64,000 bases of DNA from Sporosalibacterium faouarense (GTDB lineage Bacteria > Bacillota > Clostridia > Tissierellales > VENL01): assembly GCF_016765695.1 (NCBI RefSeq), contig NZ_JAETGO010000093.1, positions 1 to 64,000 on the forward strand, read 5' to 3'. Shown here piece by piece: positions 1 to 64,000 of this stretch. How positions within the stretch are numbered: position 1 is the first letter of the stretch; every line of letters starts with the position of its first letter. The notes beneath the pieces were generated by a model. That model ran no database searches. It was not told the DNA's origin and saw nothing but the letters and a program-made list of their open reading frames with translations. The translations under genes were made by a program, and so were the position numbers.

Positions 1-61
1 CCTATATCACCTTCGGTGTTCAGGACTTTCACCCTATAGACTGTGCCCATGCTGGGCACAC
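1..61 (-). mobile_element. Group II intron, class C, 5' end only (runs off left edge)
   Basis: On the minus strand the sequence from position 61 leftward begins GTGTGCCCAGC, fitting the GUGYG 5' boundary of group II introns, and continues with CATGGGCACAGTCTATAGGG and TGAAAGTCC, which I recognise as domain I of class C introns of the Oceanobacillus iheyensis type. Class C introns insert just downstream of Rho-independent terminators, and that is the context here: a terminator hairpin at 68-91 ends a few bases before the boundary. Only about 61 nt of the intron are in the window, so the reverse transcriptase ORF and the catalytic domain V cannot be seen. The boundary at 61 is my placement from the consensus. 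Confidence 0.8.
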
Positions 62-67
62 CACAAG

Positions 68-91
68 AAAGGAGCCTAAATAGGCTCCTTT
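68..91 (-). terminator. Rho-independent terminator of the LUD gene and group II intron target
   Basis: A 9-bp perfect stem (AAAGGAGCC / GGCTCCTTT) with a 6-nt loop lies about 20 nt after the stop codon of the gene at 109-723. On the minus strand it is followed by TTCTTGTG and then directly by the intron 5' end. The usual run of U is interrupted by the intron insertion. Confidence 0.8.
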
Positions 92-108
92 AATCTTCTA
101 TATAATTA

Positions 109-723
109 TTAAAATCCAAGTTCTTCATCTATAATAAATAATAACATTCTCTCAGGTTCAAATTGTCCTTCTATTATTGATAAATAATAACAAACCCTAT
201 CCTTTGACCTGCAATCAACACATTTTTTTGTCGTCAAACAAGGTGGATTGTAGCCTGCTCTTTTAGCATTTAATTGAACAGAATGATTTCTAACTCTATC
301 AATTGCCTCCTCTAATGTCTTCCTTATCTTATTTTTCCCAACTACAATTATAACCTTATCTGGTCCATAAGTCATAGCAGCAACTCTATTACCACTGTGG
401 TCAATATTGACTATCTGTCCATCTTCAGATATTGCATTTGAACTTGTAAGATACCAATCAGTTATTAGTGATTTTTTCTTTAATACTTTTATCTCTTCTT
501 TATTTTTTGCATTTGTTTTATCAAAGACAATGTTTCCTCTATTGCTTAAGATTTTACTTATATCCATTTGTTTTAAAGTTTTTGAATTTCCAACGCCTAC
601 GGTTGAATCAATTGGAATGATTTCTAAGATTTTCTCTTTCGCTTCTTCTAACTTATTAAAATGTAATACTCTAATATTTCTATCCTTAAAATTTGTAATT
701 AGTTTTTCTATTTGCATATTCAT
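109..723 (-). CDS. LUD-domain protein (LutC/YkgG-like lactate utilization family)
   Basis: A 204-residue protein of the LUD (DUF162) fold. The family hallmarks visible are the glycine-rich VGVGNSKTL segment at residues 42-50 and the TSSNAISEDGQIVNID segment near 93-108. The C-terminal part holds a cysteine group, C162, C168, C171 and C178, that could bind a metal; this is inferred from spacing only. LutC-type proteins take part in L-lactate oxidation with LutA and LutB, but no lutA or lutB lies nearby, and stand-alone members have no firm function. The start has a GGGTGGAG ribosome site. It lies 20 bp downstream of the CPBP protease gene, so the two may be co-transcribed. Confidence 0.8.
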   Translation of the reverse strand: MNMQIEKLITNFKDRNIRVLHFNKLEEAKEKILEIIPIDSTVGVGNSKTLKQMDISKILSNRGNIVFDKTNAKNKEEIKVLKKKSLITDWYLTSSNAISEDGQIVNIDHSGNRVAAMTYGPDKVIIVVGKNKIRKTLEEAIDRVRNHSVQLNAKRAGYNPPCLTTKKCVDCRSKDRVCYYLSIIEGQFEPERMLLFIIDEELGF

Positions 724-743
724 AATTCTCCACCCTCTTACTT

Positions 744-1418
744 CTATATCATTCCAAACATTTTAAGACCAATGATTATTATAGCACTATCGGCTAGTAT
801 ATGAACTATCCAAGAATTAATAAAGTTATCTGACTTAGTATCTAACCAATTAAATACAAGACCTATTCCAATTAGTCCTACTAGTGCTAAGATTACTAGT
901 CCAATATTAAACCATGTCTGAAAAATAGCTATATGATATAAACCAAATAAAGCTGATGAAAAAACATAAGCTAACTTCTTATAATTTCTATTGTAGAGAT
1001 TTAAAAATATAAATCCCCTAAAGAAAAATTCTTCTAAAAATGAGTTCCCAATTGTTATGTATAAACCTATAATCCAAAAATTTGATGGGGTTATTTTTGA
1101 TTTATTCTGCAACTCTGCAGCTATACTATCTAAATCAATAAATCCTCTCAATACAAAATAAGCAATCAAAACAATTAAAAAGGACCCTGCCCCAAAGAAA
1201 ATTCCCATTTTAAACTGTTTCTTATCCAATTTATCAAACTTAAGAGCTTCTTTTATTGTTTTATTTTCAATATTTTTAATATAATAAAGTGGTATCCCTA
1301 GAAATAGAATAATTTTTATAGCTGTCTTTATTATATATGTCGTCTCTAATACCTGTTCGGTAAAATAAAGAATTATACAAGAAATTAAAGAAGCTAATAC
1401 AATATAATTTTTCTTCAT
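744..1418 (-). CDS. CPBP family intramembrane glutamic endopeptidase
   Basis: A 224-residue hydrophobic protein with about six or seven membrane segments. It carries the three CPBP (Abi/CAAX protease) motifs: EE-x3-R at E129, E130 and R134, the GLYH motif with H162, and H206-x3-D210. These residues form the active site in the Rce1/PrsW-like family, so it is probably catalytically competent. In bacteria such proteins are linked to bacteriocin self-immunity or membrane protein processing; nothing here fixes the substrate. The GGGGGG ribosome site sits 6 nt before the ATG. No bacteriocin gene is visible beside it. Confidence 0.85.
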   Translation of the reverse strand: MKKNYIVLASLISCIILYFTEQVLETTYIIKTAIKIILFLGIPLYYIKNIENKTIKEALKFDKLDKKQFKMGIFFGAGSFLIVLIAYFVLRGFIDLDSIAAELQNKSKITPSNFWIIGLYITIGNSFLEEFFFRGFIFLNLYNRNYKKLAYVFSSALFGLYHIAIFQTWFNIGLVILALVGLIGIGLVFNWLDTKSDNFINSWIVHILADSAIIIIGLKMFGMI

Positions 1419-1570
1419 TTAAATCCCCCCAATTATTTTTTCTCAAAATTAATCAGTTACATCCTCATTTGTCATATTGCTTTTCTCATTTCCATTCTTC
1501 AGTATATCACATTATTCAGATGCCAAGTATTATTAAATTGTATCACCCTAAACTTATAATTTCAAAAAGA

Positions 1571-1598
1571 ATTAAGAGGAGCTCAAAGCCCCTCCTAT
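1571..1598 (-). terminator. Probable terminator of the small gene at 1622-1738
   Basis: On the minus strand AGGAG pairs with CTCCT around a short loop and is followed by TTAATTCTTTTT. It starts about 25 nt after the stop codon of the small glycine-rich ORF. The stem is short and imperfect. Confidence 0.55.
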
Positions 1599-1621
1599 AA
1601 AACCTAAATTTCTTAATTTAA

Positions 1622-1738
1622 TTATCTTCCAAATCCACCAAAACCAGAAGTAAATAATACTACTAGTAGCAAGAAAAAGAATAATAATTCACTACCTTCT
1701 CCAAATCCGCCAAAAATTCCACCTTTGCCATCAACCAT
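1622..1738 (-). CDS. Small glycine/phenylalanine-rich membrane protein (YjcZ-like?)
   Basis: This 38-residue ORF has an excellent ribosome site (GGGAGG, 7 nt before ATG) and its own likely terminator. The product has a Gly/Phe-rich start (GGIFGGFGEG), a single hydrophobic helix of about 12 residues (18-29) and a Gly/Phe-rich end (SGFGGFGR). The layout resembles the very short YjcZ/CotG-neighbour type proteins found in spore-formers, but the sequence is too short for a safe family call. It stands alone between two unrelated genes. Coding status rests on the ribosome site and the non-random composition. Confidence 0.6.
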   Translation of the reverse strand: MVDGKGGIFGGFGEGSELLFFFLLLVVLFTSGFGGFGR

Positions 1739-1926
1739 TGTTTTGCCTCCCTTCAATTTATGTCTCTTATGTTCTTTAAGTCTAATATTATAGTATTAAG
1801 TATTGAAAGCTTTTGTTACAAATTTTTAGTTTATTGCTTCATTATCATATACCTTATTAGATTACAATAAAATATTTAGTCATAAATAAAGCTCTCCTGA
1901 CTATTTATATACAGGGGGGATTTTCG

Positions 1927-3108
1927 TTGAATAAAATATTATCGCTATTAATTATTTTAATTTTAACTTTTATAATATTTCATATTGACTTTATAGAAGT
2001 GTTAGAATTTCGGTCACCACAATATGCTTATGAGATTGGAAATCTTCCTGAATTTAATAAGCCATTATTAAAAGATATCTGTTTTGATGATATAGTTAAC
2101 TTAAAGAAAAATTATATATATAGAAAGCCCAATCTTTCAACAATTACTATTTCCTTTGCTGGAGACTGTACCCTAGGTCAAGATATAAGACAAGGTAATT
2201 GGAACACATTCCCAGAAGTTGCTGTAGAAAAAGGATATGAGTTCTTCTTTAAAGAGGTACAAACTGTTTTTGCTAATGATGATTTAACTATAGTGAATCT
2301 GGAAAACCCCTTTACTAATGCTAAGGAATACGAAACCAGAAAGAAATATAGATATAAAGGAGATCCTGACCTTGTCAATATTTTAAAAATTGGAAGTATT
2401 GAGGCTGTTCATATTGCTAACAATCACATGCATGATTATTTAGAAAAGGGATTTAAAGATACTATTGAAACTTTGGATAATGCAGGAATTATTTATTACG
2501 GAAATGATACTATTTCCCCAGTTTGGAGTACAAGTGGGGGCCATTTAGGATATGATTTTCCCCGAGTGCTAAATATCAAAGGGGTTAAAGTAGGTCTTCT
2601 TGGGTATAAAGGCTGGTATGATGATCAAGCTAGTAAAGATAAAATTAAAACTGACATACAAAGTATGAAGGAAAAATCCGATATTGTTATTGTTACATAT
2701 CATTGGGGTGGTCAGAGGGTTTATTATCCTGAGGAAATGCAATTGGACTTAGGTAGATTCTCTGTTGATTGTGGAGCTGACTTAGTAGTTGGACATCACC
2801 CTCATGTTATTCAAGGTATAGAAAAATATAAAGATAAATATATAATTTATAGTATAGGGAATTTTTCTTTTGGCGGAAATCTTTATCCTAGAGACAGGGA
2901 CACGATAATTTACCAAGGAATTTTTACAGTTAGGGATAGTGAACTCTTAAGATTTGAGAGTAATATTATACCTTGCAAATTATCTTCAGAAGATAGTATC
3001 AATAACTTTCAGCCAATTATCTTAGATGAAACTGAAAAAGAAAGGGTTATGAATAGAATATATAAATATAGTTCTCCTTTAAAATACGGTATTGAACCGT
3101 CTAGCTAG
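1927..3108 (+). CDS. CapA family protein (poly-gamma-glutamate synthesis-like metallophosphatase fold)
   Basis: A 393-residue protein starting at TTG behind a strong AGGGGGG ribosome site; no ATG lies nearby. Residues 1-20 form a signal anchor, so the catalytic domain is outside the membrane. Motifs of the calcineurin-like PGA_cap family are clear: FAGDCTLG at 77-84, NLENP at 124-128, ANNHMHDY at 164-171, YHWGG at 258-262 and VVGHHPHVIQG at 287-297. CapA is needed for poly-gamma-glutamate capsule export or release in Bacillus, but no capB or capC is present here, and lone CapA-like proteins are common in Clostridia. The 3' end overlaps the convergent GNAT fragment by 8 bp. Confidence 0.85.
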   Translation: MNKILSLLIILILTFIIFHIDFIEVLEFRSPQYAYEIGNLPEFNKPLLKDICFDDIVNLKKNYIYRKPNLSTITISFAGDCTLGQDIRQGNWNTFPEVAVEKGYEFFFKEVQTVFANDDLTIVNLENPFTNAKEYETRKKYRYKGDPDLVNILKIGSIEAVHIANNHMHDYLEKGFKDTIETLDNAGIIYYGNDTISPVWSTSGGHLGYDFPRVLNIKGVKVGLLGYKGWYDDQASKDKIKTDIQSMKEKSDIVIVTYHWGGQRVYYPEEMQLDLGRFSVDCGADLVVGHHPHVIQGIEKYKDKYIIYSIGNFSFGGNLYPRDRDTIIYQGIFTVRDSELLRFESNIIPCKLSSEDSINNFQPIILDETEKERVMNRIYKYSSPLKYGIEPSS

Positions 3109-3448
3109 ATTCCATCCAGAGAAACTTATCATTTTCATGATAAAATTCTCCAGTTATTTTATAACCAGCATTTTTGTAACATTTAATTGCACAATTATTG
3201 GTGTTCAAAACATCAAATTGTATTTTTATAATTCCTTGATTAAAATACCAATTAGATATGTCTTTTAACTGTTGTGTACCATATCCCTTATTGCAATAAT
3301 CAGGATGTAATCTTATGCCCATATTGGTGATATGCTTTTTTTCCCAGTCAATATAAACTGTTGAAAATTTAGCAATAACTTTATCTTCATTATAATATAC
3401 TACTAAGCTTATATTATTTCTGTTATTCCTAAATACTCTAAATCTCAA
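3101..3448 (-). CDS. GNAT acetyltransferase, N-terminally truncated (likely pseudogene)
   Basis: The 115 residues contain the acetyl-CoA-binding core of a RimJ/RimL-like GNAT enzyme: NKGYGTQQL at 53-61 (motif A) and NCAIKCYKNAGY at 85-96 (motif B). Full-length relatives have about 160-180 residues, so the first two beta strands and helices are missing. The only possible start is a TTG without a ribosome site, and an in-frame stop lies six codons further upstream. I read it as a 5'-truncated remnant wedged between capA and the terminator of the EamA gene. Confidence 0.6.
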   Translation of the reverse strand: MRFRVFRNNRNNISLVVYYNEDKVIAKFSTVYIDWEKKHITNMGIRLHPDYCNKGYGTQQLKDISNWYFNQGIIKIQFDVLNTNNCAIKCYKNAGYKITGEFYHENDKFLWMESS

Positions 3449-3481
3449 GTTCGAAATATTTTTCTATTATTGATTGTAAAA

Positions 3482-3523
3482 AAGAATGGAGAAAGTCACT
3501 TTAATAGTGATTCTCCACTCCTT
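3482..3523 (-). terminator. Terminator of the EamA gene
   Basis: On the minus strand GGAGAATCACT pairs with AGTGACTTTCTCC (one bulge) around a short AT loop, followed by ATTCTTTTTT. It directly follows the stop codon of the transporter gene. Confidence 0.75.
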
Positions 3524-4414
3524 TTAGATATTTCTAAACTTTTTAATTAAAAATTTCCATTTAGTTTCTGCTGTGATTATGGCTATAAAAATAATAGCGC
3601 AACCAATCACCATATTAATTGAAAAGACTTCCTTTAGTAAGATAACTGATAATATACTTCCAAAAACAGATTCTAAACTAAGCATAATAGCCGCATGAGT
3701 TGATGTAGTATGCTTCTGAGCTATGTTTTGTATTAAAAACGCTATTAAGGTACTAAATAAACCTAAGTATATTATTGAGAAAACCCCTTGAGATGTAATA
3801 CCATTGGGTATATCTTCAAAAATCAGTGCAACGATAATGGATAGTACTGCAGATACTCCAAATTGTAATATAGTTAATGTTATAGGATCACTTTTTTTAG
3901 CATAATGTCCTATTGAAACTATATGACAAGCGAAGAAAAAAGCACAAATAATAGTTAAGCTATCCCCCAAATCAACTTTAAATCCATTACTTAAAGTGAG
4001 AAGACCAATCCCAATAAAAGACAAAATTGCCGCTATAAAACTAAAGCTATCAGGTCTTTTTTTACTAATTAACCAATAAAGGAATGGAACCATAACAACA
4101 TTTGTTCCAGTTAGAAAAGCCTGTTTTCCAGCAGTAGTAAATTGTAATCCAACGGTTTGAAATCCAAACCCTAGAAATAAAAATACTCCTATTATAATTC
4201 CACCAATAATACTTTCCCTGTCAATCTTTTTAAACTTTTTCCTAAAAACCAATGCCATTAATATGAAAGCTAGTGAAAATCTAAATGCATTAAGATATAA
4301 GGGGGATATAGAGTCTAATCCATGCTTTGTTGCAATAAATCCACTTCCCCAAATAATTGCTACTATTAACAATGCAATGTCTGCTACTATGCCCTTCTTT
4401 TTAATTTCTTCCAT
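3524..4414 (-). CDS. DMT superfamily transporter, EamA family
   Basis: A 296-residue membrane protein with two tandem EamA repeats (about residues 10-140 and 150-285), ten predicted membrane helices in all. The first repeat has the typical AIIWGSGFIATKHGL segment near 18-32. Members export small metabolites such as amino acids or drugs; the substrate cannot be deduced. The ATG lies 5-6 nt behind AAAGGGGTGGGG. It is a single-gene unit with its own terminator. Confidence 0.85.
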   Translation of the reverse strand: MEEIKKKGIVADIALLIVAIIWGSGFIATKHGLDSISPLYLNAFRFSLAFILMALVFRKKFKKIDRESIIGGIIIGVFLFLGFGFQTVGLQFTTAGKQAFLTGTNVVMVPFLYWLISKKRPDSFSFIAAILSFIGIGLLTLSNGFKVDLGDSLTIICAFFFACHIVSIGHYAKKSDPITLTILQFGVSAVLSIIVALIFEDIPNGITSQGVFSIIYLGLFSTLIAFLIQNIAQKHTTSTHAAIMLSLESVFGSILSVILLKEVFSINMVIGCAIIFIAIITAETKWKFLIKKFRNI

Positions 4415-4619
4415 TTCCCCACCCCTTTATTTATTACAGCTTAAAGAATCTTTTATAATCATCACTTACCATCATATACTATTAGTTAAGCTTTATAAAT
4501 GATTTGTTTAAGAAATATTCCCATTATTATTGAAATATTATTTAAGATTAGAGTCTTCCTCTCAATTATGTTTTTATAATGTAATTTACTCAATTAAAAT
4601 CCATGCTTCTTTAACCAAT

Positions 4620-5009
4620 TCAATCCATCTTCCACATTGTAAAAACTTTTGGTATAACTGATGTATCCTTTGTGCTAGTTTTCATTTGAAGCTCTAAAAC
4701 CTTGCAATTTTCATTGCCTAAATCTACTATGATAACACCCTTTTTAAATCCATTACTCACAGCCCACTTAACATGATCCTGCAATTTGTCAAGTATCATA
4801 GAAAGCTTGTAGCCTCTTAAATCAACACATTTAGCCCAATTAATTGTATCTTTGTTACCACGTAGTAGCGGTAAAACCTTATTAAGATAATCTTTATGTA
4901 ATCTTTCAATATCTTCTGGCTTCCAATACCCTATAGGCTTTTCATAAACTATTTTTCTTTTTTTGTCAATCTTAAGAACATACTTGTCGTTTGAATCCAA
5001 TAGCTGCAT
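4620..5009 (-). CDS. Hypothetical cytoplasmic protein with an apparent 3' frameshift
   Basis: A 129-residue soluble protein with no recognised domain; the alternating strand/helix pattern could fit a STAS-like fold, but I cannot confirm this. The start has an AGGAGG site 10 nt before ATG. After residue 124 (PKVFT) the reading frame ends quickly as MWKMD. In the next frame the sequence continues from the same point as NVEDGLNWLKKHGF and stops at 4594. That looks like a natural C-terminus, so a one-base deletion near 4635-4640 is likely. It is either a real frameshift or a sequencing error. Confidence 0.6.
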   Translation of the reverse strand: MQLLDSNDKYVLKIDKKRKIVYEKPIGYWKPEDIERLHKDYLNKVLPLLRGNKDTINWAKCVDLRGYKLSMILDKLQDHVKWAVSNGFKKGVIIVDLGNENCKVLELQMKTSTKDTSVIPKVFTMWKMD

Positions 5010-5154
5010 AATCTTCGTACCTCCTAAAATTTTATCTTATAAGTATTTCCTATTCTATAACAAATCTTTTACTTTTTCTACACATAAATTGTTACATATT
5101 TTGAACATTTCTTGCACTTCTTACGTCTAACAAGATATTAAAGGAGGTTTTTAA

Positions 5155-5544
5155 ATGACAAAAAAAATAATTGTAATCTGCATATTGTATTCATTGTTAA
5201 CTATTAGCTTTATTGGTTGCAACACAGACCCAAATAGTGATATCAATACAGGTGATACTGATACTCTGGGAGCAAAAGGTAAAATTACTGAGGTTTATTT
5301 TAATGATGATGATGTTTTGATTTCTATTTTAGTAGATGGAGAAGATGAAGCAAAAAACAATTCAAATCTTTATGGAAAAGCTAGAGTCGAGATTTCACAA
5401 GATACATCAATTTTAAAGGATGATGAAAAAGTATCTATTGAGTCCCTTAAAAAGGGTCAAAAGGTTGGAATAGTATTTGATGGTGCTGTTGCTGAAAGCT
5501 ATCCAGTTCAAGGTACAGCTAAGAAAATACTTATTTTAGAATAG
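5155..5544 (+). CDS. Small lipoprotein, DUF3221-like
   Basis: A 129-residue protein with a lipoprotein signal: lysines at 3-4, a hydrophobic core, and a lipobox ending at C22 (FIGC). The mature part is a single small beta-rich domain with an ILVDGED turn and the ending SYPVQGTAKKILIL, which resembles the DUF3221 domain of YobA-type secreted proteins. It is expected on the outer face of the membrane. The AGGAGG ribosome site is well placed. It has no obvious partner gene. The family call is from pattern memory only. Confidence 0.65.
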   Translation: MTKKIIVICILYSLLTISFIGCNTDPNSDINTGDTDTLGAKGKITEVYFNDDDVLISILVDGEDEAKNNSNLYGKARVEISQDTSILKDDEKVSIESLKKGQKVGIVFDGAVAESYPVQGTAKKILILE

Positions 5545-5653
5545 TATCTGATATTGATGGGTCAAACATTGTATACGGATAGATTTTTATGGTAAAATAA
5601 TTAAGTTGAGATATTGTATATTTACTATACGAGTCTATTAAGGAGGTCATAAA

Positions 5654-5917
5654 ATGATTTTATATGCAGCTATACTTGAAATGGTTGATCCTAAAAAGGA
5701 TAAGGAATTATTAGATATCCATATTCAATACTTAAACGAACATATTGAAAAGGGAAACATTTTTGCTAAAGGTCCTTTTACAGATCATAGTGGTGGATTA
5801 GTAATCTATAAAGCTAATAGCTATGATGATGCTAAAGCCCTAGTAGAAAACGATCCTGCTATTGTAAATGGCACTAGAAAATTCACTTTAAAAGAATGGA
5901 AAAGTAATATAGAATAG
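5654..5917 (+). CDS. YciI family protein
   Basis: An 87-residue ferredoxin-like alpha/beta protein. Typical YciI features are the HIQYLNEHIEKG helix (23-34), the following KGPFTDHSGG loop (38-47) and the DDAKALVENDP helix. Family members are small cytoplasmic dimers, some with muconolactone isomerase-like or dehydrochlorinase activity; the role of stand-alone copies is unknown. AAGGAGG lies 7 nt before the ATG, and a terminator overlaps the stop codon. Confidence 0.85.
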   Translation: MILYAAILEMVDPKKDKELLDIHIQYLNEHIEKGNIFAKGPFTDHSGGLVIYKANSYDDAKALVENDPAIVNGTRKFTLKEWKSNIE

Positions 5918-5940
5918 CCTAGGCTATTCTATATTTTTGT
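5906..5940 (+). terminator. Terminator of the YciI gene
   Basis: A 30-nt perfect palindrome (13-bp stem around CTAG) that includes the stop codon, followed by TTTTGTTCTTTTTTT on the plus strand. Confidence 0.85.
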
Positions 5941-5947
5941 TCTTTTT

Positions 5948-7873
5948 TTATTTCTTTCGATTTTTAGTTCTTCTTCTACTTTTCTTATTATTACTGCTTT
6001 TCTTGTTTTTGTATTTACTATTTCTTTTATTTCTATTTTTATCTTTATTATAATGATTATTCTTTCTATTAAAGCCCTTCCCCTTTGGTCTTATGAGACA
6101 TTTCTTGTCAAAACCTATCAAGTCCTCTCGACCAGCTTTAACAAGGGCTTCATGAACCAGATGATAATTTCTAGGTAGAGTATATTGAATCAGTGCTCTT
6201 TGCATTGCCTTTTCATGGGGAGATTTAGCAACATATACCTTTTCCATAGTTTTTGGGTCTAATTCAGTATAGTACATACATGTAGATAAAGTACCTGGTG
6301 TTGGATAGAAATCCTGCACCTGTTGAGGTCTATGTCCAATATCCCTTAAGTATTCAGCTAATTCGATAGCTTCATTTAATGTAGAGCCTGGATGACTAGA
6401 CATCAAATAAGGTACTATAAACTGATTCATTCCTAGATTTTTATTGATCCTTTCATATTTCCTTACAAAGCTTTCATAAACTTCTCTTTTTGGTTTACCC
6501 ATTTTATCTAATACTTTAGGTGAAATATGCTCTGGAGCAACCTTAAGTTGTCCGCTTACATGATGTTGACATAATTCTTTAAAGAAGGTGTCATCTTTAT
6601 CATGGATCAAATAGTCATATCTTAAGCCTGATCTTATAAACACTTTTTTTACTTTAGGCAATCTTCTAAGCTTTCTTAAAAGCTCCAAATAATCACTATG
6701 ATCAATTTTAAGTTGACTACAGGGATGGGGAAAAAGACATTGTTTGTCTTTACAAACTCCATGCTTTACCTGCTTCTCACAGGCTCTATGCCTAAAATTG
6801 GCAGTTGGGCCCCCAACATCATGAATATATCCTTTAAAGTCTTCTTCATCTATTATTTTTTCAGCTTCTTTTACTATAGATTTATGACTTCTAGATTGAA
6901 TTACTCTGCCTTGGTGAAATGTTAATGCACAAAAGCTACAACTTCCAAAACATCCCCTATTGCTTATTATGCTAAATTTCACTTCTTTGATTGCAGGAAC
7001 TCCCCCATCCTTCTCATATTTTGGATGATAATTCCTCATATATTCTAGATTATAAATATCATCTAAGTCTATCTCTTTTATTGGCGGCTGTGGTGAATTC
7101 TGAACTATATAATAATTGTCCTCATAAGGTTCCACTAGAGTTTTGCCATGTATTGAGTCCATGTTATCGTGTTGACTCATAAAACTCTCGGCATATTTTC
7201 TCTTAGATTCCAGTATTTCTTCATAAGATGGCAATATAACTGGTTTAAATGGCCTATTTTTATCCATTGTTTTATATACAGTTCCTTTAATATAAGTTAT
7301 TTCTTCAACTGGTATACCACTATCCAATGCTTCAGCAATTTCAACTATCTGTTTTTCCCCCATACCATAAACTAATAAATCTGCCTTCGCATCAAGCAAT
7401 ATTGATCGCCTTACGCTGTCGTCCCAATAATCATAATGAGCAAATCTTCTTAAGCTTGCCTCAATCCCCCCCAAAATAATTGGAACATCAGGATACGCTT
7501 CCTTTGCTTTTTGACTGTATACTATAGTAGCTCTGTCCGGTCTATACCCTGATTTTCCACCTGGAGAATATAGATCTTCCTTTCGTCTTTTTTTTGCAAC
7601 GGTATAATGATTTACCATAGAGTCAATATTTCCTCCAGTTATTAAGAAACCAAGTCTTGGCTTTCCCAATCTTCTAAAGTCAAATGTAGTCTTCCATGTA
7701 GGTTGAGAAATTATCCCTACTCTATAGCCTCTTATTTCTAAAACCCGTCCTATTATGGCTGCCCCGAAAGAAGGATGGTCTATATAAGCATCTCCAGTAA
7801 TTATTACAAAGTCTAATTGACTCCATTCTCTTTTCTTCATATCATCTTTACTTATAGGTAAAAAGTCTTTCAT
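5948..7873 (-). CDS. YgiQ family radical SAM protein
   Basis: A 641-residue protein when started at the ATG at 7873, which is 11 nt behind AAAGGA; an ATG four codons upstream would sit directly on that site. The N-terminal domain ([16 protein letters not shown]) is the UPF0313/YgiQ signature. The radical SAM cluster motif C-x3-C-x2-C follows (CFGSCSFC, about residues 308-315 from this start). The last 40 residues are a Lys/Arg/Asn-rich tail, likely RNA- or surface-binding. No function has been established for YgiQ. It is a single-gene unit. Confidence 0.9.
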
Positions 7874-8000
7874 TATTATTATCATCCTTTATTTTTGTTT
7901 AGAGTTTGCTAGATAAGCTTCTAGCAATGCTATTTAACATTATTGATATATATTCTCTGTAATCATGTGAAAATATATTAGAATATCTCCCTTTTCCCAT

Positions 8001-8045
8001 ATAAAAAACATGATACCAAGCTAAAACTAAGCATCACGTTTTTAT
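8001..8045 (-). terminator. Probable terminator of the hemolysin III homologue
   Basis: An imperfect inverted repeat (AAAAACGTGAT ... ATCATGTTTTTTAT on the minus strand) that ends in a run of T. It lies about 80 nt after the stop codon at 8123. Confidence 0.55.
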
Positions 8046-8122
8046 TAATTTCATACAATTTCATATATGTATAACATTATATTTCATAAAGGTAAATCAT
8101 ACAATCATTATTTCTATACCTT

Positions 8123-8800
8123 CTATTTTAAATATATAAATATTCCTATAAAGTGTAAAACACTTCCTGCTAATACAAACAAATGCCAAGCAGCATGGGC
8201 ATAAGGTATTTTCTTCATTGCATAAAAAATAGTTCCTACTGTATATACTACTCCTCCAGCTATCAACCAGAGTAATAACCCTATTGGCGTTGTTTCAAGC
8301 ATTGGTTTTATAGCAATTACTACTATCCAGCCCATTGCTATATATAATATCGTAGAAATAAAATTATATTTATCAAACTTATTATAGGTTACTATTTTAA
8401 ACCCTATACCGAATAAAGCAATTGTCCATACTGCTGTAATCATTCCTATTCTCCAGTAACCTTTCATTGATAACAAGGTAATTGGAGTGTATGTACCAGC
8501 TATAAATAAATATATAGATGAGTGATCAAAAACCCTAAGTATCTTTTTAATCTTCTCATTCTGAAAACTATGATAAAGGGTTGATGCAACATATAAGGCT
8601 ATAGAGCAAAATCCATATATGCTAAAGCTAACTATGTAAATAGTGCTTCTATTTGAGATTGCAAAAACTAGAAGAATTGTCAATGTTACTACACTAAATA
8701 ATATCCCTATTCCGTGGGTAATACTATTAGCTATTTCTTCTTTTAAAGTATATCTTCTCTTTACTTTAACTTTTCCTTGATTAATACTTTGAACATCCAT
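8123..8800 (-). CDS. trhA: PAQR family membrane homeostasis protein TrhA (hemolysin III)
   Basis: A 225-residue protein with seven membrane helices. It carries the conserved polar residues of the PAQR/hemolysin III family: EEIANSITHG near 21-30, the STLYHSF motif, FDHSSIYLFIAGTYTP in the middle, and a final H-x3-H pair (HAAWHLFVLAGSVLH). The family is related to ceramidase-like zinc hydrolases and, in bacteria, is linked to membrane fluidity control; true hemolytic activity is doubtful. The start has GGGAGG 8 nt upstream. It is a single gene. Confidence 0.9.
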   Translation of the reverse strand: MDVQSINQGKVKVKRRYTLKEEIANSITHGIGILFSVVTLTILLVFAISNRSTIYIVSFSIYGFCSIALYVASTLYHSFQNEKIKKILRVFDHSSIYLFIAGTYTPITLLSMKGYWRIGMITAVWTIALFGIGFKIVTYNKFDKYNFISTILYIAMGWIVVIAIKPMLETTPIGLLLWLIAGGVVYTVGTIFYAMKKIPYAHAAWHLFVLAGSVLHFIGIFIYLK

Positions 8801-8947
8801 TCTTTTAACCTCCCTACAAATATTGAGTTAGTAATAATACTCAACTTATATAATTATTTAGCTTAAAAAACACTAATCTAAATACACAAATAATCATATC
8901 AAATATATGATTTAATATAAACAATTAATTACATATATATTAGACCC

Positions 8948-9199
8948 CTATTTCTTACTAAAATTACTTACCAACTTTTCTTTCTGATATTTATATAATT
9001 GCTTTATTGCATACTCCCTTTTTGCTGCTTTACTCTTTGTATCATATTCTTCAAAAAAAACTAACTTAACAGGCTTTTTAGCCCTAGTATATTTAGCTCC
9101 TATTCCCTTGTTATGCTCAGAAACCCTTCTTTTTAAATTAGTTGTCCATCCTGTATATAGGGAGTTATCTTTACATCTAACCATATAAACAAAATACAT
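8948..9199 (-). CDS. GIY-YIG nuclease family protein (UPF0213, YhbQ/YazA-like)
   Basis: An 83-residue stand-alone GIY-YIG domain. The variant GIY motif FVYMVRC (3-9) and the YIG motif LYTGWT (14-19) are followed by the catalytic Arg in NLKRRVSEHN and by the C-terminal KREYAIKQL helix. This is the usual length for the YhbQ/YazA group, whose cellular role is poorly defined; DNA nicking has been shown for some members. The ribosome site GGAG is 8 nt before ATG. It is not associated with an intron or recombinase here. Confidence 0.9.
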   Translation of the reverse strand: MYFVYMVRCKDNSLYTGWTTNLKRRVSEHNKGIGAKYTRAKKPVKLVFFEEYDTKSKAAKREYAIKQLYKYQKEKLVSNFSKK

Positions 9200-9308
9200 C
9201 CAATCAACTCCAAAAAATTATTATATTATGATTATATATTTTTGTATAAATCTTAACAAATTATTTCTTCATTATTCAATGGTTTTATATTATAATTAAT
9301 TGTCGTGA

Positions 9309-9332
9309 GTCAAATTATCTTCATAATTTGAC
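9309..9332. promoter_or_regulatory. Perfect inverted repeat before the acetate/succinate channel gene
   Basis: GTCAAATTAT and ATAATTTGAC form a 10-bp perfect inverted repeat around CTTC, ending 44 nt before the start codon at 9377. There is no following T run, so it is not a terminator. It could be an operator or an RNA hairpin in the leader; this is inference. Confidence 0.5.
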
Positions 9333-9376
9333 TAAAATCGCAAATTTAAGCGTTATATAATTTAAGGAGGACTATC

Positions 9377-9991
9377 ATGAATTCAACAGAAACAAAAAAT
9401 GTTAACATTACTGCTGCTGATCCATCTGCACTAGGACTTTTCGGACTAGCAATGGTCACTCTTGTAGCCTCATCACAAAAACTAGGTCTAACTGAGGGAC
9501 TTTCATATGCAATACCATGGGCTATTTTTCTAGGAGCTTTTGCTCAATTATTTGCATGTATTAATGATTCTAAACGTAATAATACTTTTGGTACTACTGC
9601 TTTTGGTGGCTATGCCTTCTTTTGGTTTGCTGTAGCTACTACTTGGTTAATCAAATTAGGCTTTTTTGGTGATGCCTTGGCTTTAAATGCTGATAGTAAA
9701 CAACTAGGATTTGCATTCATAGGATATTTGATTTTCTCAGTTTTTATGACAGTTGGTGCAATGGAAACTCATAAAGTGTTATTTATTATCTTCTTTTTAA
9801 TAGATTTATTATTTTTAGGATTATCTTTGAGTACATTTGAAATTGCACCCGACCTTACCCATAAACTAGCTGCTTATTCAGAATTGGGAATTTCTTTAGT
9901 TTCTTTCTATGGTTCTGCAGCTGCTGTACTAAATGCTCATTTTGGTAAAGAATTTATCCCAGTAGGTAAACCATTTGGTATTTTTAAATAA
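9377..9991 (+). CDS. satP: Acetate/succinate uptake channel (AceTr, GPR1/FUN34/YaaH family)
   Basis: A 204-residue protein with six membrane helices. The family signature NPAPLGL near the N-terminus appears here as ADPSALGLFG (residues 14-23), followed by the typical helix 1-2 region with GLTEGLSYA. Members conduct acetate, succinate or other short carboxylates in symport with protons. In an amino-acid fermenter it could serve acetate release; this is inference from glycine reductase elsewhere in the window. AAGGAGG lies 7 nt before ATG, and an inverted repeat sits just upstream. It has its own terminator. The symbol is given by family only. Confidence 0.85.
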   Translation: MNSTETKNVNITAADPSALGLFGLAMVTLVASSQKLGLTEGLSYAIPWAIFLGAFAQLFACINDSKRNNTFGTTAFGGYAFFWFAVATTWLIKLGFFGDALALNADSKQLGFAFIGYLIFSVFMTVGAMETHKVLFIIFFLIDLLFLGLSLSTFEIAPDLTHKLAAYSELGISLVSFYGSAAAVLNAHFGKEFIPVGKPFGIFK

Positions 9992-10012
9992 AAAGCAAAA
10001 ATTTGAACTTAG

Positions 10013-10044
10013 TAAAAGATACCTGAGTATCCAGGTATCTTTTT
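10013..10044 (+). terminator. Terminator of the acetate/succinate channel gene
   Basis: AAAGATACCTG pairs with CAGGTATCTTT around a 7-nt loop, and T residues follow. The repeat begins about 20 nt after the stop codon. Confidence 0.85.
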
Positions 10045-10281
10045 GATTAGGAAGTAATTTAGTTAATTTGTGTTATCCCAGAAATTATTGAATCTATTCC
10101 CCATAGATATAAAATGATTGTAAAATAATAAAAGTAATGGTTCATTTTCATTTGCTCTCTATTTTAGTATCTATTTCATTATATTATCATTTTATATCCT
10201 ATTCTTTTCTTTTTCAATTAACTGGGGAATTTACATTTTTACAAACTAAATATAATCCTTGCAAATGATTTACACACTCTT

Positions 10282-10977
10282 TTAGTTTATATAAGAAAAC
10301 TCTGCAATTACTATAGCTTTTATTTCATATTTTCCAGGCTCAATTGGAGTTACTGTTTCTGGAGCTCTAAAACTAGGCTGTCTAGGTGTATATGAACTAT
10401 TATACTCTTGCTCAACAACTTTACTTGGAACCATATTAATTCTAACTCCTAAGGTCATAGCAATATTCTTTGCTTTACCTAATGCATCTTTAACAGCTAG
10501 TGAAAGTGCTTTATCATAATAAGGAGATGAATCTGATAAATCAAATTCTATATCATTAACAGCATTTGCTCCATTATCAACTGCAGTATCGATTACATTT
10601 CCAATTTTATCTATGTCTCTAACTATCACCTTTATTTTATTTGCCACTTTATAGCCCATAAAAACTCTTTCATCATTAACATACTCATATATCTTGTCTA
10701 TGAAATAATCAACTGTTTGTATGTCTTTATTATCAATTCCAAGATTTTTTATTGAATTAATAACTTTATTTGTAATGTTAGCATTTTCCTTCTGAGATAA
10801 TTTCAAGTCCTTATTTAAAGTCTCAACACCAATTGTAACCTTCGCAATATCTGGTACCGTATTTACTATTCCTACTCCTTCAACCTTAATATTATAATTG
10901 TTACGTGAGGATTGAGTCATCGTCTTTTGATTAGTATTATGATAATTAAAGAAAGGACTGTATCCATAAAAATCCAC
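10282..10977 (-). CDS. SIMPL domain-containing protein (DUF541)
   Basis: About 231 residues. I prefer the GTG at 10977, which is 7 nt behind AAGGGGG; the ATG at 10983 sits only 1 nt behind it. After a short leader rich in Tyr, Phe and Asn, residues of about 30-230 form one SIMPL domain: the VEGVGIVNTVPDIAKVTIGV start, the DIQTVDYFIDKIYEY strand and a closing APETVTPIEPGKYEIKA. SIMPL proteins form large oligomers and are usually secreted or periplasmic, but no signal peptide is visible in this one. No function can be assigned. Confidence 0.85.
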   Translation of the reverse strand: MDFYGYSPFFNYHNTNQKTMTQSSRNNYNIKVEGVGIVNTVPDIAKVTIGVETLNKDLKLSQKENANITNKVINSIKNLGIDNKDIQTVDYFIDKIYEYVNDERVFMGYKVANKIKVIVRDIDKIGNVIDTAVDNGANAVNDIEFDLSDSSPYYDKALSLAVKDALGKAKNIAMTLGVRINMVPSKVVEQEYNSSYTPRQPSFRAPETVTPIEPGKYEIKAIVIAEFSYIN

Positions 10978-11040
10978 AACCATACCCCCTTGAGTTTTTG
11001 TTACTATATTATATGTAAGAAATCAAAACTTGCTTAAAAT

Positions 11041-11066
11041 AAAAAGCACCCCGGCTCATGGGATGC
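11041..11066 (-). terminator. Terminator of the hypothetical gene at 11078-11431
   Basis: On the minus strand GCATCCC pairs with GGGGTGC (one G-U) around a 7-nt loop and is followed by TTTTTATT. It begins 11 nt after the stop codon. Confidence 0.8.
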
Positions 11067-11077
11067 AATAATTAATC

Positions 11078-11431
11078 TTAACTAGTAAATTTATACTTTC
11101 TAAATAAACTAATTATATCATCTTTAGTATATTCATTGTTATTAGGCATGTGAATCAATGAATTAATAATATTATGAAGCTTTTGTTCAAATGGATTCAA
11201 TTCCTCATAATCACAATAAAAAGGATTATGTACAATCCCCACCTCAAAACAAATTTCCCAAAATGTCCTATAATTTATAACACCTAAAGCTGAAAGGGGG
11301 TAGTCTTCAATAAAACGATCCTTATCTATTCTTTTCAATTTTTCTGATAGTCTTTTAGTAATTTCATCTCGACTGTTTTCAAGTTGCATTAATTCTTCAT
11401 AATATTGTTTTGCTAATCTTCTCTTATCCAA
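11078..11431 (-). CDS. Hypothetical protein, soluble, 117 aa
   Basis: I do not recognise this protein. It is charged and soluble: the first 40 residues look like a helical, Lys/Glu-rich coiled coil (YYEELMQLENSRDEITKRLSEK), followed by an aromatic middle (NYRTFWEICFEVG) and a final helix (DDIISLFRKYKF). There is no signal peptide or membrane segment. GGGGAGGGATAAG precedes the ATG with suitable spacing, and a clear terminator follows, so it is very likely a real single-gene unit. Confidence 0.7.
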   Translation of the reverse strand: MDKRRLAKQYYEELMQLENSRDEITKRLSEKLKRIDKDRFIEDYPLSALGVINYRTFWEICFEVGIVHNPFYCDYEELNPFEQKLHNIINSLIHMPNNNEYTKDDIISLFRKYKFTS

Positions 11432-11700
11432 CTTCTTATCCCTCCCCTTCTATTACTTAATCACAGAGTCAATTATACCACAGGTTAGTGTAAAGATTTG
11501 TCGAAAATTCCCCTATTACAAAGACTTAACTATTGGGCTAATTATTTAAAAAGTCTTAATACTTTTATAACAGAGTTTTATATATTTCTTTACTTTTTTT
11601 ACTTATCATCAAATTTTATTCAGGGTTATAATTATTTATAAATTGACAATAATCCTAATGTTAATTATTTACAATTTGCATTTTTTTAAACATATTTGTT

Positions 11701-11729
11701 TTACGTTTTTTTTGTTTATATGGTATAAT
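11701..11729 (+). promoter_or_regulatory. Putative sigma-A promoter of the class A PBP gene
   Basis: An extended -10 element (TGG followed by TATAAT at 11724-11729) lies 63 nt before the start codon at 11793, with a weak -35 (TTACGT, 17-bp spacing). The whole 361-bp gap 11432-11792 is very AT-rich and otherwise shows no ORF, RNA gene or clear repeat. Confidence 0.5.
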
Positions 11730-11792
11730 AGTTCTGATATCTTATTAATCCTATATTTTATATCCTTTCACCTAGGATAAGGAGGTATAATA

Positions 11793-14700
11793 ATGGCAAA
11801 AAATAATAATAATGAAACACCACGACGTAGTAAGAAATCTGATAAAAAAAATAAAAGAATAGGAGTTAGAATTTTTAAGTTTGTTTTAATTACAATTTTA
11901 ATGGTAGGGTTTATCACTGCGGGTTCAGTTGCAGGGTTGGTAATCGCTATTGCTAAAGATGCCCCTGACATTGATTCTTCTAGCATTATAACAAACTTAA
12001 ATGAAAGTTCAGTAATACTTGATGAAAATGGTAACCTTATCGAAAGAATACACACTGAAGAGTTTAGACAAATAGTTTCTTTAGATAAAATACCTAAACA
12101 TGTACAAGATGCTTTTGTAGCCATAGAAGATGAAAGGTTTGAAACACATAAAGGAGTAGATATTAAGAGAATCGCAGGAGCATTATATGCTGATATAAAA
12201 GCAGGAGCACCAGTTCAAGGTGCTAGTACAATTACGCAACAGCTCGTTAAAAATGTTTACTTATTAGATGAGGTAGATAGGCAAAATCTAATGAATGACG
12301 TGGCAAGAAAGATTAAGGAAGCCTATCTATCTATACAGATCGAAAGAGAGCTTACTAAAGACCAAATTTTAGAAGCGTATTTAAATAGAATTAGTCTTGG
12401 TCAAGGTGCATATGGAATTCAAGCTGCTTCAAAAACTTATTTTTCAAAGGATGTAAGTGAATTATCCATCGCCGAAGCAGCTATGATAGCAGGTATCACT
12501 AAGAACCCATCAAGATATCCTCTATTTTGGACTGTAAGACCTGAGAATGTAGACGAGAATGACGATACTGTTCTTGGCGACATTGTAATTGATGGTCAAA
12601 ACTATGTAATGGTTTATAATGATACTGAAGAGCTTTTAAATCGTAAAAATACAGTTCTTGCTAAAATGAGAGAACTAAACTATATAACTGATGAAGAATA
12701 TGAAGACGCAAAAAATGTTAATATTAAAGATGTTCTAAAGCCCACTAAGAAGGAACAGAAAAATATTTCTTCATACTTTGGAGATTATGTTAGAGAAGAA
12801 GTTCTAGATACTTTAGTAAATGAATTAGGTTATTCAAGAGAAAGAGCAAGTGACTTGTTATTATATGGTGGATTAGAGATATACTCCACTATAGATGCTG
12901 ATTTACAGTCAAGGGTTGAAGGAGTTTTCAATAACTTTGATCAAGTTCTTAGTAAATATGATAATAACAGTGAACCACGACTTGTTGATCCTGATTCTTT
13001 TAGAAATGGTAATATAGTTGATGAAAATGGAAGAATTGTTTACTATAAAAAGGCTTCTCTTCTTAGTTCAGATGGTAGCTTAATTATTGATAATGGAAGT
13101 TACAAGGTTAATGAAGATGGCACTTTATTTATTAATAACAATAAGCTAAATATATATTCTGGCACAGTTGATGTAGTAGATTATTATAGTATAAATGCAA
13201 ATAAAAACCTCGTAACAACTGAGTTAGGGTCATTGACCCTAAAGCCTGAAGATTATACTAAAGACAATGGCGTTAAAGGTGATATAACTATTAAGGCTCA
13301 GTTTTTAAAGGATCATGAGGATTTTTATAGAGTAGATGAAAATGGTAATCTATTAATTAGCTCAAAATATTTTGCTGATTATTTTAAAAGTGTTTTACAG
13401 CCACAATCGGCGGTAGTAATTATGGATCAATATACAGGCAAAATAAAAGCACTGATGGGTGGTAGAGATGTTGAAGGTCGTCGAGTTTATAATAGAGCAA
13501 TAGACGCTCATAGACAGCCTGGATCTGCTATAAAACCTCTAGGAGTTTATTTACCTGCTTTAGACAGTGGAAATTATACTGCTGCTTCTATAATAGATGA
13601 TATTATTCACTATGATGCATCTGGTAATAGATGGCCGAAAAACTGGTATGAAGGCTATAGATCCTATACTTACGCATATAGAGGCCTTACTACCTTAAGG
13701 GAATCTGTTGAACAATCTGTAAACGTAAATGCTGTAAAGGTATTAGAAGATATAGGAATTGGCACTTCGATGTCATATTTAAATAAAATGGGACTAGGTG
13801 ATAGTTTAGTTACAAGAGATGAAAATAGGGTTGCAAATGATGAACAATTAGCTTCTTTAGCCTTAGGGGGATTAACTAGAGGTTTTACCCCTTTAGAAAT
13901 GACAGCAGCATATAGTACAATTTCTAATCAAGGTATTTACACTGAGCCAATTGCTTTTACTAAAATTGTAGATAGTGAAGGAAATCCAATATATGAAAAT
14001 AAACCTGTGAAACACAGAGTTGTAAGTCCACAAGTAGCATATTTAATGTCTGACATTCTTGAATCAACTGTATCAGATGGATTGGCTGGTAGTGCTATGA
14101 TAGATGAAGCTTTATTCGGTACTAGAACAAATAAACAAATACCTGTTGCAGGTAAGACTGGTACAACTCAGAACAAAGTAGATGCTTGGTTTGTTGGATA
14201 TTCACCATATTATACTACGAGTGTTTGGATAGGTAATGACTCAAATTATTTAACATTGCCTGAAGGAAGTTCAATGGCTACTACTCTTTGGTCAAATATC
14301 ATGGCTGAAGCCCATAGAGGCTATGAGCCAAAATCCTTTGAAATGCCAGAAGGATTTGTTACTAAAAAAATATGTATAGAATCTGGTAAATTAGCAACTG
14401 ATCTTTGTTACCAAGATCCTAGAGGAAGTAGAGTTAAAACTGAAATCTTTATAAAAGGAACAGAACCTACTGAATACTGTGATTTACATGTTGAAGTAGA
14501 TATTGACACAAGTACTGGTAAGTTAGCAACTGAGTTCTGCCCTCCAGAGCTTGTAGAAAAGAGAGTATTGATTCAAAGAACTTTACCTTATGATCCTTGG
14601 GATCCTGAGCTTATGAAATTTATTGAAAATGATTTGAAAAAAGCAGAGAACAGAAATTCAAGAGGTAAGATATTCTTACGTCCTAAAGATTACCAGTTTA

Positions 14701-14975
14701 ATGCTCCTATAGAGTATTGTCCAGATCATACTGAAGAAGAAAAAGAAGACCCAGGTAGTATCTGGGATTGGATCTTCGGTGATGATAAGGACGATGAAGA
14801 CCAGGATAACAATGATAACAATAATGGTAACGATAATGAAAATAATTCTAATAATACAGAAGATAATAATAACCAGCAGAATCAAGAAGATGGTGTTAAC
14901 ATTATAGATAGTAATGATGAATCTCAAAATGGTAATAACAATAATAGCAATGGAGATTCCACCGACAATAATTAA
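11793..14975 (+). CDS. Penicillin-binding protein 1A family (class A, bifunctional)
   Basis: A 1060-residue class A PBP that polymerises and cross-links peptidoglycan outside the membrane. A basic cytoplasmic tail (1-30) is followed by one membrane anchor (about 28-54). The GT51 glycosyltransferase domain shows E112 in IEDERFETHKG, QGASTITQQLVKN (142-154) and a RKIKEAYLSIQIE segment (172-184). A linker insertion of about 140 residues (391-530) precedes the transpeptidase domain, with active-site S578-x2-K581, S642-V-N644 and K788-T-G790. Two Cys-containing segments follow (about 870-960), then an Asn/Asp-rich low-complexity tail (about 1000-1060). AAGGAGG precedes the ATG. It is a single gene with a strong terminator. 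Confidence 0.95.
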   Translation: MAKNNNNETPRRSKKSDKKNKRIGVRIFKFVLITILMVGFITAGSVAGLVIAIAKDAPDIDSSSIITNLNESSVILDENGNLIERIHTEEFRQIVSLDKIPKHVQDAFVAIEDERFETHKGVDIKRIAGALYADIKAGAPVQGASTITQQLVKNVYLLDEVDRQNLMNDVARKIKEAYLSIQIERELTKDQILEAYLNRISLGQGAYGIQAASKTYFSKDVSELSIAEAAMIAGITKNPSRYPLFWTVRPENVDENDDTVLGDIVIDGQNYVMVYNDTEELLNRKNTVLAKMRELNYITDEEYEDAKNVNIKDVLKPTKKEQKNISSYFGDYVREEVLDTLVNELGYSRERASDLLLYGGLEIYSTIDADLQSRVEGVFNNFDQVLSKYDNNSEPRLVDPDSFRNGNIVDENGRIVYYKKASLLSSDGSLIIDNGSYKVNEDGTLFINNNKLNIYSGTVDVVDYYSINANKNLVTTELGSLTLKPEDYTKDNGVKGDITIKAQFLKDHEDFYRVDENGNLLISSKYFADYFKSVLQPQSAVVIMDQYTGKIKALMGGRDVEGRRVYNRAIDAHRQPGSAIKPLGVYLPALDSGNYTAASIIDDIIHYDASGNRWPKNWYEGYRSYTYAYRGLTTLRESVEQSVNVNAVKVLEDIGIGTSMSYLNKMGLGDSLVTRDENRVANDEQLASLALGGLTRGFTPLEMTAAYSTISNQGIYTEPIAFTKIVDSEGNPIYENKPVKHRVVSPQVAYLMSDILESTVSDGLAGSAMIDEALFGTRTNKQIPVAGKTGTTQNKVDAWFVGYSPYYTTSVWIGNDSNYLTLPEGSSMATTLWSNIMAEAHRGYEPKSFEMPEGFVTKKICIESGKLATDLCYQDPRGSRVKTEIFIKGTEPTEYCDLHVEVDIDTSTGKLATEFCPPELVEKRVLIQRTLPYDPWDPELMKFIENDLKKAENRNSRGKIFLRPKDYQFNAPIEYCPDHTEEEKEDPGSIWDWIFGDDKDDEDQDNNDNNNGNDNENNSNNTEDNNNQQNQEDGVNIIDSNDESQNGNNNNSNGDSTDNN

Positions 14976-15001
14976 CTGTATTATTGAACCTTTAAACGAA
15001 T

Positions 15002-15050
15002 AAAGCTCATATGCTAGATAACATTATCTAGCATATGAGCTTTTATTTTT
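15002..15050. terminator. Bidirectional terminator between the PBP gene and spoVAF
   Basis: A long perfect hairpin, with a stem of about 19 bp (AAAGCTCATATGCTAGATA and its complement) around a 4-nt loop, followed by TTTATTTTT on the plus strand. It reaches the stop codon of spoVAF, so it can end transcription from both sides. Confidence 0.9.
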
Positions 15051-16515
15051 CTGTATTCTCATCTGGTGGAGATGAATCTAAGTCCTTAACCCTAAGTATG
15101 TCTGGTCTTAGCCTTACCTCAGGTATTGGCTTTCTCATTAAAATTGTCATAAGAGCCTTTTTATTAAATGGTATCAATGGCCATAAGTAATTAATACCTC
15201 CAAATGATTTTGTTCTAAGTAAAGTAATTATTAGCAGTAGTATTCCTGCTATAAATCCATATGGACCAAATAATCCTGTTAATATCAGTAAAATCATTCT
15301 ATAAATTCTTATAGCTAAGGCAAATTCAAGACTTGGTGTGGCAAACATTCCTAGTCCCATAATACCTGTATATAGAACCGTTTCTGATATAAACCATCCA
15401 ACCTTTATAGCAAATTCACTTAGTAGTAAACCTCCTATAATACCTAATGAAGTTGTTAAGGCAGAGGGCGTGTGAATAGATGCCATCCTTAAGATATCAA
15501 TTCCTACTTCTAATATTAGAAATTGAATCACCAGAGGTATCTGTCCCGTTTCTTTTGGACCAATAAACTCAAGCCATTTAGGTAGTAAATGAGTATTAGT
15601 TGCAAATAATAACCAAAGTGGCGGAAGTATATATGAAACAAAGATAGCGAAAAACCTTATCCATCTCATGTATGTTCCAATAGCTGGATTCTGGTAATAA
15701 TCTTCAGCATGTTGAGTAAAGTGAAACATTGTTGCTGGTAAAATCATAACACTAGGTGTAGTATCAACCATTACTAAAATGTGCCCCTCAAAGAGATGGG
15801 CAGCAGCCACGTCAGGTCTTTCAGTAAACTTAGCTTGTGGGAATGGATTCCAGTTATTACCTAATATAAACTCCTCAAGACTTTTGACCCCCATAGTCAG
15901 TGCATCTTTTTCTACCTTTTTAATTTTCTCTCTCATACTATTAATTAGGTCAGTATTTGTTATATCCTTAATATATGCAATTGCAACATCGCTTTGGGAT
16001 CTTTTCCCTACATTTGTCAATTCAAACCTCAAGCCTGGGTCTCTTACCCTTCTTCTAATAAGTGCCGTATTAAATACAATGGTTTCAACAAAACCATCTC
16101 TAGAACCTCGAGTAACCTTCTCTAAATCTGGCTCTCCAGGAGATCTTGCAGGGTATGTTCTTGCATCAATGATTATTATCGTATCTATTCCTTCAATAAA
16201 TAATGCCGCAGAGCCAGATAATATAAAAAACTCAACTTTTTCTATTTCTTCTACTGTATCACATTCTACATATGGTATCTTAGTCTCTACCAACTTCGTT
16301 ACTGTATTAGGAACTATTTCTTCTCTATCTGTACTCTGTAATATAGACATTACCCAAAGCATTATATCATCTTTAATAAATCCATCAATATAAAAAAAGG
16401 TTGATTTCTTATCTCCTATTTCAATATCTCTTCTTACCACGTCAAAACTAGTTCCTACGCCTATTCTTTCTGCTAAATCATCAACTCTTTTATCAAAACT
16501 ATCCTTCTTTTTCAT
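15043..16515 (-). CDS. spoVAF: Stage V sporulation protein AF (SpoVAF, GerA family)
   Basis: About 490 residues. The chosen ATG at 16515 lies 11 nt behind AGGAG; a GTG four codons upstream overlaps that site. The soluble N-terminal half (about 1-270) and the membrane half with five or six helices (about 280-445) match GerA-type germinant receptor A subunits. The QSDVAIAYIKDITN and PFPQAKFTERPD segments are typical. SpoVAF sits in the spore inner membrane and works with the dipicolinic acid channel during germination. It is the last gene of the spoVA operon and overlaps spoVAEA. Expression is expected from sigma-G in the forespore. Confidence 0.93.
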   Translation of the reverse strand: MKKKDSFDKRVDDLAERIGVGTSFDVVRRDIEIGDKKSTFFYIDGFIKDDIMLWVMSILQSTDREEIVPNTVTKLVETKIPYVECDTVEEIEKVEFFILSGSAALFIEGIDTIIIIDARTYPARSPGEPDLEKVTRGSRDGFVETIVFNTALIRRRVRDPGLRFELTNVGKRSQSDVAIAYIKDITNTDLINSMREKIKKVEKDALTMGVKSLEEFILGNNWNPFPQAKFTERPDVAAAHLFEGHILVMVDTTPSVMILPATMFHFTQHAEDYYQNPAIGTYMRWIRFFAIFVSYILPPLWLLFATNTHLLPKWLEFIGPKETGQIPLVIQFLILEVGIDILRMASIHTPSALTTSLGIIGGLLLSEFAIKVGWFISETVLYTGIMGLGMFATPSLEFALAIRIYRMILLILTGLFGPYGFIAGILLLIITLLRTKSFGGINYLWPLIPFNKKALMTILMRKPIPEVRLRPDILRVKDLDSSPPDENTEK

Positions 16516-17071
16516 CCCATAACTCACTCCTGTTTAATATTTCTTGTAAAGCTTTAGTCAAGATAGGTGAGCCTTTCTTACAATCGTCCTTCCCTTTCAT
16601 CTTTCCGATATCCCCAATTCCAACAATTAACGGTATTGAATATTGATTAATTATATCAACAGTATCTCCATAAAGAATCTCATCTTCAGTTACATTTCCG
16701 TCCTTATCAACTGCTTTATTGACTACATTTCCATTGCGATCTATTGAAAAATTTACTTTAATTCCTTCTACTCCTTCAGTATTAGATGCTACTGCTACAA
16801 TTCCTAGCACTTCCAAATTTGGGCTAGACAATAGAGTATCTAGAGCCAATTCTCCTTCCCCAGTTCCTGGGTTTCCTACATCGTCTAACATAATCACTAC
16901 TGGATCATATTTTGCGGTCTCAATTAATCCAGCTATTTTGCTTCCTTCTATAGGCGTGGGATTACCTGCTGACTTCGATATACATCTTCCCTCGATATTT
17001 TTAGCTGCCTTTTCTACAGCTTTTCTTGCAACTGTATCTCCATCTGTAACTAAAATAACCTTTCTCTTCAT
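16499..17071 (-). CDS. spoVAEA: Stage V sporulation protein AE, form A (SpoVAEA)
   Basis: A 190-residue soluble protein. It opens with KVILVTDGDTVARKAVEKAA, and the central VVIMLDDVGNPGTGEGE stretch is the conserved core of SpoVAEa. The family is a spoVA-operon protein present in the spore and acting in calcium-dipicolinate handling; its exact biochemistry is unsettled. AAGGATGG lies 9 nt before ATG. It sits between spoVAEB and spoVAF, the usual order, and its end overlaps the start of spoVAF. Confidence 0.93.
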   Translation of the reverse strand: MKRKVILVTDGDTVARKAVEKAAKNIEGRCISKSAGNPTPIEGSKIAGLIETAKYDPVVIMLDDVGNPGTGEGELALDTLLSSPNLEVLGIVAVASNTEGVEGIKVNFSIDRNGNVVNKAVDKDGNVTEDEILYGDTVDIINQYSIPLIVGIGDIGKMKGKDDCKKGSPILTKALQEILNRSELWDEKEG

Positions 17072-17086
17072 AAAATTAAACCATCC

Positions 17087-17440
17087 TTATTTTGTTTTTG
17101 GGTCAAAAATTACTGCCATTATATATCCAAAAAAGGTGGCTGCTGCCACTCCTCCAGCTGTAGCTTTTATTCCTCCAGTAAATGCTCCAAGTAGTCCTTC
17201 CTCTTTAACTGCTTCAATAACTCCCTTTCCTAAAGAATAACCAAATCCAGGTAAAGGCACTGTTGCCCCTGCTCCTCCAAAATTAACTATAGGTTCATAG
17301 ATTCCAATGGCTGTAAGAATTACTCCTGAAGTTACAAATAATACTAAGACATGGGCAGGAGTTAGCTTAGTTTTATCCATTAATATCTGACCTATCACAC
17401 AGATTATTCCTCCTACTACAAAAGCTTTTAAATAATCCAT
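17087..17440 (-). CDS. spoVAEB: Stage V sporulation protein AE, form B (SpoVAEB)
   Basis: A 117-residue membrane protein with about three or four helices and the Gly/Ala-rich FGGAGATVPLPGFGYSLGKG segment that SpoVAEb shares with SpoVAC. It is part of the SpoVA membrane channel that takes dipicolinic acid into the forespore and releases it on germination. GGAGGG lies 6-7 nt before ATG. It follows spoVAD with a 10-bp gap. Confidence 0.93.
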   Translation of the reverse strand: MDYLKAFVVGGIICVIGQILMDKTKLTPAHVLVLFVTSGVILTAIGIYEPIVNFGGAGATVPLPGFGYSLGKGVIEAVKEEGLLGAFTGGIKATAGGVAAATFFGYIMAVIFDPKTK

Positions 17441-17450
17441 AAATACCCTC

Positions 17451-18470
17451 CTAATCTAGTTTATTGCTAATGGTAACTGCATGGGCTATTCCAGGTATTG
17501 ATTCACCCTGCTGAGTACTTGTAGGAGATAGTAATGCACCTGTTGAAATTAAAAGAACTTTATTAAGCTTCTTTTGCTTTAATTGTTTGAAAATATATCC
17601 ATTAAATACTACTGCTGAGCAGCCACATCCACTTCCTCCTGCATGAGTATCTTGCTTTTCATTATCGAAAATTTCAATGCCACAGTCAGAGTAGACGCTA
17701 GAAACATTATAACCTTCCTGAGCTATTAAATCTTCAGCTATTTCCTTACCTAAAGATGCTAAATCACCCGTAATAATCAAATCATAATCTGTAGGCTTAA
17801 AGCCAGTATCCTTAAAATGTTGTACAATAACGTCTGAAGCAGCAGGAGCCATTGCTGCTCCCATATTATTTGCATCTTTAATTCCAGGATCTATAACTTT
17901 ACCAGTAGTAACATGGGTTATATATGGTGGCCCCCCCGAAGACGATAGTACTGATGCTCCAGCACCTGTAACTGTCCACTGGGAAGTTAATGGTCTCTGA
18001 TTACCATGTTCTAGAGGAAATCTATATTGTCTTTCAGCAGTACTAAAATGACTAGATGTAGCACAAACTATTTTATCTGCATATCCACCATCTATTAACA
18101 TAGAGCCTATGCTTAAAGACTCAGTCATAGTTGAACAAGCACCATATAATCCTAAAAAAGGCATTTGCAATTGTCTAGCTGAAAAAGATGATGCGATTAT
18201 TTGATTTAGTAAGTCACCTGCAAGTAAATAATCTATTTGCGACTCAACTATTTTTGCGCTACTTATTGCCATTCTTACTGCTTCTATTTGAAGCTTAGAT
18301 TCGCATTTCTCCCATGAGTCCTCTCCCCAACTATCATCTTGAATTATTAAATCAAAGTAATCTTTAAGTGGTCCTTCTCCTTCTTTGGGACCAACTATAC
18401 TCGCTGTAGATAGTATGGATGGAGGGTTTTGAAATGAAACTGTTTGACTTCCTAATTTTTTTTGTGCCAA
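17451..18470 (-). CDS. spoVAD: Stage V sporulation protein AD (SpoVAD)
   Basis: A 339-residue protein of thiolase/ketoacyl-synthase fold, the usual SpoVAD length. It starts at TTG, 7 nt behind AAGGAGG. The segments SFQNPPSILSTASIVGPKEGEGPL at the N-terminus and the GLYGACSTMTESLSIGS and HAGGSGCGCSAVVF stretches are typical. SpoVAD binds dipicolinic acid on the outer face of the spore inner membrane and is essential for its uptake. It lies between spoVAC and spoVAEB in a tightly packed operon. Confidence 0.95.
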   Translation of the reverse strand: MAQKKLGSQTVSFQNPPSILSTASIVGPKEGEGPLKDYFDLIIQDDSWGEDSWEKCESKLQIEAVRMAISSAKIVESQIDYLLAGDLLNQIIASSFSARQLQMPFLGLYGACSTMTESLSIGSMLIDGGYADKIVCATSSHFSTAERQYRFPLEHGNQRPLTSQWTVTGAGASVLSSSGGPPYITHVTTGKVIDPGIKDANNMGAAMAPAASDVIVQHFKDTGFKPTDYDLIITGDLASLGKEIAEDLIAQEGYNVSSVYSDCGIEIFDNEKQDTHAGGSGCGCSAVVFNGYIFKQLKQKKLNKVLLISTGALLSPTSTQQGESIPGIAHAVTISNKLD

Positions 18471-18482
18471 ATCCTTACCTCC

Positions 18483-18926
18483 TTATGCTTTAAGAAGTAG
18501 ATATATTATACCTACTATAACAGAACTTCCAATTCCATATACAAGTACTGGTCCGGCTACAATAAACATCTTTGCAGCTACCCCAAGTACAAATCCCTCT
18601 CTTTTAAATTCCATTGCAGGTGCAACTATAGCATTGGCAAAACCAGTTATAGGTACTATTGAACCAGCCCCAGCTTTCTTTCCTATTTTGTCATACAAAC
18701 CTAAACCTGTTAGCAATGCACTCAAAAAAATTAGTGTAATAGGTGTTGCAGTTGCGGCTTCTTTTTTATCCAATCCATAGTCCATTACAAAATTAGTAAT
18801 AAACTGTCCAAAAACACAAATTAAACCTCCAACAATGAAGGCCCATATGCAATTTTTAAGTAATGTGGGCTTAGGAGCTTTCGAGTTTACATACTTCTCA
18901 TAGTCCTTTTGGTTTATATTTTTCAA
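18483..18926 (-). CDS. spoVAC: Stage V sporulation protein AC (SpoVAC)
   Basis: A 147-residue membrane protein. The likely start is TTG at 18926, 8 nt behind AAAGGAG; the ATG at 18944 overlaps that site and has none of its own. There are about four membrane helices, with the conserved GKKAGAGSIVPITGFANAI segment near the third. SpoVAC is thought to form the mechanosensitive pore of the SpoVA dipicolinate channel. It is followed by spoVAD after 12 bp. Confidence 0.93.
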   Translation of the reverse strand: MKNINQKDYEKYVNSKAPKPTLLKNCIWAFIVGGLICVFGQFITNFVMDYGLDKKEAATATPITLIFLSALLTGLGLYDKIGKKAGAGSIVPITGFANAIVAPAMEFKREGFVLGVAAKMFIVAGPVLVYGIGSSVIVGIIYLLLKA

Positions 18927-18956
18927 TCTAGTTACTCCTTTCATTATTCAATATAA

Positions 18957-19379
18957 TTAATTATAATTCGCTAAGACTAGCCAATCTATTAGGGACCCAA
19001 TCATCTTACCCAACGAAATTGCTAACAAGGCATAATATACATAGCTTCTAATCTTAAGAGTTCTAACCAACACTGGAATTACATTTATAACCTCTGCTAA
19101 TGCAGAAGCCAATAAACCTACAAATGCACCCATTATAAATCCAATTGGTATTATGAGATATTTATTCAAGTTAATACTTATCCCTAATAGATGAAAGAAT
19201 GTTATTATAACACCTGATGTCACTATTACTCTTTCATATAATCTAATTAGATGTTGGGAATTAGTAACTTGTGCAAGTCTTGGGATGATATCTAGTAATG
19301 TAATGAACGCTGCTGAAGCTGTTCCAACTAATGCTCCTCCAGAAAGACCAAATATTACTAAAAACAAATATCTTAGCAA
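18957..19379 (-). CDS. spoVAB: Stage V sporulation protein AB (SpoVAB)
   Basis: A 140-residue integral membrane protein with four helices, matching the length and pattern of SpoVAB (FGLSGGALVGTASAAF at the start and a GFIMGAFVGLLASALAEVINVIP loop). It starts at TTG behind GAGGGTGAT. It is required with the other SpoVA proteins for dipicolinate uptake. It sits between spoVAA and spoVAC with 12-bp gaps on either side. Confidence 0.92.
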   Translation of the reverse strand: MLRYLFLVIFGLSGGALVGTASAAFITLLDIIPRLAQVTNSQHLIRLYERVIVTSGVIITFFHLLGISINLNKYLIIPIGFIMGAFVGLLASALAEVINVIPVLVRTLKIRSYVYYALLAISLGKMIGSLIDWLVLANYN

Positions 19380-19391
19380 ATAATCACCCTC

Positions 19392-20042
19392 TTAACTAGA
19401 ATTAAATTTCTTATTTTGTTTTGTATTATCGATTACATACTCATCAATATTCTTATCATACATATACATCTCAACATCAAGTGGACTAGGTTCTTTCTTC
19501 CATTTCTTTTTAACAACGTGATTAAAGAAAGTAACCATTCCTATACCTATACCCAGTGAGTATGGTATTTGAAGTATTAATGGTCTTTTATTTTCTTCAC
19601 CTGTAACAATCTCATAAACTGTTCTTAGTGAATCCTCCATATTCACATCCTGATGGAAATTAATAATGGCCAATCCTGCTCCTAAGAATAATGTTATACA
19701 TACAATAAAAATTTTTAAGTATTGAAATAATATATTTGTATGTTTTTCACCCCTTATATCAATTAATATTTCAGGCTTTCCAAATATCTTTATAGCTAAG
19801 TCATTCTCATTTTCTTGGATTTTCTTGATAATATGAAGTACAGAAAGTACATCATTTTTTGTACTAGAAGATGTTTCATATACTTCGATATCACGAATCT
19901 TTTCTTTTAAGCTGGAATCATTGCAATATACAGCAGCTATATCTCTAAGTTTTATAATTTGACTTGGTTTCGCTTGAATTTTTGGCTCTAATTGAATGTA
20001 TATATCTTTTTTATCTATGATGTTTCCCCCTTTCTTGTTCAA
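19392..20042 (-). CDS. spoVAA: Stage V sporulation protein AA (SpoVAA), start uncertain
   Basis: About 216 residues from TTG at 20042. The N-terminal soluble domain (DIYIQLEPKIQAKPSQIIKLRDIAAVY) and two membrane helices in the C-terminal half, then EPSPLDVEMYMYDKNIDEY, match SpoVAA. The start is odd: the only good ribosome site, AAAGGGGG at 20033-20026, lies inside the reading frame after the TTG, and the codons at the right distance are ATC (20021) and ATA (20018), which also agree with where the Bacillus protein begins. The gene overlaps the end of a small upstream ORF, so translational coupling is likely. Confidence 0.9.
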   Translation of the reverse strand: MNKKGGNIIDKKDIYIQLEPKIQAKPSQIIKLRDIAAVYCNDSSLKEKIRDIEVYETSSSTKNDVLSVLHIIKKIQENENDLAIKIFGKPEILIDIRGEKHTNILFQYLKIFIVCITLFLGAGLAIINFHQDVNMEDSLRTVYEIVTGEENKRPLILQIPYSLGIGIGMVTFFNHVVKKKWKKEPSPLDVEMYMYDKNIDEYVIDNTKQNKKFNSS

Positions 20043-20184
20043 TTCCTATAGTGTTCATAACCAAGGTAGCTCTTTTAGGTACCTCTTTGTTAGATTTAAC
20101 ACTTGAATATATTACCCATCCTACAGAAACTACAGTAAAAAAAACTATGGTAAAAATAAAAAATCGCTTCATTGTTTTCATCAT
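20011..20184 (-). CDS. Small single-pass membrane protein at the head of the spoVA operon
   Basis: A 57-residue ORF with GGAG 8 nt before the first of two ATGs. The product has a basic start (MMKTMKR), one membrane helix (about 8-26) and a hydrophilic, Lys-rich tail of 30 residues, so it should be anchored with the tail outside. It lies between the sigF terminator and spoVAA and overlaps the first codons of spoVAA by 32 nt. I know no family for it. Position suggests forespore expression and a possible role with the SpoVA channel or as a coupling peptide; that is inference. Confidence 0.6.
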   Translation of the reverse strand: MMKTMKRFFIFTIVFFTVVSVGWVIYSSVKSNKEVPKRATLVMNTIGIEQERGKHHR

Positions 20185-20206
20185 AGAATCAACTCCGTTT
20201 CATAAT

Positions 20207-20235
20207 TATTATTTACTAATAAGGTTTTTTGATGC
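20207..20235 (-). promoter_or_regulatory. spoVAp: Candidate sigma-G promoter of the spoVA operon
   Basis: On the minus strand GCATC (20235-20231) and AATAATA (20213-20207) are separated by 17 bp. They resemble the sigma-G elements GYATR and CATNNTA. The start codon of the small first ORF lies 23 nt further on. The match is imperfect and the -35 overlaps the T run of the sigF terminator. Confidence 0.4.
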
Positions 20236-20267
20236 AAAAAAAAAGAAGGCAACTATTTCATGCCTTC
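20235..20267 (-). terminator. Terminator of the spoIIA-sigF operon
   Basis: GAAGGCA pairs with TGCCTTC around a 9-nt loop and is followed by a run of nine T on the minus strand. The stop codon of sigF is inside the hairpin. Confidence 0.85.
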
Positions 20268-21025
20268 GTAAGTATTTTTTTCATATTACCCAAAACTCTC
20301 TTTTCAATCCTAGAAACCTGAACTTGAGAAATTCCCATCATATTTGCTATTTCAGTTTGAGTCTTATCTTTAAAATATCTTAAAATGATTATTTGCCTGT
20401 CTCTTGGTTTTAACTGACTTATAATTTGTTTTAAGGTTATCTTGTCTAGAATTTCTAAATCTTCACTTTCATCATTGGCAACCTTATCAATTAAATGAAT
20501 CGGTGAACCATCATTTTGATGTATTACATCATATAAGTAATCAGGATGATGATTTGAATCCAGAGCCATGATTATATCTTCCTTTGATACTTTAATTTCT
20601 TCAGATATTTCTTCGATTGATGGTTCTCTTCCAAATTTCTTTGTTAATCTTTCCTTTGCCATTTTAGCTTTATTTGCCGTTTGTTTTAGTGATCGGCTTA
20701 CTTTAATAATTCCATCATCCCTTAGGAAACGTTTTATCTCGCCAATTATCATTGGTACTGCATATGTAGAGAATCTAACCTCATAGCTTGTATCAAATTT
20801 TTGAATTGCTTTAAGCAGTCCAATACAACCTAATTGAAATAAGTCTTCCGAGTCGTAACCCCTATTAGTAAACCTCTTCAATACACTTCTGACAAGCCCA
20901 AGATTATGATTTACAATGACAGACTGTGCCTCTTCATCGCCAGTTTGAGCCAATTGAATCAATCTCATTGTTTCCTCATGACTCAATAAATCATGTGATA
21001 CGTTTTTAGCAGAATTTGACCTCAT
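20258..21025 (-). CDS. sigF: RNA polymerase sporulation sigma factor SigF
   Basis: A 255-residue sigma-70 family factor, the usual size for SigF. Visible regions are 2.2 (DSEDLFQLGCIGLLKAIQKFD), 2.4 (RFSTYAVPMIIGEIKRFLRDDG), 3 (LTKKFGREPSIEEISEEI) and 4.2 (TEIANMMGISQVQVSRIEKRVL). SigF drives the first forespore-specific transcription after asymmetric division and is held inactive by SpoIIAB. It is the third gene of the spoIIA operon, 5 bp after spoIIAB, with AAGGAG before its ATG. A lookalike would be SigG, but the spoIIA context settles it. Confidence 0.96.
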   Translation of the reverse strand: MRSNSAKNVSHDLLSHEETMRLIQLAQTGDEEAQSVIVNHNLGLVRSVLKRFTNRGYDSEDLFQLGCIGLLKAIQKFDTSYEVRFSTYAVPMIIGEIKRFLRDDGIIKVSRSLKQTANKAKMAKERLTKKFGREPSIEEISEEIKVSKEDIIMALDSNHHPDYLYDVIHQNDGSPIHLIDKVANDESEDLEILDKITLKQIISQLKPRDRQIIILRYFKDKTQTEIANMMGISQVQVSRIEKRVLGNMKKILTKA

Positions 21026-21030
21026 ACAAT

Positions 21031-21468
21031 CTACTCCTTAATGGAAACACTTTTGAATTCTTTCACCATCTTGATCTTAGTTCCCCTACCTTCTTCAGAA
21101 TAAACTTCTAAATGATCCATGAAAGTCTCCATAACTGTAAAACCCATACCTGATCTCTCTAGTTCTGGTTTTGAAGTATATAGAGGTTCCATAGCTTCAT
21201 TCACATTTTCAATTCCCTTTCCCTTATCTTCTATGATTATTTCCAATTTATTATTTTTTATTTCACATTCTATGTAAACTATACCTAAAGAATTTTCATA
21301 TCCATGGATAATTGAGTTTGTAACAGCTTCTGAAACAGCAGTTTTTACATCTGCTAACTCTTCTATGGTTGGATCAAGCTGGGCAGCAAAGGATGCAACT
21401 ACAACCCTTGCAAAAGATTCATTTTGAGATTTACTCGGAAACTCCAACTTCATACTATTATCTAACAT
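21031..21468 (-). CDS. spoIIAB: Anti-sigma F factor SpoIIAB
   Basis: A 145-residue GHKL protein kinase. I place the start at ATG 21468, behind AAAGGAG; the GTG four codons upstream overlaps the ribosome site. Nucleotide-binding boxes are clear: [13 protein letters not shown] (N box), [12 protein letters not shown] (G1) and [12 protein letters not shown] (G2). SpoIIAB holds SigF inactive and phosphorylates SpoIIAA on a serine; release of SigF follows when SpoIIAA is dephosphorylated by SpoIIE. It is the middle gene of the operon. Confidence 0.96.
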
Positions 21469-21485
21469 AATTATTATCACTCCTT

Positions 21486-21821
21486 TTAAATATTATGCAA
21501 TGCTTCGTCTTCATTTCTATAGACCTTAACAATTTTTAGTATTCCTGACATAGTCAAAATCTTTTCCATTCTTGAATTAACATTGATAAGCACTAGACTA
21601 CCATCATTTGCTCTTGTAGTTTTATACCTCCCCATAATCAATCCAATTCCAGAACTATCCATAAAATTGATTCCTTTTAGGTCTAGAATAATATTTTTTA
21701 GCATATCATTCTTATACTTATTATCAATTTTATTTCTAATTTCTTGAGCAGTATGGTGATCTAACTCACCAGTAAATCTTACTATCAAATTTTCATCTTT
21801 TACATTGAAATGTAATTGCAC
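21486..21821 (-). CDS. spoIIAA: Anti-sigma F factor antagonist SpoIIAA
   Basis: A 111-residue STAS-domain protein. It starts at GTG, 6 nt behind GGGGGG. The phosphorylation loop reads FMDSSGIG (53-60), with S57 as the counterpart of the Bacillus Ser58. Unphosphorylated SpoIIAA binds SpoIIAB and frees SigF. It is the first gene of the operon and sits behind a consensus sigma-H promoter. Confidence 0.96.
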
Positions 21822-21859
21822 TAGTATCCCCCCTATTTTATCATAAACGTTCTTTTCTC

Positions 21860-21889
21860 TTATTCTTCAAGTGCTTTAGCTTATCCTTC
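21860..21889 (-). promoter_or_regulatory. spoIIAp: Sigma-H promoter of the spoIIA operon
   Basis: On the minus strand GAAGGATAA (21889-21881) and GAAGAATAA (21868-21860) are separated by exactly 12 bp. They fit every position of the sigma-H consensus RnAGGAwWW - N11-12 - RnnGAATww. The -10 ends 39 nt before the GTG of spoIIAA. In Bacillus the same operon is under sigma-H and Spo0A control. Confidence 0.8.
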
Positions 21890-22052
21890 AATGAAAAATG
21901 TTTTCTTTTGTAATTTATGGTAGAACCATAAGTTATATTGACAGAACGGTCATTTTTGTTTCATATACGGTATAGTTTGGTATAATATCTATAGGATATT
22001 ATTAATAAGTCAAATAAAATTTGATAAAAAATTTGGTGTAAGGAGGTAATTT

Positions 22053-22994
22053 ATGAAGGCTTTATTTACATATGATTATGGTAATGAAAAGATGGATAAG
22101 ATTAGAAACTTAGGTTATGAAATAACATACCAGCATGAAAAAAGTGTAAAATATAATTCAAATCTTAATGATATTGAAATTCTAGTTTGCTATAATCCAT
22201 TTAATACTTTAGATATTACTAAAATGAAAGGACTGAAATGGATACAGTTATCTAGTATTGGTATAGACCAAACTCCAAAGGAATATCTTCAAAAGTCTGG
22301 TATAGTTTTAACTAATAATAGGGGTGGATATAGCATTCCCATGGGTGAATGGATAGTTATGAAATCTTTAGAAATGCTAAAGAACAGTAGAGATATGTAT
22401 GATAGACAAAGAAATAAGAAATGGAAAATGGATACTTCTATTCTTGAGATTTATGGAAAAACTATTGGTTTTATTGGAACAGGAAGCATAGCTAAGGAAG
22501 CTGCCAAAAGATTTCAAGGCTTTGGAGCTAATATTTTCGGTTTAAATACCTCTGGAAGTGATACTGAGTATTTTGATAAATGTTTTAAACGAGATGATTT
22601 TCATAAGCTTCTAGCATTAAGCGATGTGGTTATACTAACTATTCCTTATACTGAGAATACTCATCATATGTTTAATGATAATGCTTTTTCACATATGAAG
22701 AAGAATTCTTACTTAATCAACGTATCTAGAGGTAGTATTATAGATGAAAAATCCATGATTAAAAATCTAGAAAATGGAAAAATTAGTGGTGCTGCTTTAG
22801 ATGTTTTTGAGGAAGAGCCTCTTAGTAAAGATAACCCCCTATGGGATATGAAAAATGTTATAGTAACTCCCCATAACTCTTGGGTTTCAGAAATGAGAAA
22901 TACTAGGAGATATAATATGATATATGAAAATATGAAGAGATATATCAATGGAGAAGATCTAATTAACGTTGTAAATCTAAACAAAGGCTATTAA
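22053..22994 (+). CDS. D-isomer specific 2-hydroxyacid dehydrogenase family protein
   Basis: A 313-residue cytoplasmic dehydrogenase. The NAD-binding Rossmann motif is GFIGTGSIA (139-147), and the catalytic set is R226 in NVSRGSIID, E255 in DVFEEEPL and H274 in TPHNSW. All three catalytic residues are present, although the usual PHIAG/PHTA loop is PHNSW. The C-terminal regulatory ACT domain of true SerA is missing. Substrate is open: glyoxylate, hydroxypyruvate, phosphoglycerate or lactate-like acids. AAGGAGG precedes the ATG. The gene diverges from spoIIA and has its own terminator. Confidence 0.88.
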   Translation: MKALFTYDYGNEKMDKIRNLGYEITYQHEKSVKYNSNLNDIEILVCYNPFNTLDITKMKGLKWIQLSSIGIDQTPKEYLQKSGIVLTNNRGGYSIPMGEWIVMKSLEMLKNSRDMYDRQRNKKWKMDTSILEIYGKTIGFIGTGSIAKEAAKRFQGFGANIFGLNTSGSDTEYFDKCFKRDDFHKLLALSDVVILTIPYTENTHHMFNDNAFSHMKKNSYLINVSRGSIIDEKSMIKNLENGKISGAALDVFEEEPLSKDNPLWDMKNVIVTPHNSWVSEMRNTRRYNMIYENMKRYINGEDLINVVNLNKGY

Positions 22995-22997
22995 TAA

Positions 22998-23040
22998 AGT
23001 GACTGAATATCTAACATAAGATATTTAGTCACGGCTTTTT
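22998..23040 (+). terminator. Terminator of the 2-hydroxyacid dehydrogenase gene
   Basis: GTGACTGAATATCT pairs with AGATATTTAGTCAC (one G-T) around a 6-nt loop and is followed by GGCTTTTT. Confidence 0.85.
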
Positions 23041-23060
23041 CTATATAACAAATACATTAT

Positions 23061-23090
23061 AAAAGACTCCTCTTCTAGGAGTCTTTATTA
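23061..23090 (-). terminator. Terminator of the acetamidase gene
   Basis: On the minus strand AAAGACTCCT pairs with AGGAGTCTTT around a short loop, with TTATAAT after it. It lies 10 nt past the stop codon of the gene at 23100-23990. Confidence 0.75.
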
Positions 23091-23099
23091 GTATCTATT

Positions 23100-23990
23100 C
23101 TAAACCACTTCACTTACAATTGACTTTGGCATCTTATATCTTACTGTCAATTTTGGGTCTACTACTTGACATATTTCTATATCTCCCACTGCACTCAATA
23201 GCATTCCTGCTTCATTGTAGGACATTTCTAACTTGTTCATAACAATTTTATGCATCTCTTGAGTCGCTGTTTTCACAGCAGTAAGCAAATCTTCATCTGA
23301 TGCAATTGTATATATAAATTCTTTATCCTCCATAGCTGGGTTATCTATACTTCTTTCCTTAATAACATCCACTCTTACCTTCACTGATCCTGATATTTCT
23401 ACACCAGTAACCATTATTTCCCCATCCCCCATACATGCATGTAAATCTCCCATAGAAAGCAAGGCGCCTTCAATATTGACTGGGAAATATAAAGTTGTGC
23501 CGGCCACAATCTTAGCATTATCCATGTTGCCACCATGGGAATCAGGCTCACCACAAGGTATTTCTCCACTTTTTGGAGCTACACCTATAACTCCTATCAT
23601 GGGATTAACTGGTATTTGGATATTATCATTGAAAATAGCTTTATTCTCAATAATAGGCAAAATTTTTATTTCAGACTTTTTAACTTTATCCCCTAAGAGT
23701 CCCGCTTGCGGTATAGCTGCCATAACACCTTGATCAGCTATGCTAATATTAACAATCTCAACTTTTAATATATCCCCTTCTTTAGCCTCTTCGATAAATA
23801 ATGGACCCGTTGCAGGATTTATATTATCCCAGCTGATATTTTCAATTTCTTGCTTATCATTCTTAATCTGATTTTGAAAGCAATCAAATGTATGAAAAAT
23901 TACTGTACTGCCCATAGGAACAGTAAGAGCTGGTTTATTCTTAGCACTCATACTATACACACAATTATCAGTTTTAATTCTATACTCCAT
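23100..23990 (-). CDS. Acetamidase/formamidase family protein
   Basis: A 296-residue FmdA/AmdA-family amidohydrolase. Conserved elements are NINPATGPLFIEEAKEGDILKV near 55-75, the GGNMDNAKIVAGTTLYFPV stretch, and LSMGDLHACMGDGEIMVTGVE, which holds the catalytic acidic/His residues of the family. It hydrolyses short-chain amides to acid plus ammonia. The length fits clostridial family members. It is a single-gene unit; the next gene upstream is a phosphorylase remnant on the opposite strand. Confidence 0.9.
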   Translation of the reverse strand: MEYRIKTDNCVYSMSAKNKPALTVPMGSTVIFHTFDCFQNQIKNDKQEIENISWDNINPATGPLFIEEAKEGDILKVEIVNISIADQGVMAAIPQAGLLGDKVKKSEIKILPIIENKAIFNDNIQIPVNPMIGVIGVAPKSGEIPCGEPDSHGGNMDNAKIVAGTTLYFPVNIEGALLSMGDLHACMGDGEIMVTGVEISGSVKVRVDVIKERSIDNPAMEDKEFIYTIASDEDLLTAVKTATQEMHKIVMNKLEMSYNEAGMLLSAVGDIEICQVVDPKLTVRYKMPKSIVSEVV

Positions 23991-24071
23991 TTAAATTCCC
24001 CCTTGTACTATTTATAATTAGACTTACGAAATAAAAATCCTGCAAATTTTTATGAAATAAGAATCAAATAA

Positions 24072-24982
24072 TTTCAAAGTGAATGTATTTCTAATAAATA
24101 TAGAATACTTGGAGTCACAGGTCCAAATGAGTATGAAAATAATGTAAACAATAACTGGTACACAAATATTGTGGCAGCTTGGAATCTTGAATATACCCTT
24201 GAGGTAATTAGTTATCTTAAAAATAATCACTTGAATACCTTTAATGATATATCAGCAAAATTGAAACTAAGAAAAGCTGAAACTGATAAATGGTGGGATA
24301 TAGTTGATAAAATGTATTTTCCCAAATTAGAATCCCTAAACGTTTTTGAACAACAAGATGGATATATGGATAAAGAGCAACAATCAATTAGTGATCTTTC
24401 CGAGGGTGACTTACCATTTAATCAAAATTGGTCCTGGACAGAATACTCAGATCATGCTTTATTAAATAGGCCGATGTCCTACAAGGTTTATATCTGTTAA
24501 ATAATAGATTTGATTCAGAAACAAAACAAAGAAACTTCGATTTTTATGAACCAAAAACTGTTCATGAATCTTCCCTTTCTCCTTGTATTCACTCTATTAT
24601 CGCAAGTGGAATAGGTTATATAGAAAAGGCTTATGATTTATATTTAAGGACCTCTAGACTTGATCTTGATAATTGTAATAATGATACAGAAGACGGCCTT
24701 CATATAACAAGCATGGCAGGAACATGGATGTCAATCGTTCACGGATTTGGAGGTTTTAGAATTAAAAAAGATACGATTAGCTTTAGCCCTAGACTTCCTA
24801 AGCCTTGGAAAAGATATTCTTTTAATATCTTATTTAGAGGGAATTTGATAAATGTAGTTGTAGATGACAAGAGAATTTCATTGGATTTGAAAATTGGAAG
24901 ATCTTTACATATTTACATTTATGATAAGGAGTATATTATCGACAAGGATAATATTATAGTTAGTATGAAAAACAATATATAA
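24072..24982 (+). pseudogene. Remnant of a GH65 glycoside phosphorylase (kojibiose/maltose phosphorylase type)
   Basis: The reading starting at 24072 gives YRILGVTGPNEYENNVNNNW, the GH65 active-site region with the general-acid Glu of GPxEY, and continues into WWDIVDKMYFP. A frameshift near 24425 ends this frame at 24500. The next frame continues with a stop (TAG) in place of an expected codon before ADVLQGLYLLNNRF, then KTVHESSLSPCIHSIIA, DTEDGLHITSMAGTWMSIVHG (phosphate-binding HT-type motif region) and the C-terminal beta domain, to 24982. The first half of the normal 750-residue enzyme is absent. With two lesions and a missing N-terminus it cannot be functional. Confidence 0.9.
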
Positions 24983-25011
24983 CAACTCTAATAAATTTTA
25001 AGGTATCTTGT

Positions 25012-25057
25012 GCAAGACAAAATCTAGTTACTTTATAGCAACTAGATTTTGTCTTGC
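25012..25057. repeat. 18-bp perfect inverted repeat
   Basis: GCAAGACAAAATCTAGTT and its exact complement are separated by 10 nt. The repeat lies between the end of the phosphorylase remnant and the convergent glucokinase gene. Neither side has a T run, so it is an atypical terminator at best. Confidence 0.6.
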
Positions 25058-25101
25058 ATAGATATATGTGATTCAAATATGTTTTTTTATAAGCTTTACT
25101 C

Positions 25102-26061
25102 CTATTTCATTAGCTTATACTTACCTAGCATTGCCGCACCAATAATACCTGCTTCACTTCCCAGTTTAGCTATAGTAATCTTACTAACAGGCATTCCTTC
25201 AAAATATTTTAAACTGTCTACTGACTCTTTTACCTTTTGGAGCAAGAAATCACCAGCATTAGAAATTCCTCCCCCTAATGCTATAACTTCTGGATCTAAA
25301 ATAGCTATTATGTTCATTATTCCAATCCCTAAATATTTAACTATCCTGTCTAAAGCCATATTAGCTAATTTATCTCCCTTAGTAGCTTCTTGAAAAATTA
25401 TTTTTCCATTTATTTTATCTATATTGCCACCACATGCATCAATTATAGAAGTTTTTAATTCATTTTCATTTATCAATTTCTTCGTATAATTAACTAATGC
25501 AGTAGCTGAAGCAAAGGTTTCTAAACAACCATTACGTCCACAGTTGCAATCATAGTAATTTTCACCTACAAGCATATGACCTATCTCTGACCCTACTCCA
25601 TTAAATCCAACTTGAAGCTTCCCATCAATAATAATTCCACCACCAATACCTGTACCTATAGTTATAAACACAGCACTTGATGAATTTTTCGTAACTCCCA
25701 CTTCATATTCTGCCAAGCCAGCAAGAGTTGCATCATTATCTACAAAAGTAGGAATTCCTAATTCATTCTCAACCATATCTACTAAAGGTATGTCCTGCCA
25801 TCCTAAATTCACACAGTTAATAACCATTCCTGTTTCTTGATTAACTATTCCAGGAACTCCAATCCCAATAGCTTTTATATTTTCTTTGCAATTTCCCAAA
25901 TCTTTTATTGTTCTATCAATTAATTTAATTATGTCCATAACTAAATCTGTAGGCTTTTCTCCTTTTTCAGTTGCTATTGAATTCGTAAACTTTATTTTTC
26001 CCTTTTCATCTACCACTCCAATGTTTATACTTGTTCCCCCTAAGTCCACTCCAATATACAC
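25102..26061 (-). CDS. ROK family glucokinase
   Basis: About 319 residues. The GTG at 26061, 8 nt behind AAGGGGG, is the better start; the ATG at 26082 has no ribosome site. Numbering from this start, the ATP-binding loop is GVDLGGTSINIG (4-15), the catalytic Asp is D110 in VDNDATLAG, and the ROK zinc site is H162 with C172, C174 and C179 in the CNCGRNGCLE motif. It phosphorylates glucose (or a related hexose) at C6. A DNA-binding N-terminal domain, as in ROK repressors, is absent. The neighbouring phosphorylase remnant suggests a former glucoside-using locus. Confidence 0.9.
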   Translation of the reverse strand: MYIGVDLGGTSINIGVVDEKGKIKFTNSIATEKGEKPTDLVMDIIKLIDRTIKDLGNCKENIKAIGIGVPGIVNQETGMVINCVNLGWQDIPLVDMVENELGIPTFVDNDATLAGLAEYEVGVTKNSSSAVFITIGTGIGGGIIIDGKLQVGFNGVGSEIGHMLVGENYYDCNCGRNGCLETFASATALVNYTKKLINENELKTSIIDACGGNIDKINGKIIFQEATKGDKLANMALDRIVKYLGIGIMNIIAILDPEVIALGGGISNAGDFLLQKVKESVDSLKYFEGMPVSKITIAKLGSEAGIIGAAMLGKYKLMK

Positions 26062-26133
26062 AAATTCTTCCCCCTTCTCCATTTATTACTCATAGTTTTT
26101 ACTTTAAACAAATTATACCATTTACTTTAATAT

Positions 26134-26169
26134 AAAAAAAGGTTCTTATTCTAACTAAGAACCTTTTTT
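26134..26169 (-). terminator. Terminator of folD
   Basis: AAAAAAGGTTCTTAGTTAG with an inverted copy ending in TTTTTTT; the stem is about 13 bp and has T runs in both directions. It lies about 110 nt past the stop of folD on the minus strand. Confidence 0.75.
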
Positions 26170-26276
26170 ATATTGAGAATCAATAAAATCTTCCATTAAA
26201 ACTAATAATGAGGTAACTAAATACTATAGTTAAAATTTCAATATAAAATTCCCTAATTTATTATTTCTTTAACTTC

Positions 26277-27128
26277 TTATTTATTATAAGCTTCACATGC
26301 CTTTACAACATGACTTAGTAATATAGCAGTGGTTACACTTCCTACTCCTCCTGGAACTGGTGTTATCCCTTTCACCTTATCCTTTACTTCGTCGTAATTT
26401 GAATCTCCACATATACCACCATTTCCATCGTCACTGATTCCAACATCTATTACTACTGATTTAGTGCTGAAATAATCTTCTCCAAACATTTTGGCTCTGC
26501 CTACTGCAGTAACGACTATATCTGATTTAGATGTAATTTCTTTTAGATTCTTAGTTTTTGAATGACAAATTGTAGGTGTTGCCTTTTCTCCAAGTAACAT
26601 CATACTTAGAGGTCTTCCCACAACCAAGCTTGCATTTATAACTGCTACATCACTTCCTCTTAACTCATATTTATAATACTTAAGTATTTCCATGACAGCC
26701 ATTGGAGTGCATGGAACAAAGCCATCTAGATTACCTTCAAACACCTTTTCTAAATTAATTGGATTCATACAATCTATATCTTTAGCTGGGTTAATAAGGT
26801 TTCTAATCTCTTCTACATCTATTTGCTCAGGTAAAGGTCTAAATACTAATATTCCATGGATATTTTTGTCTTTATTAACTTGAAGCATTAATTTTCTCAT
26901 CTTATCCATAGATGCGTCCCTATCTATCTCATAGACCTTAACTTTTATTCCAACAGATTCACAATTTTTAACTATGCCTTTTTCATAGGCTATATCATCA
27001 GCTCTGTTTCCCATACGTATAATTCCTAATGTAGGTACTATATTTTTCTTATTCAATTTATCAATTAATAGCTTCATATTTTCCTTTATCTTATCTGCAA
27101 CTGGCTCACCTTTTAAGATATTCTCCAT
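26277..27128 (-). CDS. folD: Bifunctional methylenetetrahydrofolate dehydrogenase / methenyl-THF cyclohydrolase FolD
   Basis: A 283-residue protein starting at ATG 27128, 7 nt behind AAGGAGG; the longer frame upstream has no ribosome site. Features are the GIIRMGNRADDIAYEKGIVKNCE substrate and catalytic region with the conserved Y-x3-K pair, GILVFRPLPEQ, and the ASLVVGRPLSMMLL and CHSKT segments of the NAD(P)-binding half, ending with TPVPGGVGSVTTA. FolD interconverts methylene-, methenyl- and formyl-THF in one-carbon metabolism. In an anaerobe that uses glycine this feeds purine synthesis and formate or glycine conversion. VVGRP replaces the commoner VVGRS. Confidence 0.94.
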   Translation of the reverse strand: MENILKGEPVADKIKENMKLLIDKLNKKNIVPTLGIIRMGNRADDIAYEKGIVKNCESVGIKVKVYEIDRDASMDKMRKLMLQVNKDKNIHGILVFRPLPEQIDVEEIRNLINPAKDIDCMNPINLEKVFEGNLDGFVPCTPMAVMEILKYYKYELRGSDVAVINASLVVGRPLSMMLLGEKATPTICHSKTKNLKEITSKSDIVVTAVGRAKMFGEDYFSTKSVVIDVGISDDGNGGICGDSNYDEVKDKVKGITPVPGGVGSVTTAILLSHVVKACEAYNK

Positions 27129-27167
27129 AAATGTTCCTCCTTCATTATGTTTTGATAGATTCAAACA

Positions 27168-27341
27168 CTATTTCTTTAATTTAAAAGCTTTGCATCTCTT
27201 TCCAGAGCTTTTATAAACTGCTAAAGATGGTATATATCTAGTCTTAAACCCAAAATATCTACATCCTCTTGGGTTATTTGTATCCCATGTAACATAAAAA
27301 TGTTTGCATTTGAGACAATTAATTCTCTTGTCCTTATTCAT
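27168..27341 (-). CDS. Small cysteine-rich protein, putative zinc-binding
   Basis: A 57-residue basic protein behind AAAGGAAG, with ATG at 27341. Its four cysteines are C9-x2-C12 (CLKC), C27 in PRGCRYFGFK and C50 in GKRCKAF, which could form a zinc site. The pattern CLKCKHFYVTWD-NNPRGC matches a family of tiny proteins in Clostridia that is often mislabelled uracil-DNA glycosylase because it resembles a fragment of that enzyme; no glycosylase domain is present. It starts 16 nt after the stop of the PAP2 gene and ends 40 nt before folD, so it is probably co-transcribed with both. Confidence 0.75.
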   Translation of the reverse strand: MNKDKRINCLKCKHFYVTWDTNNPRGCRYFGFKTRYIPSLAVYKSSGKRCKAFKLKK

Positions 27342-27356
27342 TTATACCAACTTCCT

Positions 27357-28214
27357 TTAATTATGACTATTTGCTATTTTCAGCTTTATAAACAACAATG
27401 GTGATAAGAATGTTATCCATATACCCATTATCAAATATCTTATGTATTGAAAAATCACACTACTTGGCAAAATACTTTTAAGTACAGTTTTTATACCTAA
27501 TAAAACTATTATCCCTATAGAGTACTTAATAATCTGCTTAAATAAAGAATTACTAACACTGAAGTTAAGCAATTTTTTATCACTAAAATAACCAATAAAA
27601 CCTCCTGTCGTCAAAGCTAACATCTTAACATTTGTTTCTGTTGGATAGATTAATAATAGAAAACTAGGTATTATTATTGACAATATTACTGCAAATGTAT
27701 AATTAAACTTAAAACTACTTATCTTATTGATTATATGATGTGAAAGTAATGCTATGATTATTCCAAAAAACAATCCTCCTATGACGTCAATGGGCCAATG
27801 AACTCTTAAATAAAGTCTTGAAAAAGCCACTAAAATAATTATAATAGATCCAATTACATAGATTGTTTTTTCCTTTATTTTTGTCATTAAATAGCACCAA
27901 AAAGATGTGCTGATTTGTGTATGCCCACTGGGGAACGAGTATCCCGGAGCAGATTCAACGTATATTGATTTAATGTTTTCTTCAAAGATTGGTCTTTGAG
28001 TATGAAACAGATCTTTAAGAAATGAATTTGAAAGAGCTGTAGCCATTGTAACTACAAATAATCTTATCCCTAAATGTTTATTAACACACCAATAAATGAA
28101 AGTAATAACTAAGATATAAAATGTTTCACTTCCTAAATTAGTTAGAAATATAAAAATATTATCTAAGACTGGATTACTGATTTTTTGAAGATACATCAAA
28201 AAGTCCATTTGCAT
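27357..28214 (-). CDS. PAP2 superfamily membrane phosphatase
   Basis: A 285-residue integral membrane protein with about seven helices. The lipid-phosphatase signature is complete: K67-x6-R74-P75, PSGH with S96 and H98, and SR-x5-H with R133 and H139, followed by D143. It dephosphorylates a lipid phosphate at the outer face, such as phosphatidic acid, PGP or undecaprenyl pyrophosphate; the sequence does not decide which. GGGGGTGA precedes the ATG. It probably heads a small operon with the Cys-rich protein and folD. Confidence 0.9.
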   Translation of the reverse strand: MQMDFLMYLQKISNPVLDNIFIFLTNLGSETFYILVITFIYWCVNKHLGIRLFVVTMATALSNSFLKDLFHTQRPIFEENIKSIYVESAPGYSFPSGHTQISTSFWCYLMTKIKEKTIYVIGSIIIILVAFSRLYLRVHWPIDVIGGLFFGIIIALLSHHIINKISSFKFNYTFAVILSIIIPSFLLLIYPTETNVKMLALTTGGFIGYFSDKKLLNFSVSNSLFKQIIKYSIGIIVLLGIKTVLKSILPSSVIFQYIRYLIMGIWITFLSPLLFIKLKIANSHN

Positions 28215-28504
28215 ACAATCACCCCCTAATTTATATATGTGTAATAAAATTATTATATCATAATTTAACCAAAATTACTGAATTAAGGCTATTCCCTTTC
28301 ACAATTATAATTCTTATATTTTTTTAAAAATAATTCTAAATGTGGTTAAAAACCCGTATTTTAAATATTTTATTTGAAAATCATTATATATAAAGGAATC
28401 AATTATTTAGAAAATTGCATATTTATAAATCAGTTATACTTTTTGTGCAAAATTTTAATATGCTTTTTTAAATATTTTTTAAACATAAAGTGAATTCTTT
28501 CATT
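28215..28504. other. AT-rich intergenic region upstream of the PAP2 gene
   Basis: The region holds the ribosome site of the PAP2 gene and a TATAAT-like hexamer near 28255 on the minus strand without a good -35. Beyond that I see no ORF, RNA gene or clear repeat. It ends at the grdA terminator. Confidence 0.5.
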
Positions 28505-28543
28505 TAAAAAGCTATGAATAGACTTTCTATTCATAGCTTTTTA
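28505..28543 (-). terminator. Terminator of grdA
   Basis: AAAAAGCTATGAATAGA and its complement around a 5-nt loop, with T runs on both strands. It lies about 45 nt past the grdA stop codon. Confidence 0.85.
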
Positions 28544-28584
28544 ATGTGGTGGTATACTTAATTAAGATTTCCTTTTATGCTCAA

Positions 28585-29061
28585 TTAATCATTAAATTCA
28601 CAGAATTCTTCCCTTATGTCTGTCATTTCTTCAATAATTTCATCAATATCTAGAACCATTTCCATCATTCCAATTTGCTCATCGTAAACTTCAGCATCTA
28701 CTTCTTCTTTGAATTCTGGCTCTACAACATGATAAACTCTAAGTCCTAACTGGACTCCCGCTAATGGACCTGCAAAGGTAGGATCTCCTGCTGTAACAGT
28801 TTCAGCTGCTAATCCTGCAGCTTCTCCTTCAGCAGCACCTAAAAGAACTATTACATTCTCAGCACCGTGTTTTTCTGTTAAATCCTTAACCCTTTGTTGA
28901 TTTTCTAAATCCATTGCTCCTGCAGCCGTTCAGACAAAACACTCAGTTGATGAAAATACTACTTCGGCTTCTGTTGACTTTAAACATTCTTCGATAGCTG
29001 GTCCTGGAATACCATCTCTATCGCCTATAATGATAACTTTTTTACCATCATAACGTCCCAT
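28585..29061 (-). CDS. grdA: Glycine/sarcosine/betaine reductase complex selenoprotein A (GrdA)
   Basis: A 158-residue selenoprotein. From ATG 29061, behind GGGTGG, the frame reads through an in-frame TGA at 28932-28930 (codon 44) and ends at 28585. The context [20 protein letters not shown] is the GrdA active site; automatic ORF calling starts falsely after the TGA. The N-terminal [21 protein letters not shown] and the rest, including [19 protein letters not shown], are typical, and the length equals that of known GrdA. GrdA takes a carboxymethyl group from protein B as a selenoether and passes it to protein C, giving acetyl phosphate; it is re-reduced by thioredoxin. trxA lies 95 bp upstream. 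Confidence 0.96.
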
Positions 29062-29156
29062 TATTGCCACCCTTTCTATAGTTCAAGTTTTATGTATCAT
29101 AATAAAATATTTCATATTTCACTTATCCTACAGATATAATACTTGATTTTCCTAAA

Positions 29157-29474
29157 TTAAATATACTTCTTAATCATGTCCTCAATATTTGTTTTGCTGG
29201 CATCATCTTTTGTAAGTTCATCAACTTTTTCTCCATTATGATAAATACATATAGTAGGTAGTCCTAATACTTTTTGCTTTATTGCTAGTCTCCTTGCTGA
29301 TGTAATGTTAAGCTTACAAAATTTAATTTGATCACCATACTGGTTTTCAAGTTCTTCAATATGTGGCATAAGTGCTTTACAAGGCTCACAACCATCACTC
29401 CAGAAGTCTACCAAAACATGTCCATCATAATTCAAAACTTCTTCTTCAAATGTTTTTTTATCAACAGCTAACAT
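29157..29474 (-). CDS. trxA: Thioredoxin of the glycine reductase system
   Basis: A 105-residue thioredoxin starting at ATG 29474, 7 nt behind GGGAGG; the longer frame has no ribosome site. The redox motif is GCEPC (C29, C32) in [16 protein letters not shown], in place of the classical WCGPC. GCxPC motifs are typical of the thioredoxins coded in grd operons. It reduces the selenide/thiol pair of GrdA after each turnover. The neighbouring gene is grdA; trxB, grdX and grdE, which usually accompany it, are not here. The 285 bp upstream (29,475-29,759) are AT-rich with nothing recognisable. Confidence 0.93.
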
Positions 29475-29759
29475 AAAAATACCTCCCTTCATTTAAAGTT
29501 TTATTTGATAAATAAAATGTATCTAGTTACCTAGAATATTACATTCTATTAACTTTATTATAACATTTTTCCAGATTTATTCAATCATGGTTATATTTTA
29601 ATCATGATTATATTTTTATTTTGAAAGCTTATATTTTGAAATAAAAAGAATTTTTTCTCAATCAAAAAAATGGCCAAATGTTCACTTTCTCATAGAAATT
29701 ATGCTTACTTATATACTTAATTCATAATTTTAATCTAATTTAATTTTACTATATTCTCT

Positions 29760-30122
29760 TTACTTTAAGTTATACTCACTATATAAAGCTCCCTCATCTA
29801 ACCACTTATCTATATTTCCCTTAGTAAAATAGAATTCATTATTGATTATGACATATGGGATGAATCTATATGTTGAAAAAGCAGTAAGGTTTTCTTTCTG
29901 TACAACTTGACTAGTTATCAAGTCTCTAAAGTCTTCCACCTCAATCCCTAAGTATTTAGCAGCTTCCTCTTGCTTAAGTAGCTTTTTCTCTCCTGTATTT
30001 ATTGTTGCTTCTTTACTTGATATTTTATTACTAGATTTTAGACCATTAGCCAGTATAAGCGATGATCCTAATAGTGATACTGCTATTATCAATGATGCTA
30101 TTATTATTGCTTTATTCTTCAA
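29760..30122 (-). CDS. Membrane-anchored protein with an excisionase-like helix-turn-helix
   Basis: A 120-residue protein starting at TTG, 8 nt behind GGAGG. Residues 5-26 form one membrane helix; after a Ser/Lys linker comes a domain (about 47-110) with LLKQEEAAKYLGIEVEDFRDLI and FYFTKGNIDKWLDEG, the pattern of MerR/excisionase-type HTH_17 domains. The short N-terminus with two lysines suggests that this domain faces outside or that the helix is a signal peptide, which is odd for a DNA-binding fold. It may instead be a structural reuse of the fold. It is a lone gene upstream of trxA-grdA; no function can be stated. Confidence 0.65.
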   Translation of the reverse strand: MKNKAIIIASLIIAVSLLGSSLILANGLKSSNKISSKEATINTGEKKLLKQEEAAKYLGIEVEDFRDLITSQVVQKENLTAFSTYRFIPYVIINNEFYFTKGNIDKWLDEGALYSEYNLK

Positions 30123-30255
30123 TCATCTCACCTCCACTATTTAGATGCACTAAAACTAAAAAAGGTTGTAAATCCCTAGATAAATATTTTGATAATGTTC
30201 ACATATGCTATCACAAAAATTGTATAAAAGCAAATTACGATTATAAATAAACTAG

Positions 30256-30284
30256 AAAAACACCACCCTTAAAGGTGGTGTTCT
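30256..30284 (-). terminator. Terminator of the RNase P RNA gene
   Basis: On the minus strand GAACACCACC and GGTGGTGTTTTTC form a 9-bp stem with a T run, about 12 nt after the 3' end of rnpB. Confidence 0.85.
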
Positions 30285-30294
30285 TCACATTAAT

Positions 30295-30634
30295 ACAAGC
30301 AAATCTATAAGCCGAGTTCTGTATCTGACGATCATCTATCTACACCTATCGTTGCCAATAGGTTCCAGCGACCTACCTACGGGATGGTGACGGGCAGCCA
30401 CCTTTTCTAGTCCCTACTTGGTCTTGCTCCAGATGGGGTTTACAGAGCCAACTAGTCGCCTAGCTGCTGGTGAGCTCTTACCTCACCTTTCCATCCTTAC
30501 CTGCGTATAAAGCAGGCGGTCTATTTCTGTTGCACTATCCTTAGGGTTGCCCCCACTGGGTATTACCCAGCATCCTGCCCTTTGGAGCTCGGACTTTCCT
30601 CATGCTTAAGCATGCGACCATCTGATTTACTTGT
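30295..30634 (-). ncRNA. rnpB: RNase P RNA (class A)
   Basis: About 340 nt. Conserved parts on the minus strand are GAGGAAAGTCCGAGCTC near the 5' end (P4 5' strand and J3/4), GGGGGCAACCCTAAGGATAG and TGCAACAGAAATAGACCGCC, and close to the 3' end CAGAACTCGGCTTATAG, which pairs to form P4. The terminal P1 helix pairs ACAAGTAAATC with GATTTGCTTGT. The layout is the ancestral A type rather than the Bacillus B type. It is the catalytic RNA that matures tRNA 5' ends. A good promoter precedes it and a terminator follows. End positions are accurate to a few bases. Confidence 0.95.
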
Positions 30635-30662
30635 TTTTTTTATTTTTTTAACGACAAGTAAT

Positions 30663-30691
30663 ACTATAACACATTTTTTACAATTCTTCAA
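30663..30691 (-). promoter_or_regulatory. Sigma-A promoter of rnpB
   Basis: TTGAAG (30691-30686) and TATAGT (30668-30663) with 17-bp spacing on the minus strand. Transcription would start near 30656, about 20 nt before the mature RNA end. Confidence 0.75.
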
Positions 30692-30743
30692 TTATTATTT
30701 TTTTCTATAAATGGTAAAATATACTCCAAAGTACTAAAAACTA

Positions 30744-31469
30744 TTATTTCTCATCATAGGAATAATATAAAATTCTACCACAATTATCACAATGTATAAT
30801 TTCTTCATGCTTCTTAAGCTTTGATACTAAAGAAAGGGGTACGCTCATATGACATCCAGTACATCTGTTATCAGAAACTCTGACGACAGCTTTATTTTTT
30901 CCCTTAGCTTCCTTCAGTTCTTTGTAACTATTGACCGTACTTTCGTCAAGCTGTTCGACTACCTTACTTGATTTTTTCTTATATTTACTAATTTTCTCTT
31001 CAATCTCTCTGATTCTTTCTGCTTGTCTTTCTTCAGCTAATTTCAATTCTTCGTCTAAAGTTTTCTGTTCTTCTGCAATCTTTATAGAGTCTCCCTTTAG
31101 AACTTCTACTTTTTCCATCAAAGCTAGGATCTCCGACTCAATCTTTTCTATATCTTCTTTTATTTTTTTGCTTTCTTTATTCATAAAATCCAGCTGCTCT
31201 AAGTCTGTAATCTCTCCACTGTATAGCTTTTCATTAATATCGTTTAATTTATAATTCAACTCATTTAATTTCTTATTATTACGATGAATTTTTTCCTTAT
31301 TTACATCTATTTGAGTATTAATGTTCGTACTATCATATTCTCTTTGTCTAAGCTTTAAATAAAATCGTTGAACCTCTTCTCCTTCTTTAGTCTCTTCTAG
31401 CTTATCATTAAGAGTGCTAATTTTTTTATCATAGTTTTGAAGCTTCCACAATAATTCTAATTGGCTCAT
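30744..31469 (-). CDS. C4-type zinc ribbon domain protein
   Basis: A 241-residue protein. Residues 1-185 are one long, heptad-like, Glu/Lys-rich coiled coil, and the C-terminal 50 residues form a zinc ribbon with CTGC and CDNCG pairs (CxxC-x~20-CxxC). This is the zf-RING_7/DUF164 family, often next to nif3, as here. It is thought to bind nucleic acid or act as a scaffold; the role is not established. AAGGAGG precedes the ATG. It lies 77 bp downstream of nif3 in the same direction. Confidence 0.9.
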   Translation of the reverse strand: MSQLELLWKLQNYDKKISTLNDKLEETKEGEEVQRFYLKLRQREYDSTNINTQIDVNKEKIHRNNKKLNELNYKLNDINEKLYSGEITDLEQLDFMNKESKKIKEDIEKIESEILALMEKVEVLKGDSIKIAEEQKTLDEELKLAEERQAERIREIEEKISKYKKKSSKVVEQLDESTVNSYKELKEAKGKNKAVVRVSDNRCTGCHMSVPLSLVSKLKKHEEIIHCDNCGRILYYSYDEK

Positions 31470-31546
31470 CCTTTAACCTCCTTAAGCCTGTATTTTATCA
31501 CAAGCCTATTTAATACAAATAATAATATACAATTGATTGTATCCAA

Positions 31547-32650
31547 TCATATTGTAAAGAAAGAATAGTTATTTTCACATATCACATCAATGCTTATCTT
31601 ACTCCCTAGGGAATTAATCAAATAATTTTTTAGATATTCTAAAATATGTTTTTCAGTATCATAATGTCCGGCATCAATTAGAGCTAGCCCAAGTTCAGAA
31701 GCTAACTGAGCATCATGATACTTTATATCCCCTGTCAAATAAACATCCGCTTTATGCTTAGCTGCTTCGACGATAAAGTCTGACCCACTCCCACCGCACA
31801 CAGCTACTTTACTGATTATTCTATTTGTATCTCCATATGCCCTCACTTCTCTACAGTCTAACTTTTTTTTCACTTCATTGGCAAATTCTAAAAGAGTTAT
31901 GGGATTTTCTAAATTTCCTATTCTACCATGTCCATGCTTAATGAAATCGTTTGCTAGAGGGTATATATCATAGGCTACTTCCTCATATGGATGTGCATCC
32001 TTCATTGCATTAATAACATTTTTAAGTATACTCTCAGGGACTATGGTTTCTACTCTTACTTCCTCTACTGTTTCCAATTCCCCTATTTTACCAATAAAGG
32101 GATTTGACACTTCGCTAGGCTTAAAGGTTCCGAGCCCATTAATGTTAAAAGTGCAATCACTATAGTTGCCTATATGTCCTGCTCCCCTTCTAGTTATAGC
32201 TTCCCTAACTCTATCACTGTGAGTCTTAGGTACAAACACAACAAGCTTAAAGAGTTTTTCAGATATAGTAGGAGACAAAATATTCATACTTTTCAATCTA
32301 AATATTTGGCCTAACCTATCACTAACTCCATTGGGACATATATCTAAATTAGTATGAAGACTAAACAAAGTAATATCTGCTCTAATTAGATTATATAATA
32401 TTTTTCCTTTTTTATCATCTTTTGATATGTTTTTTAATCCTTCAAAGATAAAAGGATGATGAGTTATAATCATATCCACATTATTTTTTATAGCTAGGTT
32501 TACAGTTTTATCAGAAACATCTAAGGATATTAGGACCTTGTTGACTTCTTTATCTATACTACCTAACTGTAATCCAACATTATCCCATTTTTCTGCGAAA
32601 TGAATAGGTGCCAATCCATTTAAAATATCAATAATGTTTTTTGCAATCAT
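31547..32650 (-). CDS. Nif3-like dinuclear metal centre protein (YqfO family)
   Basis: A 367-residue Nif3 protein. Metal-binding parts are MIITHHPFIFEGLKNI near 60-75, the HTNLD segment and, at the C-terminus, GDIKYHDAQLA and the DAGHYDTEKH motif. The middle insertion (about 130-230) is the extra PII-like domain found in the YqfO-type long form. These proteins form hexameric toroids; some act as GTP cyclohydrolase I-like enzymes, though most have unknown function. Its start overlaps the end of trmK by 4 bp (ATGA), the order seen in Bacillus (yqfN-yqfO). Confidence 0.93.
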   Translation of the reverse strand: MIAKNIIDILNGLAPIHFAEKWDNVGLQLGSIDKEVNKVLISLDVSDKTVNLAIKNNVDMIITHHPFIFEGLKNISKDDKKGKILYNLIRADITLFSLHTNLDICPNGVSDRLGQIFRLKSMNILSPTISEKLFKLVVFVPKTHSDRVREAITRRGAGHIGNYSDCTFNINGLGTFKPSEVSNPFIGKIGELETVEEVRVETIVPESILKNVINAMKDAHPYEEVAYDIYPLANDFIKHGHGRIGNLENPITLLEFANEVKKKLDCREVRAYGDTNRIISKVAVCGGSGSDFIVEAAKHKADVYLTGDIKYHDAQLASELGLALIDAGHYDTEKHILEYLKNYLINSLGSKISIDVICENNYSFFTI

Positions 32651-33336
32651 AATATATCAATTACCTCCAATAAATCATTGTGTCTTTTCTTTAGCTCCTC
32701 ATATTTTTCATTTGATTCTATAGATTCTCGATTTTCTAAGCTTTTCAGTATTTTCTCTGTTGTATATAGTTTTTTGTCAATAAATTCTTTAAGTAATTTA
32801 TCCTTCTTCTCAACTAATTTTTTCCCTACCTCATAGTATATCTCTCTATCTATTGTTTCCTCTCCATGTTCTACTACCATAATTTCATAAAACCTATCTT
32901 TTTCTCTTGCTAACTTCTCGTCTGTTATTCTATATCCATTGTTATACAAATATCTTCTCAATTCATCTGATGCTACCATAGGTTGCAATATAAATCTATC
33001 TATACTTCTAGTAATCTTTATATCTTCTTCTAATATATCCCTTATTAGAAGCCCACCCATACCTGCAATAATTGCAGTATCTACTTCAGCTTCCTTTAGA
33101 ATCTCTAATCCACTTCCTAACCTAGCCTCTATTTTATCACTTAAGTTATTTTTATCAATATAATCAACAGCATTATTCAGTGGTCCTTCATTAATATCTG
33201 CAGCAATTGCCATGGGACAGATTCTATTCTTTACTAAATATACTGGTATATATCCATGGTCTGTGCCAATATCGGCAATTTTTGACCCTTTCTCAATAAA
33301 ATCTGCTATTGCTTGAAGTCTTGGAGTTAATTTCAT
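32647..33336 (-). CDS. trmK: tRNA (adenine(22)-N(1))-methyltransferase TrmK
   Basis: A 229-residue class I SAM methyltransferase. Motif I is IADIGTDHGYIPVYL (19-33), and AIIAGMGGLLIRDIL carries the catalytic-loop residues of the TrmK/YqfN family. The C-terminal 70 residues form a coiled coil, as in Bacillus TrmK. It methylates N1 of adenine 22 in tRNA. It overlaps the upstream HAD gene by 1 bp (TAATG) and nif3 by 4 bp, so translation is coupled. Confidence 0.92.
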   Translation of the reverse strand: MKLTPRLQAIADFIEKGSKIADIGTDHGYIPVYLVKNRICPMAIAADINEGPLNNAVDYIDKNNLSDKIEARLGSGLEILKEAEVDTAIIAGMGGLLIRDILEEDIKITRSIDRFILQPMVASDELRRYLYNNGYRITDEKLAREKDRFYEIMVVEHGEETIDREIYYEVGKKLVEKKDKLLKEFIDKKLYTTEKILKSLENRESIESNEKYEELKKRHNDLLEVIDIL

Positions 33337-34055
33337 TAACTTTCGCTCCTTAGTGGTAGTTCCTTAACATGATTATATAAATCTTCCATAGACCCTCTAT
33401 AATCAGGCTTTAAACCTTCAGTTTCTCTATCAATTATATAATCTTCTATTAAGAAAGTTTTAATTCCAAGCTTTGATGCTATAATATCCTCTTCCATATC
33501 ATTACCAACCATCATAATATCCTTACTTTCATGGCCAATCTTCTTAAGTATTTCTTCATAGTACTCTAAATTAGGTTTACAAAAATGCATATTTTCATAT
33601 GTAGTTATTAATTTAAAGTCATTTATGTCTAAACCAGCCCATTGAATTCTGTGATGAATTGCTTCCTTGGGAAATAGTGGATTCGTGGCAACTACTAAAT
33701 CATAGTTCTTTCTTTTAAGTTCATTAATAATTTCCTTTGATAGAATATTAGGCTTCACAACCGATCTTAAATTTTTAAAATCTTCTTTATAAAATTCTTC
33801 AAAAATCGGATGAAGCTCTTCTAATTTATTGTCTATTCTAGTTGCAAAATCTTCAAAAAAAGCTTCTTCATTTGTTTTATTAGATTCTAAATTACTAATC
33901 ATATATTTAGTTGAAGCCCATACAAAACCTGGAAGATCCTTTGGATTTATATGACTTGATAGTTTAGTTGCCAATTGGGCAAAATAAGCTTGTGTGAACT
34001 CTTCCATATCCAAAGGCAAAAGAGTTCCATCTAAATCAAATAGTACTGCTTTCAT
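33336..34055 (-). CDS. HAD family hydrolase
   Basis: A 239-residue HAD-superfamily phosphatase. ATG 34055 lies 7 nt behind GAAGG and places motif I at the N-terminus (FDLDGTLLPLD, with the nucleophile Asp8). The frame further upstream lacks a ribosome site. Motif II is ATNP, motif III is the Lys in HFCKPNLEYYEEIL, and motif IV is VGNDMEEDIIASK. It has a helical cap inserted after motif I, type IA. The substrate is unknown. It heads a tightly packed operon with trmK and nif3. It is divergent from the small plus-strand gene at 34102. Confidence 0.88.
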   Translation of the reverse strand: MKAVLFDLDGTLLPLDMEEFTQAYFAQLATKLSSHINPKDLPGFVWASTKYMISNLESNKTNEEAFFEDFATRIDNKLEELHPIFEEFYKEDFKNLRSVVKPNILSKEIINELKRKNYDLVVATNPLFPKEAIHHRIQWAGLDINDFKLITTYENMHFCKPNLEYYEEILKKIGHESKDIMMVGNDMEEDIIASKLGIKTFLIEDYIIDRETEGLKPDYRGSMEDLYNHVKELPLRSES

Positions 34056-34101
34056 TAAATTACCTTCTTTCTTTAGTTTATTACAATAAAGAGGTGACAA
34101 T

Positions 34102-34284
34102 ATGAGTAAAAAATTTATTTTAAAAGACAAAAAAGAAATTCCTAAAATCCCTCATTTTTCCTGGGGTGCTACTAACCCTCAGTGGTCAAGGGAGGCAAGT
34201 ATAATTGCTAGTGAACTAGACGATGATAACGAAAGTCAATTAAATGATCCTGAAAAGCACTATTATTTGAGAGATTATAATTAA
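34102..34284 (+). CDS. Small hydrophilic protein of unknown function
   Basis: A 60-residue ORF behind AAGAGGTGA with ATG at 34102 and a perfect terminator hairpin straight after the stop codon. The product is charged, with a basic start (KKFILKDKKEIPKIPHFSWG) and an acidic end (ELDDDNESQLNDPEKHYY). It has no membrane segment or known motif. The good ribosome site and own terminator argue for a real gene, and it is the only plus-strand gene in this stretch. No function can be proposed. Confidence 0.6.
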   Translation: MSKKFILKDKKEIPKIPHFSWGATNPQWSREASIIASELDDDNESQLNDPEKHYYLRDYN

Positions 34285-34306
34285 AGATTCGCTTAAGCGA
34301 ATCTTT
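34283..34306 (+). terminator. Terminator of the small plus-strand gene
   Basis: A perfect palindrome AAAGATTCGC/GCGAATCTTT around TTAA directly follows the stop codon. The T run after it is weak (AGTTAATTG). Confidence 0.6.
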
Positions 34307-34314
34307 AGTTAATT

Positions 34315-34356
34315 GAATAAAATTAATTGATAGTAAACTATCAATTAATTTTATTC
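34315..34356 (-). terminator. Hairpin at the end of rpoD
   Basis: A 42-nt near-perfect palindrome (stem of about 20 bp, AT-rich, around TTTA or TAAA) starts at the last codons of rpoD. The T-rich 3' arm can serve as terminator on the minus strand. Confidence 0.65.
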
Positions 34357-35448
34357 TAAAAAGTCCTTCAATTTTTTACTTCGACTAGGATGTCTCAGCT
34401 TTCTCAATGCTTTAGCTTCAATCTGTCTTATTCTTTCTCTAGTAACATCAAATTCCTTACCTACTTCTTCTAAAGTTCTAGCTCTTCCATCGTCTAAACC
34501 AAATCTTAGTCTTAAGACCTTTTGTTCTCTCTCAGTAAGAGTATCTAACACTCCAACCAATTGTTCTTTTAATAAAGTAAATGTAGCAGCTTCTGCTGGA
34601 GCTTGAGCTTCATCATCAGGAATAAAGTCACCAAGATGACTGTCCTCTTCTTCTCCAATAGGAGTTTCAAGAGATACAGGTTCTTGAGCTATTTTTAGTA
34701 TTTCTCTAACTTTTTCTTCTTCTAAATTCATCTCGCTAGCAATCTCTTCAGGAGTAGGCTCTCTACCTAATTCCTGTAATAATTGTCTTGATACTCTAAT
34801 AAGCTTATTAATAGTTTCAACCATATGAACAGGTATTCTAATTGTTCTAGCTTGATCAGCGATTGCTCTTGTTATAGCTTGACGTATCCACCAAGTAGCA
34901 TAAGTACTAAACTTATAACCTTTAGTATAGTCAAATTTTTCTACAGCTTTAATTAGTCCCAGATTACCTTCTTGTATTAAATCTAAGAATAACATGCCTC
35001 TTCCTACATATCTTTTAGCGATACTTACAACCAATCTAAGGTTAGCTTCAGCCAACTCTCTCTTTGCGAATTCATCACCTTGTTCCATTCGTTTAGCTAT
35101 TTCAATTTCTTCTTCAGCCGTTAATAAAGGTACCTTCCCTATTTCCTTTAAATACATTCTTACAGGATCATCAACACTAATTCCTTTAGGAACAGATAGG
35201 TCTTCTTTGGTGATATCTATTTCATCGTCATCGTCATCTTTACTTTCATTATCGTCCTTATCACCAACAATATCAATTCCCATATCTTCTAAACTCTGAT
35301 ATATATCATCAATTTGATCTGAATCAATATCAATCTCTTCAAGGGTATCCATTATTTCTTTGTAAGTAAGCATGCCTTGTTTTTTTCCTTTTTCAATAAG
35401 CTGCTTAACTGCTTTTTCATTATCTTTTTTATTAACCTTATTAGCCAT
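34351..35448 (-). CDS. rpoD: RNA polymerase primary sigma factor SigA (RpoD)
   Basis: A 365-residue group 1 sigma factor. Region 1.1 (about 1-80) ends in an acidic stretch ([14 protein letters not shown]); then come region 1.2 ([21 protein letters not shown]), 2.3-2.4 ([22 protein letters not shown]), 3 and 4.2 ([30 protein letters not shown]). It recognises housekeeping promoters. AAGGAGG precedes the ATG. It follows dnaG by 24 bp, the classic dnaG-sigA arrangement. Confidence 0.98.
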
Positions 35449-35472
35449 TATGATCGCCTCCTTTCAGAAATA

Positions 35473-37305
35473 CTACCGATGAAATTTCAGCTCCCTTTCT
35501 ATTCTCGTAAGCTCTGAACATAAAAGTTTGAATGTTTCTTCATCTCCTTCAGTTTTTTCATTATTTGACACAATCTCTTCAATCTGTTTCTTAATTTCAT
35601 CTTTTTTAATTTTTAAATTGTATCGTTGAATTTTACCTATAAAATCATCAACTGCTTTAATTTTTTCTCTATCATCTAATTGAATGTTAGTATTAATTAT
35701 TGATTGAACTTTTTCTAAATTTTCCCCTTCAAAACTATTAATTATCTTATCTTCAAATACTGAATTTTCTTCTTCATACATACCATAGACTAACCTAGCT
35801 ATCTGTCTATTAATTTCATTCAGAAAATCTGAAGGTGTAAAAACTTCTTTCACTTTAGCATAAATCTTTTTATCATTTATAATTAAACTTAATAGATTTC
35901 TCTCGGCATTTAAATGTCCTGGTTCTAAATTATGTTTCACTGGTATTATTCTTTCCCTATTATTGTTTCTATATTTATTAGATATATACTTGTCCTTAGG
36001 ATTTGTTTTGTTTTTATAGTTGTTAGTTCCACCATAAATTTCATTTTTTATTGCATCAGTAGAAATTTTAGTTTCTTGAGAAATTTTAGCTATATACGCA
36101 TCAACTTCCACTGGACTCTTAACATTTTTTAAAGTTTTAGCTATTTCTCTAGTAAAACCTATTTTACCCTCCAGTTGAGTTAAATCATATATACTTTTAT
36201 AGAAGTGAATTTTAAAGTCTATAAAGTTTAATGAATTATTTTTCAGCCTAAGAAAAGCTGATTTGCCATACTCTTTAATAAAATCATCAGGATCTTTTCC
36301 CGATGGTAATACGATGGCTTTAACATCAATCCCTAATTCTTTAAAAATATCAAAAGCTTTATCAGTTGCTTTTAATCCTGCTGTGTCGGAATCATAGCAA
36401 ATATAAAATTCATTGCTATATCTTTTTAATAATTTTGCTTGATTCGGTGTAAATGCTGTTCCTAATGAAGCTACACAATTCTTAATACCATAATTAAATA
36501 AAGCAATAACATCCATATATCCTTCAACTAAAATAATGTCATTTCCTCTAGAATACTTTTTAGCAATATTTAGGTTATATAAATTATTTCCTTTAGCAAA
36601 TACTAAGCTGTCAGGAGAGTTTAGATATTTAGGCTGAGAGTCATCAATAACTCTCCCACCAAAACCAATCACTTTCCCCTTAGTGTTTATTATGGGAAAC
36701 ATTATTCTATTCCTAAATCTGTCATAATGGCCACTCTTGTTTTTTCTTTCAATTATTAGTCCTACATCAGCCATCTCACTATCTTGATATCCCTTTGACT
36801 TCAAGTGGTTTAACAAATCTTCCCACGTGTCATATGCATACCCTATTCCAAAAGCTTTAATTGTATTATCGTTAATTCCTCTATTTAATAAATAATTATA
36901 AGCAACCCTATTCTTTCTTAAGTTATTATAAAAATATCTTGCAGCATCTCTATTTAAATCAAAAAGTCTATTTCTTTTATTATTCTTTTCATTGTTTTCT
37001 TGAGAACTTTCCTTTTCAAGTTGAATACTTGTTCTATCAGCAAGCAATTCTAAAGCTTCAGGAAATTCAATACCTAAATGCTTCATAACAAAGCCTATCA
37101 CATCTCCTCCTTCACCGCACCCAAAGCAATGGTATATTTGCTTAGAAGGCGATACCATAAAGGAAGGTGTTTTTTCACTATGAAAAGGACATAAACCTTT
37201 ATAGTTAGATCCTGCTCTTTTAAGTTCAATATGTTCTGATACTACATCTACTATGTCATTGGATTCAATAACCCTTTGTATATCATCTTCTGAATAATAA
37301 GGCAT
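35473..37305 (-). CDS. dnaG: DNA primase DnaG
   Basis: A 610-residue primase, starting at ATG 37305 behind AAAAAGGTG; the GTG three codons earlier overlaps that site. The zinc-binding domain has C39, H42, C60 and C63 (CPFHSEKTPSF, HCFGCGEGG). The TOPRIM catalytic core shows ILVEGYMDVIALF and YDSDTAG, and the C-terminal 150 residues form the DnaB helicase-binding domain. A linker rich in Asn and Lys (about 425-460) separates the core from this domain. It makes RNA primers for replication. It lies directly upstream of rpoD. Confidence 0.97.
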   Translation of the reverse strand: MPYYSEDDIQRVIESNDIVDVVSEHIELKRAGSNYKGLCPFHSEKTPSFMVSPSKQIYHCFGCGEGGDVIGFVMKHLGIEFPEALELLADRTSIQLEKESSQENNEKNNKRNRLFDLNRDAARYFYNNLRKNRVAYNYLLNRGINDNTIKAFGIGYAYDTWEDLLNHLKSKGYQDSEMADVGLIIERKNKSGHYDRFRNRIMFPIINTKGKVIGFGGRVIDDSQPKYLNSPDSLVFAKGNNLYNLNIAKKYSRGNDIILVEGYMDVIALFNYGIKNCVASLGTAFTPNQAKLLKRYSNEFYICYDSDTAGLKATDKAFDIFKELGIDVKAIVLPSGKDPDDFIKEYGKSAFLRLKNNSLNFIDFKIHFYKSIYDLTQLEGKIGFTREIAKTLKNVKSPVEVDAYIAKISQETKISTDAIKNEIYGGTNNYKNKTNPKDKYISNKYRNNNRERIIPVKHNLEPGHLNAERNLLSLIINDKKIYAKVKEVFTPSDFLNEINRQIARLVYGMYEEENSVFEDKIINSFEGENLEKVQSIINTNIQLDDREKIKAVDDFIGKIQRYNLKIKKDEIKKQIEEIVSNNEKTEGDEETFKLLCSELTRIERELKFHR

Positions 37306-37386
37306 TCTAATCACCTTTTTTATATTTCTATTTTAAAATACAAATTCCTTCTTTTTATTTAAAGATAATCATCATATACATTATTG

Positions 37387-37821
37387 CTATTTCTCAATTA
37401 ATTTAATCAAACCACTCCTAAATTTTTTATCGTCTTCCATATGCCTTTTTCTAGGTCCCTTAATTCTGTGACCTCGTTTTTTAGCATCCATAGTTATATG
37501 CCTATTAAGTAAAAATCTGTTGATATTTTCGTTGGTAAATATTTGACCTCTATTAGATATACAATAGCTTTTATTTGCTACAACCAATGAAGCTAATCCA
37601 TAGTCATTAGTTACAACAATATCCCCTTTATCTAACATATTAGCAATCTTTATATCAACTGCTTGACTGTAATCATCAACATATATTACTTTCGCATAAT
37701 TTTCTGTATTAATGGAATGATTAATGCTAGCAAAAATTAAAACCTCTATATCATATTTCCTTGCTACTGTAATAATTATTTTTTTAACTGAACATGCATC
37801 ACCATCAACTAATATTTTCAT
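37387..37821 (-). CDS. YaiI/YqxD family protein (UPF0178)
   Basis: A 144-residue UPF0178 protein. Conserved segments are ILVDGDACSVKK at the N-terminus, VVTNDYGLASLVV and the C-terminal RGHRIKGPRKRHMEDD. The fold resembles PIN/NYN-type nucleases, with conserved acidic residues D6 and D8, so a nuclease role is plausible but unproved. AGGATG precedes the ATG. Its place next to dnaG matches Bacillus yqxD-dnaG-sigA. Confidence 0.93.
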   Translation of the reverse strand: MKILVDGDACSVKKIIITVARKYDIEVLIFASINHSINTENYAKVIYVDDYSQAVDIKIANMLDKGDIVVTNDYGLASLVVANKSYCISNRGQIFTNENINRFLLNRHITMDAKKRGHRIKGPRKRHMEDDKKFRSGLIKLIEK

Positions 37822-37909
37822 AAAATCATCCTAAAATCATTCTTAAGAACTACTGAAATCTATGCCATTCTAAATATTCGACATAAAAAGTGCTATTCCT
37901 TCTTTTTTT

Positions 37910-38926
37910 TTAATATTTATCCCAAGGCAAAGGGATAAATAATTTGGTAAACAAATTGATAACATATCTATCAGTCATTCCAGCAATATAGTCACAAACA
38001 ACATCATCCTTTGATGAATGACTATCGTCACAATGCCCCCTATGTTCAATTGGAATACTTTTAAAATCATTTAAATAATATGTGTAAATCTCCTTTATTA
38101 TGTTTATTGCTTTTTGTTCTTCTGCTTTAGCCTTTCCAGTCAAATATACATTTTTAAACATAAACTCTCTTAATTTCATAGTATAAAATTCAATTTCTTC
38201 ACTCATAGAAATCTCGTTTTTATCTTTACTATTTTCTATAATATCAACAATCATAGTATTTATTCTATTACTATGACTTACTCCTAAAACTTTAATACAA
38301 TCTTCTGGTAAATCATTTAAAGTTATAATATTACCCCTGATTGAATCATCTATATCATGATTTATATAAGCAATTCTATCTGCAATTTTTACAATTTGCC
38401 CTTCTAAAGTCTCGGGATTTTTTTCTCCGGTATGATTTAAAATTCCATCCCTAACTTCATAAGTCAAATTGAGTCCCTTTCTACCATTTCTTTGTTCTAA
38501 AAAATCTACTATCCTGAGACTCTGCACATTATGTCTAAATCCTCCTGTATGAATCTCATTCAAAACCTTCTCACCTGTATGTCCAAAGGGCGTATGTCCT
38601 AAATCATGACCTAGTGAAATGGCCTCAGTTAAATCCTCATTCAACTCAAGAGCCCTTGCAATAGTCCTAGAAATCTGAGACACCTCTAATGTGTGAGTTA
38701 ATCTAGTTCTATAATGATCTCCTTCTGGGGCTATGAAAACTTGGGTCTTATGCTTTAACCGTCTAAAAGCTTTTGAGTGAATAATCCTATCTCTATCTCG
38801 TTGAAAGTCAGTTCTAATATCACATTTATCTTCTTTATATTTTCTTCCTTTACTATTGCGGCTTAAAGTAGCATTTTTACTTAGAGCTTGGAGTTCTTTT
38901 TCTTCCGTCCTTAAACGAATATTCAT
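37910..38926 (-). CDS. dgt: Deoxyguanosinetriphosphate triphosphohydrolase family protein
   Basis: A 338-residue HD-domain hydrolase. ATG 38926 lies 7 nt behind AAAGGAG; the longer frame upstream has no site. The N-terminal DIRTDFQRDRDRIIHSKAFRRLKHKTQVF and the metal ligands in RTRLTHTLEV (H78) and LGHDLGHTPFGHTGE (H107, D108) are typical of bacterial dGTPase-like proteins. The reaction is dNTP to nucleoside plus triphosphate, controlling dNTP pools. It stands between ppsR and yaiI, an insertion relative to Bacillus but common in Clostridia. Confidence 0.93.
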   Translation of the reverse strand: MNIRLRTEEKELQALSKNATLSRNSKGRKYKEDKCDIRTDFQRDRDRIIHSKAFRRLKHKTQVFIAPEGDHYRTRLTHTLEVSQISRTIARALELNEDLTEAISLGHDLGHTPFGHTGEKVLNEIHTGGFRHNVQSLRIVDFLEQRNGRKGLNLTYEVRDGILNHTGEKNPETLEGQIVKIADRIAYINHDIDDSIRGNIITLNDLPEDCIKVLGVSHSNRINTMIVDIIENSKDKNEISMSEEIEFYTMKLREFMFKNVYLTGKAKAEEQKAINIIKEIYTYYLNDFKSIPIEHRGHCDDSHSSKDDVVCDYIAGMTDRYVINLFTKLFIPLPWDKY

Positions 38927-39173
38927 AGCATGCTCCTTTCGCCAATTTATTATATTTTGATTCTGTCCAAAAAAGATTATTTTAATATATATATACAACA
39001 AATATATCGGTATTCCTTCATTATATTCATTATTAATTGTTAATTTGTATTAAAATTTGTTAATATTTAATGAAAATCTTCAATTTACAGTTAATCTTAA
39101 TGGATAAGAAAATCTCTTATTCACAAATTAAATTTAGTTTTACTTAAGGTTTTAATATAGAATTTTTTAGATG

Positions 39174-39208
39174 AAAAAAGAACTTGAATGTTCAAGCTCT
39201 TTTTAAAA
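39174..39208 (-). terminator. Terminator of the ccpN-ppsR unit
   Basis: AAAAAGAGCTTGAA and TTCAAGTTCTTTTTT form a stem with one mismatch around TG..CA and T runs on both strands. It lies just past the stop codon of the gene at 39216. Confidence 0.8.
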
Positions 39209-39215
39209 AATTCAT

Positions 39216-40034
39216 TTATAATAATTCATTGTCCTTAACTAACTTCATAATAATACCAGCTGTTTCTTCCACGGCCTTTACTGATACATCTATAACAGGA
39301 CATTTTAATTTTTTCATCAAATCTTCGGCATACTGAATCTCATTTAAGATTCTATCCATACTTGCATAGTTAGCATTATCACTTAGTCCTAATGCCTTTA
39401 ATCTTTCTTTTCTAATTTCATTTATCTTAACAGGATTTGCTGTTAGTCCTATAATTCTCTTGCTATCAATTTCAAACAATTCATTTGGAGGTGGTACTTC
39501 TGGAACTAAAGGTATATTTGCCACTTTAATATTTTTATGAGCTAAATACATACTTAAAGGAGTTTTTGATGTTCTAGATATTCCTATCAATACTATATCA
39601 GCTTTCTTAATGCCTTTAGTATCCTTACCATCATCATATTTAACAGCAAACTCAATGGCTTCTACCTTTCTGAAATATTTCTCATCTAGCCTTCTTATTA
39701 ATCCAGCTTCTCTTTTTGGCTCAAATCCTATCAAAGCCTCCATACTTTCTAAAATTGGAGTCATAACATCTACAGCCATAATATTGTACTCTTGCGCCTT
39801 GTTTAATAAAAACATCCTAAGCTTGTCGAGAACTATTGTGAATAAAATCATACACTTTTCATTTTTTGCTTCTTCTAATATTTCAATTATCTGGTCTTCA
39901 TCAGTTATATATGGAAATCTTCTGGTTTCATACTTGCCAGAATTAAACTGACTTATAGCAGCTTTGGCAACTTGCTCTCCAGTTTCACCAATAGAGTCAG
40001 ATAAAACATATATTACTGTGCTCTCATTTTCCAA
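39216..40034 (-). CDS. ppsR: Pyruvate, phosphate dikinase regulatory protein (bifunctional kinase/phosphorylase)
   Basis: A 272-residue PSRP family protein (YqfL in Bacillus). The nucleotide-binding loop is LIGISRTSKTPLSMYLA, and YVLSDSIGETGEQVAKAA forms the N-terminus. It controls PPDK by ADP-dependent threonine phosphorylation and phosphate-dependent reversal. The target ppdK is not in this window, but the regulator sits next to ccpN as in other Firmicutes, a pair devoted to PEP/pyruvate balance. It starts at TTG behind AAAGGGGTGA. Confidence 0.93.
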   Translation of the reverse strand: MENESTVIYVLSDSIGETGEQVAKAAISQFNSGKYETRRFPYITDEDQIIEILEEAKNEKCMILFTIVLDKLRMFLLNKAQEYNIMAVDVMTPILESMEALIGFEPKREAGLIRRLDEKYFRKVEAIEFAVKYDDGKDTKGIKKADIVLIGISRTSKTPLSMYLAHKNIKVANIPLVPEVPPPNELFEIDSKRIIGLTANPVKINEIRKERLKALGLSDNANYASMDRILNEIQYAEDLMKKLKCPVIDVSVKAVEETAGIIMKLVKDNELL

Positions 40035-40046
40035 ATGATCACCCCT

Positions 40047-40691
40047 TTACTCTGCATTTCCTAGGTCTACAAACAACCTAGTTATATTAGTCTTAGAAAT
40101 TCTACCTATAACTTTATATTCAATCTTATCTTTTTCTATCTCTATATCTTCAACAATTGGAAGATTATCTACTTGATGATCAATTATCTTTTGAGCCGCC
40201 TCCAGTACACTTTCCTCCTCTTTTGTTACAACGATGTTAGGCATCCTTGTCATAATAACACCGACTGGCATTTTATTTATATCTATTCCACCTATTGCAC
40301 TCTTTAAAAAATCTTTTCTGGAAACAACTCCCGTTAAAAAACCATTAGAAGTAACAAAAATTGTTCCTGTATCTTCAAGAAACAGAGTAACTATGGCATC
40401 ATAAACAGTAGTCTCTTCTTCTACCACTACTGGCATGGACTTGACTTCAGATACCTTAATTTCTTTGATTTTCTCTGATAAAAAGTCTAATGAGGATTTG
40501 CCACTATAAAAATACCCAACCTTTGGCCTTGCATCCAATATACCCATCATAGTAAGTATAGATAAATCTGGCCTAAGGGTAGCCCTTGTTAGTTTTAATT
40601 TCTGGGCAATAGTCTCACTGGTAACTGGTTCGTTTTCTTTTACTATATCAATAATTTTCTCTTGTCTATCAGTAAACTGAATAATTCTCAC
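40047..40691 (-). CDS. ccpN: CcpN family transcriptional regulator with tandem CBS domains
   Basis: A 214-residue regulator. An N-terminal winged HTH (TSETIAQKLKLTRATLRPDLSIL) is followed by two CBS domains (about 80-140 and 145-210) that likely sense an adenine nucleotide. CcpN represses gluconeogenic genes on glucose in Bacillus. Start: GTG at 40691 is directly adjacent to its ribosome site AAAGGGG, while at the ideal distance the codons are ATT ATT (40685-40680), and the Bacillus protein starts near there too. An AUU start is therefore possible. It lies 12 bp upstream of ppsR. Confidence 0.9.
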   Translation of the reverse strand: MRIIQFTDRQEKIIDIVKENEPVTSETIAQKLKLTRATLRPDLSILTMMGILDARPKVGYFYSGKSSLDFLSEKIKEIKVSEVKSMPVVVEEETTVYDAIVTLFLEDTGTIFVTSNGFLTGVVSRKDFLKSAIGGIDINKMPVGVIMTRMPNIVVTKEEESVLEAAQKIIDHQVDNLPIVEDIEIEKDKIEYKVIGRISKTNITRLFVDLGNAE

Positions 40692-40847
40692 CCCTTTACT
40701 GTGTGAGCTTGGACTCTAACGCTATTTTATCAAATTATATTAATCAGGTCTACAAAGTAATTCCATATGGTATGAATTTCTATTAAATAGATATCATTTA
40801 ATATAGTATATTCCTCTTTATGTAATTTGATTTTTTTACTTTCTAGT

Positions 40848-40875
40848 AAAAAATCCTGCTTAAAGCAGGATTTTT
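40848..40875 (-). terminator. Terminator of glyQS
   Basis: AAAAATCCTGCTT and its complement AAGCAGGATTTTT around a minimal loop, with T runs on both sides, begin a few bases after the glyS stop codon. Confidence 0.9.
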
Positions 40876-40878
40876 ACA

Positions 40879-42993
40879 CTACTTGCTTACAATTTTAGAT
40901 AGATCACAAATCATCTTCATTGTGTTGGAGATCTTCTTTATTAGTCCAAGACGATTATTCTTTATTTCTTCATTATCTACCATTACCATTACATTATCAA
41001 AGAATAAATCAATTGGGCCCCTAAGACTTATCATTTGATCTAATGCTTGGTCATACTCTTTATCTCTAATTAAAGAATGAACCTTAGACTCTATTTCATT
41101 GTATACCTTATAAAGGCTAATTTCTTCCTCTTCTTCTAATAGCTCTCTTTTCACACTATCTTTTTTTGTTTTTTGAGATAGATTTTCAACTCTATTAAAT
41201 GCTGCTAATACATCATTTAATTCATCTCTATTTATCCATTTGTTTAGTTCTTCTGCTCTAATAAGCAAATCAGAAATGTCATCATTTTCAATACTTAACA
41301 CTGCATCTACAACATCGTATCTGATTCCCATATCAATAAACATATTCTTTATTCTACCCTTAAAGAAATCTAGTATATCACTTTTTACTTGATTCATATC
41401 GAATTCTATAGGCTTAGCTCCTGCATCATCCATAAGACCTTCTAATACACTGTAAGAAGTGTATATATTTAAAGAAGATTCGATTAATTTTTCTAAAGAT
41501 ACATGGAGGTTCTTGTTTAAAATTATATTTATTATCCCTAAAGATTGTCTTCTTAATCCATATGGGTCTTGAGAACCAGTAGGCTGTATTCCTATAGCAA
41601 AACACCCAGCTATTGTATCTAATTTATCTGAAATACTTGCTATAGACCCTGCTGTAGTTGTTGGTAGTTCATCATCAGCAAATCTCGGTAAATAATGCTC
41701 ATATATAGCTAAGCTTACTATTTCATTCTCATCTGATTTTTCAGCATATTCTTTACCCATAACACCTTGAAGCTCTGTAAATTCATAAACCATTTTTGTA
41801 ACAAGGTCAGCCTTAGCTAAATATGTAGCTCTTTCAACATTTTCTTTAGTCTCTTCGCCAACTTCAAGAATATCAGATATTTCACTGGCAAGCATACCTA
41901 TTCTTCTAGTTTTATCATAAACAGTTCCTAATTCCTTTTGGAATACTATATCTCTTAACATATCAACGTAATCCTCTAAAGGCTTTTTAATATCTTCATT
42001 ATAGAAGAATTTAGCATCTTCCAACCTAGCATCTAATACCTTTTCATTACCTTTAGCCACAATATCAATATGTTCTTTATTTCCATTTCTAACTGCTATA
42101 AAATATGGTAACAATCTATTTTTATCATCAACCACAGGATAATATCTTTGATGCTCCTTCATCGGAGTAGTAATTACTTCCTTTGGTAACTCCAGGTAGT
42201 GTTCTTTGATATTACCTATAAAAGGTGTTGGATATTCAACAATATTTGTTAACTCATCTAAAAGGTCACTATCTTCTAAGAGCTTTCCGCCCCTTTCCTT
42301 AGCAAGAATATCACAACCTCTTTTAATTCTTTGTTTTCTTTCTTCTTGGTCTACAATAACATAGTTTTCTAAAAGCTTTTCAGTATATTCATCTACATGA
42401 TTAATCTCAATTTCATTGCTACCTAAAAATCTATGTCCTCTAGTAATATTACATGCTTTAATCCCTTCTAAATCAAAATCTATTATAGAATCATTAAGTA
42501 AAGATACAATCCATCTGATTGGCCTAGCAAATTTAAGATTTTTGCCACCCCATACCATAGATTTAGGGAAATTAATACGTTTTATTAAGTCAGCTAATTT
42601 ATTTTCTAAAACTTCTCTGGTATTCTTTCCTAGTTCAAGTTTGTTTGCATAAACATACTCTTCACCTTTAAATTCTTGAATAATAATGTCCTCTAAAGAC
42701 ACTCCTTGCCCTTTTGCAAAGCCTTGTAAAGCTCTTGAGGGATTTCCTTCACTGTCATATGCAATCTTCTTAGAAGGTCCTTTTACAAGCTCTTCAAGGT
42801 CATCTTGCTTATCCGATAGCTCTTCAATAATTAAAGTTAATCTTCTTGGTGTAGCAAAAGTCTTAACTGATCCAAAGCCAATTCTTTCTTCTTTTAATAG
42901 TTTTCTTGTATTATTTTCAAGCTGATCTAAAGCAATATTAATAAGCCTAGACGGTATTTCTTCCGTTCCGATTTCTAATAAATATTTATTCAT
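40879..42993 (-). CDS. glyS: Glycine--tRNA ligase beta subunit
   Basis: A 704-residue protein starting at ATG 42993, which overlaps the glyQ stop (ATGAATAA); GGGAGG lies 11 nt upstream. N-terminal [15 protein letters not shown], the central [24 protein letters not shown] and [20 protein letters not shown], and the C-terminal anticodon-binding part [21 protein letters not shown] are typical of bacterial GlyS. With GlyQ it forms the alpha2beta2 enzyme that charges tRNA-Gly. The length is normal. It is regulated by the T-box leader of glyQ. Confidence 0.97.
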
Positions 42994-43873
42994 TTCCTTT
43001 AGCACCTCCCTTAAGTAATGGGAATCCTAATTCTTCTCTCTTTTCAAGATATTTTGCAGCTATTAATCTAGCGAGAGTTCTAACTCTTCCTATAAAGCTA
43101 GTCCTTTCAGTTACACTTATTGCTCCTCTAGCATCTAACACATTAAATGTATGTGAGCATTTTAACACAAAATCATATGCAGGAAAAACTAATCCCTTTT
43201 CAATTAATTTAGTAGCTTCATCTTCATAGGTCTTAAATAACTCAAACAATCTATCTGTATCTGCTTCATCAAAGCTATACACAGAGTGTTCATACTCAGC
43301 TTGACCGAATATTTCTCCATATTTAACACCTTCATTCCATTCAATATCAAAGATACTATCTACATCCTGTAAATACATAGCAATTCTTTCTAGTCCATAT
43401 GTTAACTCAGCTGACTCTAGCTCGCAGTTGATACTACCAACTTGTTGAAAGTATGTAAATTGTGTAATTTCCATACCATCAAGCCATACTTCCCAGCCTA
43501 ACCCCCACGCTCCTAATGTTGGGGCTTCCCAGTTATCTTCTACAAATCTTATATCATGCTTAAGAGGATCAATTCCTAAGGCTTTTAAGCTTCCAAGATA
43601 AAGTTCTTGAACATTATCTGGAGATGGCTTTAATATAACCTGCATTTGGTGATGCTGATATACTCTATTTGGATTTTCACCATATCTTGCGTCTGCAGGT
43701 CTTCTGCAAGGTTCTGGATATACAACCTTCCAAGGCTCTGGTCCTAAAGACCTCAAAAAAGTTTGAGGATTCATGGTACCTGCTCCCTTTTCCACATCAT
43801 AAGGCTGCATAATAGTGCATCCTTGTTTTCCCCAATAATCTAAAAGCTTTAATATCAAATCTTGAAAATACAC
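42986..43873 (-). CDS. glyQ: Glycine--tRNA ligase alpha subunit
   Basis: A 295-residue class II synthetase subunit. The start is GTG at 43873, 8 nt behind AAGGAGG; this matches the family length exactly, while the upstream ATG overlaps the ribosome site. Typical segments are [43 protein letters not shown] and [22 protein letters not shown]. It contains the aminoacylation site for glycine. A T-box riboswitch with terminator precedes it. Confidence 0.97.
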
Positions 43874-43904
43874 TTTGATTTCCTCCTTCATAAAAAATTA
43901 TAAA

Positions 43905-44107
43905 TAAAAAAACCTCCCGCCCCATATAGGGACGAAAGGTTACTTCCGCGGTTCCACCCTACTTGACACCAAAGGCATCCACTTTGTTATACAGATATAC
44001 TCAGAAGTTCCTTCATAAACTTTTATTGAGCTTTCACCATCCTCAATTCGCTTTGTTTTGTTTATTACTCTTCTTCCTCATTGTATACTCATAACTATTA
44101 AATTATA
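43905..44107 (-). promoter_or_regulatory. T-box riboswitch (glycine) upstream of glyQS
   Basis: The leader holds the T-box sequence AGGGTGGAACCGCGG (43960-43946), whose TGGAACC core pairs with uncharged tRNA ends, followed by a strong terminator hairpin (43940-43905) ending in seven T. Upstream, stem I spans about 44107-44030; the segment GAAGGAACTTC near 44020 places GGA, a glycine codon, in a small loop and is the likely specifier. When uncharged tRNA-Gly binds, the antiterminator forms and glyQS is transcribed. The specifier call is inference. Confidence 0.92.
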
Positions 44108-44113
44108 TAATCT

Positions 44114-44142
44114 AATTTAACAAAGATTAAATAAAATGTCAA
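44114..44142 (-). promoter_or_regulatory. Sigma-A promoter of the glyQS T-box leader
   Basis: TTGACA (44142-44137, perfect -35) and TAAATT (44119-44114) with 17-bp spacing on the minus strand, so the transcript would start near 44107. It is squeezed directly behind the stop codon of the gene at 44145. Confidence 0.8.
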
Positions 44143-44144
44143 TA

Positions 44145-44645
44145 CTACTCTACTGAATCATCATTTTCCATATTATCTTCAGTTTTAACGTCTTTATCTC
44201 TTCTCATAGCATTTTTCATTTTATCCATAGTTTTCTCAGTCATATCGTTAATATTGACAGTTTCACCATTCTCTTTAACTATCTCTATCGTACATTTTGC
44301 CACTATTGCAGCAGTTAATCCTACCGCTGTAACTGGTGGTGAAATAATCGCTCCTATGGCTCCAGCTGTTACAGGAATATTCATTATAACATTTCCATCT
44401 CTTCTAACGACTATTTTAGTTACATTGCCTTTTTTTAGAGCCTCTTTAAGATTCTCCATTATTGCATCTGTTTTACTAGATACATTTTTACTAAAATTCT
44501 GGCCCCATGACTTTTGATTTTCCTCAAGATGTATTAGAGCATCTACAACATCTCCATCACATTTTTCTAAAACCTCTTTAGCTTCTTTATAGCTTACTCC
44601 TGTTCTAGCTCTTATGGTGTCAATTTTCTCTAAATTAATATCCAT
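44145..44645 (-). CDS. UBA/TS-N domain and DUF4342 protein
   Basis: A 166-residue protein starting at ATG 44645, 8 nt behind GGAGG. The first 45 residues form a UBA-like three-helix domain (DTIRARTGVSYKEAKEVLEKCDGDVVDALIHLE), as in the N-terminus of EF-Ts. The next part (about 65-145) is DUF4342, with a glycine/alanine-rich hydrophobic stretch (AGAIGAIISPPVTAVGLTAAIVAK) that may touch the membrane. The tail is acidic. It is common in Clostridia, and its function is unknown. It lies 11 bp downstream of recO. Confidence 0.85.
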   Translation of the reverse strand: MDINLEKIDTIRARTGVSYKEAKEVLEKCDGDVVDALIHLEENQKSWGQNFSKNVSSKTDAIMENLKEALKKGNVTKIVVRRDGNVIMNIPVTAGAIGAIISPPVTAVGLTAAIVAKCTIEIVKENGETVNINDMTEKTMDKMKNAMRRDKDVKTEDNMENDDSVE

Positions 44646-44664
44646 ATAAAGCACCTCCTATAGA

Positions 44665-45411
44665 TTATTTAGGAATTGATTTAATAAAATCTAATGATTT
44701 AAAAGTTTTTTTATCTATATGTGCAAGTAAATATTTAGTTAATATCTTTTCAATATTTAATAAAGTACTCTCAGGAATTTGGACCTCGTCTAAATTATCA
44801 AGCTTTGCATATAATAAGTTATCCATAGCCTTTACTGTATTTAAGTCCAATGATAGAGCATACAAATCAGAATTTTTACATTTATCACATAAAACTCCAC
44901 CTTGGCTAATACTAAATTTTATTCTACCCATTAGATTATTATTACATACTACGCATCTTCTTAGATGAGGTTTATATCCCATAAAGCTTAGAAATTTAAT
45001 AATAAATGCAAGAACTAATTTTAAAAAGTCATCTTCGATTACTGATAACACGTTTAGTGTTTTTAATAGTAAAAGAAAAACCTTTTCGTTGCTTTCTTCT
45101 TCAGTTATTCCAGCTTCAACTATCTCAAGTATGTATGTCCCATATGCAAGCTTATATAAATCATTTCTTAATGAATAAAAGGAATTCAAAACTTCCCCTT
45201 GATTGACATGATAGAAGCTTTTTCCCCTATATAATACGAAATCACTATAGCAAAAAACCTGGGTGCTTCCCATTAAGGGACTTTTAGTTTTACGAGCACC
45301 CTTTGCTATTGCTGATATCTTTCCATTTTCTCTTGAAAATATCGTAAGTATCTTATCAGATTCTTTAAATTTCACTTGACGTAACACTATACCTTGTGTC
45401 TTCTTATGCAT
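44665..45411 (-). CDS. recO: DNA repair protein RecO
   Basis: A 248-residue RecO. The N-terminal OB fold (KKTQGIVLRQVKFKESDKILTIFSRENGKISAIAKGARKTKS) is followed by a helical domain holding a zinc site: CVVC and CDKC pairs around GRIKFSISQGGVL. RecO loads RecA with RecF and RecR during gap repair and anneals strands. Its position between yqzL/era and glyQ is the same as in Bacillus. Confidence 0.96.
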   Translation of the reverse strand: MHKKTQGIVLRQVKFKESDKILTIFSRENGKISAIAKGARKTKSPLMGSTQVFCYSDFVLYRGKSFYHVNQGEVLNSFYSLRNDLYKLAYGTYILEIVEAGITEEESNEKVFLLLLKTLNVLSVIEDDFLKLVLAFIIKFLSFMGYKPHLRRCVVCNNNLMGRIKFSISQGGVLCDKCKNSDLYALSLDLNTVKAMDNLLYAKLDNLDEVQIPESTLLNIEKILTKYLLAHIDKKTFKSLDFIKSIPK

Positions 45412-45430
45412 TTTTACACCCCTAGATTTA

Positions 45431-45586
45431 TTAGAATCCTTGGAGTATTTTTTCCTTTTTATCTATATTGTCATTGTTAAACTCATTGTTATATTTTCCT
45501 TCAATATTTTTTGCTTCTGATAAATACATATATACATTTATGTTACCAGTAGATTTAAACATTTTCCACATTTCATGACTTAACAT
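45431..45586 (-). CDS. yqzL: YqzL-like small protein
   Basis: A 51-residue ORF with GGAGGG 6 nt before the ATG at 45586. The N-terminal half (MLSHEMWKMFKSTGNINVYMYLSEAK) follows the YqzL pattern of W-x2-F-x3-G-x-I-x-x-Y-x-x-Y; the tail is Asn/Lys-rich. Bacillus yqzL lies in the same place between era and recO. Function is unknown. It ends 19 bp before recO. Confidence 0.75.
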   Translation of the reverse strand: MLSHEMWKMFKSTGNINVYMYLSEAKNIEGKYNNEFNNDNIDKKEKILQGF

Positions 45587-45668
45587 AAAATCCCTCCTAT
45601 AGAGATGTATGTACTTAGTTTTCTACTGTATTGAAGGAAACATACAATACAATTTATGTTATTAAAGG

Positions 45669-46556
45669 TTATTTGTACCCCAAATTTCTTAACATTCTTT
45701 CATTTTCACGCCAGTTCTTATTAACTTTAACCCAAACTTCTAAGAAGACCTTACTACCAAGAAGTCTTTCAATGTCCTGTCTTGCACTCTTTCCAATACC
45801 TTTAAGCTTTCTTCCTCTTTTGCCTATTATAATACCTTTATGAGACTCTCTTTCACAATAAATAGTAGCATTTATATCAACTATATCTGAATCTTCCCTT
45901 GGCTTTATTAAATCAATATCTACTGCTATGCCATGGGGAACTTCCTGTTCTAAATAATGTAATGCTTTTTCTCTAATTATTTCCCCTATTATTAGCCTTT
46001 CTGGTTGATCAGTAATCATATCGTTAGGAAAATATTGTGGTCCTTCTGGCATTAATTCCTTAAGCTTATTTACAAGCCTTCCAACTCCACTGCCGTTGAT
46101 AGCTGAAATTGGAATAATATCTTCAAATATATCTAAATCTTTATAATTTGAAACAATTGTTTCAATTTCATCCTTATTAATCTTATCAATCTTATTTACA
46201 ATTAATAACTTAGGTGTAGATACATTTTTAATTTGTTCTAATATATATTCATCCCCTGGTCCCATCTTTAGACTCTCATCTATTAACCAAAGAATTACAT
46301 CTACTTCATCTAAAGTGTTTTTTGCAACCTTAACCATATAATCTCCAAGCTTATTTTTAGGCTTATGAATTCCTGGTGTATCTAGGAAAACCACTTGAAA
46401 ATCTTCCTCAGTATATACACACTGAATTTTATTTCTAGTAGTCTGTGGTTTATCGGAAATAATCGCAATTTTTTCACCAATTATTCTATTCATTAAAGTT
46501 GATTTTCCAACATTAGGTCGTCCAATTATAGTTGCAAATCCTGATTTATATCCCAT
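45669..46556 (-). CDS. era: GTPase Era
   Basis: A 295-residue GTPase with G1 GRPNVGKST (12-20), G3 DTPGI, G4 NKID and the C-terminal KH domain (GIIIGKRGRKLKGIGKSARQDIERLLG). It binds the 3' end of 16S rRNA and acts in 30S maturation. It follows cdd with no gap, as in Bacillus, and lies upstream of yqzL-recO. Confidence 0.97.
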   Translation of the reverse strand: MGYKSGFATIIGRPNVGKSTLMNRIIGEKIAIISDKPQTTRNKIQCVYTEEDFQVVFLDTPGIHKPKNKLGDYMVKVAKNTLDEVDVILWLIDESLKMGPGDEYILEQIKNVSTPKLLIVNKIDKINKDEIETIVSNYKDLDIFEDIIPISAINGSGVGRLVNKLKELMPEGPQYFPNDMITDQPERLIIGEIIREKALHYLEQEVPHGIAVDIDLIKPREDSDIVDINATIYCERESHKGIIIGKRGRKLKGIGKSARQDIERLLGSKVFLEVWVKVNKNWRENERMLRNLGYK

Positions 46557-46979
46557 CTATTTATCTCTACCTCCATTTTCTTCTAAGTCTTCTGGTCCAA
46601 AGCTATTCGGCAATAATTCATCTAACGTATATACTCTAAAATCATCCTCTGTATTCGCTACAATTACTTTAATATCTCTTCCAAATTCTCTAATGACTTG
46701 TCTACAAACTCCACAAGGAAATGTATAATCAGAATCACCAGTTACTGCTATAACTTCAAAATCTTTATCCCCTTCGGAAATAGCCTTTGCAATAGCTGTT
46801 CTTTCAGCACATATTGTAGGTGTATATGAAGCAGACTCTATATTGCAGCCAGTATAAATCTTCCCTTCTTTAGTCTTTAATGCAGCTCCAACATGAAACT
46901 TAGAATATGGAACATAAGCCTTTTCCTTCGCCTCCATTGCTTTTTTTATTAAATCTTTATATTGATCATTGCTAGTCAT
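46557..46979 (-). CDS. cdd: Cytidine deaminase
   Basis: A 140-residue homotetrameric-type cytidine deaminase. Zinc ligands are C57 in TICAERTA with catalytic E59, and C89 and C92 in PCGVCRQV. The substrate-binding NIESASYTP (46-54) is present. It converts cytidine and deoxycytidine to the uridines in pyrimidine salvage. It is directly followed by era. Confidence 0.96.
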   Translation of the reverse strand: MTSNDQYKDLIKKAMEAKEKAYVPYSKFHVGAALKTKEGKIYTGCNIESASYTPTICAERTAIAKAISEGDKDFEVIAVTGDSDYTFPCGVCRQVIREFGRDIKVIVANTEDDFRVYTLDELLPNSFGPEDLEENGGRDK

Positions 46980-46989
46980 GTAGACCTCC

Positions 46990-48153
46990 TTAATTAAAAG
47001 AAATTTTTGTGTTTAATAGAGTCACTTGAATCCACGTTTGACCTGAATTAAACTTAATTTCCTGTCCACTATTGTTATAATATCTAGTCTTACTTCTTTC
47101 AGAATCTTTTTTCCAAGTTATATCTATAACCTTTCCATTGGTAATATAGTAACCCTTACCTTCGCCAACAATATCAATCTCTAGTCTACCAACGTCATCT
47201 ATTGCAGCTGTGCTTGCTCTTTGAATAATGATATTCTTAGCCTCTATAGGCAAACCATCTAATTCATCTATATGCAGTTCGCCATCTTTATATCTTTTAT
47301 ATACCTTTTTTTCTTTGTCATATTCATATCTGGTCGAATTGTCTTTATTATAATTAATAGATACTTCTTCAACTTTAGAACCGTCTATATCAGTATCTTT
47401 TTCATAAAATTTAAAACCCTCATAATTTCCTTCCAATCTAAATCCTCTTGATTTCTGCATATTTCTTATTACTTCCATGCTAGAATACATATTGTTTGGT
47501 ATTTCCTTACCTGTTTTATAATATCTCCAAAAACCACCGCTTGTTATACCATCAATATCAGCTAAATTAAGTCTTTCAATATAATTGTAAGCTGCCGTGC
47601 TCCCTCCAACTCTAACATAAACTGGATCATATTCTAATAAAGCAGTTACAAAATATGGTCTAGAGCTTCTAATCGGTCCGACTTGCTCTGGATCATTTAT
47701 TAGAAAAATACCCATATATCTCGTATAAGGATACTCTACTCTAAACTCATATACGATCTCGGCCTGTCTTAGTCCTGCTTGCCATCTTGCATTTGGATGA
47801 TTATCAAACATAATAGCAACTGGTCTTCTATTTACCTTTTCCTCTGAAGCATATATACCACTTAATGGTGAAGGTATGCCTTCTTTAACTTCTTTGTCAT
47901 CGGATTTTGTCTCATCATCATCATCTTTTTGATTTAAATTATCATTTTCTTCATTAGGGGAATTACTATCAACTATTGAAAGATCATCTTTATTATCTTC
48001 ACTACTTTTATCTGATACATCACTATTTTCTTGGTTTATAGCTGTCTTATCACTATCATCTCCATCAAATAATTTATCTAGAAAATCATATCCTATAACT
48101 GTGTATGCTAATACTATAATTACTGCTATACCTATCAGAATCTTCTTTTTCAT
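46990..48153 (-). CDS. DUF3048 domain protein (YerB-like), membrane-anchored
   Basis: A 387-residue protein with an N-terminal membrane segment (5-25), an Asp/Glu/Ser/Asn-rich linker (about 30-95), and then the DUF3048 domain (about 100-250: RPVAIMFDNHPNARWQAGLRQAEIVYEF, and GPIRSSRPYFV) and its C-terminal domain to the end (GKGYYITNGKVIDITWKK). It is expected to lie outside the membrane. The family (YerB) is widespread in spore-formers and has an L,D-transpeptidase-associated, wall-related context elsewhere; no activity is known. It lies 10 bp upstream of cdd, an addition to the Bacillus order. Confidence 0.9.
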   Translation of the reverse strand: MKKKILIGIAVIIVLAYTVIGYDFLDKLFDGDDSDKTAINQENSDVSDKSSEDNKDDLSIVDSNSPNEENDNLNQKDDDDETKSDDKEVKEGIPSPLSGIYASEEKVNRRPVAIMFDNHPNARWQAGLRQAEIVYEFRVEYPYTRYMGIFLINDPEQVGPIRSSRPYFVTALLEYDPVYVRVGGSTAAYNYIERLNLADIDGITSGGFWRYYKTGKEIPNNMYSSMEVIRNMQKSRGFRLEGNYEGFKFYEKDTDIDGSKVEEVSINYNKDNSTRYEYDKEKKVYKRYKDGELHIDELDGLPIEAKNIIIQRASTAAIDDVGRLEIDIVGEGKGYYITNGKVIDITWKKDSERSKTRYYNNSGQEIKFNSGQTWIQVTLLNTKISFN

Positions 48154-48239
48154 TTACTTATCCCCCTTAAGTTTTCATTTGCTATATTTAGTATTTTATT
48201 AAATAGGTTATTTATCCTAATAAGTCCTTAACCTTAAAA

Positions 48240-49523
48240 TTAATCTTTCTGCTGATTTATTTTCACTTCAATTTGCTTAATTCTTCTATTATGTAGCTTT
48301 ACTACTGTCATCGATAAATCTTCTATCTCTATCATATCTCCTTGTACAGGAACTCTTCCTAAAAAACTAAAAATATATCCTCCAAGAGAATCAAAATCAT
48401 CTTCTGGCAAGTCAATATCAAATATCTCATTTATTTCTTCTAATGATACTTCTGCTTTTATCAGATATTTATTTTCTTCTATTTTTTCTATCATATCTAT
48501 CTCATTGTCATATTCGTCTAATATATCACCTACAATTTCCTCCAATATATCCTCAATGGTTACTAGTCCTTCAGTTCCACCATATTCATCTAATACTATT
48601 GCCATATGTATTTTCTTTTGTTGCAGCTCTCTTAAAAGATGACTAACTTTCTTGGTTTCTGGAACATAATATGCTTTTCTCATCAGACCAGAAATAGTTT
48701 TTTCTTCTATTTCAGTTCCTGAAGATGACACAAAGGGTAAAATATCCTTAGCATAAACAATTCCAGTTATATTATCAATTGTATCCTTAAACACAGGAAT
48801 TCTAGAATGTCCATAGGTTATAATCATATCTAAAACCTTTTTTATTGGTTCATCCTCCGATGAAGCAACAATATCTATCCTTGGAACCATAACATCAGCT
48901 ACATCTGTATCATCTATGTCAAATATTCCTTCTATCATTTCTTTTTCTTGGTGTCTTAATACACCCTCTTCCTCGCCAACATCCACCATAGATCTGATTT
49001 CTTCCTCAGTGACAAAAGGGCTATTTTCTCCAACATCTCCACCCAATATTTTTATTACAAACCCAGTTATTTTAGTTAGTATAAAAATAATTGGTCTTAA
49101 GATTTTCGAAAGAAATAATAAAGGATTTGATACCTTTACAGCAATTTTTTCAGGATTTTGAGCCGCAAAGGTTTTAGGAGTAATCTCCCCAAATATAAGA
49201 ATTAATATTGTCATTATTCCAGTGGCAATAAGAGTTGCACTTCCTCCACTGCCAGTAAATATCTCTGATGTTAACTGCGTTAATATGGCAGTTGCAGCTA
49301 TATTAACTATGTTATTGCCTATTAATATCGTTGTTAAAATCTTATTAAGCTGCTTTTTTATCTTCTTTAATACTTTTGCACTTTTTTCATCATGGTCTTT
49401 AAGTTGTCTTATCTTAGCTGCAGTTATAGAGGTAAGGGCTGTTTCTGAGCCAGAAAATATCCCAGACAAAGAAAGTAATACTATCATAACTCCACCTCTA
49501 ACCAATATGTCAATATCCGACAT
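48240..49523 (-). CDS. Hemolysin family protein (CNNM/CorC transporter)
   Basis: A 427-residue membrane protein: DUF21/CNNM domain with three or four helices (about 1-180), a CBS pair (about 200-330; VMVPRIDIVASSEDEPIKKVLDMI and GLVTIEDILEEIVGDI), and a CorC_HlyC domain (about 340-425). Such proteins are linked to Mg2+ or Co2+ efflux and metal resistance; hemolysin is a historical name. GGAGGG precedes the ATG. It lies 15 bp downstream of the dgkA-PAP2 gene. Confidence 0.92.
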   Translation of the reverse strand: MSDIDILVRGGVMIVLLSLSGIFSGSETALTSITAAKIRQLKDHDEKSAKVLKKIKKQLNKILTTILIGNNIVNIAATAILTQLTSEIFTGSGGSATLIATGIMTILILIFGEITPKTFAAQNPEKIAVKVSNPLLFLSKILRPIIFILTKITGFVIKILGGDVGENSPFVTEEEIRSMVDVGEEEGVLRHQEKEMIEGIFDIDDTDVADVMVPRIDIVASSEDEPIKKVLDMIITYGHSRIPVFKDTIDNITGIVYAKDILPFVSSSGTEIEEKTISGLMRKAYYVPETKKVSHLLRELQQKKIHMAIVLDEYGGTEGLVTIEDILEEIVGDILDEYDNEIDMIEKIEENKYLIKAEVSLEEINEIFDIDLPEDDFDSLGGYIFSFLGRVPVQGDMIEIEDLSMTVVKLHNRRIKQIEVKINQQKD

Positions 49524-49538
49524 TATAATCCCTCCGTA

Positions 49539-50237
49539 TTAATCAATAAACTGAAAAATTAGTACTGTTAAAAGTATTCCAACAGTTGCACCTGCTAATA
49601 CCTGTGATACAGTATGTATTTTACCTTCTATTCTACTTTCTCCAACCAACAGAGCTATTAAAAAGCTCAAGGTAGCCAAAAGGATATTTTCAGCAACAAA
49701 AGTAATTGATGTTGCTAAACTAAATGCAATGGCTGTATGTCCACTAAGTATTCCACCTTGAAATGGTGTACCAGTTTTAGTCTTTGTTTTAACTACAATA
49801 GTAATCATTATTACTAAAATCAAGCTAATAAAAGTTAAATGTATAGGTGAATTTTTAATACTAACTAGTACTATTTTAGTATATGGATTTAATCTATCAA
49901 AAAATAACAAATAAGCTACTAAAATAGCATTTAAAGCAGAAATTAACACTGCCCCAGCTGCTACATTTTTGGCAATTTCTGCCAATGGATGATATTCAGT
50001 TGTAAACATATCTATAGTTTTCTCAATTGAAGTATTAATCATTTCAGTTATTATTACCAGGGAAATAGTAAAAATTAGTAGTAATAATTCATTCCTGGTA
50101 AAATTAAAAAATAAGCTTACAATTAATATTAAGAATCCAGCAGTAAAGTGAATTCTCATATTTCTTTGAGTTTTAAGGGTATAAACTATTCCTCTAATTG
50201 CATAGTTAAAACTATCAATAATATTCCTTACCTTCAT
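49539..50237 (-). CDS. dgkA: Diacylglycerol/undecaprenol kinase fused to a PAP2 phosphatase domain
   Basis: A 232-residue membrane protein. The first 115 residues are a complete DgkA-type kinase of three helices, with the motif ITEMINTSIEKTID (E-x2-NTxIE). The second half is a PAP2-like domain with KTGTPFQGG, LSGHTAIAFS and SRIEGKIHTVSQVLAG, which supply the K/SGH/R-x-H residues in variant form. Bacillus DgkA is an undecaprenol kinase and lacks the phosphatase part. A kinase and a phosphatase acting on the same lipid in one chain would allow two-way control of the carrier-lipid pool; that is inference. It sits between ybeY and the CNNM gene. Confidence 0.9.
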   Translation of the reverse strand: MKVRNIIDSFNYAIRGIVYTLKTQRNMRIHFTAGFLILIVSLFFNFTRNELLLLIFTISLVIITEMINTSIEKTIDMFTTEYHPLAEIAKNVAAGAVLISALNAILVAYLLFFDRLNPYTKIVLVSIKNSPIHLTFISLILVIMITIVVKTKTKTGTPFQGGILSGHTAIAFSLATSITFVAENILLATLSFLIALLVGESRIEGKIHTVSQVLAGATVGILLTVLIFQFID

Positions 50238-50286
50238 TTCAAGTCTCCTTGCATCTAATTCCCATTAAATAAATCTATTTTTTAAA

Positions 50287-50754
50287 TCATTTTTTAAAAA
50301 CTTCAAGTGACTTCATAACTTGTTTTTCTTTTTCTCTCATTATTTTCTTTTCTTCTTCAACCATATGGTCATAACCTAATAAATGGAACATACTATGAAC
50401 AGCTAGGTAGAAAACCTCTCTTTTTAGTGAGTGTTCATATTCCTCAGCTTGTCTTTTGGCTGTTTCTAAAGAAATAACAATATCTCCTAATAAAACTGGA
50501 AAAAATTCACTTGGTTCCTCATCTGCTTCTCCGTCTATTAAAGGAAAGGATAAAACATCTGTAGATTTATCCTTTCCTCTATAAGCTTTATTAAGATCTC
50601 TAATTTCATTGTCATCTACAAAGGAAACACTTATTTCATAGTTAAGGGACTTACCCTCAAAACTTAGACATTCAGCAATCACTTTCTCTAAATCACACAA
50701 AATATCCTCTTTTAATTCAATACTATCTTGTCTATTGTCTACTATTAATTCCAA
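50287..50754 (-). CDS. ybeY: Endoribonuclease YbeY (rRNA maturation factor)
   Basis: A 155-residue metalloprotein with the zinc motif H120-x3-H124-x5-H130 in HSMFHLLGYDHM and the conserved LNKAYRGKDKSTDVLSFP (54-71). It acts in 16S rRNA 3' end maturation and ribosome quality control. It starts at TTG immediately after the pgpH stop, so translation is coupled. The order pgpH-ybeY-dgkA-cdd-era matches Bacillus. Confidence 0.95.
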   Translation of the reverse strand: MELIVDNRQDSIELKEDILCDLEKVIAECLSFEGKSLNYEISVSFVDDNEIRDLNKAYRGKDKSTDVLSFPLIDGEADEEPSEFFPVLLGDIVISLETAKRQAEEYEHSLKREVFYLAVHSMFHLLGYDHMVEEEKKIMREKEKQVMKSLEVFKK

Positions 50755-52851
50755 TTACTCTGCTCCCTTCAATTCATTTAAATCTAATTTAGGGTATTCA
50801 ATTCTTTCATGGAAAATACCCATCAATATATTTAAGAATGAATTTGCAATAGTATTTAAATCTCTTAAAGTTAAATCACATTCATCCAATTGTCCATCAT
50901 TCAATTTATCTTTAATTATTTTTCTAACTAATCCATCTATTTTGCCCTTTGTAGGGTCCTTCATTGACCTTACAGCTGCTTCAACCGAGTCAGCAATCAT
51001 AATTATTGCTGCTTCCTTAGATTGTGGCTTAGGACCTTCATATCTAAAATTAGATTCTTTTATATGGTCATTATCTTCTTCATTTATAGCCTTATGATAA
51101 AAATATGCTACAAGGGTCTCTCCATGATGCTGTTCTATTATATCCTTTATAGTTAAAGGAAGCTTATATTTCTTAGCAAATCCCACTCCATCTTTAACAT
51201 GATTAGTTATAATTAATGTGCTTAGATTTGGATTTATTTTATCATGGGGGTTATCCCCACTTAATTGATTTTCTTTAAAGAAATAAGGTCTCTTTAGTTT
51301 TCCAACATCATGATAATAGGCCCCTACTCTAGCAACAAGTGGATTTGCTTTTATCGCTTCTGCTGCTGCTTCACTAAGATTCCCAACTATTATACTATGA
51401 TGATAGGTACCAGGTGCTTCTAATAATAGCTTCTTTAATAATGGTTGATTAGGATTAGAAAGCTCAAGAAGTTTTAATGGAGTTATAATCCCAAACAAAC
51501 TTTCCCATAACGGTAATGAACCTACTGTTAAAATAGCACAAAAAAGACCATTTAGGATTCCATACACACTTTCCTGTAAAATTAACTGTATTTCTAAATT
51601 ACCAATTAATCCAAATGAAAATATAGCAAGTACATTACTACAACTCACTATCAATCCAGTTAAAAAGATATTATATCTTTGATGGGTATTTATTACACCA
51701 ATAGCTCCTACCGACCCTCCTATTAGCATAACTAGAACGGTATTTATATCATTACCAGTGATTACACCTATAATTATTGCCAATATAAAGTTTATTAATA
51801 TGGCAAGTTTAGCATCAATTATTATTGAAATAAGCATGGTAGCAGCTGAAATCGGCATCAAGTAGCCATCAATACCATTAAAAGTCTTAGATATCAGAAT
51901 CGTTGCTAATACTATTATTGTTAATATTAATACCTTTGAGCTACTTAGTATGTCTCTATTAAATATATAAAGATATGCTACAATTATTGCTACCAAGATT
52001 AAAACGAATAGGAAAGTCCCAATTATTAATTTATAGTCTATCGTGTCTTCTTCCATTAATAAACCAGCTTTTCTTATTAAAGAAAGTGCCTTACTATCAA
52101 TCTTATCTCCTTCTCTAACAATTATCTGATTTTCCTCTATTATAATAGGCTTGATCTCTGCTGCAGCTTCATCTTTCATTTGCTGAGTTACTTCATAATC
52201 TAAAAATCTATTAGGCTGAATTGTATTATTTATTATGCTTGAGCCTAAGTCCTTCTCCAAATCAGATAAGTTGTTGAGTCTACTAAATGTTTCATTTACA
52301 TATTTCTTTTCATAATCTATTTCTTCTGCTTTAATACCATTAGGCATTATTTGATTAATAATATCATATATATTACTTTCCAGCATAGTAAGAGTCTCTT
52401 CATTCATATTAATTGCTACTCTTAATAAATCTTCCGATAAGCTTATATCTGAATCCTTTTCAAGAATAAATATCTTTCTATTAATAAGCTCATCCTCATT
52501 TGCCTTTACATCCCTAACTAGCTGAAAAAAGACTTTTATTCTATTTTTCATCTTTACCTGTATAGATGGATCAACTCTATGTCTAGGCTCAACTGCATCC
52601 ATGGCAGCATTTTTTAACTCCTGAGTTGCCTGCTCATCCACTATATCTTTCGTCGCCCTAATATCCTTAGGAGCTAAATCTCCTATCCCTATACTTATTT
52701 TTTCTGGAGCTACATTTGTTACTACTATACCAAATAATAGTCCCATAAAAATAACTGCTAGTATTAATTGCTTAACTAGAGATTTGCTTAAAAATCGGAA
52801 TATGAAATTGTCCTTAAGTTTGTCCATTTTCTTGTTATTAAAAGATAACAT
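50755..52851 (-). CDS. pgpH: Seven-transmembrane HD-domain phosphodiesterase PgpH (YqfF)
   Basis: A 698-residue 7TM-7TMR-HD protein. An N-terminal membrane helix (about 22-45) precedes an extracellular domain (about 50-270), then seven helices (about 275-460) and a cytoplasmic HD domain with HHSIIVGNLSEAAAEAI, YYHDVGKLKRP, TNHVKDGV and QHHGETL. PgpH hydrolyses cyclic di-AMP; the catalytic H...HD pair is intact. It sits between phoH and ybeY as in Bacillus and Listeria. GGAGGG precedes the ATG. Confidence 0.95.
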   Translation of the reverse strand: MLSFNNKKMDKLKDNFIFRFLSKSLVKQLILAVIFMGLLFGIVVTNVAPEKISIGIGDLAPKDIRATKDIVDEQATQELKNAAMDAVEPRHRVDPSIQVKMKNRIKVFFQLVRDVKANEDELINRKIFILEKDSDISLSEDLLRVAINMNEETLTMLESNIYDIINQIMPNGIKAEEIDYEKKYVNETFSRLNNLSDLEKDLGSSIINNTIQPNRFLDYEVTQQMKDEAAAEIKPIIIEENQIIVREGDKIDSKALSLIRKAGLLMEEDTIDYKLIIGTFLFVLILVAIIVAYLYIFNRDILSSSKVLILTIIVLATILISKTFNGIDGYLMPISAATMLISIIIDAKLAILINFILAIIIGVITGNDINTVLVMLIGGSVGAIGVINTHQRYNIFLTGLIVSCSNVLAIFSFGLIGNLEIQLILQESVYGILNGLFCAILTVGSLPLWESLFGIITPLKLLELSNPNQPLLKKLLLEAPGTYHHSIIVGNLSEAAAEAIKANPLVARVGAYYHDVGKLKRPYFFKENQLSGDNPHDKINPNLSTLIITNHVKDGVGFAKKYKLPLTIKDIIEQHHGETLVAYFYHKAINEEDNDHIKESNFRYEGPKPQSKEAAIIMIADSVEAAVRSMKDPTKGKIDGLVRKIIKDKLNDGQLDECDLTLRDLNTIANSFLNILMGIFHERIEYPKLDLNELKGAE

Positions 52852-52872
52852 GGAAAACCCTCCATATTAAAA

Positions 52873-53874
52873 TTATTTCTTTTTTTTGTTATTACCAGAA
52901 TTCTTACTTTTCTTTTTCTCAAAATTTTCGTATGCTTCTATAATTCTTTGAACAAGATGATGCCTAACCACATCTTTTTTTCCAAGATATACGAAAGATA
53001 TTCCTTTTACTTTATCAAGTATATTAGTAACTTTTTTCAACCCAGAGTTTTTACCACTAGGCAAGTCAATTTGTGTTATATCTCCAGTAATAACTGCTTT
53101 AGAACCAAAACCTAGTCTAGTCAAAAACATTTTCATTTGTTCAGCTGTAGTGTTTTGTGCCTCATCCAATATGATAAAAGATGAATCTAAGGTTCTACCC
53201 CTCATATATGCTAAAGGAGCAATTTCAATTAGACCCCTTTCCATATATTTTGTATAGGTTTCAGCGCCTAAAATATCAAAAAGTGCATCATATAAAGGTC
53301 TAAGATATGGATCAACCTTCTCTTGCAAATCACCTGGCAAAAATCCGAGACTTTCACCTGCTTCCACTGCTGGTCTTGTAAGTATAATCCTACTAACTTC
53401 ATTATTTTTGAATGCCTTGACTGCCATAGCCATAGCTAGATAAGTTTTACCTGTACCTGCTGGACCTATGCCAAATACAACATCATTCTCTCTTATAGCA
53501 TCGACATAGGTTTTTTGTCCTAATGTCTTAGGTTTTATAGTTTTTCCAGAAGCAGTTACACATATTGTTTTATCAAGTAGTCCCTTTATCTCGGCTTCCT
53601 GTCCTTCTGCTACTAAATTAATAGCATATCTTACTTGTTGCTTATTGAGACTACCTTCTCTTTCTAACATTTGAATTAATTCTCGTAGAAGTTTTTCTAC
53701 TATAATTACACTAGATTCCTCTCCAAGTATTCTAATTGCACCTTCTCTTGACACAATATCTACACCGAAGGTATTTTCTATAATTTTTATATTTTCATCA
53801 TAATTTCCAAATAATTCACTAGTGAAATCTGTACCTTCGATTTCAATTCTTCGTTCTTTTGTTTCTTTTTCCAA
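52873..53874 (-). CDS. phoH: PhoH family ATPase
   Basis: A 333-residue PhoH-like protein. An N-terminal KH-like/R3H-type region (about 1-100) is followed by the P-loop ATPase domain with Walker A GPAGTGKTYLA, LTRPAVEAGESLGFLPGDLQEK, and Walker B SFIILDEAQNTT. The C-terminus is a Lys-rich tail. PhoH proteins are RNA-linked ATPases, some helicase-like, next to ybeY and RNA processing genes. It starts at TTG, 7 nt behind GAGGAGG, 2 bp after yqfD. Confidence 0.94.
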   Translation of the reverse strand: MEKETKERRIEIEGTDFTSELFGNYDENIKIIENTFGVDIVSREGAIRILGEESSVIIVEKLLRELIQMLEREGSLNKQQVRYAINLVAEGQEAEIKGLLDKTICVTASGKTIKPKTLGQKTYVDAIRENDVVFGIGPAGTGKTYLAMAMAVKAFKNNEVSRIILTRPAVEAGESLGFLPGDLQEKVDPYLRPLYDALFDILGAETYTKYMERGLIEIAPLAYMRGRTLDSSFIILDEAQNTTAEQMKMFLTRLGFGSKAVITGDITQIDLPSGKNSGLKKVTNILDKVKGISFVYLGKKDVVRHHLVQRIIEAYENFEKKKSKNSGNNKKKK

Positions 53875-53876
53875 AG

Positions 53877-55082
53877 TTAATCCTCCTCAAAATCATTTGT
53901 TGTGATTTTATATTTATCCCCTATATCTTCAATGACTTCTACTGAAACAGTAGTTGTGAGAATATTATCTTCAACTAAGTATTTTACATCTTTAGATATA
54001 ACCTTTACCCCTTCTGGTAACTCTTCCATCAACTCCTGAACTCCTTTTACAGATGTCATCTTTTTTAAAGAATCAATATTGCGAGTTACTTTATTTACTT
54101 CTACTTCTTTATATTTATGCTCAACTATCTCAAGAGGTAAACTAAACTCCTTCCAATTTAATACCTTTTTATGATTTATTTCTTCAACGTAATCTGAAAA
54201 AGGAATTTCACCATTTATTAATTGAATTCCTTTGCTTCCAAATTTAATTTCCTTAGTTGTAAAAACTTTACCAGTTTCTTCTTTTATTTCTTTTACTATA
54301 GGTTCTTTTAGTACTTTATTATACCATGTTTTAGCTAAAACTTCTCCTTCAGAATGAACTAAAAGAGGGTTCTCCAACCTTTCATCATCAATTATCCCTG
54401 ATATTAGTATCTGTCCTTCCTTAACTATATCGCCTTTTTCTACAATACTCTTTCCATTCTTAGCAATAATCTTTTCAATTACAGCCTTTTTCTTTGCTAT
54501 AATATGACATGGATAATCTCTATTTTCTTGATCGGGTTTTAAGTCACTTTCCTTTATTTCTACTAATAGTTTCGTCCCTTTTATTTCAACTCTTGCAAAT
54601 GACAGGGATTCAATATTAGTTAACAATCCTTTCTTAATTACATCAACATCAATTTTTCTCTTAAATGTGCCAAAATCTATACCCATAACTTCTAGCTTGT
54701 TCAATATCTCTTCTTTTGATATTCTTTCATTTCCCTGTATATCTATCGACCATATAAACGACGTCAAAAAAAATAAGATAGAGACTGCAACCACAAACCC
54801 AAAAGCAAACATCTTTCTATACTTGAATTTGTGTATAAAAAAAGGATAACCATTTTTAGTTATAATATTAATCCTACATCCAACTCTTTTTACTACAGGC
54901 TTCAATGCCTTAAATCCCTTTATACTCACTTTAGCTTCTAAAGTTGTATAATCTGACCTTACAATATCCCATAAATAAATATTTCTAGCTATTGCAAGAT
55001 TGATAAATTTCTCAAGGGTGAGTCCTTCCACTCTAATAATAACATATCCTCGAAAATAATTCCATAATCTAATAACCAGCAA
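53877..55082 (-). CDS. yqfD: Sporulation protein YqfD
   Basis: A 401-residue protein with a cytoplasmic N-terminal domain (about 1-90), one membrane helix (about 91-112, FGFVVAVSILFFLTSFIW) and a large extracellular part holding a POTRA-like FtsQ-type segment (IQGNERISKEEILNKLEVMGI). The family is conserved in endospore-formers and transcribed with yqfC in the mother cell (sigma-E in Bacillus). The start is TTG behind AGGAGGG. It overlaps no gene and follows yqfC by 11 bp. Confidence 0.93.
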   Translation of the reverse strand: MLVIRLWNYFRGYVIIRVEGLTLEKFINLAIARNIYLWDIVRSDYTTLEAKVSIKGFKALKPVVKRVGCRINIITKNGYPFFIHKFKYRKMFAFGFVVAVSILFFLTSFIWSIDIQGNERISKEEILNKLEVMGIDFGTFKRKIDVDVIKKGLLTNIESLSFARVEIKGTKLLVEIKESDLKPDQENRDYPCHIIAKKKAVIEKIIAKNGKSIVEKGDIVKEGQILISGIIDDERLENPLLVHSEGEVLAKTWYNKVLKEPIVKEIKEETGKVFTTKEIKFGSKGIQLINGEIPFSDYVEEINHKKVLNWKEFSLPLEIVEHKYKEVEVNKVTRNIDSLKKMTSVKGVQELMEELPEGVKVISKDVKYLVEDNILTTTVSVEVIEDIGDKYKITTNDFEED

Positions 55083-55093
55083 TATTAGCCCTC

Positions 55094-55372
55094 CTATTCT
55101 TGAAATTCTAGTTCTGCAATTTCTCCTACTACTATTACTTCTTCAGTTACTATATTTCTTATATACATGTCCTTACCAGTAATCCTAAGGATACCAATAT
55201 TGGTATTGATTCTTATTCTTTGTTTACTATATTCTATAATTCCTTTGTGGTTTTCTATATAAACCTGAAGGTTACCAATCATAGTTATTTTAGGTAAATC
55301 TAAAACAATATCCTTAGGAAGCTCTAAGATTTCAGATAAACTAGACTTTATTTCATCCATTCTTTTTCTCAC
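55094..55372 (-). CDS. yqfC: Sporulation protein YqfC
   Basis: A 92-residue protein starting at GTG 55372, 7 nt behind AAAGGAGG; the frame continues upstream but crosses a terminator hairpin and has no site. The sequence (LELPKDIVLDLPKITMIGNLQVYIENHKGI) is the YabP/YqfC signature. YqfC is a small mother-cell sporulation protein with a YabP-like fold that works with YqfD. It heads the run yqfC-yqfD-phoH-pgpH. Confidence 0.93.
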   Translation of the reverse strand: MRKRMDEIKSSLSEILELPKDIVLDLPKITMIGNLQVYIENHKGIIEYSKQRIRINTNIGILRITGKDMYIRNIVTEEVIVVGEIAELEFQE

Positions 55373-55435
55373 ATAAAGACCTCCTTTATATATAAAATTT
55401 ATGCTTATACTTCTATGTGTATTACTGAAACAAAT

Positions 55436-55466
55436 ATAAAAAGGCGGCGAAAAAAATTCGCCGCTT
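55436..55466 (-). terminator. Terminator upstream of yqfC
   Basis: On the minus strand GCGGCGAA pairs with TTCGCCGC around TTTTT and is followed by CTTTTTATATTTG. It ends about 60 nt before the yqfC start and closes the unit that held the decayed genes upstream. Confidence 0.8.
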
Positions 55467-55622
55467 CTTCCATACCAATTATTATTCATAATGTAATATA
55501 CCTATAATTTAAATATATCTTTGACATTTTTGAGCTATGAAATGAATATTTTACAACTTCCATCTGTCTATCTACATCATTTCAAATGTAATTCAATCAT
55601 TTTTCTTTAATCCTTAAGAAAA

Positions 55623-56243
55623 CTATTGACAATCTTTACTCAACATGTATTTTATCACAAAAGCAACTCCGTGTTCATTATTTGTTTTGGTTGTAAAATC
55701 ACACATTTCTTGTATTTTCTCATCAGAGTTTCCCATGGCAACACTAAGTCCTGCCATCTTTAACATTGATACATCATTTAAATTATCTCCAATAGCCATT
55801 ACATCCTTCATTTCTAGCCCTAGGTAATTTGCAAGAGTCTTTATTGCTATTCCTTTTTGGGCATTTTCATCATTAAATTCGAGATTTCCATGACCAAAAC
55901 TTGTGATTACCAATGATTCAATTCTATTAAGGCTAGATTTAATATGCTCTAGTTTTTCATGCTTGTGTGAAAATGCAAGTATTTTATACACTTCTGAGTC
56001 TTCATCATTGATTATTTCCAAATAATCTTTCACTATCTGAATATCTTCGTCTTTAAATCGCTTTTTCCCAAAATCAAGGATTTCTTCTTTATTTAATTGA
56101 ACTTGTGCTGTTTGAAAGATATCTAAAATAACTTGTAAATATTTCTCATAATCAGTTGTAAATCCACCCTTATTTGTAAATAGCTCTATATGAAAATCCT
56201 CCTTAAAATGTATAATGATAGATATGGCTGCTTTTAGTAACAA
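55623..56243 (-). pseudogene. Cof-type HAD-IIB phosphatase, 5'-truncated remnant
   Basis: The 206 residues match the second half of a Cof-like HAD hydrolase: part of the cap (about 1-120), then motif III/IV NAQKGIAIKTLANYLGLEMKDVMAIGDNLNDVSMLKMAGLSVAMGN (split by the usual GDNxND core) and the C-terminal TNNEHGVAFVI. The N-terminal catalytic motif DxDGTL and about 80 residues are missing. The presumed start has no ribosome site. Without the nucleophile Asp it cannot be an active phosphatase. It lies directly after a PTS EIIA remnant. Confidence 0.85.
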
Positions 56244-56260
56244 CCATACCTACTACATTA

Positions 56261-56603
56261 TTAAGCTTTAATTTTCATTAAATTCTCATCAAGCTCAACA
56301 GTTTTTTGTTCTGTTACTTCTAAGCTTTCAAAGCTATTATGATTCGTAATAATTACTGGTGTTACGACTTCATACCCTGCTTTTTTGATCTTCTCAATAT
56401 CAAATTCTATAAGTAAATCTCCTACATTTACTGTATCTCCTAACATATGCCGTGAAGTGCTCTCCTTCTAATTGGACTGTATTAATTCCTACATGAATAA
56501 GGATTTCTACTCCTTCTTCTGAAATGATTCCAATTGCGTATTTTGTTTTAAATAATGTCTTAACTATTCCACTTACTGGTGCAACTACACGTCCTTCAGT
56601 ATG
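56261..56603 (-). pseudogene. PTS EIIA-Glc domain, frameshifted remnant
   Basis: Starting near 56603 the minus strand reads EGRVVAPVSGIVKTLFKTKYAIGIISEEGVEILIHVGINTVQLEGEHFTA (in two parts), the EIIA-Glc core with the active His in LIHVG. A one-base shift near 56450 moves the frame to MLGDTVNVGDLLIEFDIEKI and TPVIITNH, ending at 56261. The N-terminal part and any EIIBC domains are absent. It is an inactivated fragment of a glucose-type PTS protein. The upstream end is not sharply defined. Confidence 0.85.
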
Positions 56604-56641
56604 TTACTGTTAAGTAAAAGCTGATAAGATTATCTTAATTG

Positions 56642-56685
56642 CTGTAAAAGGAAGAACCATTAAGTGGTTATCCACCTAATGGTCC
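56642..56685 (-). terminator. Terminator of the floA-associated unit
   Basis: On the minus strand ACCATTAGGTGG pairs with CCACTTAATGGT (one mismatch) around a 4-nt loop and is followed by TCTTCCTTTT. It begins about 10 nt after the stop codon at 56696. Confidence 0.75.
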
Positions 56686-56695
56686 CTATTATCTG

Positions 56696-57247
56696 TTACT
56701 TTGCTTTGCGTAATGCCTTGGGTTTGGAAAGAATCTCTGACATAATAATTCCCTTTACTATATCTTCTCTATCGAAATTATAGTCCATACTTACATTTCC
56801 TATTTCATTTTGCCCTATGACATCACCTATTTCATCTTTTACTTTCTTTATTGCTTTTTTCTTTTTCATTCTATTTAGTTTTTCTTTTCTCTCTTGAAAC
56901 TCTTCTGTCCACTCCATAGTGTAGCCTTCTCTAGAAGCTTTGTTCTGTTTCGACCTTTCCTTTGATTTGAAAAGATCTAAATCTTTTTCATATGAAGTTT
57001 TTGAACCGTAATCTTCTCTGCTTTGATATTCCTTGTCATAAGACATTCCATGGTCTCTTGGATAATCGTCATTATAGTCAGAAGAGGTCTTCTGGTCATA
57101 GTTCTCCAGATTTTCTCTGTCTTTTATTACAGTTTTGCCGCCTGAATAAGGATTTTTATTAGTAACTTCTTTCTTATCCTTAAATGTCTTAATAATTAAT
57201 GGGATTCCTATAATTATAACAAGCCTTAATATATCTCCAAAATCCAT
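56696..57247 (-). CDS. Hypothetical membrane-anchored protein downstream of floA
   Basis: A 183-residue protein with one N-terminal membrane helix (about 5-19, ILRLVIIIGIPLIIK) and a long, highly charged hydrophilic part (Lys/Glu/Asp/Tyr-rich, about 25-130), then a helix with RKEKLNRMKKKKAIKKVKDEIGD and a short conserved-looking end (DREDIVKGIIMSEILSKPKALR). I know no family. It lies 20 bp after floA and shares its terminator, so it probably belongs to the nfeD-floA membrane-microdomain unit. Confidence 0.75.
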   Translation of the reverse strand: MDFGDILRLVIIIGIPLIIKTFKDKKEVTNKNPYSGGKTVIKDRENLENYDQKTSSDYNDDYPRDHGMSYDKEYQSREDYGSKTSYEKDLDLFKSKERSKQNKASREGYTMEWTEEFQERKEKLNRMKKKKAIKKVKDEIGDVIGQNEIGNVSMDYNFDREDIVKGIIMSEILSKPKALRKAK

Positions 57248-57267
57248 TTTAACACTTCCTTAAATTA

Positions 57268-58263
57268 TTACTCATCTTGTTTCTTATTGTCATTTGGTTT
57301 ATTGATATTCGAAATTGAATCCCTCATATCTGTATCTGCCATTATATTCTTCATATTGTAATAATCCATTGCTCCAAGATTTCCATCATTAAGTGCTTTA
57401 GCCAATGCTAGAGGTACTTCTGCCTCTGCTTCAACCACCTTAGCTCTCATTGATTGAACCTCAGCCTTCATTTCTTGTTCCTTAGCTACAGCCATTGCCC
57501 TTCTTTCTTCGGCCTTAGCTTGAGAAACTCGCTTATCAGCTTCTGCTTGATCAGTTTGCAACTGAGCACCGATATTTCTTCCTACATCTACATCTGCTAT
57601 ATCTATTGATAAGATTTCAAATGCAGTACCTGCATCTAATCCTTTGTCAAGAACTGTTTTAGAAATAAGATCTGGATTCTCAAGTACATTCTTATGAGCC
57701 TGGGCACTACCTACAGTTGTAACTATACCCTCTCCAACCCTTGCTATGATAGTTTCTTCACCGGCTCCACCAACAAGTCTTTCTATATTAGCTCTTACTG
57801 TAACTCTAGCCTTAACCATAACTTCTATACCATCCTTAGCTACGGCTGCAACCTTTGGAGTCTCTATCACCTTAGGGTTAACGCTTACTTGAACTGCTTC
57901 TAGAACATTACGTCCTGCTAAGTCTATTGCAGCCGCCTGCTCGAACTCAATATTTATATCTGCCCTCTGTGCCGCGATTAAGGCATCTACTACAGTGTTT
58001 ACATTTCCACCTGCAAGATAATGGGCTTCTAGCTTATCTACACCTAATTTTAGCCCTGCTTTTGTAGCTTTGATCATTGGATTAACAATTCTTGATGGTG
58101 CAACCCTTCTAAGTCTCATACCTATTAAAGTAAAGATACCTATTTTTACTCCAGAGAAATATGCAGTAATCCATAATCCAACTGGAATAAAGCTAAAGAA
58201 AATTGATAATACAATGATAACAACTATTGCAATAATAATTATTGGTATTAATGATGTTGGCAT
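57268..58263 (-). CDS. floA: Flotillin-like protein FloA
   Basis: A 331-residue flotillin (YqfA). A membrane hairpin (about 5-50) is followed by an SPFH-type domain and an Ala/Glu-rich helical C-terminal part ([29 protein letters not shown], split by alanines), ending with the flexible tail. FloA organises functional membrane microdomains. AAGGAGG precedes the ATG. It follows nfeD by 74 bp, the normal yqeZ-yqfA pair. Confidence 0.95.
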
Positions 58264-58337
58264 AAAATATCCTCCTTATTTTTTTATTTTTAGAAATTTA
58301 GGAATTTGTATATTAGAATTTTATCTAAATTCCTAAA

Positions 58338-59639
58338 TTAATTAACCTTTCTTACAATAACTTTTCCACCTTCTACCTTTACAACCTTTACTTTACTACC
58401 CTTTTCAATAAAATCTCCTTGAGAAACAGCGTCTACTCTGTCATCGCCAATTAATATAATTCCCGCTGGACGAAGAAAACTAATTGCTTCCCCTTCTTTT
58501 CCTAAATATTTGTTCATATATGATATTCCTATGTACCCTTTGTCTTTATCTTGATTCTCTTTTAATATGACTTTACTAAGGTATGGGCTCTTATATCCAT
58601 ATTTAATTAGAATTATAAGGACAACAGCAGATATTACAATGGCTAAAGTTAGTGAAAGTAATGCAGCTTGGATTGAATTCGTTGCTAAAACTATACTTAT
58701 AGAAATAGCGACTATACCTCCAATACCTGTAATACCGAAACCAGGTATCAACGCTTCAATTATTATTAAAACAACCCCTGCTAGGAAAATTAAGACTACT
58801 CCTAAACCTGAGTTCCCTGCCAGGATATTGCCACTAAAATATAGAGTAAAGGCAATAAAACTTAAAGTCCCACCTGCTCCAAACCCTGGTGCCATGACTT
58901 CAATTACAAAACCAACAAAGCCTAGAATTATTAAGATTCCACTTATATAAGGATCGGATAAAAGACTAGCTATATGAGTTCTCAATGTTGGTGAAGAGCT
59001 AACAATATTGTTATAGTCAATATCTAAGTAATTTAGTATTTCTTCGTAATCATTTGCAACCACATCTGCTAAACCTAATTCCTTTGCTTTTGTTGAATTT
59101 AGATTTAAAAGCTTCCCTTCCTTCACAACTCCTGGTATTTCAATGCTTTTATCTGCCATAGCTGCTACTAGTTGAGGATTTCTCCCATTGCTTTCAGCAG
59201 CATCCCTTAACCAACTGACCCACATAGATAAAACCTTCTCGGTATTAGGTATAGTTTCTGCTGACCCTATTGTTGAACCGTCTGACATGGCAATTTTATC
59301 ACTAGAAATAGTTATTAGCACGCCTGCCGACTCAGCTTTTGTGTTCACATATGATATGGTAGGTATATCTAAACCAGATATTAGCTTCCATATTTTTTCA
59401 GCCTCATTTATGTATCCTCCATAAGTATCTATTTCGAATATAATAGCTTTTGGATTTCTAGTCATAATTTCATTTACTTCTGATTCTACATATTGATATG
59501 TAGCTTTAGTTATGTTGCCTTTTATAGGTACTATATATACATTTCCATCTTGTTCATCAGCCCTTACAGCAAATCCAGTAAGTATTATGATACAAATAGT
59601 AATTAAATTAATAATCCTAAAAGTTCTCTTCTTAAAAAT
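58338..59639 (-). CDS. NfeD family membrane-bound serine protease (YqeZ), probable ATT start
   Basis: About 433 residues. The reading frame continues from residue M of the first ATG (59465) 58 codons upstream through a signal peptide (FKKRTFRIINLITICIIILTG, split at I) and VYIVPIKGNI, up to codons ATT ATT at 59642-59637. A strong ribosome site GGGAGG ends 4-7 nt before them, and no ATG, GTG or TTG is in frame before the next stop. With the ATT start the length fits Bacillus YqeZ. It has a ClpP-like domain with AESAGVLI (catalytic Ser), about four membrane helices (about 225-350) and a C-terminal NfeD OB domain. It pairs with FloA. Confidence 0.9.
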   Translation of the reverse strand: MFKKRTFRIINLITICIIILTGFAVRADEQDGNVYIVPIKGNITKATYQYVESEVNEIMTRNPKAIIFEIDTYGGYINEAEKIWKLISGLDIPTISYVNTKAESAGVLITISSDKIAMSDGSTIGSAETIPNTEKVLSMWVSWLRDAAESNGRNPQLVAAMADKSIEIPGVVKEGKLLNLNSTKAKELGLADVVANDYEEILNYLDIDYNNIVSSSPTLRTHIASLLSDPYISGILIILGFVGFVIEVMAPGFGAGGTLSFIAFTLYFSGNILAGNSGLGVVLIFLAGVVLIIIEALIPGFGITGIGGIVAISISIVLATNSIQAALLSLTLAIVISAVVLIILIKYGYKSPYLSKVILKENQDKDKGYIGISYMNKYLGKEGEAISFLRPAGIILIGDDRVDAVSQGDFIEKGSKVKVVKVEGGKVIVRKVN

Positions 59640-59684
59640 AATATCACCTCCCGTAGGATATATAAACTAATCCTGTAGATTAAA

Positions 59685-60770
59685 CTATGGTAATTTTATG
59701 TTTACTATTACAGGATAATGGTCTGAATAATCAACCCTTTTAACATCATAATCATCTACATTGTATCTCTCACTTATAAAAATATAATCTATTCTTGAAT
59801 TGTTTTTCTCAGAATTCAAAGTGTTTATCGTAGTACTAGCTGTTTTAACAGCAGAATCATCTATAATGTTCTCCATTTTTGATATATTTGGGTCATTTAA
59901 AGTAGTATTTAAGTCCCCCATCAATATTATATCTTCCTTATAAATCTCCGAATATGATTTCAATATATTAAATTGTTTTTCCCTCTCTTCTTTACTTAAT
60001 CCTAAATGAGTCACTATCAAATTTGTAGAATCACCATTTAGCCATATGGTAGCTTTTAATATCCCTCTATTCTCTTTTCCTTCCATGATAATATTATTAT
60101 AATCAGTTATTGGATATTTACTCAATATACCATTTCCATACTTTCCTCCGAGACTTCCCGTATTAGGACCGTAAGCATAATACATACTCAAACTATTGGC
60201 GAGCTCCTTAATCTGATCCTCAAATCCACTTCTTAGCATACGTTTATCTAGCTCTTGAAATCCTACTATATCTATATTTTCCTCTTCAATTAGCTTCTTA
60301 ATACTATCTAATGTATCAAGCCCAAATTTATTATTACCGTGGCTTATATTATAGGTCATGACCTTCAAGCTATCCACTTTATGTTTATCTGTAAACTCAA
60401 TAGTTCTAAAAGGAATGGCACTAATATATTCTTCAACTAGTCTATCATTAATAAAAAGTTTAATTTTATCATCATCAGTAAATCTTACATCTGTACTTGA
60501 TATTATAAATTCATTGTAGCTATTACCATTTTCCTTTACTATACCGTAGCTATCTTGATATATCTTTGCCTTAAGCTCTTCATTTTTTGAAACTATTTCA
60601 CCTAAAATTTTTTTATTATCTAATGGAGTTAATATCCTAATAAACATATTATTATCACTTTTTATAACCCTTAATCTTACGTCTACTCGAGAAAAGGCGC
60701 CAGAAAAGTGACTAAATCCAGCTATAAATAATGATATTAACAAAAAAGAAAACATGGTTTTCTTTACCAC
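59685..60770 (-). CDS. Secreted endonuclease/exonuclease/phosphatase family protein
   Basis: A 361-residue protein with a signal peptide (1-20), starting at GTG behind GGGGGAAGG. After an N-terminal beta-rich part (about 25-125) the EEP fold shows MTYNISHGNN, GFQELDKR, GDLNTTLN and the end motif DYSDHYPVIV, which together form the metal-dependent catalytic site. It could cleave phosphodiesters in lipids or nucleic acids outside the cell; the substrate is open. It is upstream of nfeD on the same strand, 45 bp away. Confidence 0.88.
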   Translation of the reverse strand: MVKKTMFSFLLISLFIAGFSHFSGAFSRVDVRLRVIKSDNNMFIRILTPLDNKKILGEIVSKNEELKAKIYQDSYGIVKENGNSYNEFIISSTDVRFTDDDKIKLFINDRLVEEYISAIPFRTIEFTDKHKVDSLKVMTYNISHGNNKFGLDTLDSIKKLIEEENIDIVGFQELDKRMLRSGFEDQIKELANSLSMYYAYGPNTGSLGGKYGNGILSKYPITDYNNIIMEGKENRGILKATIWLNGDSTNLIVTHLGLSKEEREKQFNILKSYSEIYKEDIILMGDLNTTLNDPNISKMENIIDDSAVKTASTTINTLNSEKNNSRIDYIFISERYNVDDYDVKRVDYSDHYPVIVNIKLP

Positions 60771-60960
60771 AAACCTTCCCCCTTATAAATTTTTTCAAAA
60801 TTTCTGATAATATAATTTTAACATCTTTCCTTTTAAATGTATAGTAAATTAGGTTAAATGTACGCTTTAACATCTTAGTTGTCAGTATATTTGTTCCAAT
60901 TTACATTTAGCTTTAGCTATTGAAACTAAACCTTAATAAAAGTGATGATAATAACAAAAT

Positions 60961-60992
60961 TAGAGGTAGATATTTTTTTATATCTACCTCTA
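60961..60992 (-). terminator. Terminator of the amino-sugar operon
   Basis: TAGAGGTAGATAT and its exact complement around a T-rich loop. On the minus strand ATTTTGTT follows. It lies 45 nt past the stop codon of the HAD gene at 61037. Confidence 0.8.
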
Positions 60993-61036
60993 ATTGACTT
61001 TCTTTGAATTAACTGTTATTTTATCTCATCATTTTA

Positions 61037-61682
61037 TTATGAATTTATTACATCCATTATTTTATTAATATTTTCTCTGTTAAAACTTGAAATAACTACA
61101 TCTGCCATACTAAGATTTTGGTGCTTTGAATTTCTCATATTAAATCCAACACACTTCATTCCCGCTGCCTTGGCAGCTTTAACTCCATTTTCAGAGTCCT
61201 CAATGACTAAGCAATCACAAGATTCCACTCTAAGACTAGCAGCTGCTTTAATAAAAATTTCTGGGTTAGGTTTTCCATTTTCTACCGAAGAACCATCCAC
61301 ATACTCTGAAATATATCTTCCAAGGTCAAATTTATTATATACATACTCTATAATCTTTTTATGAGATGATGATGCAATAGCCATTTTATAATCTTTTTCT
61401 TTTAAAATTTCCATAAGCTGAATAATACCTTCTATGGGATGAAATATTTCTAATGTTGATAATCCATTATAAAATTTTTCTATATGATAACCCCAAATCT
61501 CTTTTACCGTAAACCTTTCATGAAGACTATGCTTATCTATGATATCACTCCACATATCCCTACCATTAGTCCCTACATAACCTTCTAATTCTTCATCGCC
61601 CATACTTATACCGATTTCTCGGAAAATTTCTTTGTCTATCTCTTTATATATAGGCTCTGAGTCAATTATCACACCATCCATA

Positions 61683-61702
<20 letters not shown>
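61037..61702 (-). CDS. HAD-IA phosphatase / beta-phosphoglucomutase-like
   Basis: A 221-residue HAD hydrolase. The start TTG at 61702, 8 nt behind GGAGG, places FDMDGVIIDSEP at residues 6-17; the frame upstream is inside the kinase gene. Motif II is ASSSH, motif III GKPNPEIF and motif IV VIEDSENGVKAAKAAG. The cap contains the TNGRDMW segment. It overlaps the kinase gene by 20 bp and closes the operon, so it is probably a sugar-phosphate phosphatase or mutase of the same pathway. Confidence 0.9.
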
Positions 61703-63523
<1,821 letters not shown>

Positions 63524-63540
63524 TTACTTCTAGATTTATA

Positions 63541-64000
63541 TTAATATTTATCCTTTAATTCTTCAATTGAGTAAACTATTTTTCCACCAACTATAGTCAT
63601 CACTACATTCAAATCATTATCAACTATGGCAATATCTGCTTTTTTGTTTTCTTTTATGCTTCCAATTTCATGATTAAAATTTATAACAGAAGCTGGCGTA
63701 AGTGTTGCCATTTTAATTCCCTCAAAGATATCTATTCCAGTTGCGTTCACAATATTTCTAATGGCATCTATAAGTTTTAATGTACTTCCAGCTAAGGAAC
63801 CTGTTTCTATTTTGGCGATTGAATCTTTTACAATTACCTCTAACTCTCCTAGCATATATTCACCATCTGGTAATCCTCCTGCTCGCATGCAATCACTAAT
63901 CAAACAAATTCTTTCAGTACCTTTTATTTTATATAATATATTCATCACTGAAGGATGTACATGTATATTGTCTGCTATTAGCTCAGCATAAGCCTTTTCA
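63541..64000 (-). CDS. nagA: N-acetylglucosamine/galactosamine-6-phosphate deacetylase, C-terminal part
   Basis: The frame is open to the right window edge, so only the last 152 residues are visible. HVHPSVM carries the conserved substrate-binding His, and LISDCMRAGGLPDGEYMLG the catalytic Asp; SLAGSTLKLIDAIRN and TPASVINFNHEIGSIKENKKADIAIVD (split) complete the NagA pattern. It removes the acetyl group from N-acetylhexosamine-6-P. Together with tagatose-type enzymes downstream it may be the GalNAc form (AgaA). The symbol is by family. Confidence 0.92.
   Translation of the reverse strand, partial: EKAYAELIADNIHVHPSVMNILYKIKGTERICLISDCMRAGGLPDGEYMLGELEVIVKDSIAKIETGSLAGSTLKLIDAIRNIVNATGIDIFEGIKMATLTPASVINFNHEIGSIKENKKADIAIVDNDLNVVMTIVGGKIVYSIEELKDKY

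Follow-up and report, generated by a model that had tools for sequence, protein, structure and literature searches.

Most bacterial grdA genes probably direct the insertion of selenocysteine (Sec) through a natural long-range SECIS, which lies about 180 nt downstream of the UGA within the gene or else in the 3' untranslated region (3'UTR), is brought to the UGA by a helix, and seems to have been exchanged several times for a local hairpin. The selenoprotein nature of GrdA is long established, and this protein A is the Sec/Cys redox protein and the carrier of the carboxymethyl-selenoether that is common to glycine, sarcosine and betaine reductases. The gene, the protein and its selenocysteine 44 are therefore already known, and what appears to be new is the distant SECIS of grdA; to our knowledge, no bacterial selenocysteine signal acts from such a distance in nature. 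The gene from which we describe this arrangement lies in a stretch of 64,000 nt from Sporosalibacterium faouarense (the window), and its parts and neighbours are listed in Table 1.

Table 1. Features at and around grdA in the window; numbers with a plus sign are nucleotides counted from the U of the UGA.
Feature	Position	Strand	Basis or remark
grdA CDS, selenoprotein A, 158 aa	28585..29061	-	ATG 29061, stop 28587-28585; translation, PF04723, NF040748
In-frame TGA, selenocysteine 44	28930..28932	-	CFVU motif 28930-28941; TGA in all homologues examined
Ribosome binding site of grdA, AAAGGGTGG	29066..29074	-	sequence
Proximal strand of proposed long-range helix, CAATGGATTTA	28906..28916	-	nt +16 to +26 from U of UGA
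Distal strand of proposed long-range helix, CAGGTCCATTA	28762..28772	-	nt +160 to +170; best complement in gene
41-nt distal element as modelled (R1)	28735..28775	-	in this genome, here and in second grdA only
Distal SECIS-like hairpin, GAGTCC-AGTTA-GGACTT	28741..28757	-	nt +175 to +191
Apical loop GUU	28748..28750	-	nt +182 to +184; conserved in 133 of 161 genes
Intrinsic terminator 3' of grdA, AAAAAGCTATGAATAGAAAGTCTATTCATAGCTTTTT	28506..28542	-	sequence
trxA, clostridial grd-type thioredoxin, directly 5' of grdA	29157..29474	-	NF047697, 171.4 bits (cut-off 140)
RNase P RNA (class A), 5' of trxA-grdA pair	30292..30633	- (same strand)	

When TGA is read as selenocysteine, the minus strand from 29061 to 28585 translates into 158 residues with U44 at 28932-28930, and the in-frame TGA at codon 44 completes a CxxU motif. 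Across this TGA the product matches both PF04723 (GRDA; residues 5-150, E=1.1e-82, 275.5 bits, cut-off 22) and NF040748 (glycine/sarcosine/betaine reductase complex selenoprotein A; 282.6 bits, cut-off 130). The frame that spans the TGA is not a chance one, and the start at 29061 and the selenocysteine codon proposed by an earlier, sequence-only reading are borne out by the translation and by the two profiles. That reading was also right that standard gene calling begins at codon 50, as the table-11 ORF starts at ATG 28914 and comprises 109 aa, while its description of the gene as hidden holds for callers that take TGA as a stop but not for the NCBI annotation, which already calls such genes grdA. 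The 109-aa ORF returned by the former could mean that translation really ends at the TGA and that the gene is a decayed relic, a reading to which we give next to no chance: TGA occupies the Sec codon in 84 of 84 GrdA copies of our first set, and no homologue has another codon there, the Sec machinery of the genome is complete, and the second grdA copy of the genome (95.6% identical in protein, 89.5% in DNA) shows 50 differences over 477 bases, 45 (90%) of them in third positions. As a gene, the grdA of the window is confirmed, ordinary and part of known biology.

The SelA/B/C/D machinery predicted from the Sec TGA is indeed encoded in the genome, with the tRNA-Sec gene selC on contig C61 (74.5 bits) and selB, selA and selD in a row on contig C85. 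The selD gene of S. faouarense is a selenoprotein gene itself, with an in-frame TGA and, about 33 nt beyond that codon, a local SECIS of the form GGCACAG-GUU-CUGUGUC (L096). The predicted glycine, sarcosine or betaine reductase was found as well, since the partner subunits GrdB/E and GrdC/D are present together with thioredoxin. The second grdA is located on contig C88, inside a complete grdX-trxB-trxA-grdE-grdA-grdB-grdC-grdD operon, 5' of which there is a sub-threshold match to the glycine-GGAnGA riboswitch (L008:4025-4206, 97.7 bits, cut-off 110); no glycine riboswitch was found 5' of the trxA-grdA pair of the window. Comparison of the two loci identifies the trxA of this operon as the counterpart of the window trxA. 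The pair lies far from the grd operon, and in Tepidibacter relatives trxA-grdA is situated within the betaine operon. A betaine reductase of the GrdH/GrdI type (grdI-grdH) is encoded next to a BCCT transporter on contig C41, without grdA or trxA. Since the full operon on C88 has a grdA and the betaine reductase locus has none, the trxA-grdA pair of the window is an additional source of protein A, in the form of an orphan second copy, and we infer that it serves the betaine reductase.

The distant element becomes visible through silent-site constraint, i.e. the likeness of synonymous codons between genomes beyond what codon usage predicts. In a set of 161 distinct grdA genes, mostly from Bacillota, this constraint rises from a background of about 0.03 to a peak of 0.276 (0.258 in 78 genes) over the 14 codons +53 to +66 after Sec, approximately 155-195 nt downstream, where the conserved stretch is GCAGGTCCATTRGCAGGAGTCCAGTTRGGACTY. 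The peak is as high as the one that grdB displays over its textbook SECIS (0.283), which is the sole peak of that gene and covers the Sec codon and the next 12 codons, and no peak was seen in grdE, grdC, grdD, trxA and trxB of the same genomes (at most 0.10). The consensus of the distal stretch can be folded into GAGUCC-[A/C]GUU[A/G]-GGACUY, a hairpin with a stem of 6-7 bp, and we assigned genes to a main class by a boundary of our own, at least five of six core pairs plus the loop GTT, by which 133 genes possess the element and 28 do not. Compared with synonymous shuffles the hairpin has a mean z of -2.69, with 52 of 64 genes below 0.05; its stem is preserved by way of CC/GG, UC/GG and UC/GA forms (C-G, U-G and U-A variants), and C181-G185 covaries. 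Its energy is -6.6 kcal/mol in the window and between -5 and -13.6 kcal/mol in relatives, values that refer to the hairpin alone. The loop GUU is also that of the local selD SECIS of this genome.

Reviews place the bacterial SECIS immediately downstream of the UGA, prediction programs assume so, and the bSECIS model has an apical loop with G and then G/U at 16-37 nt from the UGA and an energy of -7.5 kcal/mol or lower (PMC13188914). A hairpin just after the TGA, as the sequence-only reading had expected, did not emerge: the 66 nt around the UGA of the window fold no better than shuffles (z=+0.57), and a bSECIS-type hairpin within the spacing of the model was detected in only one of the 133 main-class genes, the remaining 132 failing the test. 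The loop of the constrained hairpin, at +182 in the window, lies outside the spacing of 16-37 nt. Silent sites 3' of the UGA are near background in the 161 genes, constraint being clear only at the GTC codon before the UGA. This Val codon (28933-28935 in the window) is nearly always GTC (or GTG) in all classes, and it is the only silent site near the grdA UGA under clear constraint. An ordinary SECIS right after the UGA, with the distal conservation being incidental, would be the textbook arrangement, and this genome uses it elsewhere, as Rfam SECIS_4 (RF01990) matches directly after the UGA of its grdB and grdH (58.4 and 55.4 bits, cut-off 38). For grdA we nevertheless consider it very unlikely, given the lack of a fold above shuffles in the window, the failure of all but one main-class gene in the bSECIS-type test, the near-background silent sites after the UGA, and the lack of a match to any Rfam family, SECIS_4 included, in any grdA searched.

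Just 5' of the distal hairpin there is a strand, CAGGUCCAUUR, that complements CAAUGGAYYUR at nt +16 to +26. Across the whole gene, the best partner of the segment +12 to +29 starts at +159, directly ahead of the hairpin, with a mean of -14.9 kcal/mol as against -5.3 kcal/mol (sd 2.1) for other windows of the gene. The distal strand has five silent sites whose base fits the proximal strand in 127, 121, 114, 102 and 77 of the 133 genes, for which codon usage leads one to expect 47, 63, 80, 62 and 43; where the hairpin is missing (28 genes), such matches occur at about background. Peptoclostridium species have kept the hairpin with a weaker or shifted complement.

The protein sequence (Ala-Met-Asp) dictates most of the proximal strand, which leaves a single long-range pair with real freedom to covary, namely that between the free site of this strand, nt 17, and nt 170; both are third codon positions, with a distance of 153 nt between them. 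This is the top covarying pair among 8,778 silent-silent pairs (z 8.1; next 5.3): C17 occurs with G170 in 29 of 29 genes, and U17 with A170 in 26 of 30 and with G170 in the other four. A crude count of co-changes on branches gave 7 against 2.1 expected, which is not above some unrelated silent sites, and since this count does not discriminate, separate runs on a tree were counted instead; C17-G170 held in 7 of 7 and U17-A170 in 12 of 15 runs (Fisher p=7e-4), the tree having been built without the element and the count of runs correcting for kinship among neighbouring genomes only roughly. Base composition is a partial confounder here, with a mean third-position GC of 0.49 in C-G carriers and 0.27 in U-A carriers, and grdA moves between lineages, so that codon bias, GC content, horizontal transfer or shared ancestry might be thought to have produced the silent-site conservation as an artefact. 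Such an origin is highly improbable in our view: the pairing holds at matched third-position GC (0.40-0.65; 15 of 15 C-G and 3 of 4 U-A), the constraint is limited to 14 codons of one alignment and missing from five neighbouring genes, and two copies of the element in 3'UTRs (see below) are non-coding.

With Y17 and R170 paired, U169 would bulge out and C16-G171 and G15-C172 would extend the helix, while in genes with A17 a register with A17-U169 and C16-G170 would fit. A bulged U is also a feature of the E. coli fdhF SECIS, which the U169 bulge resembles, a likeness that we take as a lead only. For the window copy the composite fold is calculated at -52.8 kcal/mol, 1.4 kcal/mol above the free minimum of -54.2 kcal/mol and thus nearly iso-energetic with it. 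The pairing of nt 4-9 with nt 169-174 that appears in this free fold was considered as an alternative and rejected, as it shows no covariation. RNAalifold, applied from the UGA to +216, recovered the hairpin and failed to find the long-range helix, which accordingly rests on the tests of complementarity, silent sites and covariation.

The 28 genes without the in-gene hairpin include several replacements. In a group of seven (B1, protein MDLE[I/V]Q) a hairpin UGGAUC-UGGA-GAUCCA stands right behind the UGA, one member (L150) having the compensated form UGGACC-UGGA-GGUCCA, and in a group of three (B2, protein MDMANQ) this position is occupied by GGCCAU-GGAC-AUGGCC, compensated in one member as AGCCAU-GGAU-AUGGCU (L192). 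A canonical proximal hairpin is hence present in 10 of 10 genes of these two groups, as opposed to 1 of 133 genes with the distal element. On the tree these local hairpins occupy some three separate spots within the main class, and the canonical hairpin was apparently gained about three times independently in lineages that had lost the element. Candidatus Petromonas tenebris (L023) and Maledivibacter halophilus (L030) have lost the in-gene hairpin and possess a copy in the 3'UTR (TAAGTCCATTG...GAATCTCGTTGGGATTC and TAAGTCTATTG...GAGTTCAGTTTGGACTC, respectively), where, free of coding constraint, an 11-bp complement of CAATGGACTTA is followed by the same kind of hairpin; a looser version of this arrangement exists at L077. 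A hairpin of another kind, GCUGCU-GGUCU-AGCAGC at +111, is present in nine genes (from Tepidibacter, Acetoanaerobium and others) and is possibly another long-range solution. Loci with the +111 hairpin and without the +175 element are L031, L032, L036, L054, L061, L063, L067, L072, L078, L080 and L215; the loop is as in the E. coli-type SECIS, and some have a shorter UAGGU/ACCUA complement upstream. The long-range strand is kept with a different hairpin at L134 and with loss of the GUU loop at L040, and six genes, among them L082, L175, L178 and L180, fit no scheme.

Within the 4.1-Mb genome of S. faouarense, a covariance model of the 41-nt element retrieves only the two copies of grdA, at E 8e-15 and 2e-14, with a next-best E of 0.5. 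The element accompanies grdA in every operon context, i.e. glycine type, betaine type, trxA-grdA-grdC and orphan. Coupling of grdA to grdB and control by glycine were rejected as explanations, the element being common to orphan, betaine-type and glycine-type grdA. It was found in Clostridia, Enterococcus, Photobacterium and a Cloacimonadota MAG (L073). Genes fetched after the idea had been formed also fit, namely those of Peptoclostridium acidaminophilum, of two Enterococcus species and both grdA copies of Photobacterium, and grdA of Acetoanaerobium noterae, likewise fetched later, has the +111 form. In P. acidaminophilum the orphan grdA (L214:1501-1977) resides on an 809-kb plasmid between genes for a peptidase and a DNA adenine methyltransferase. 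According to a 2005 survey, Photobacterium profundum has four known selenoproteins, of which two escaped detection by the SECIS criterion (PMC1242214).

Constraint and covariation reveal an RNA element and not its function, and the distal hairpin with its partner strand could be a real element with another job (in stability, processing, pausing for folding, or as the site of a regulator), selenocysteine being inserted by means of a local signal that escapes recognition. The constrained GTC codon at position -1 speaks for this, as it implies that some local signal exists. We regard this possibility as unlikely, although it is the most serious of the alternatives, since the distal element and the canonical local SECIS are mutually exclusive (1 of 133 as against 10 of 10), since the element occurs in every operon context including orphans and can move to the 3'UTR, and since its GU loop is of the bSECIS type and like that of selD in the same genome.

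Judged by comparison of sequences, which supports the gene, its UGA, the machinery, the constrained hairpin, the covarying complementarity and the replacement by a canonical hairpin, it is probable that UGA44 of the shared carrier GrdA is decoded by SelB and tRNA-Sec with the aid of a non-local SECIS presented through the long-range helix. In this process, SelB and tRNA-Sec would decode UGA44 as selenocysteine while, with the UGA in the A site, the mRNA from about +13 onwards would be free to pair. CAAUGGAYYUR, 13 nt past the UGA, could then pair with CAGGUCCAUUR over a distance of about 150 nt and form a long-range helix of 11-13 bp just downstream of the UGA. The hairpin, 3-4 nt behind the distal strand, would come to lie at the ribosome-facing end of this helix, next to the ribosome entrance, and its GUU loop would there be within reach of SelB carrying Sec-tRNA-Sec. 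SelB would accordingly bind the distal hairpin, and it would be the helix that makes the hairpin act at a distance.

If this holds true, bacterial selenocysteine insertion needs no SECIS adjacent to the UGA in sequence, the rule being one of distance in space, and the gap to the 3'UTR SECIS of archaea and eukaryotes narrows. Searches based on the SECIS would then overlook genes of an entire class, and wherever heterologous production of GrdA has failed, the reason may be a simple one. The lineages with the element in the 3'UTR or with a local hairpin in its place represent natural experiments. Our literature search yielded no paper on a distant SECIS in grdA or on a natural long-range case; older work on the SECIS of E. 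acidaminophilum was outside its scope, and priority is unproven.

Among known systems, GrdA of Peptoclostridium and Acetoanaerobium shares with the window gene the full-length match, the CxxU motif, the TGA codon, the thioredoxin neighbour, the machinery and the reductase subunits; the protein is no different, and the peculiarity of the window gene is to be an orphan trxA-grdA second copy off the operon. The archaeal SECIS in the 3'UTR is likewise far from the UGA, but it differs in its GAA_A motif, its S-S pairs and its other SelB system, and no complement to the UGA region is described for it (PMC13188914). With the canonical bSECIS the grdA hairpin has in common a short stem and a small loop with G and then G/U, within the coding sequence of a Sec-UGA mRNA (PMC13188914; RF01990). 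Unlike it, the grdA hairpin has about 180 nt between UGA and loop (about 400 nt in the 3'UTR) in place of 16-37, is flanked by a strand complementary to the mRNA just past the UGA, and has no match in Rfam. There is also an engineered counterpart, as Su, Li and Gladyshev in 2005 reportedly made a SECIS in an E. coli 3'UTR work when complementary flanks brought it near the UGA. This reported arrangement is the one proposed here for grdA; theirs, however, is artificial, whereas that of grdA is natural, widespread and conserved.
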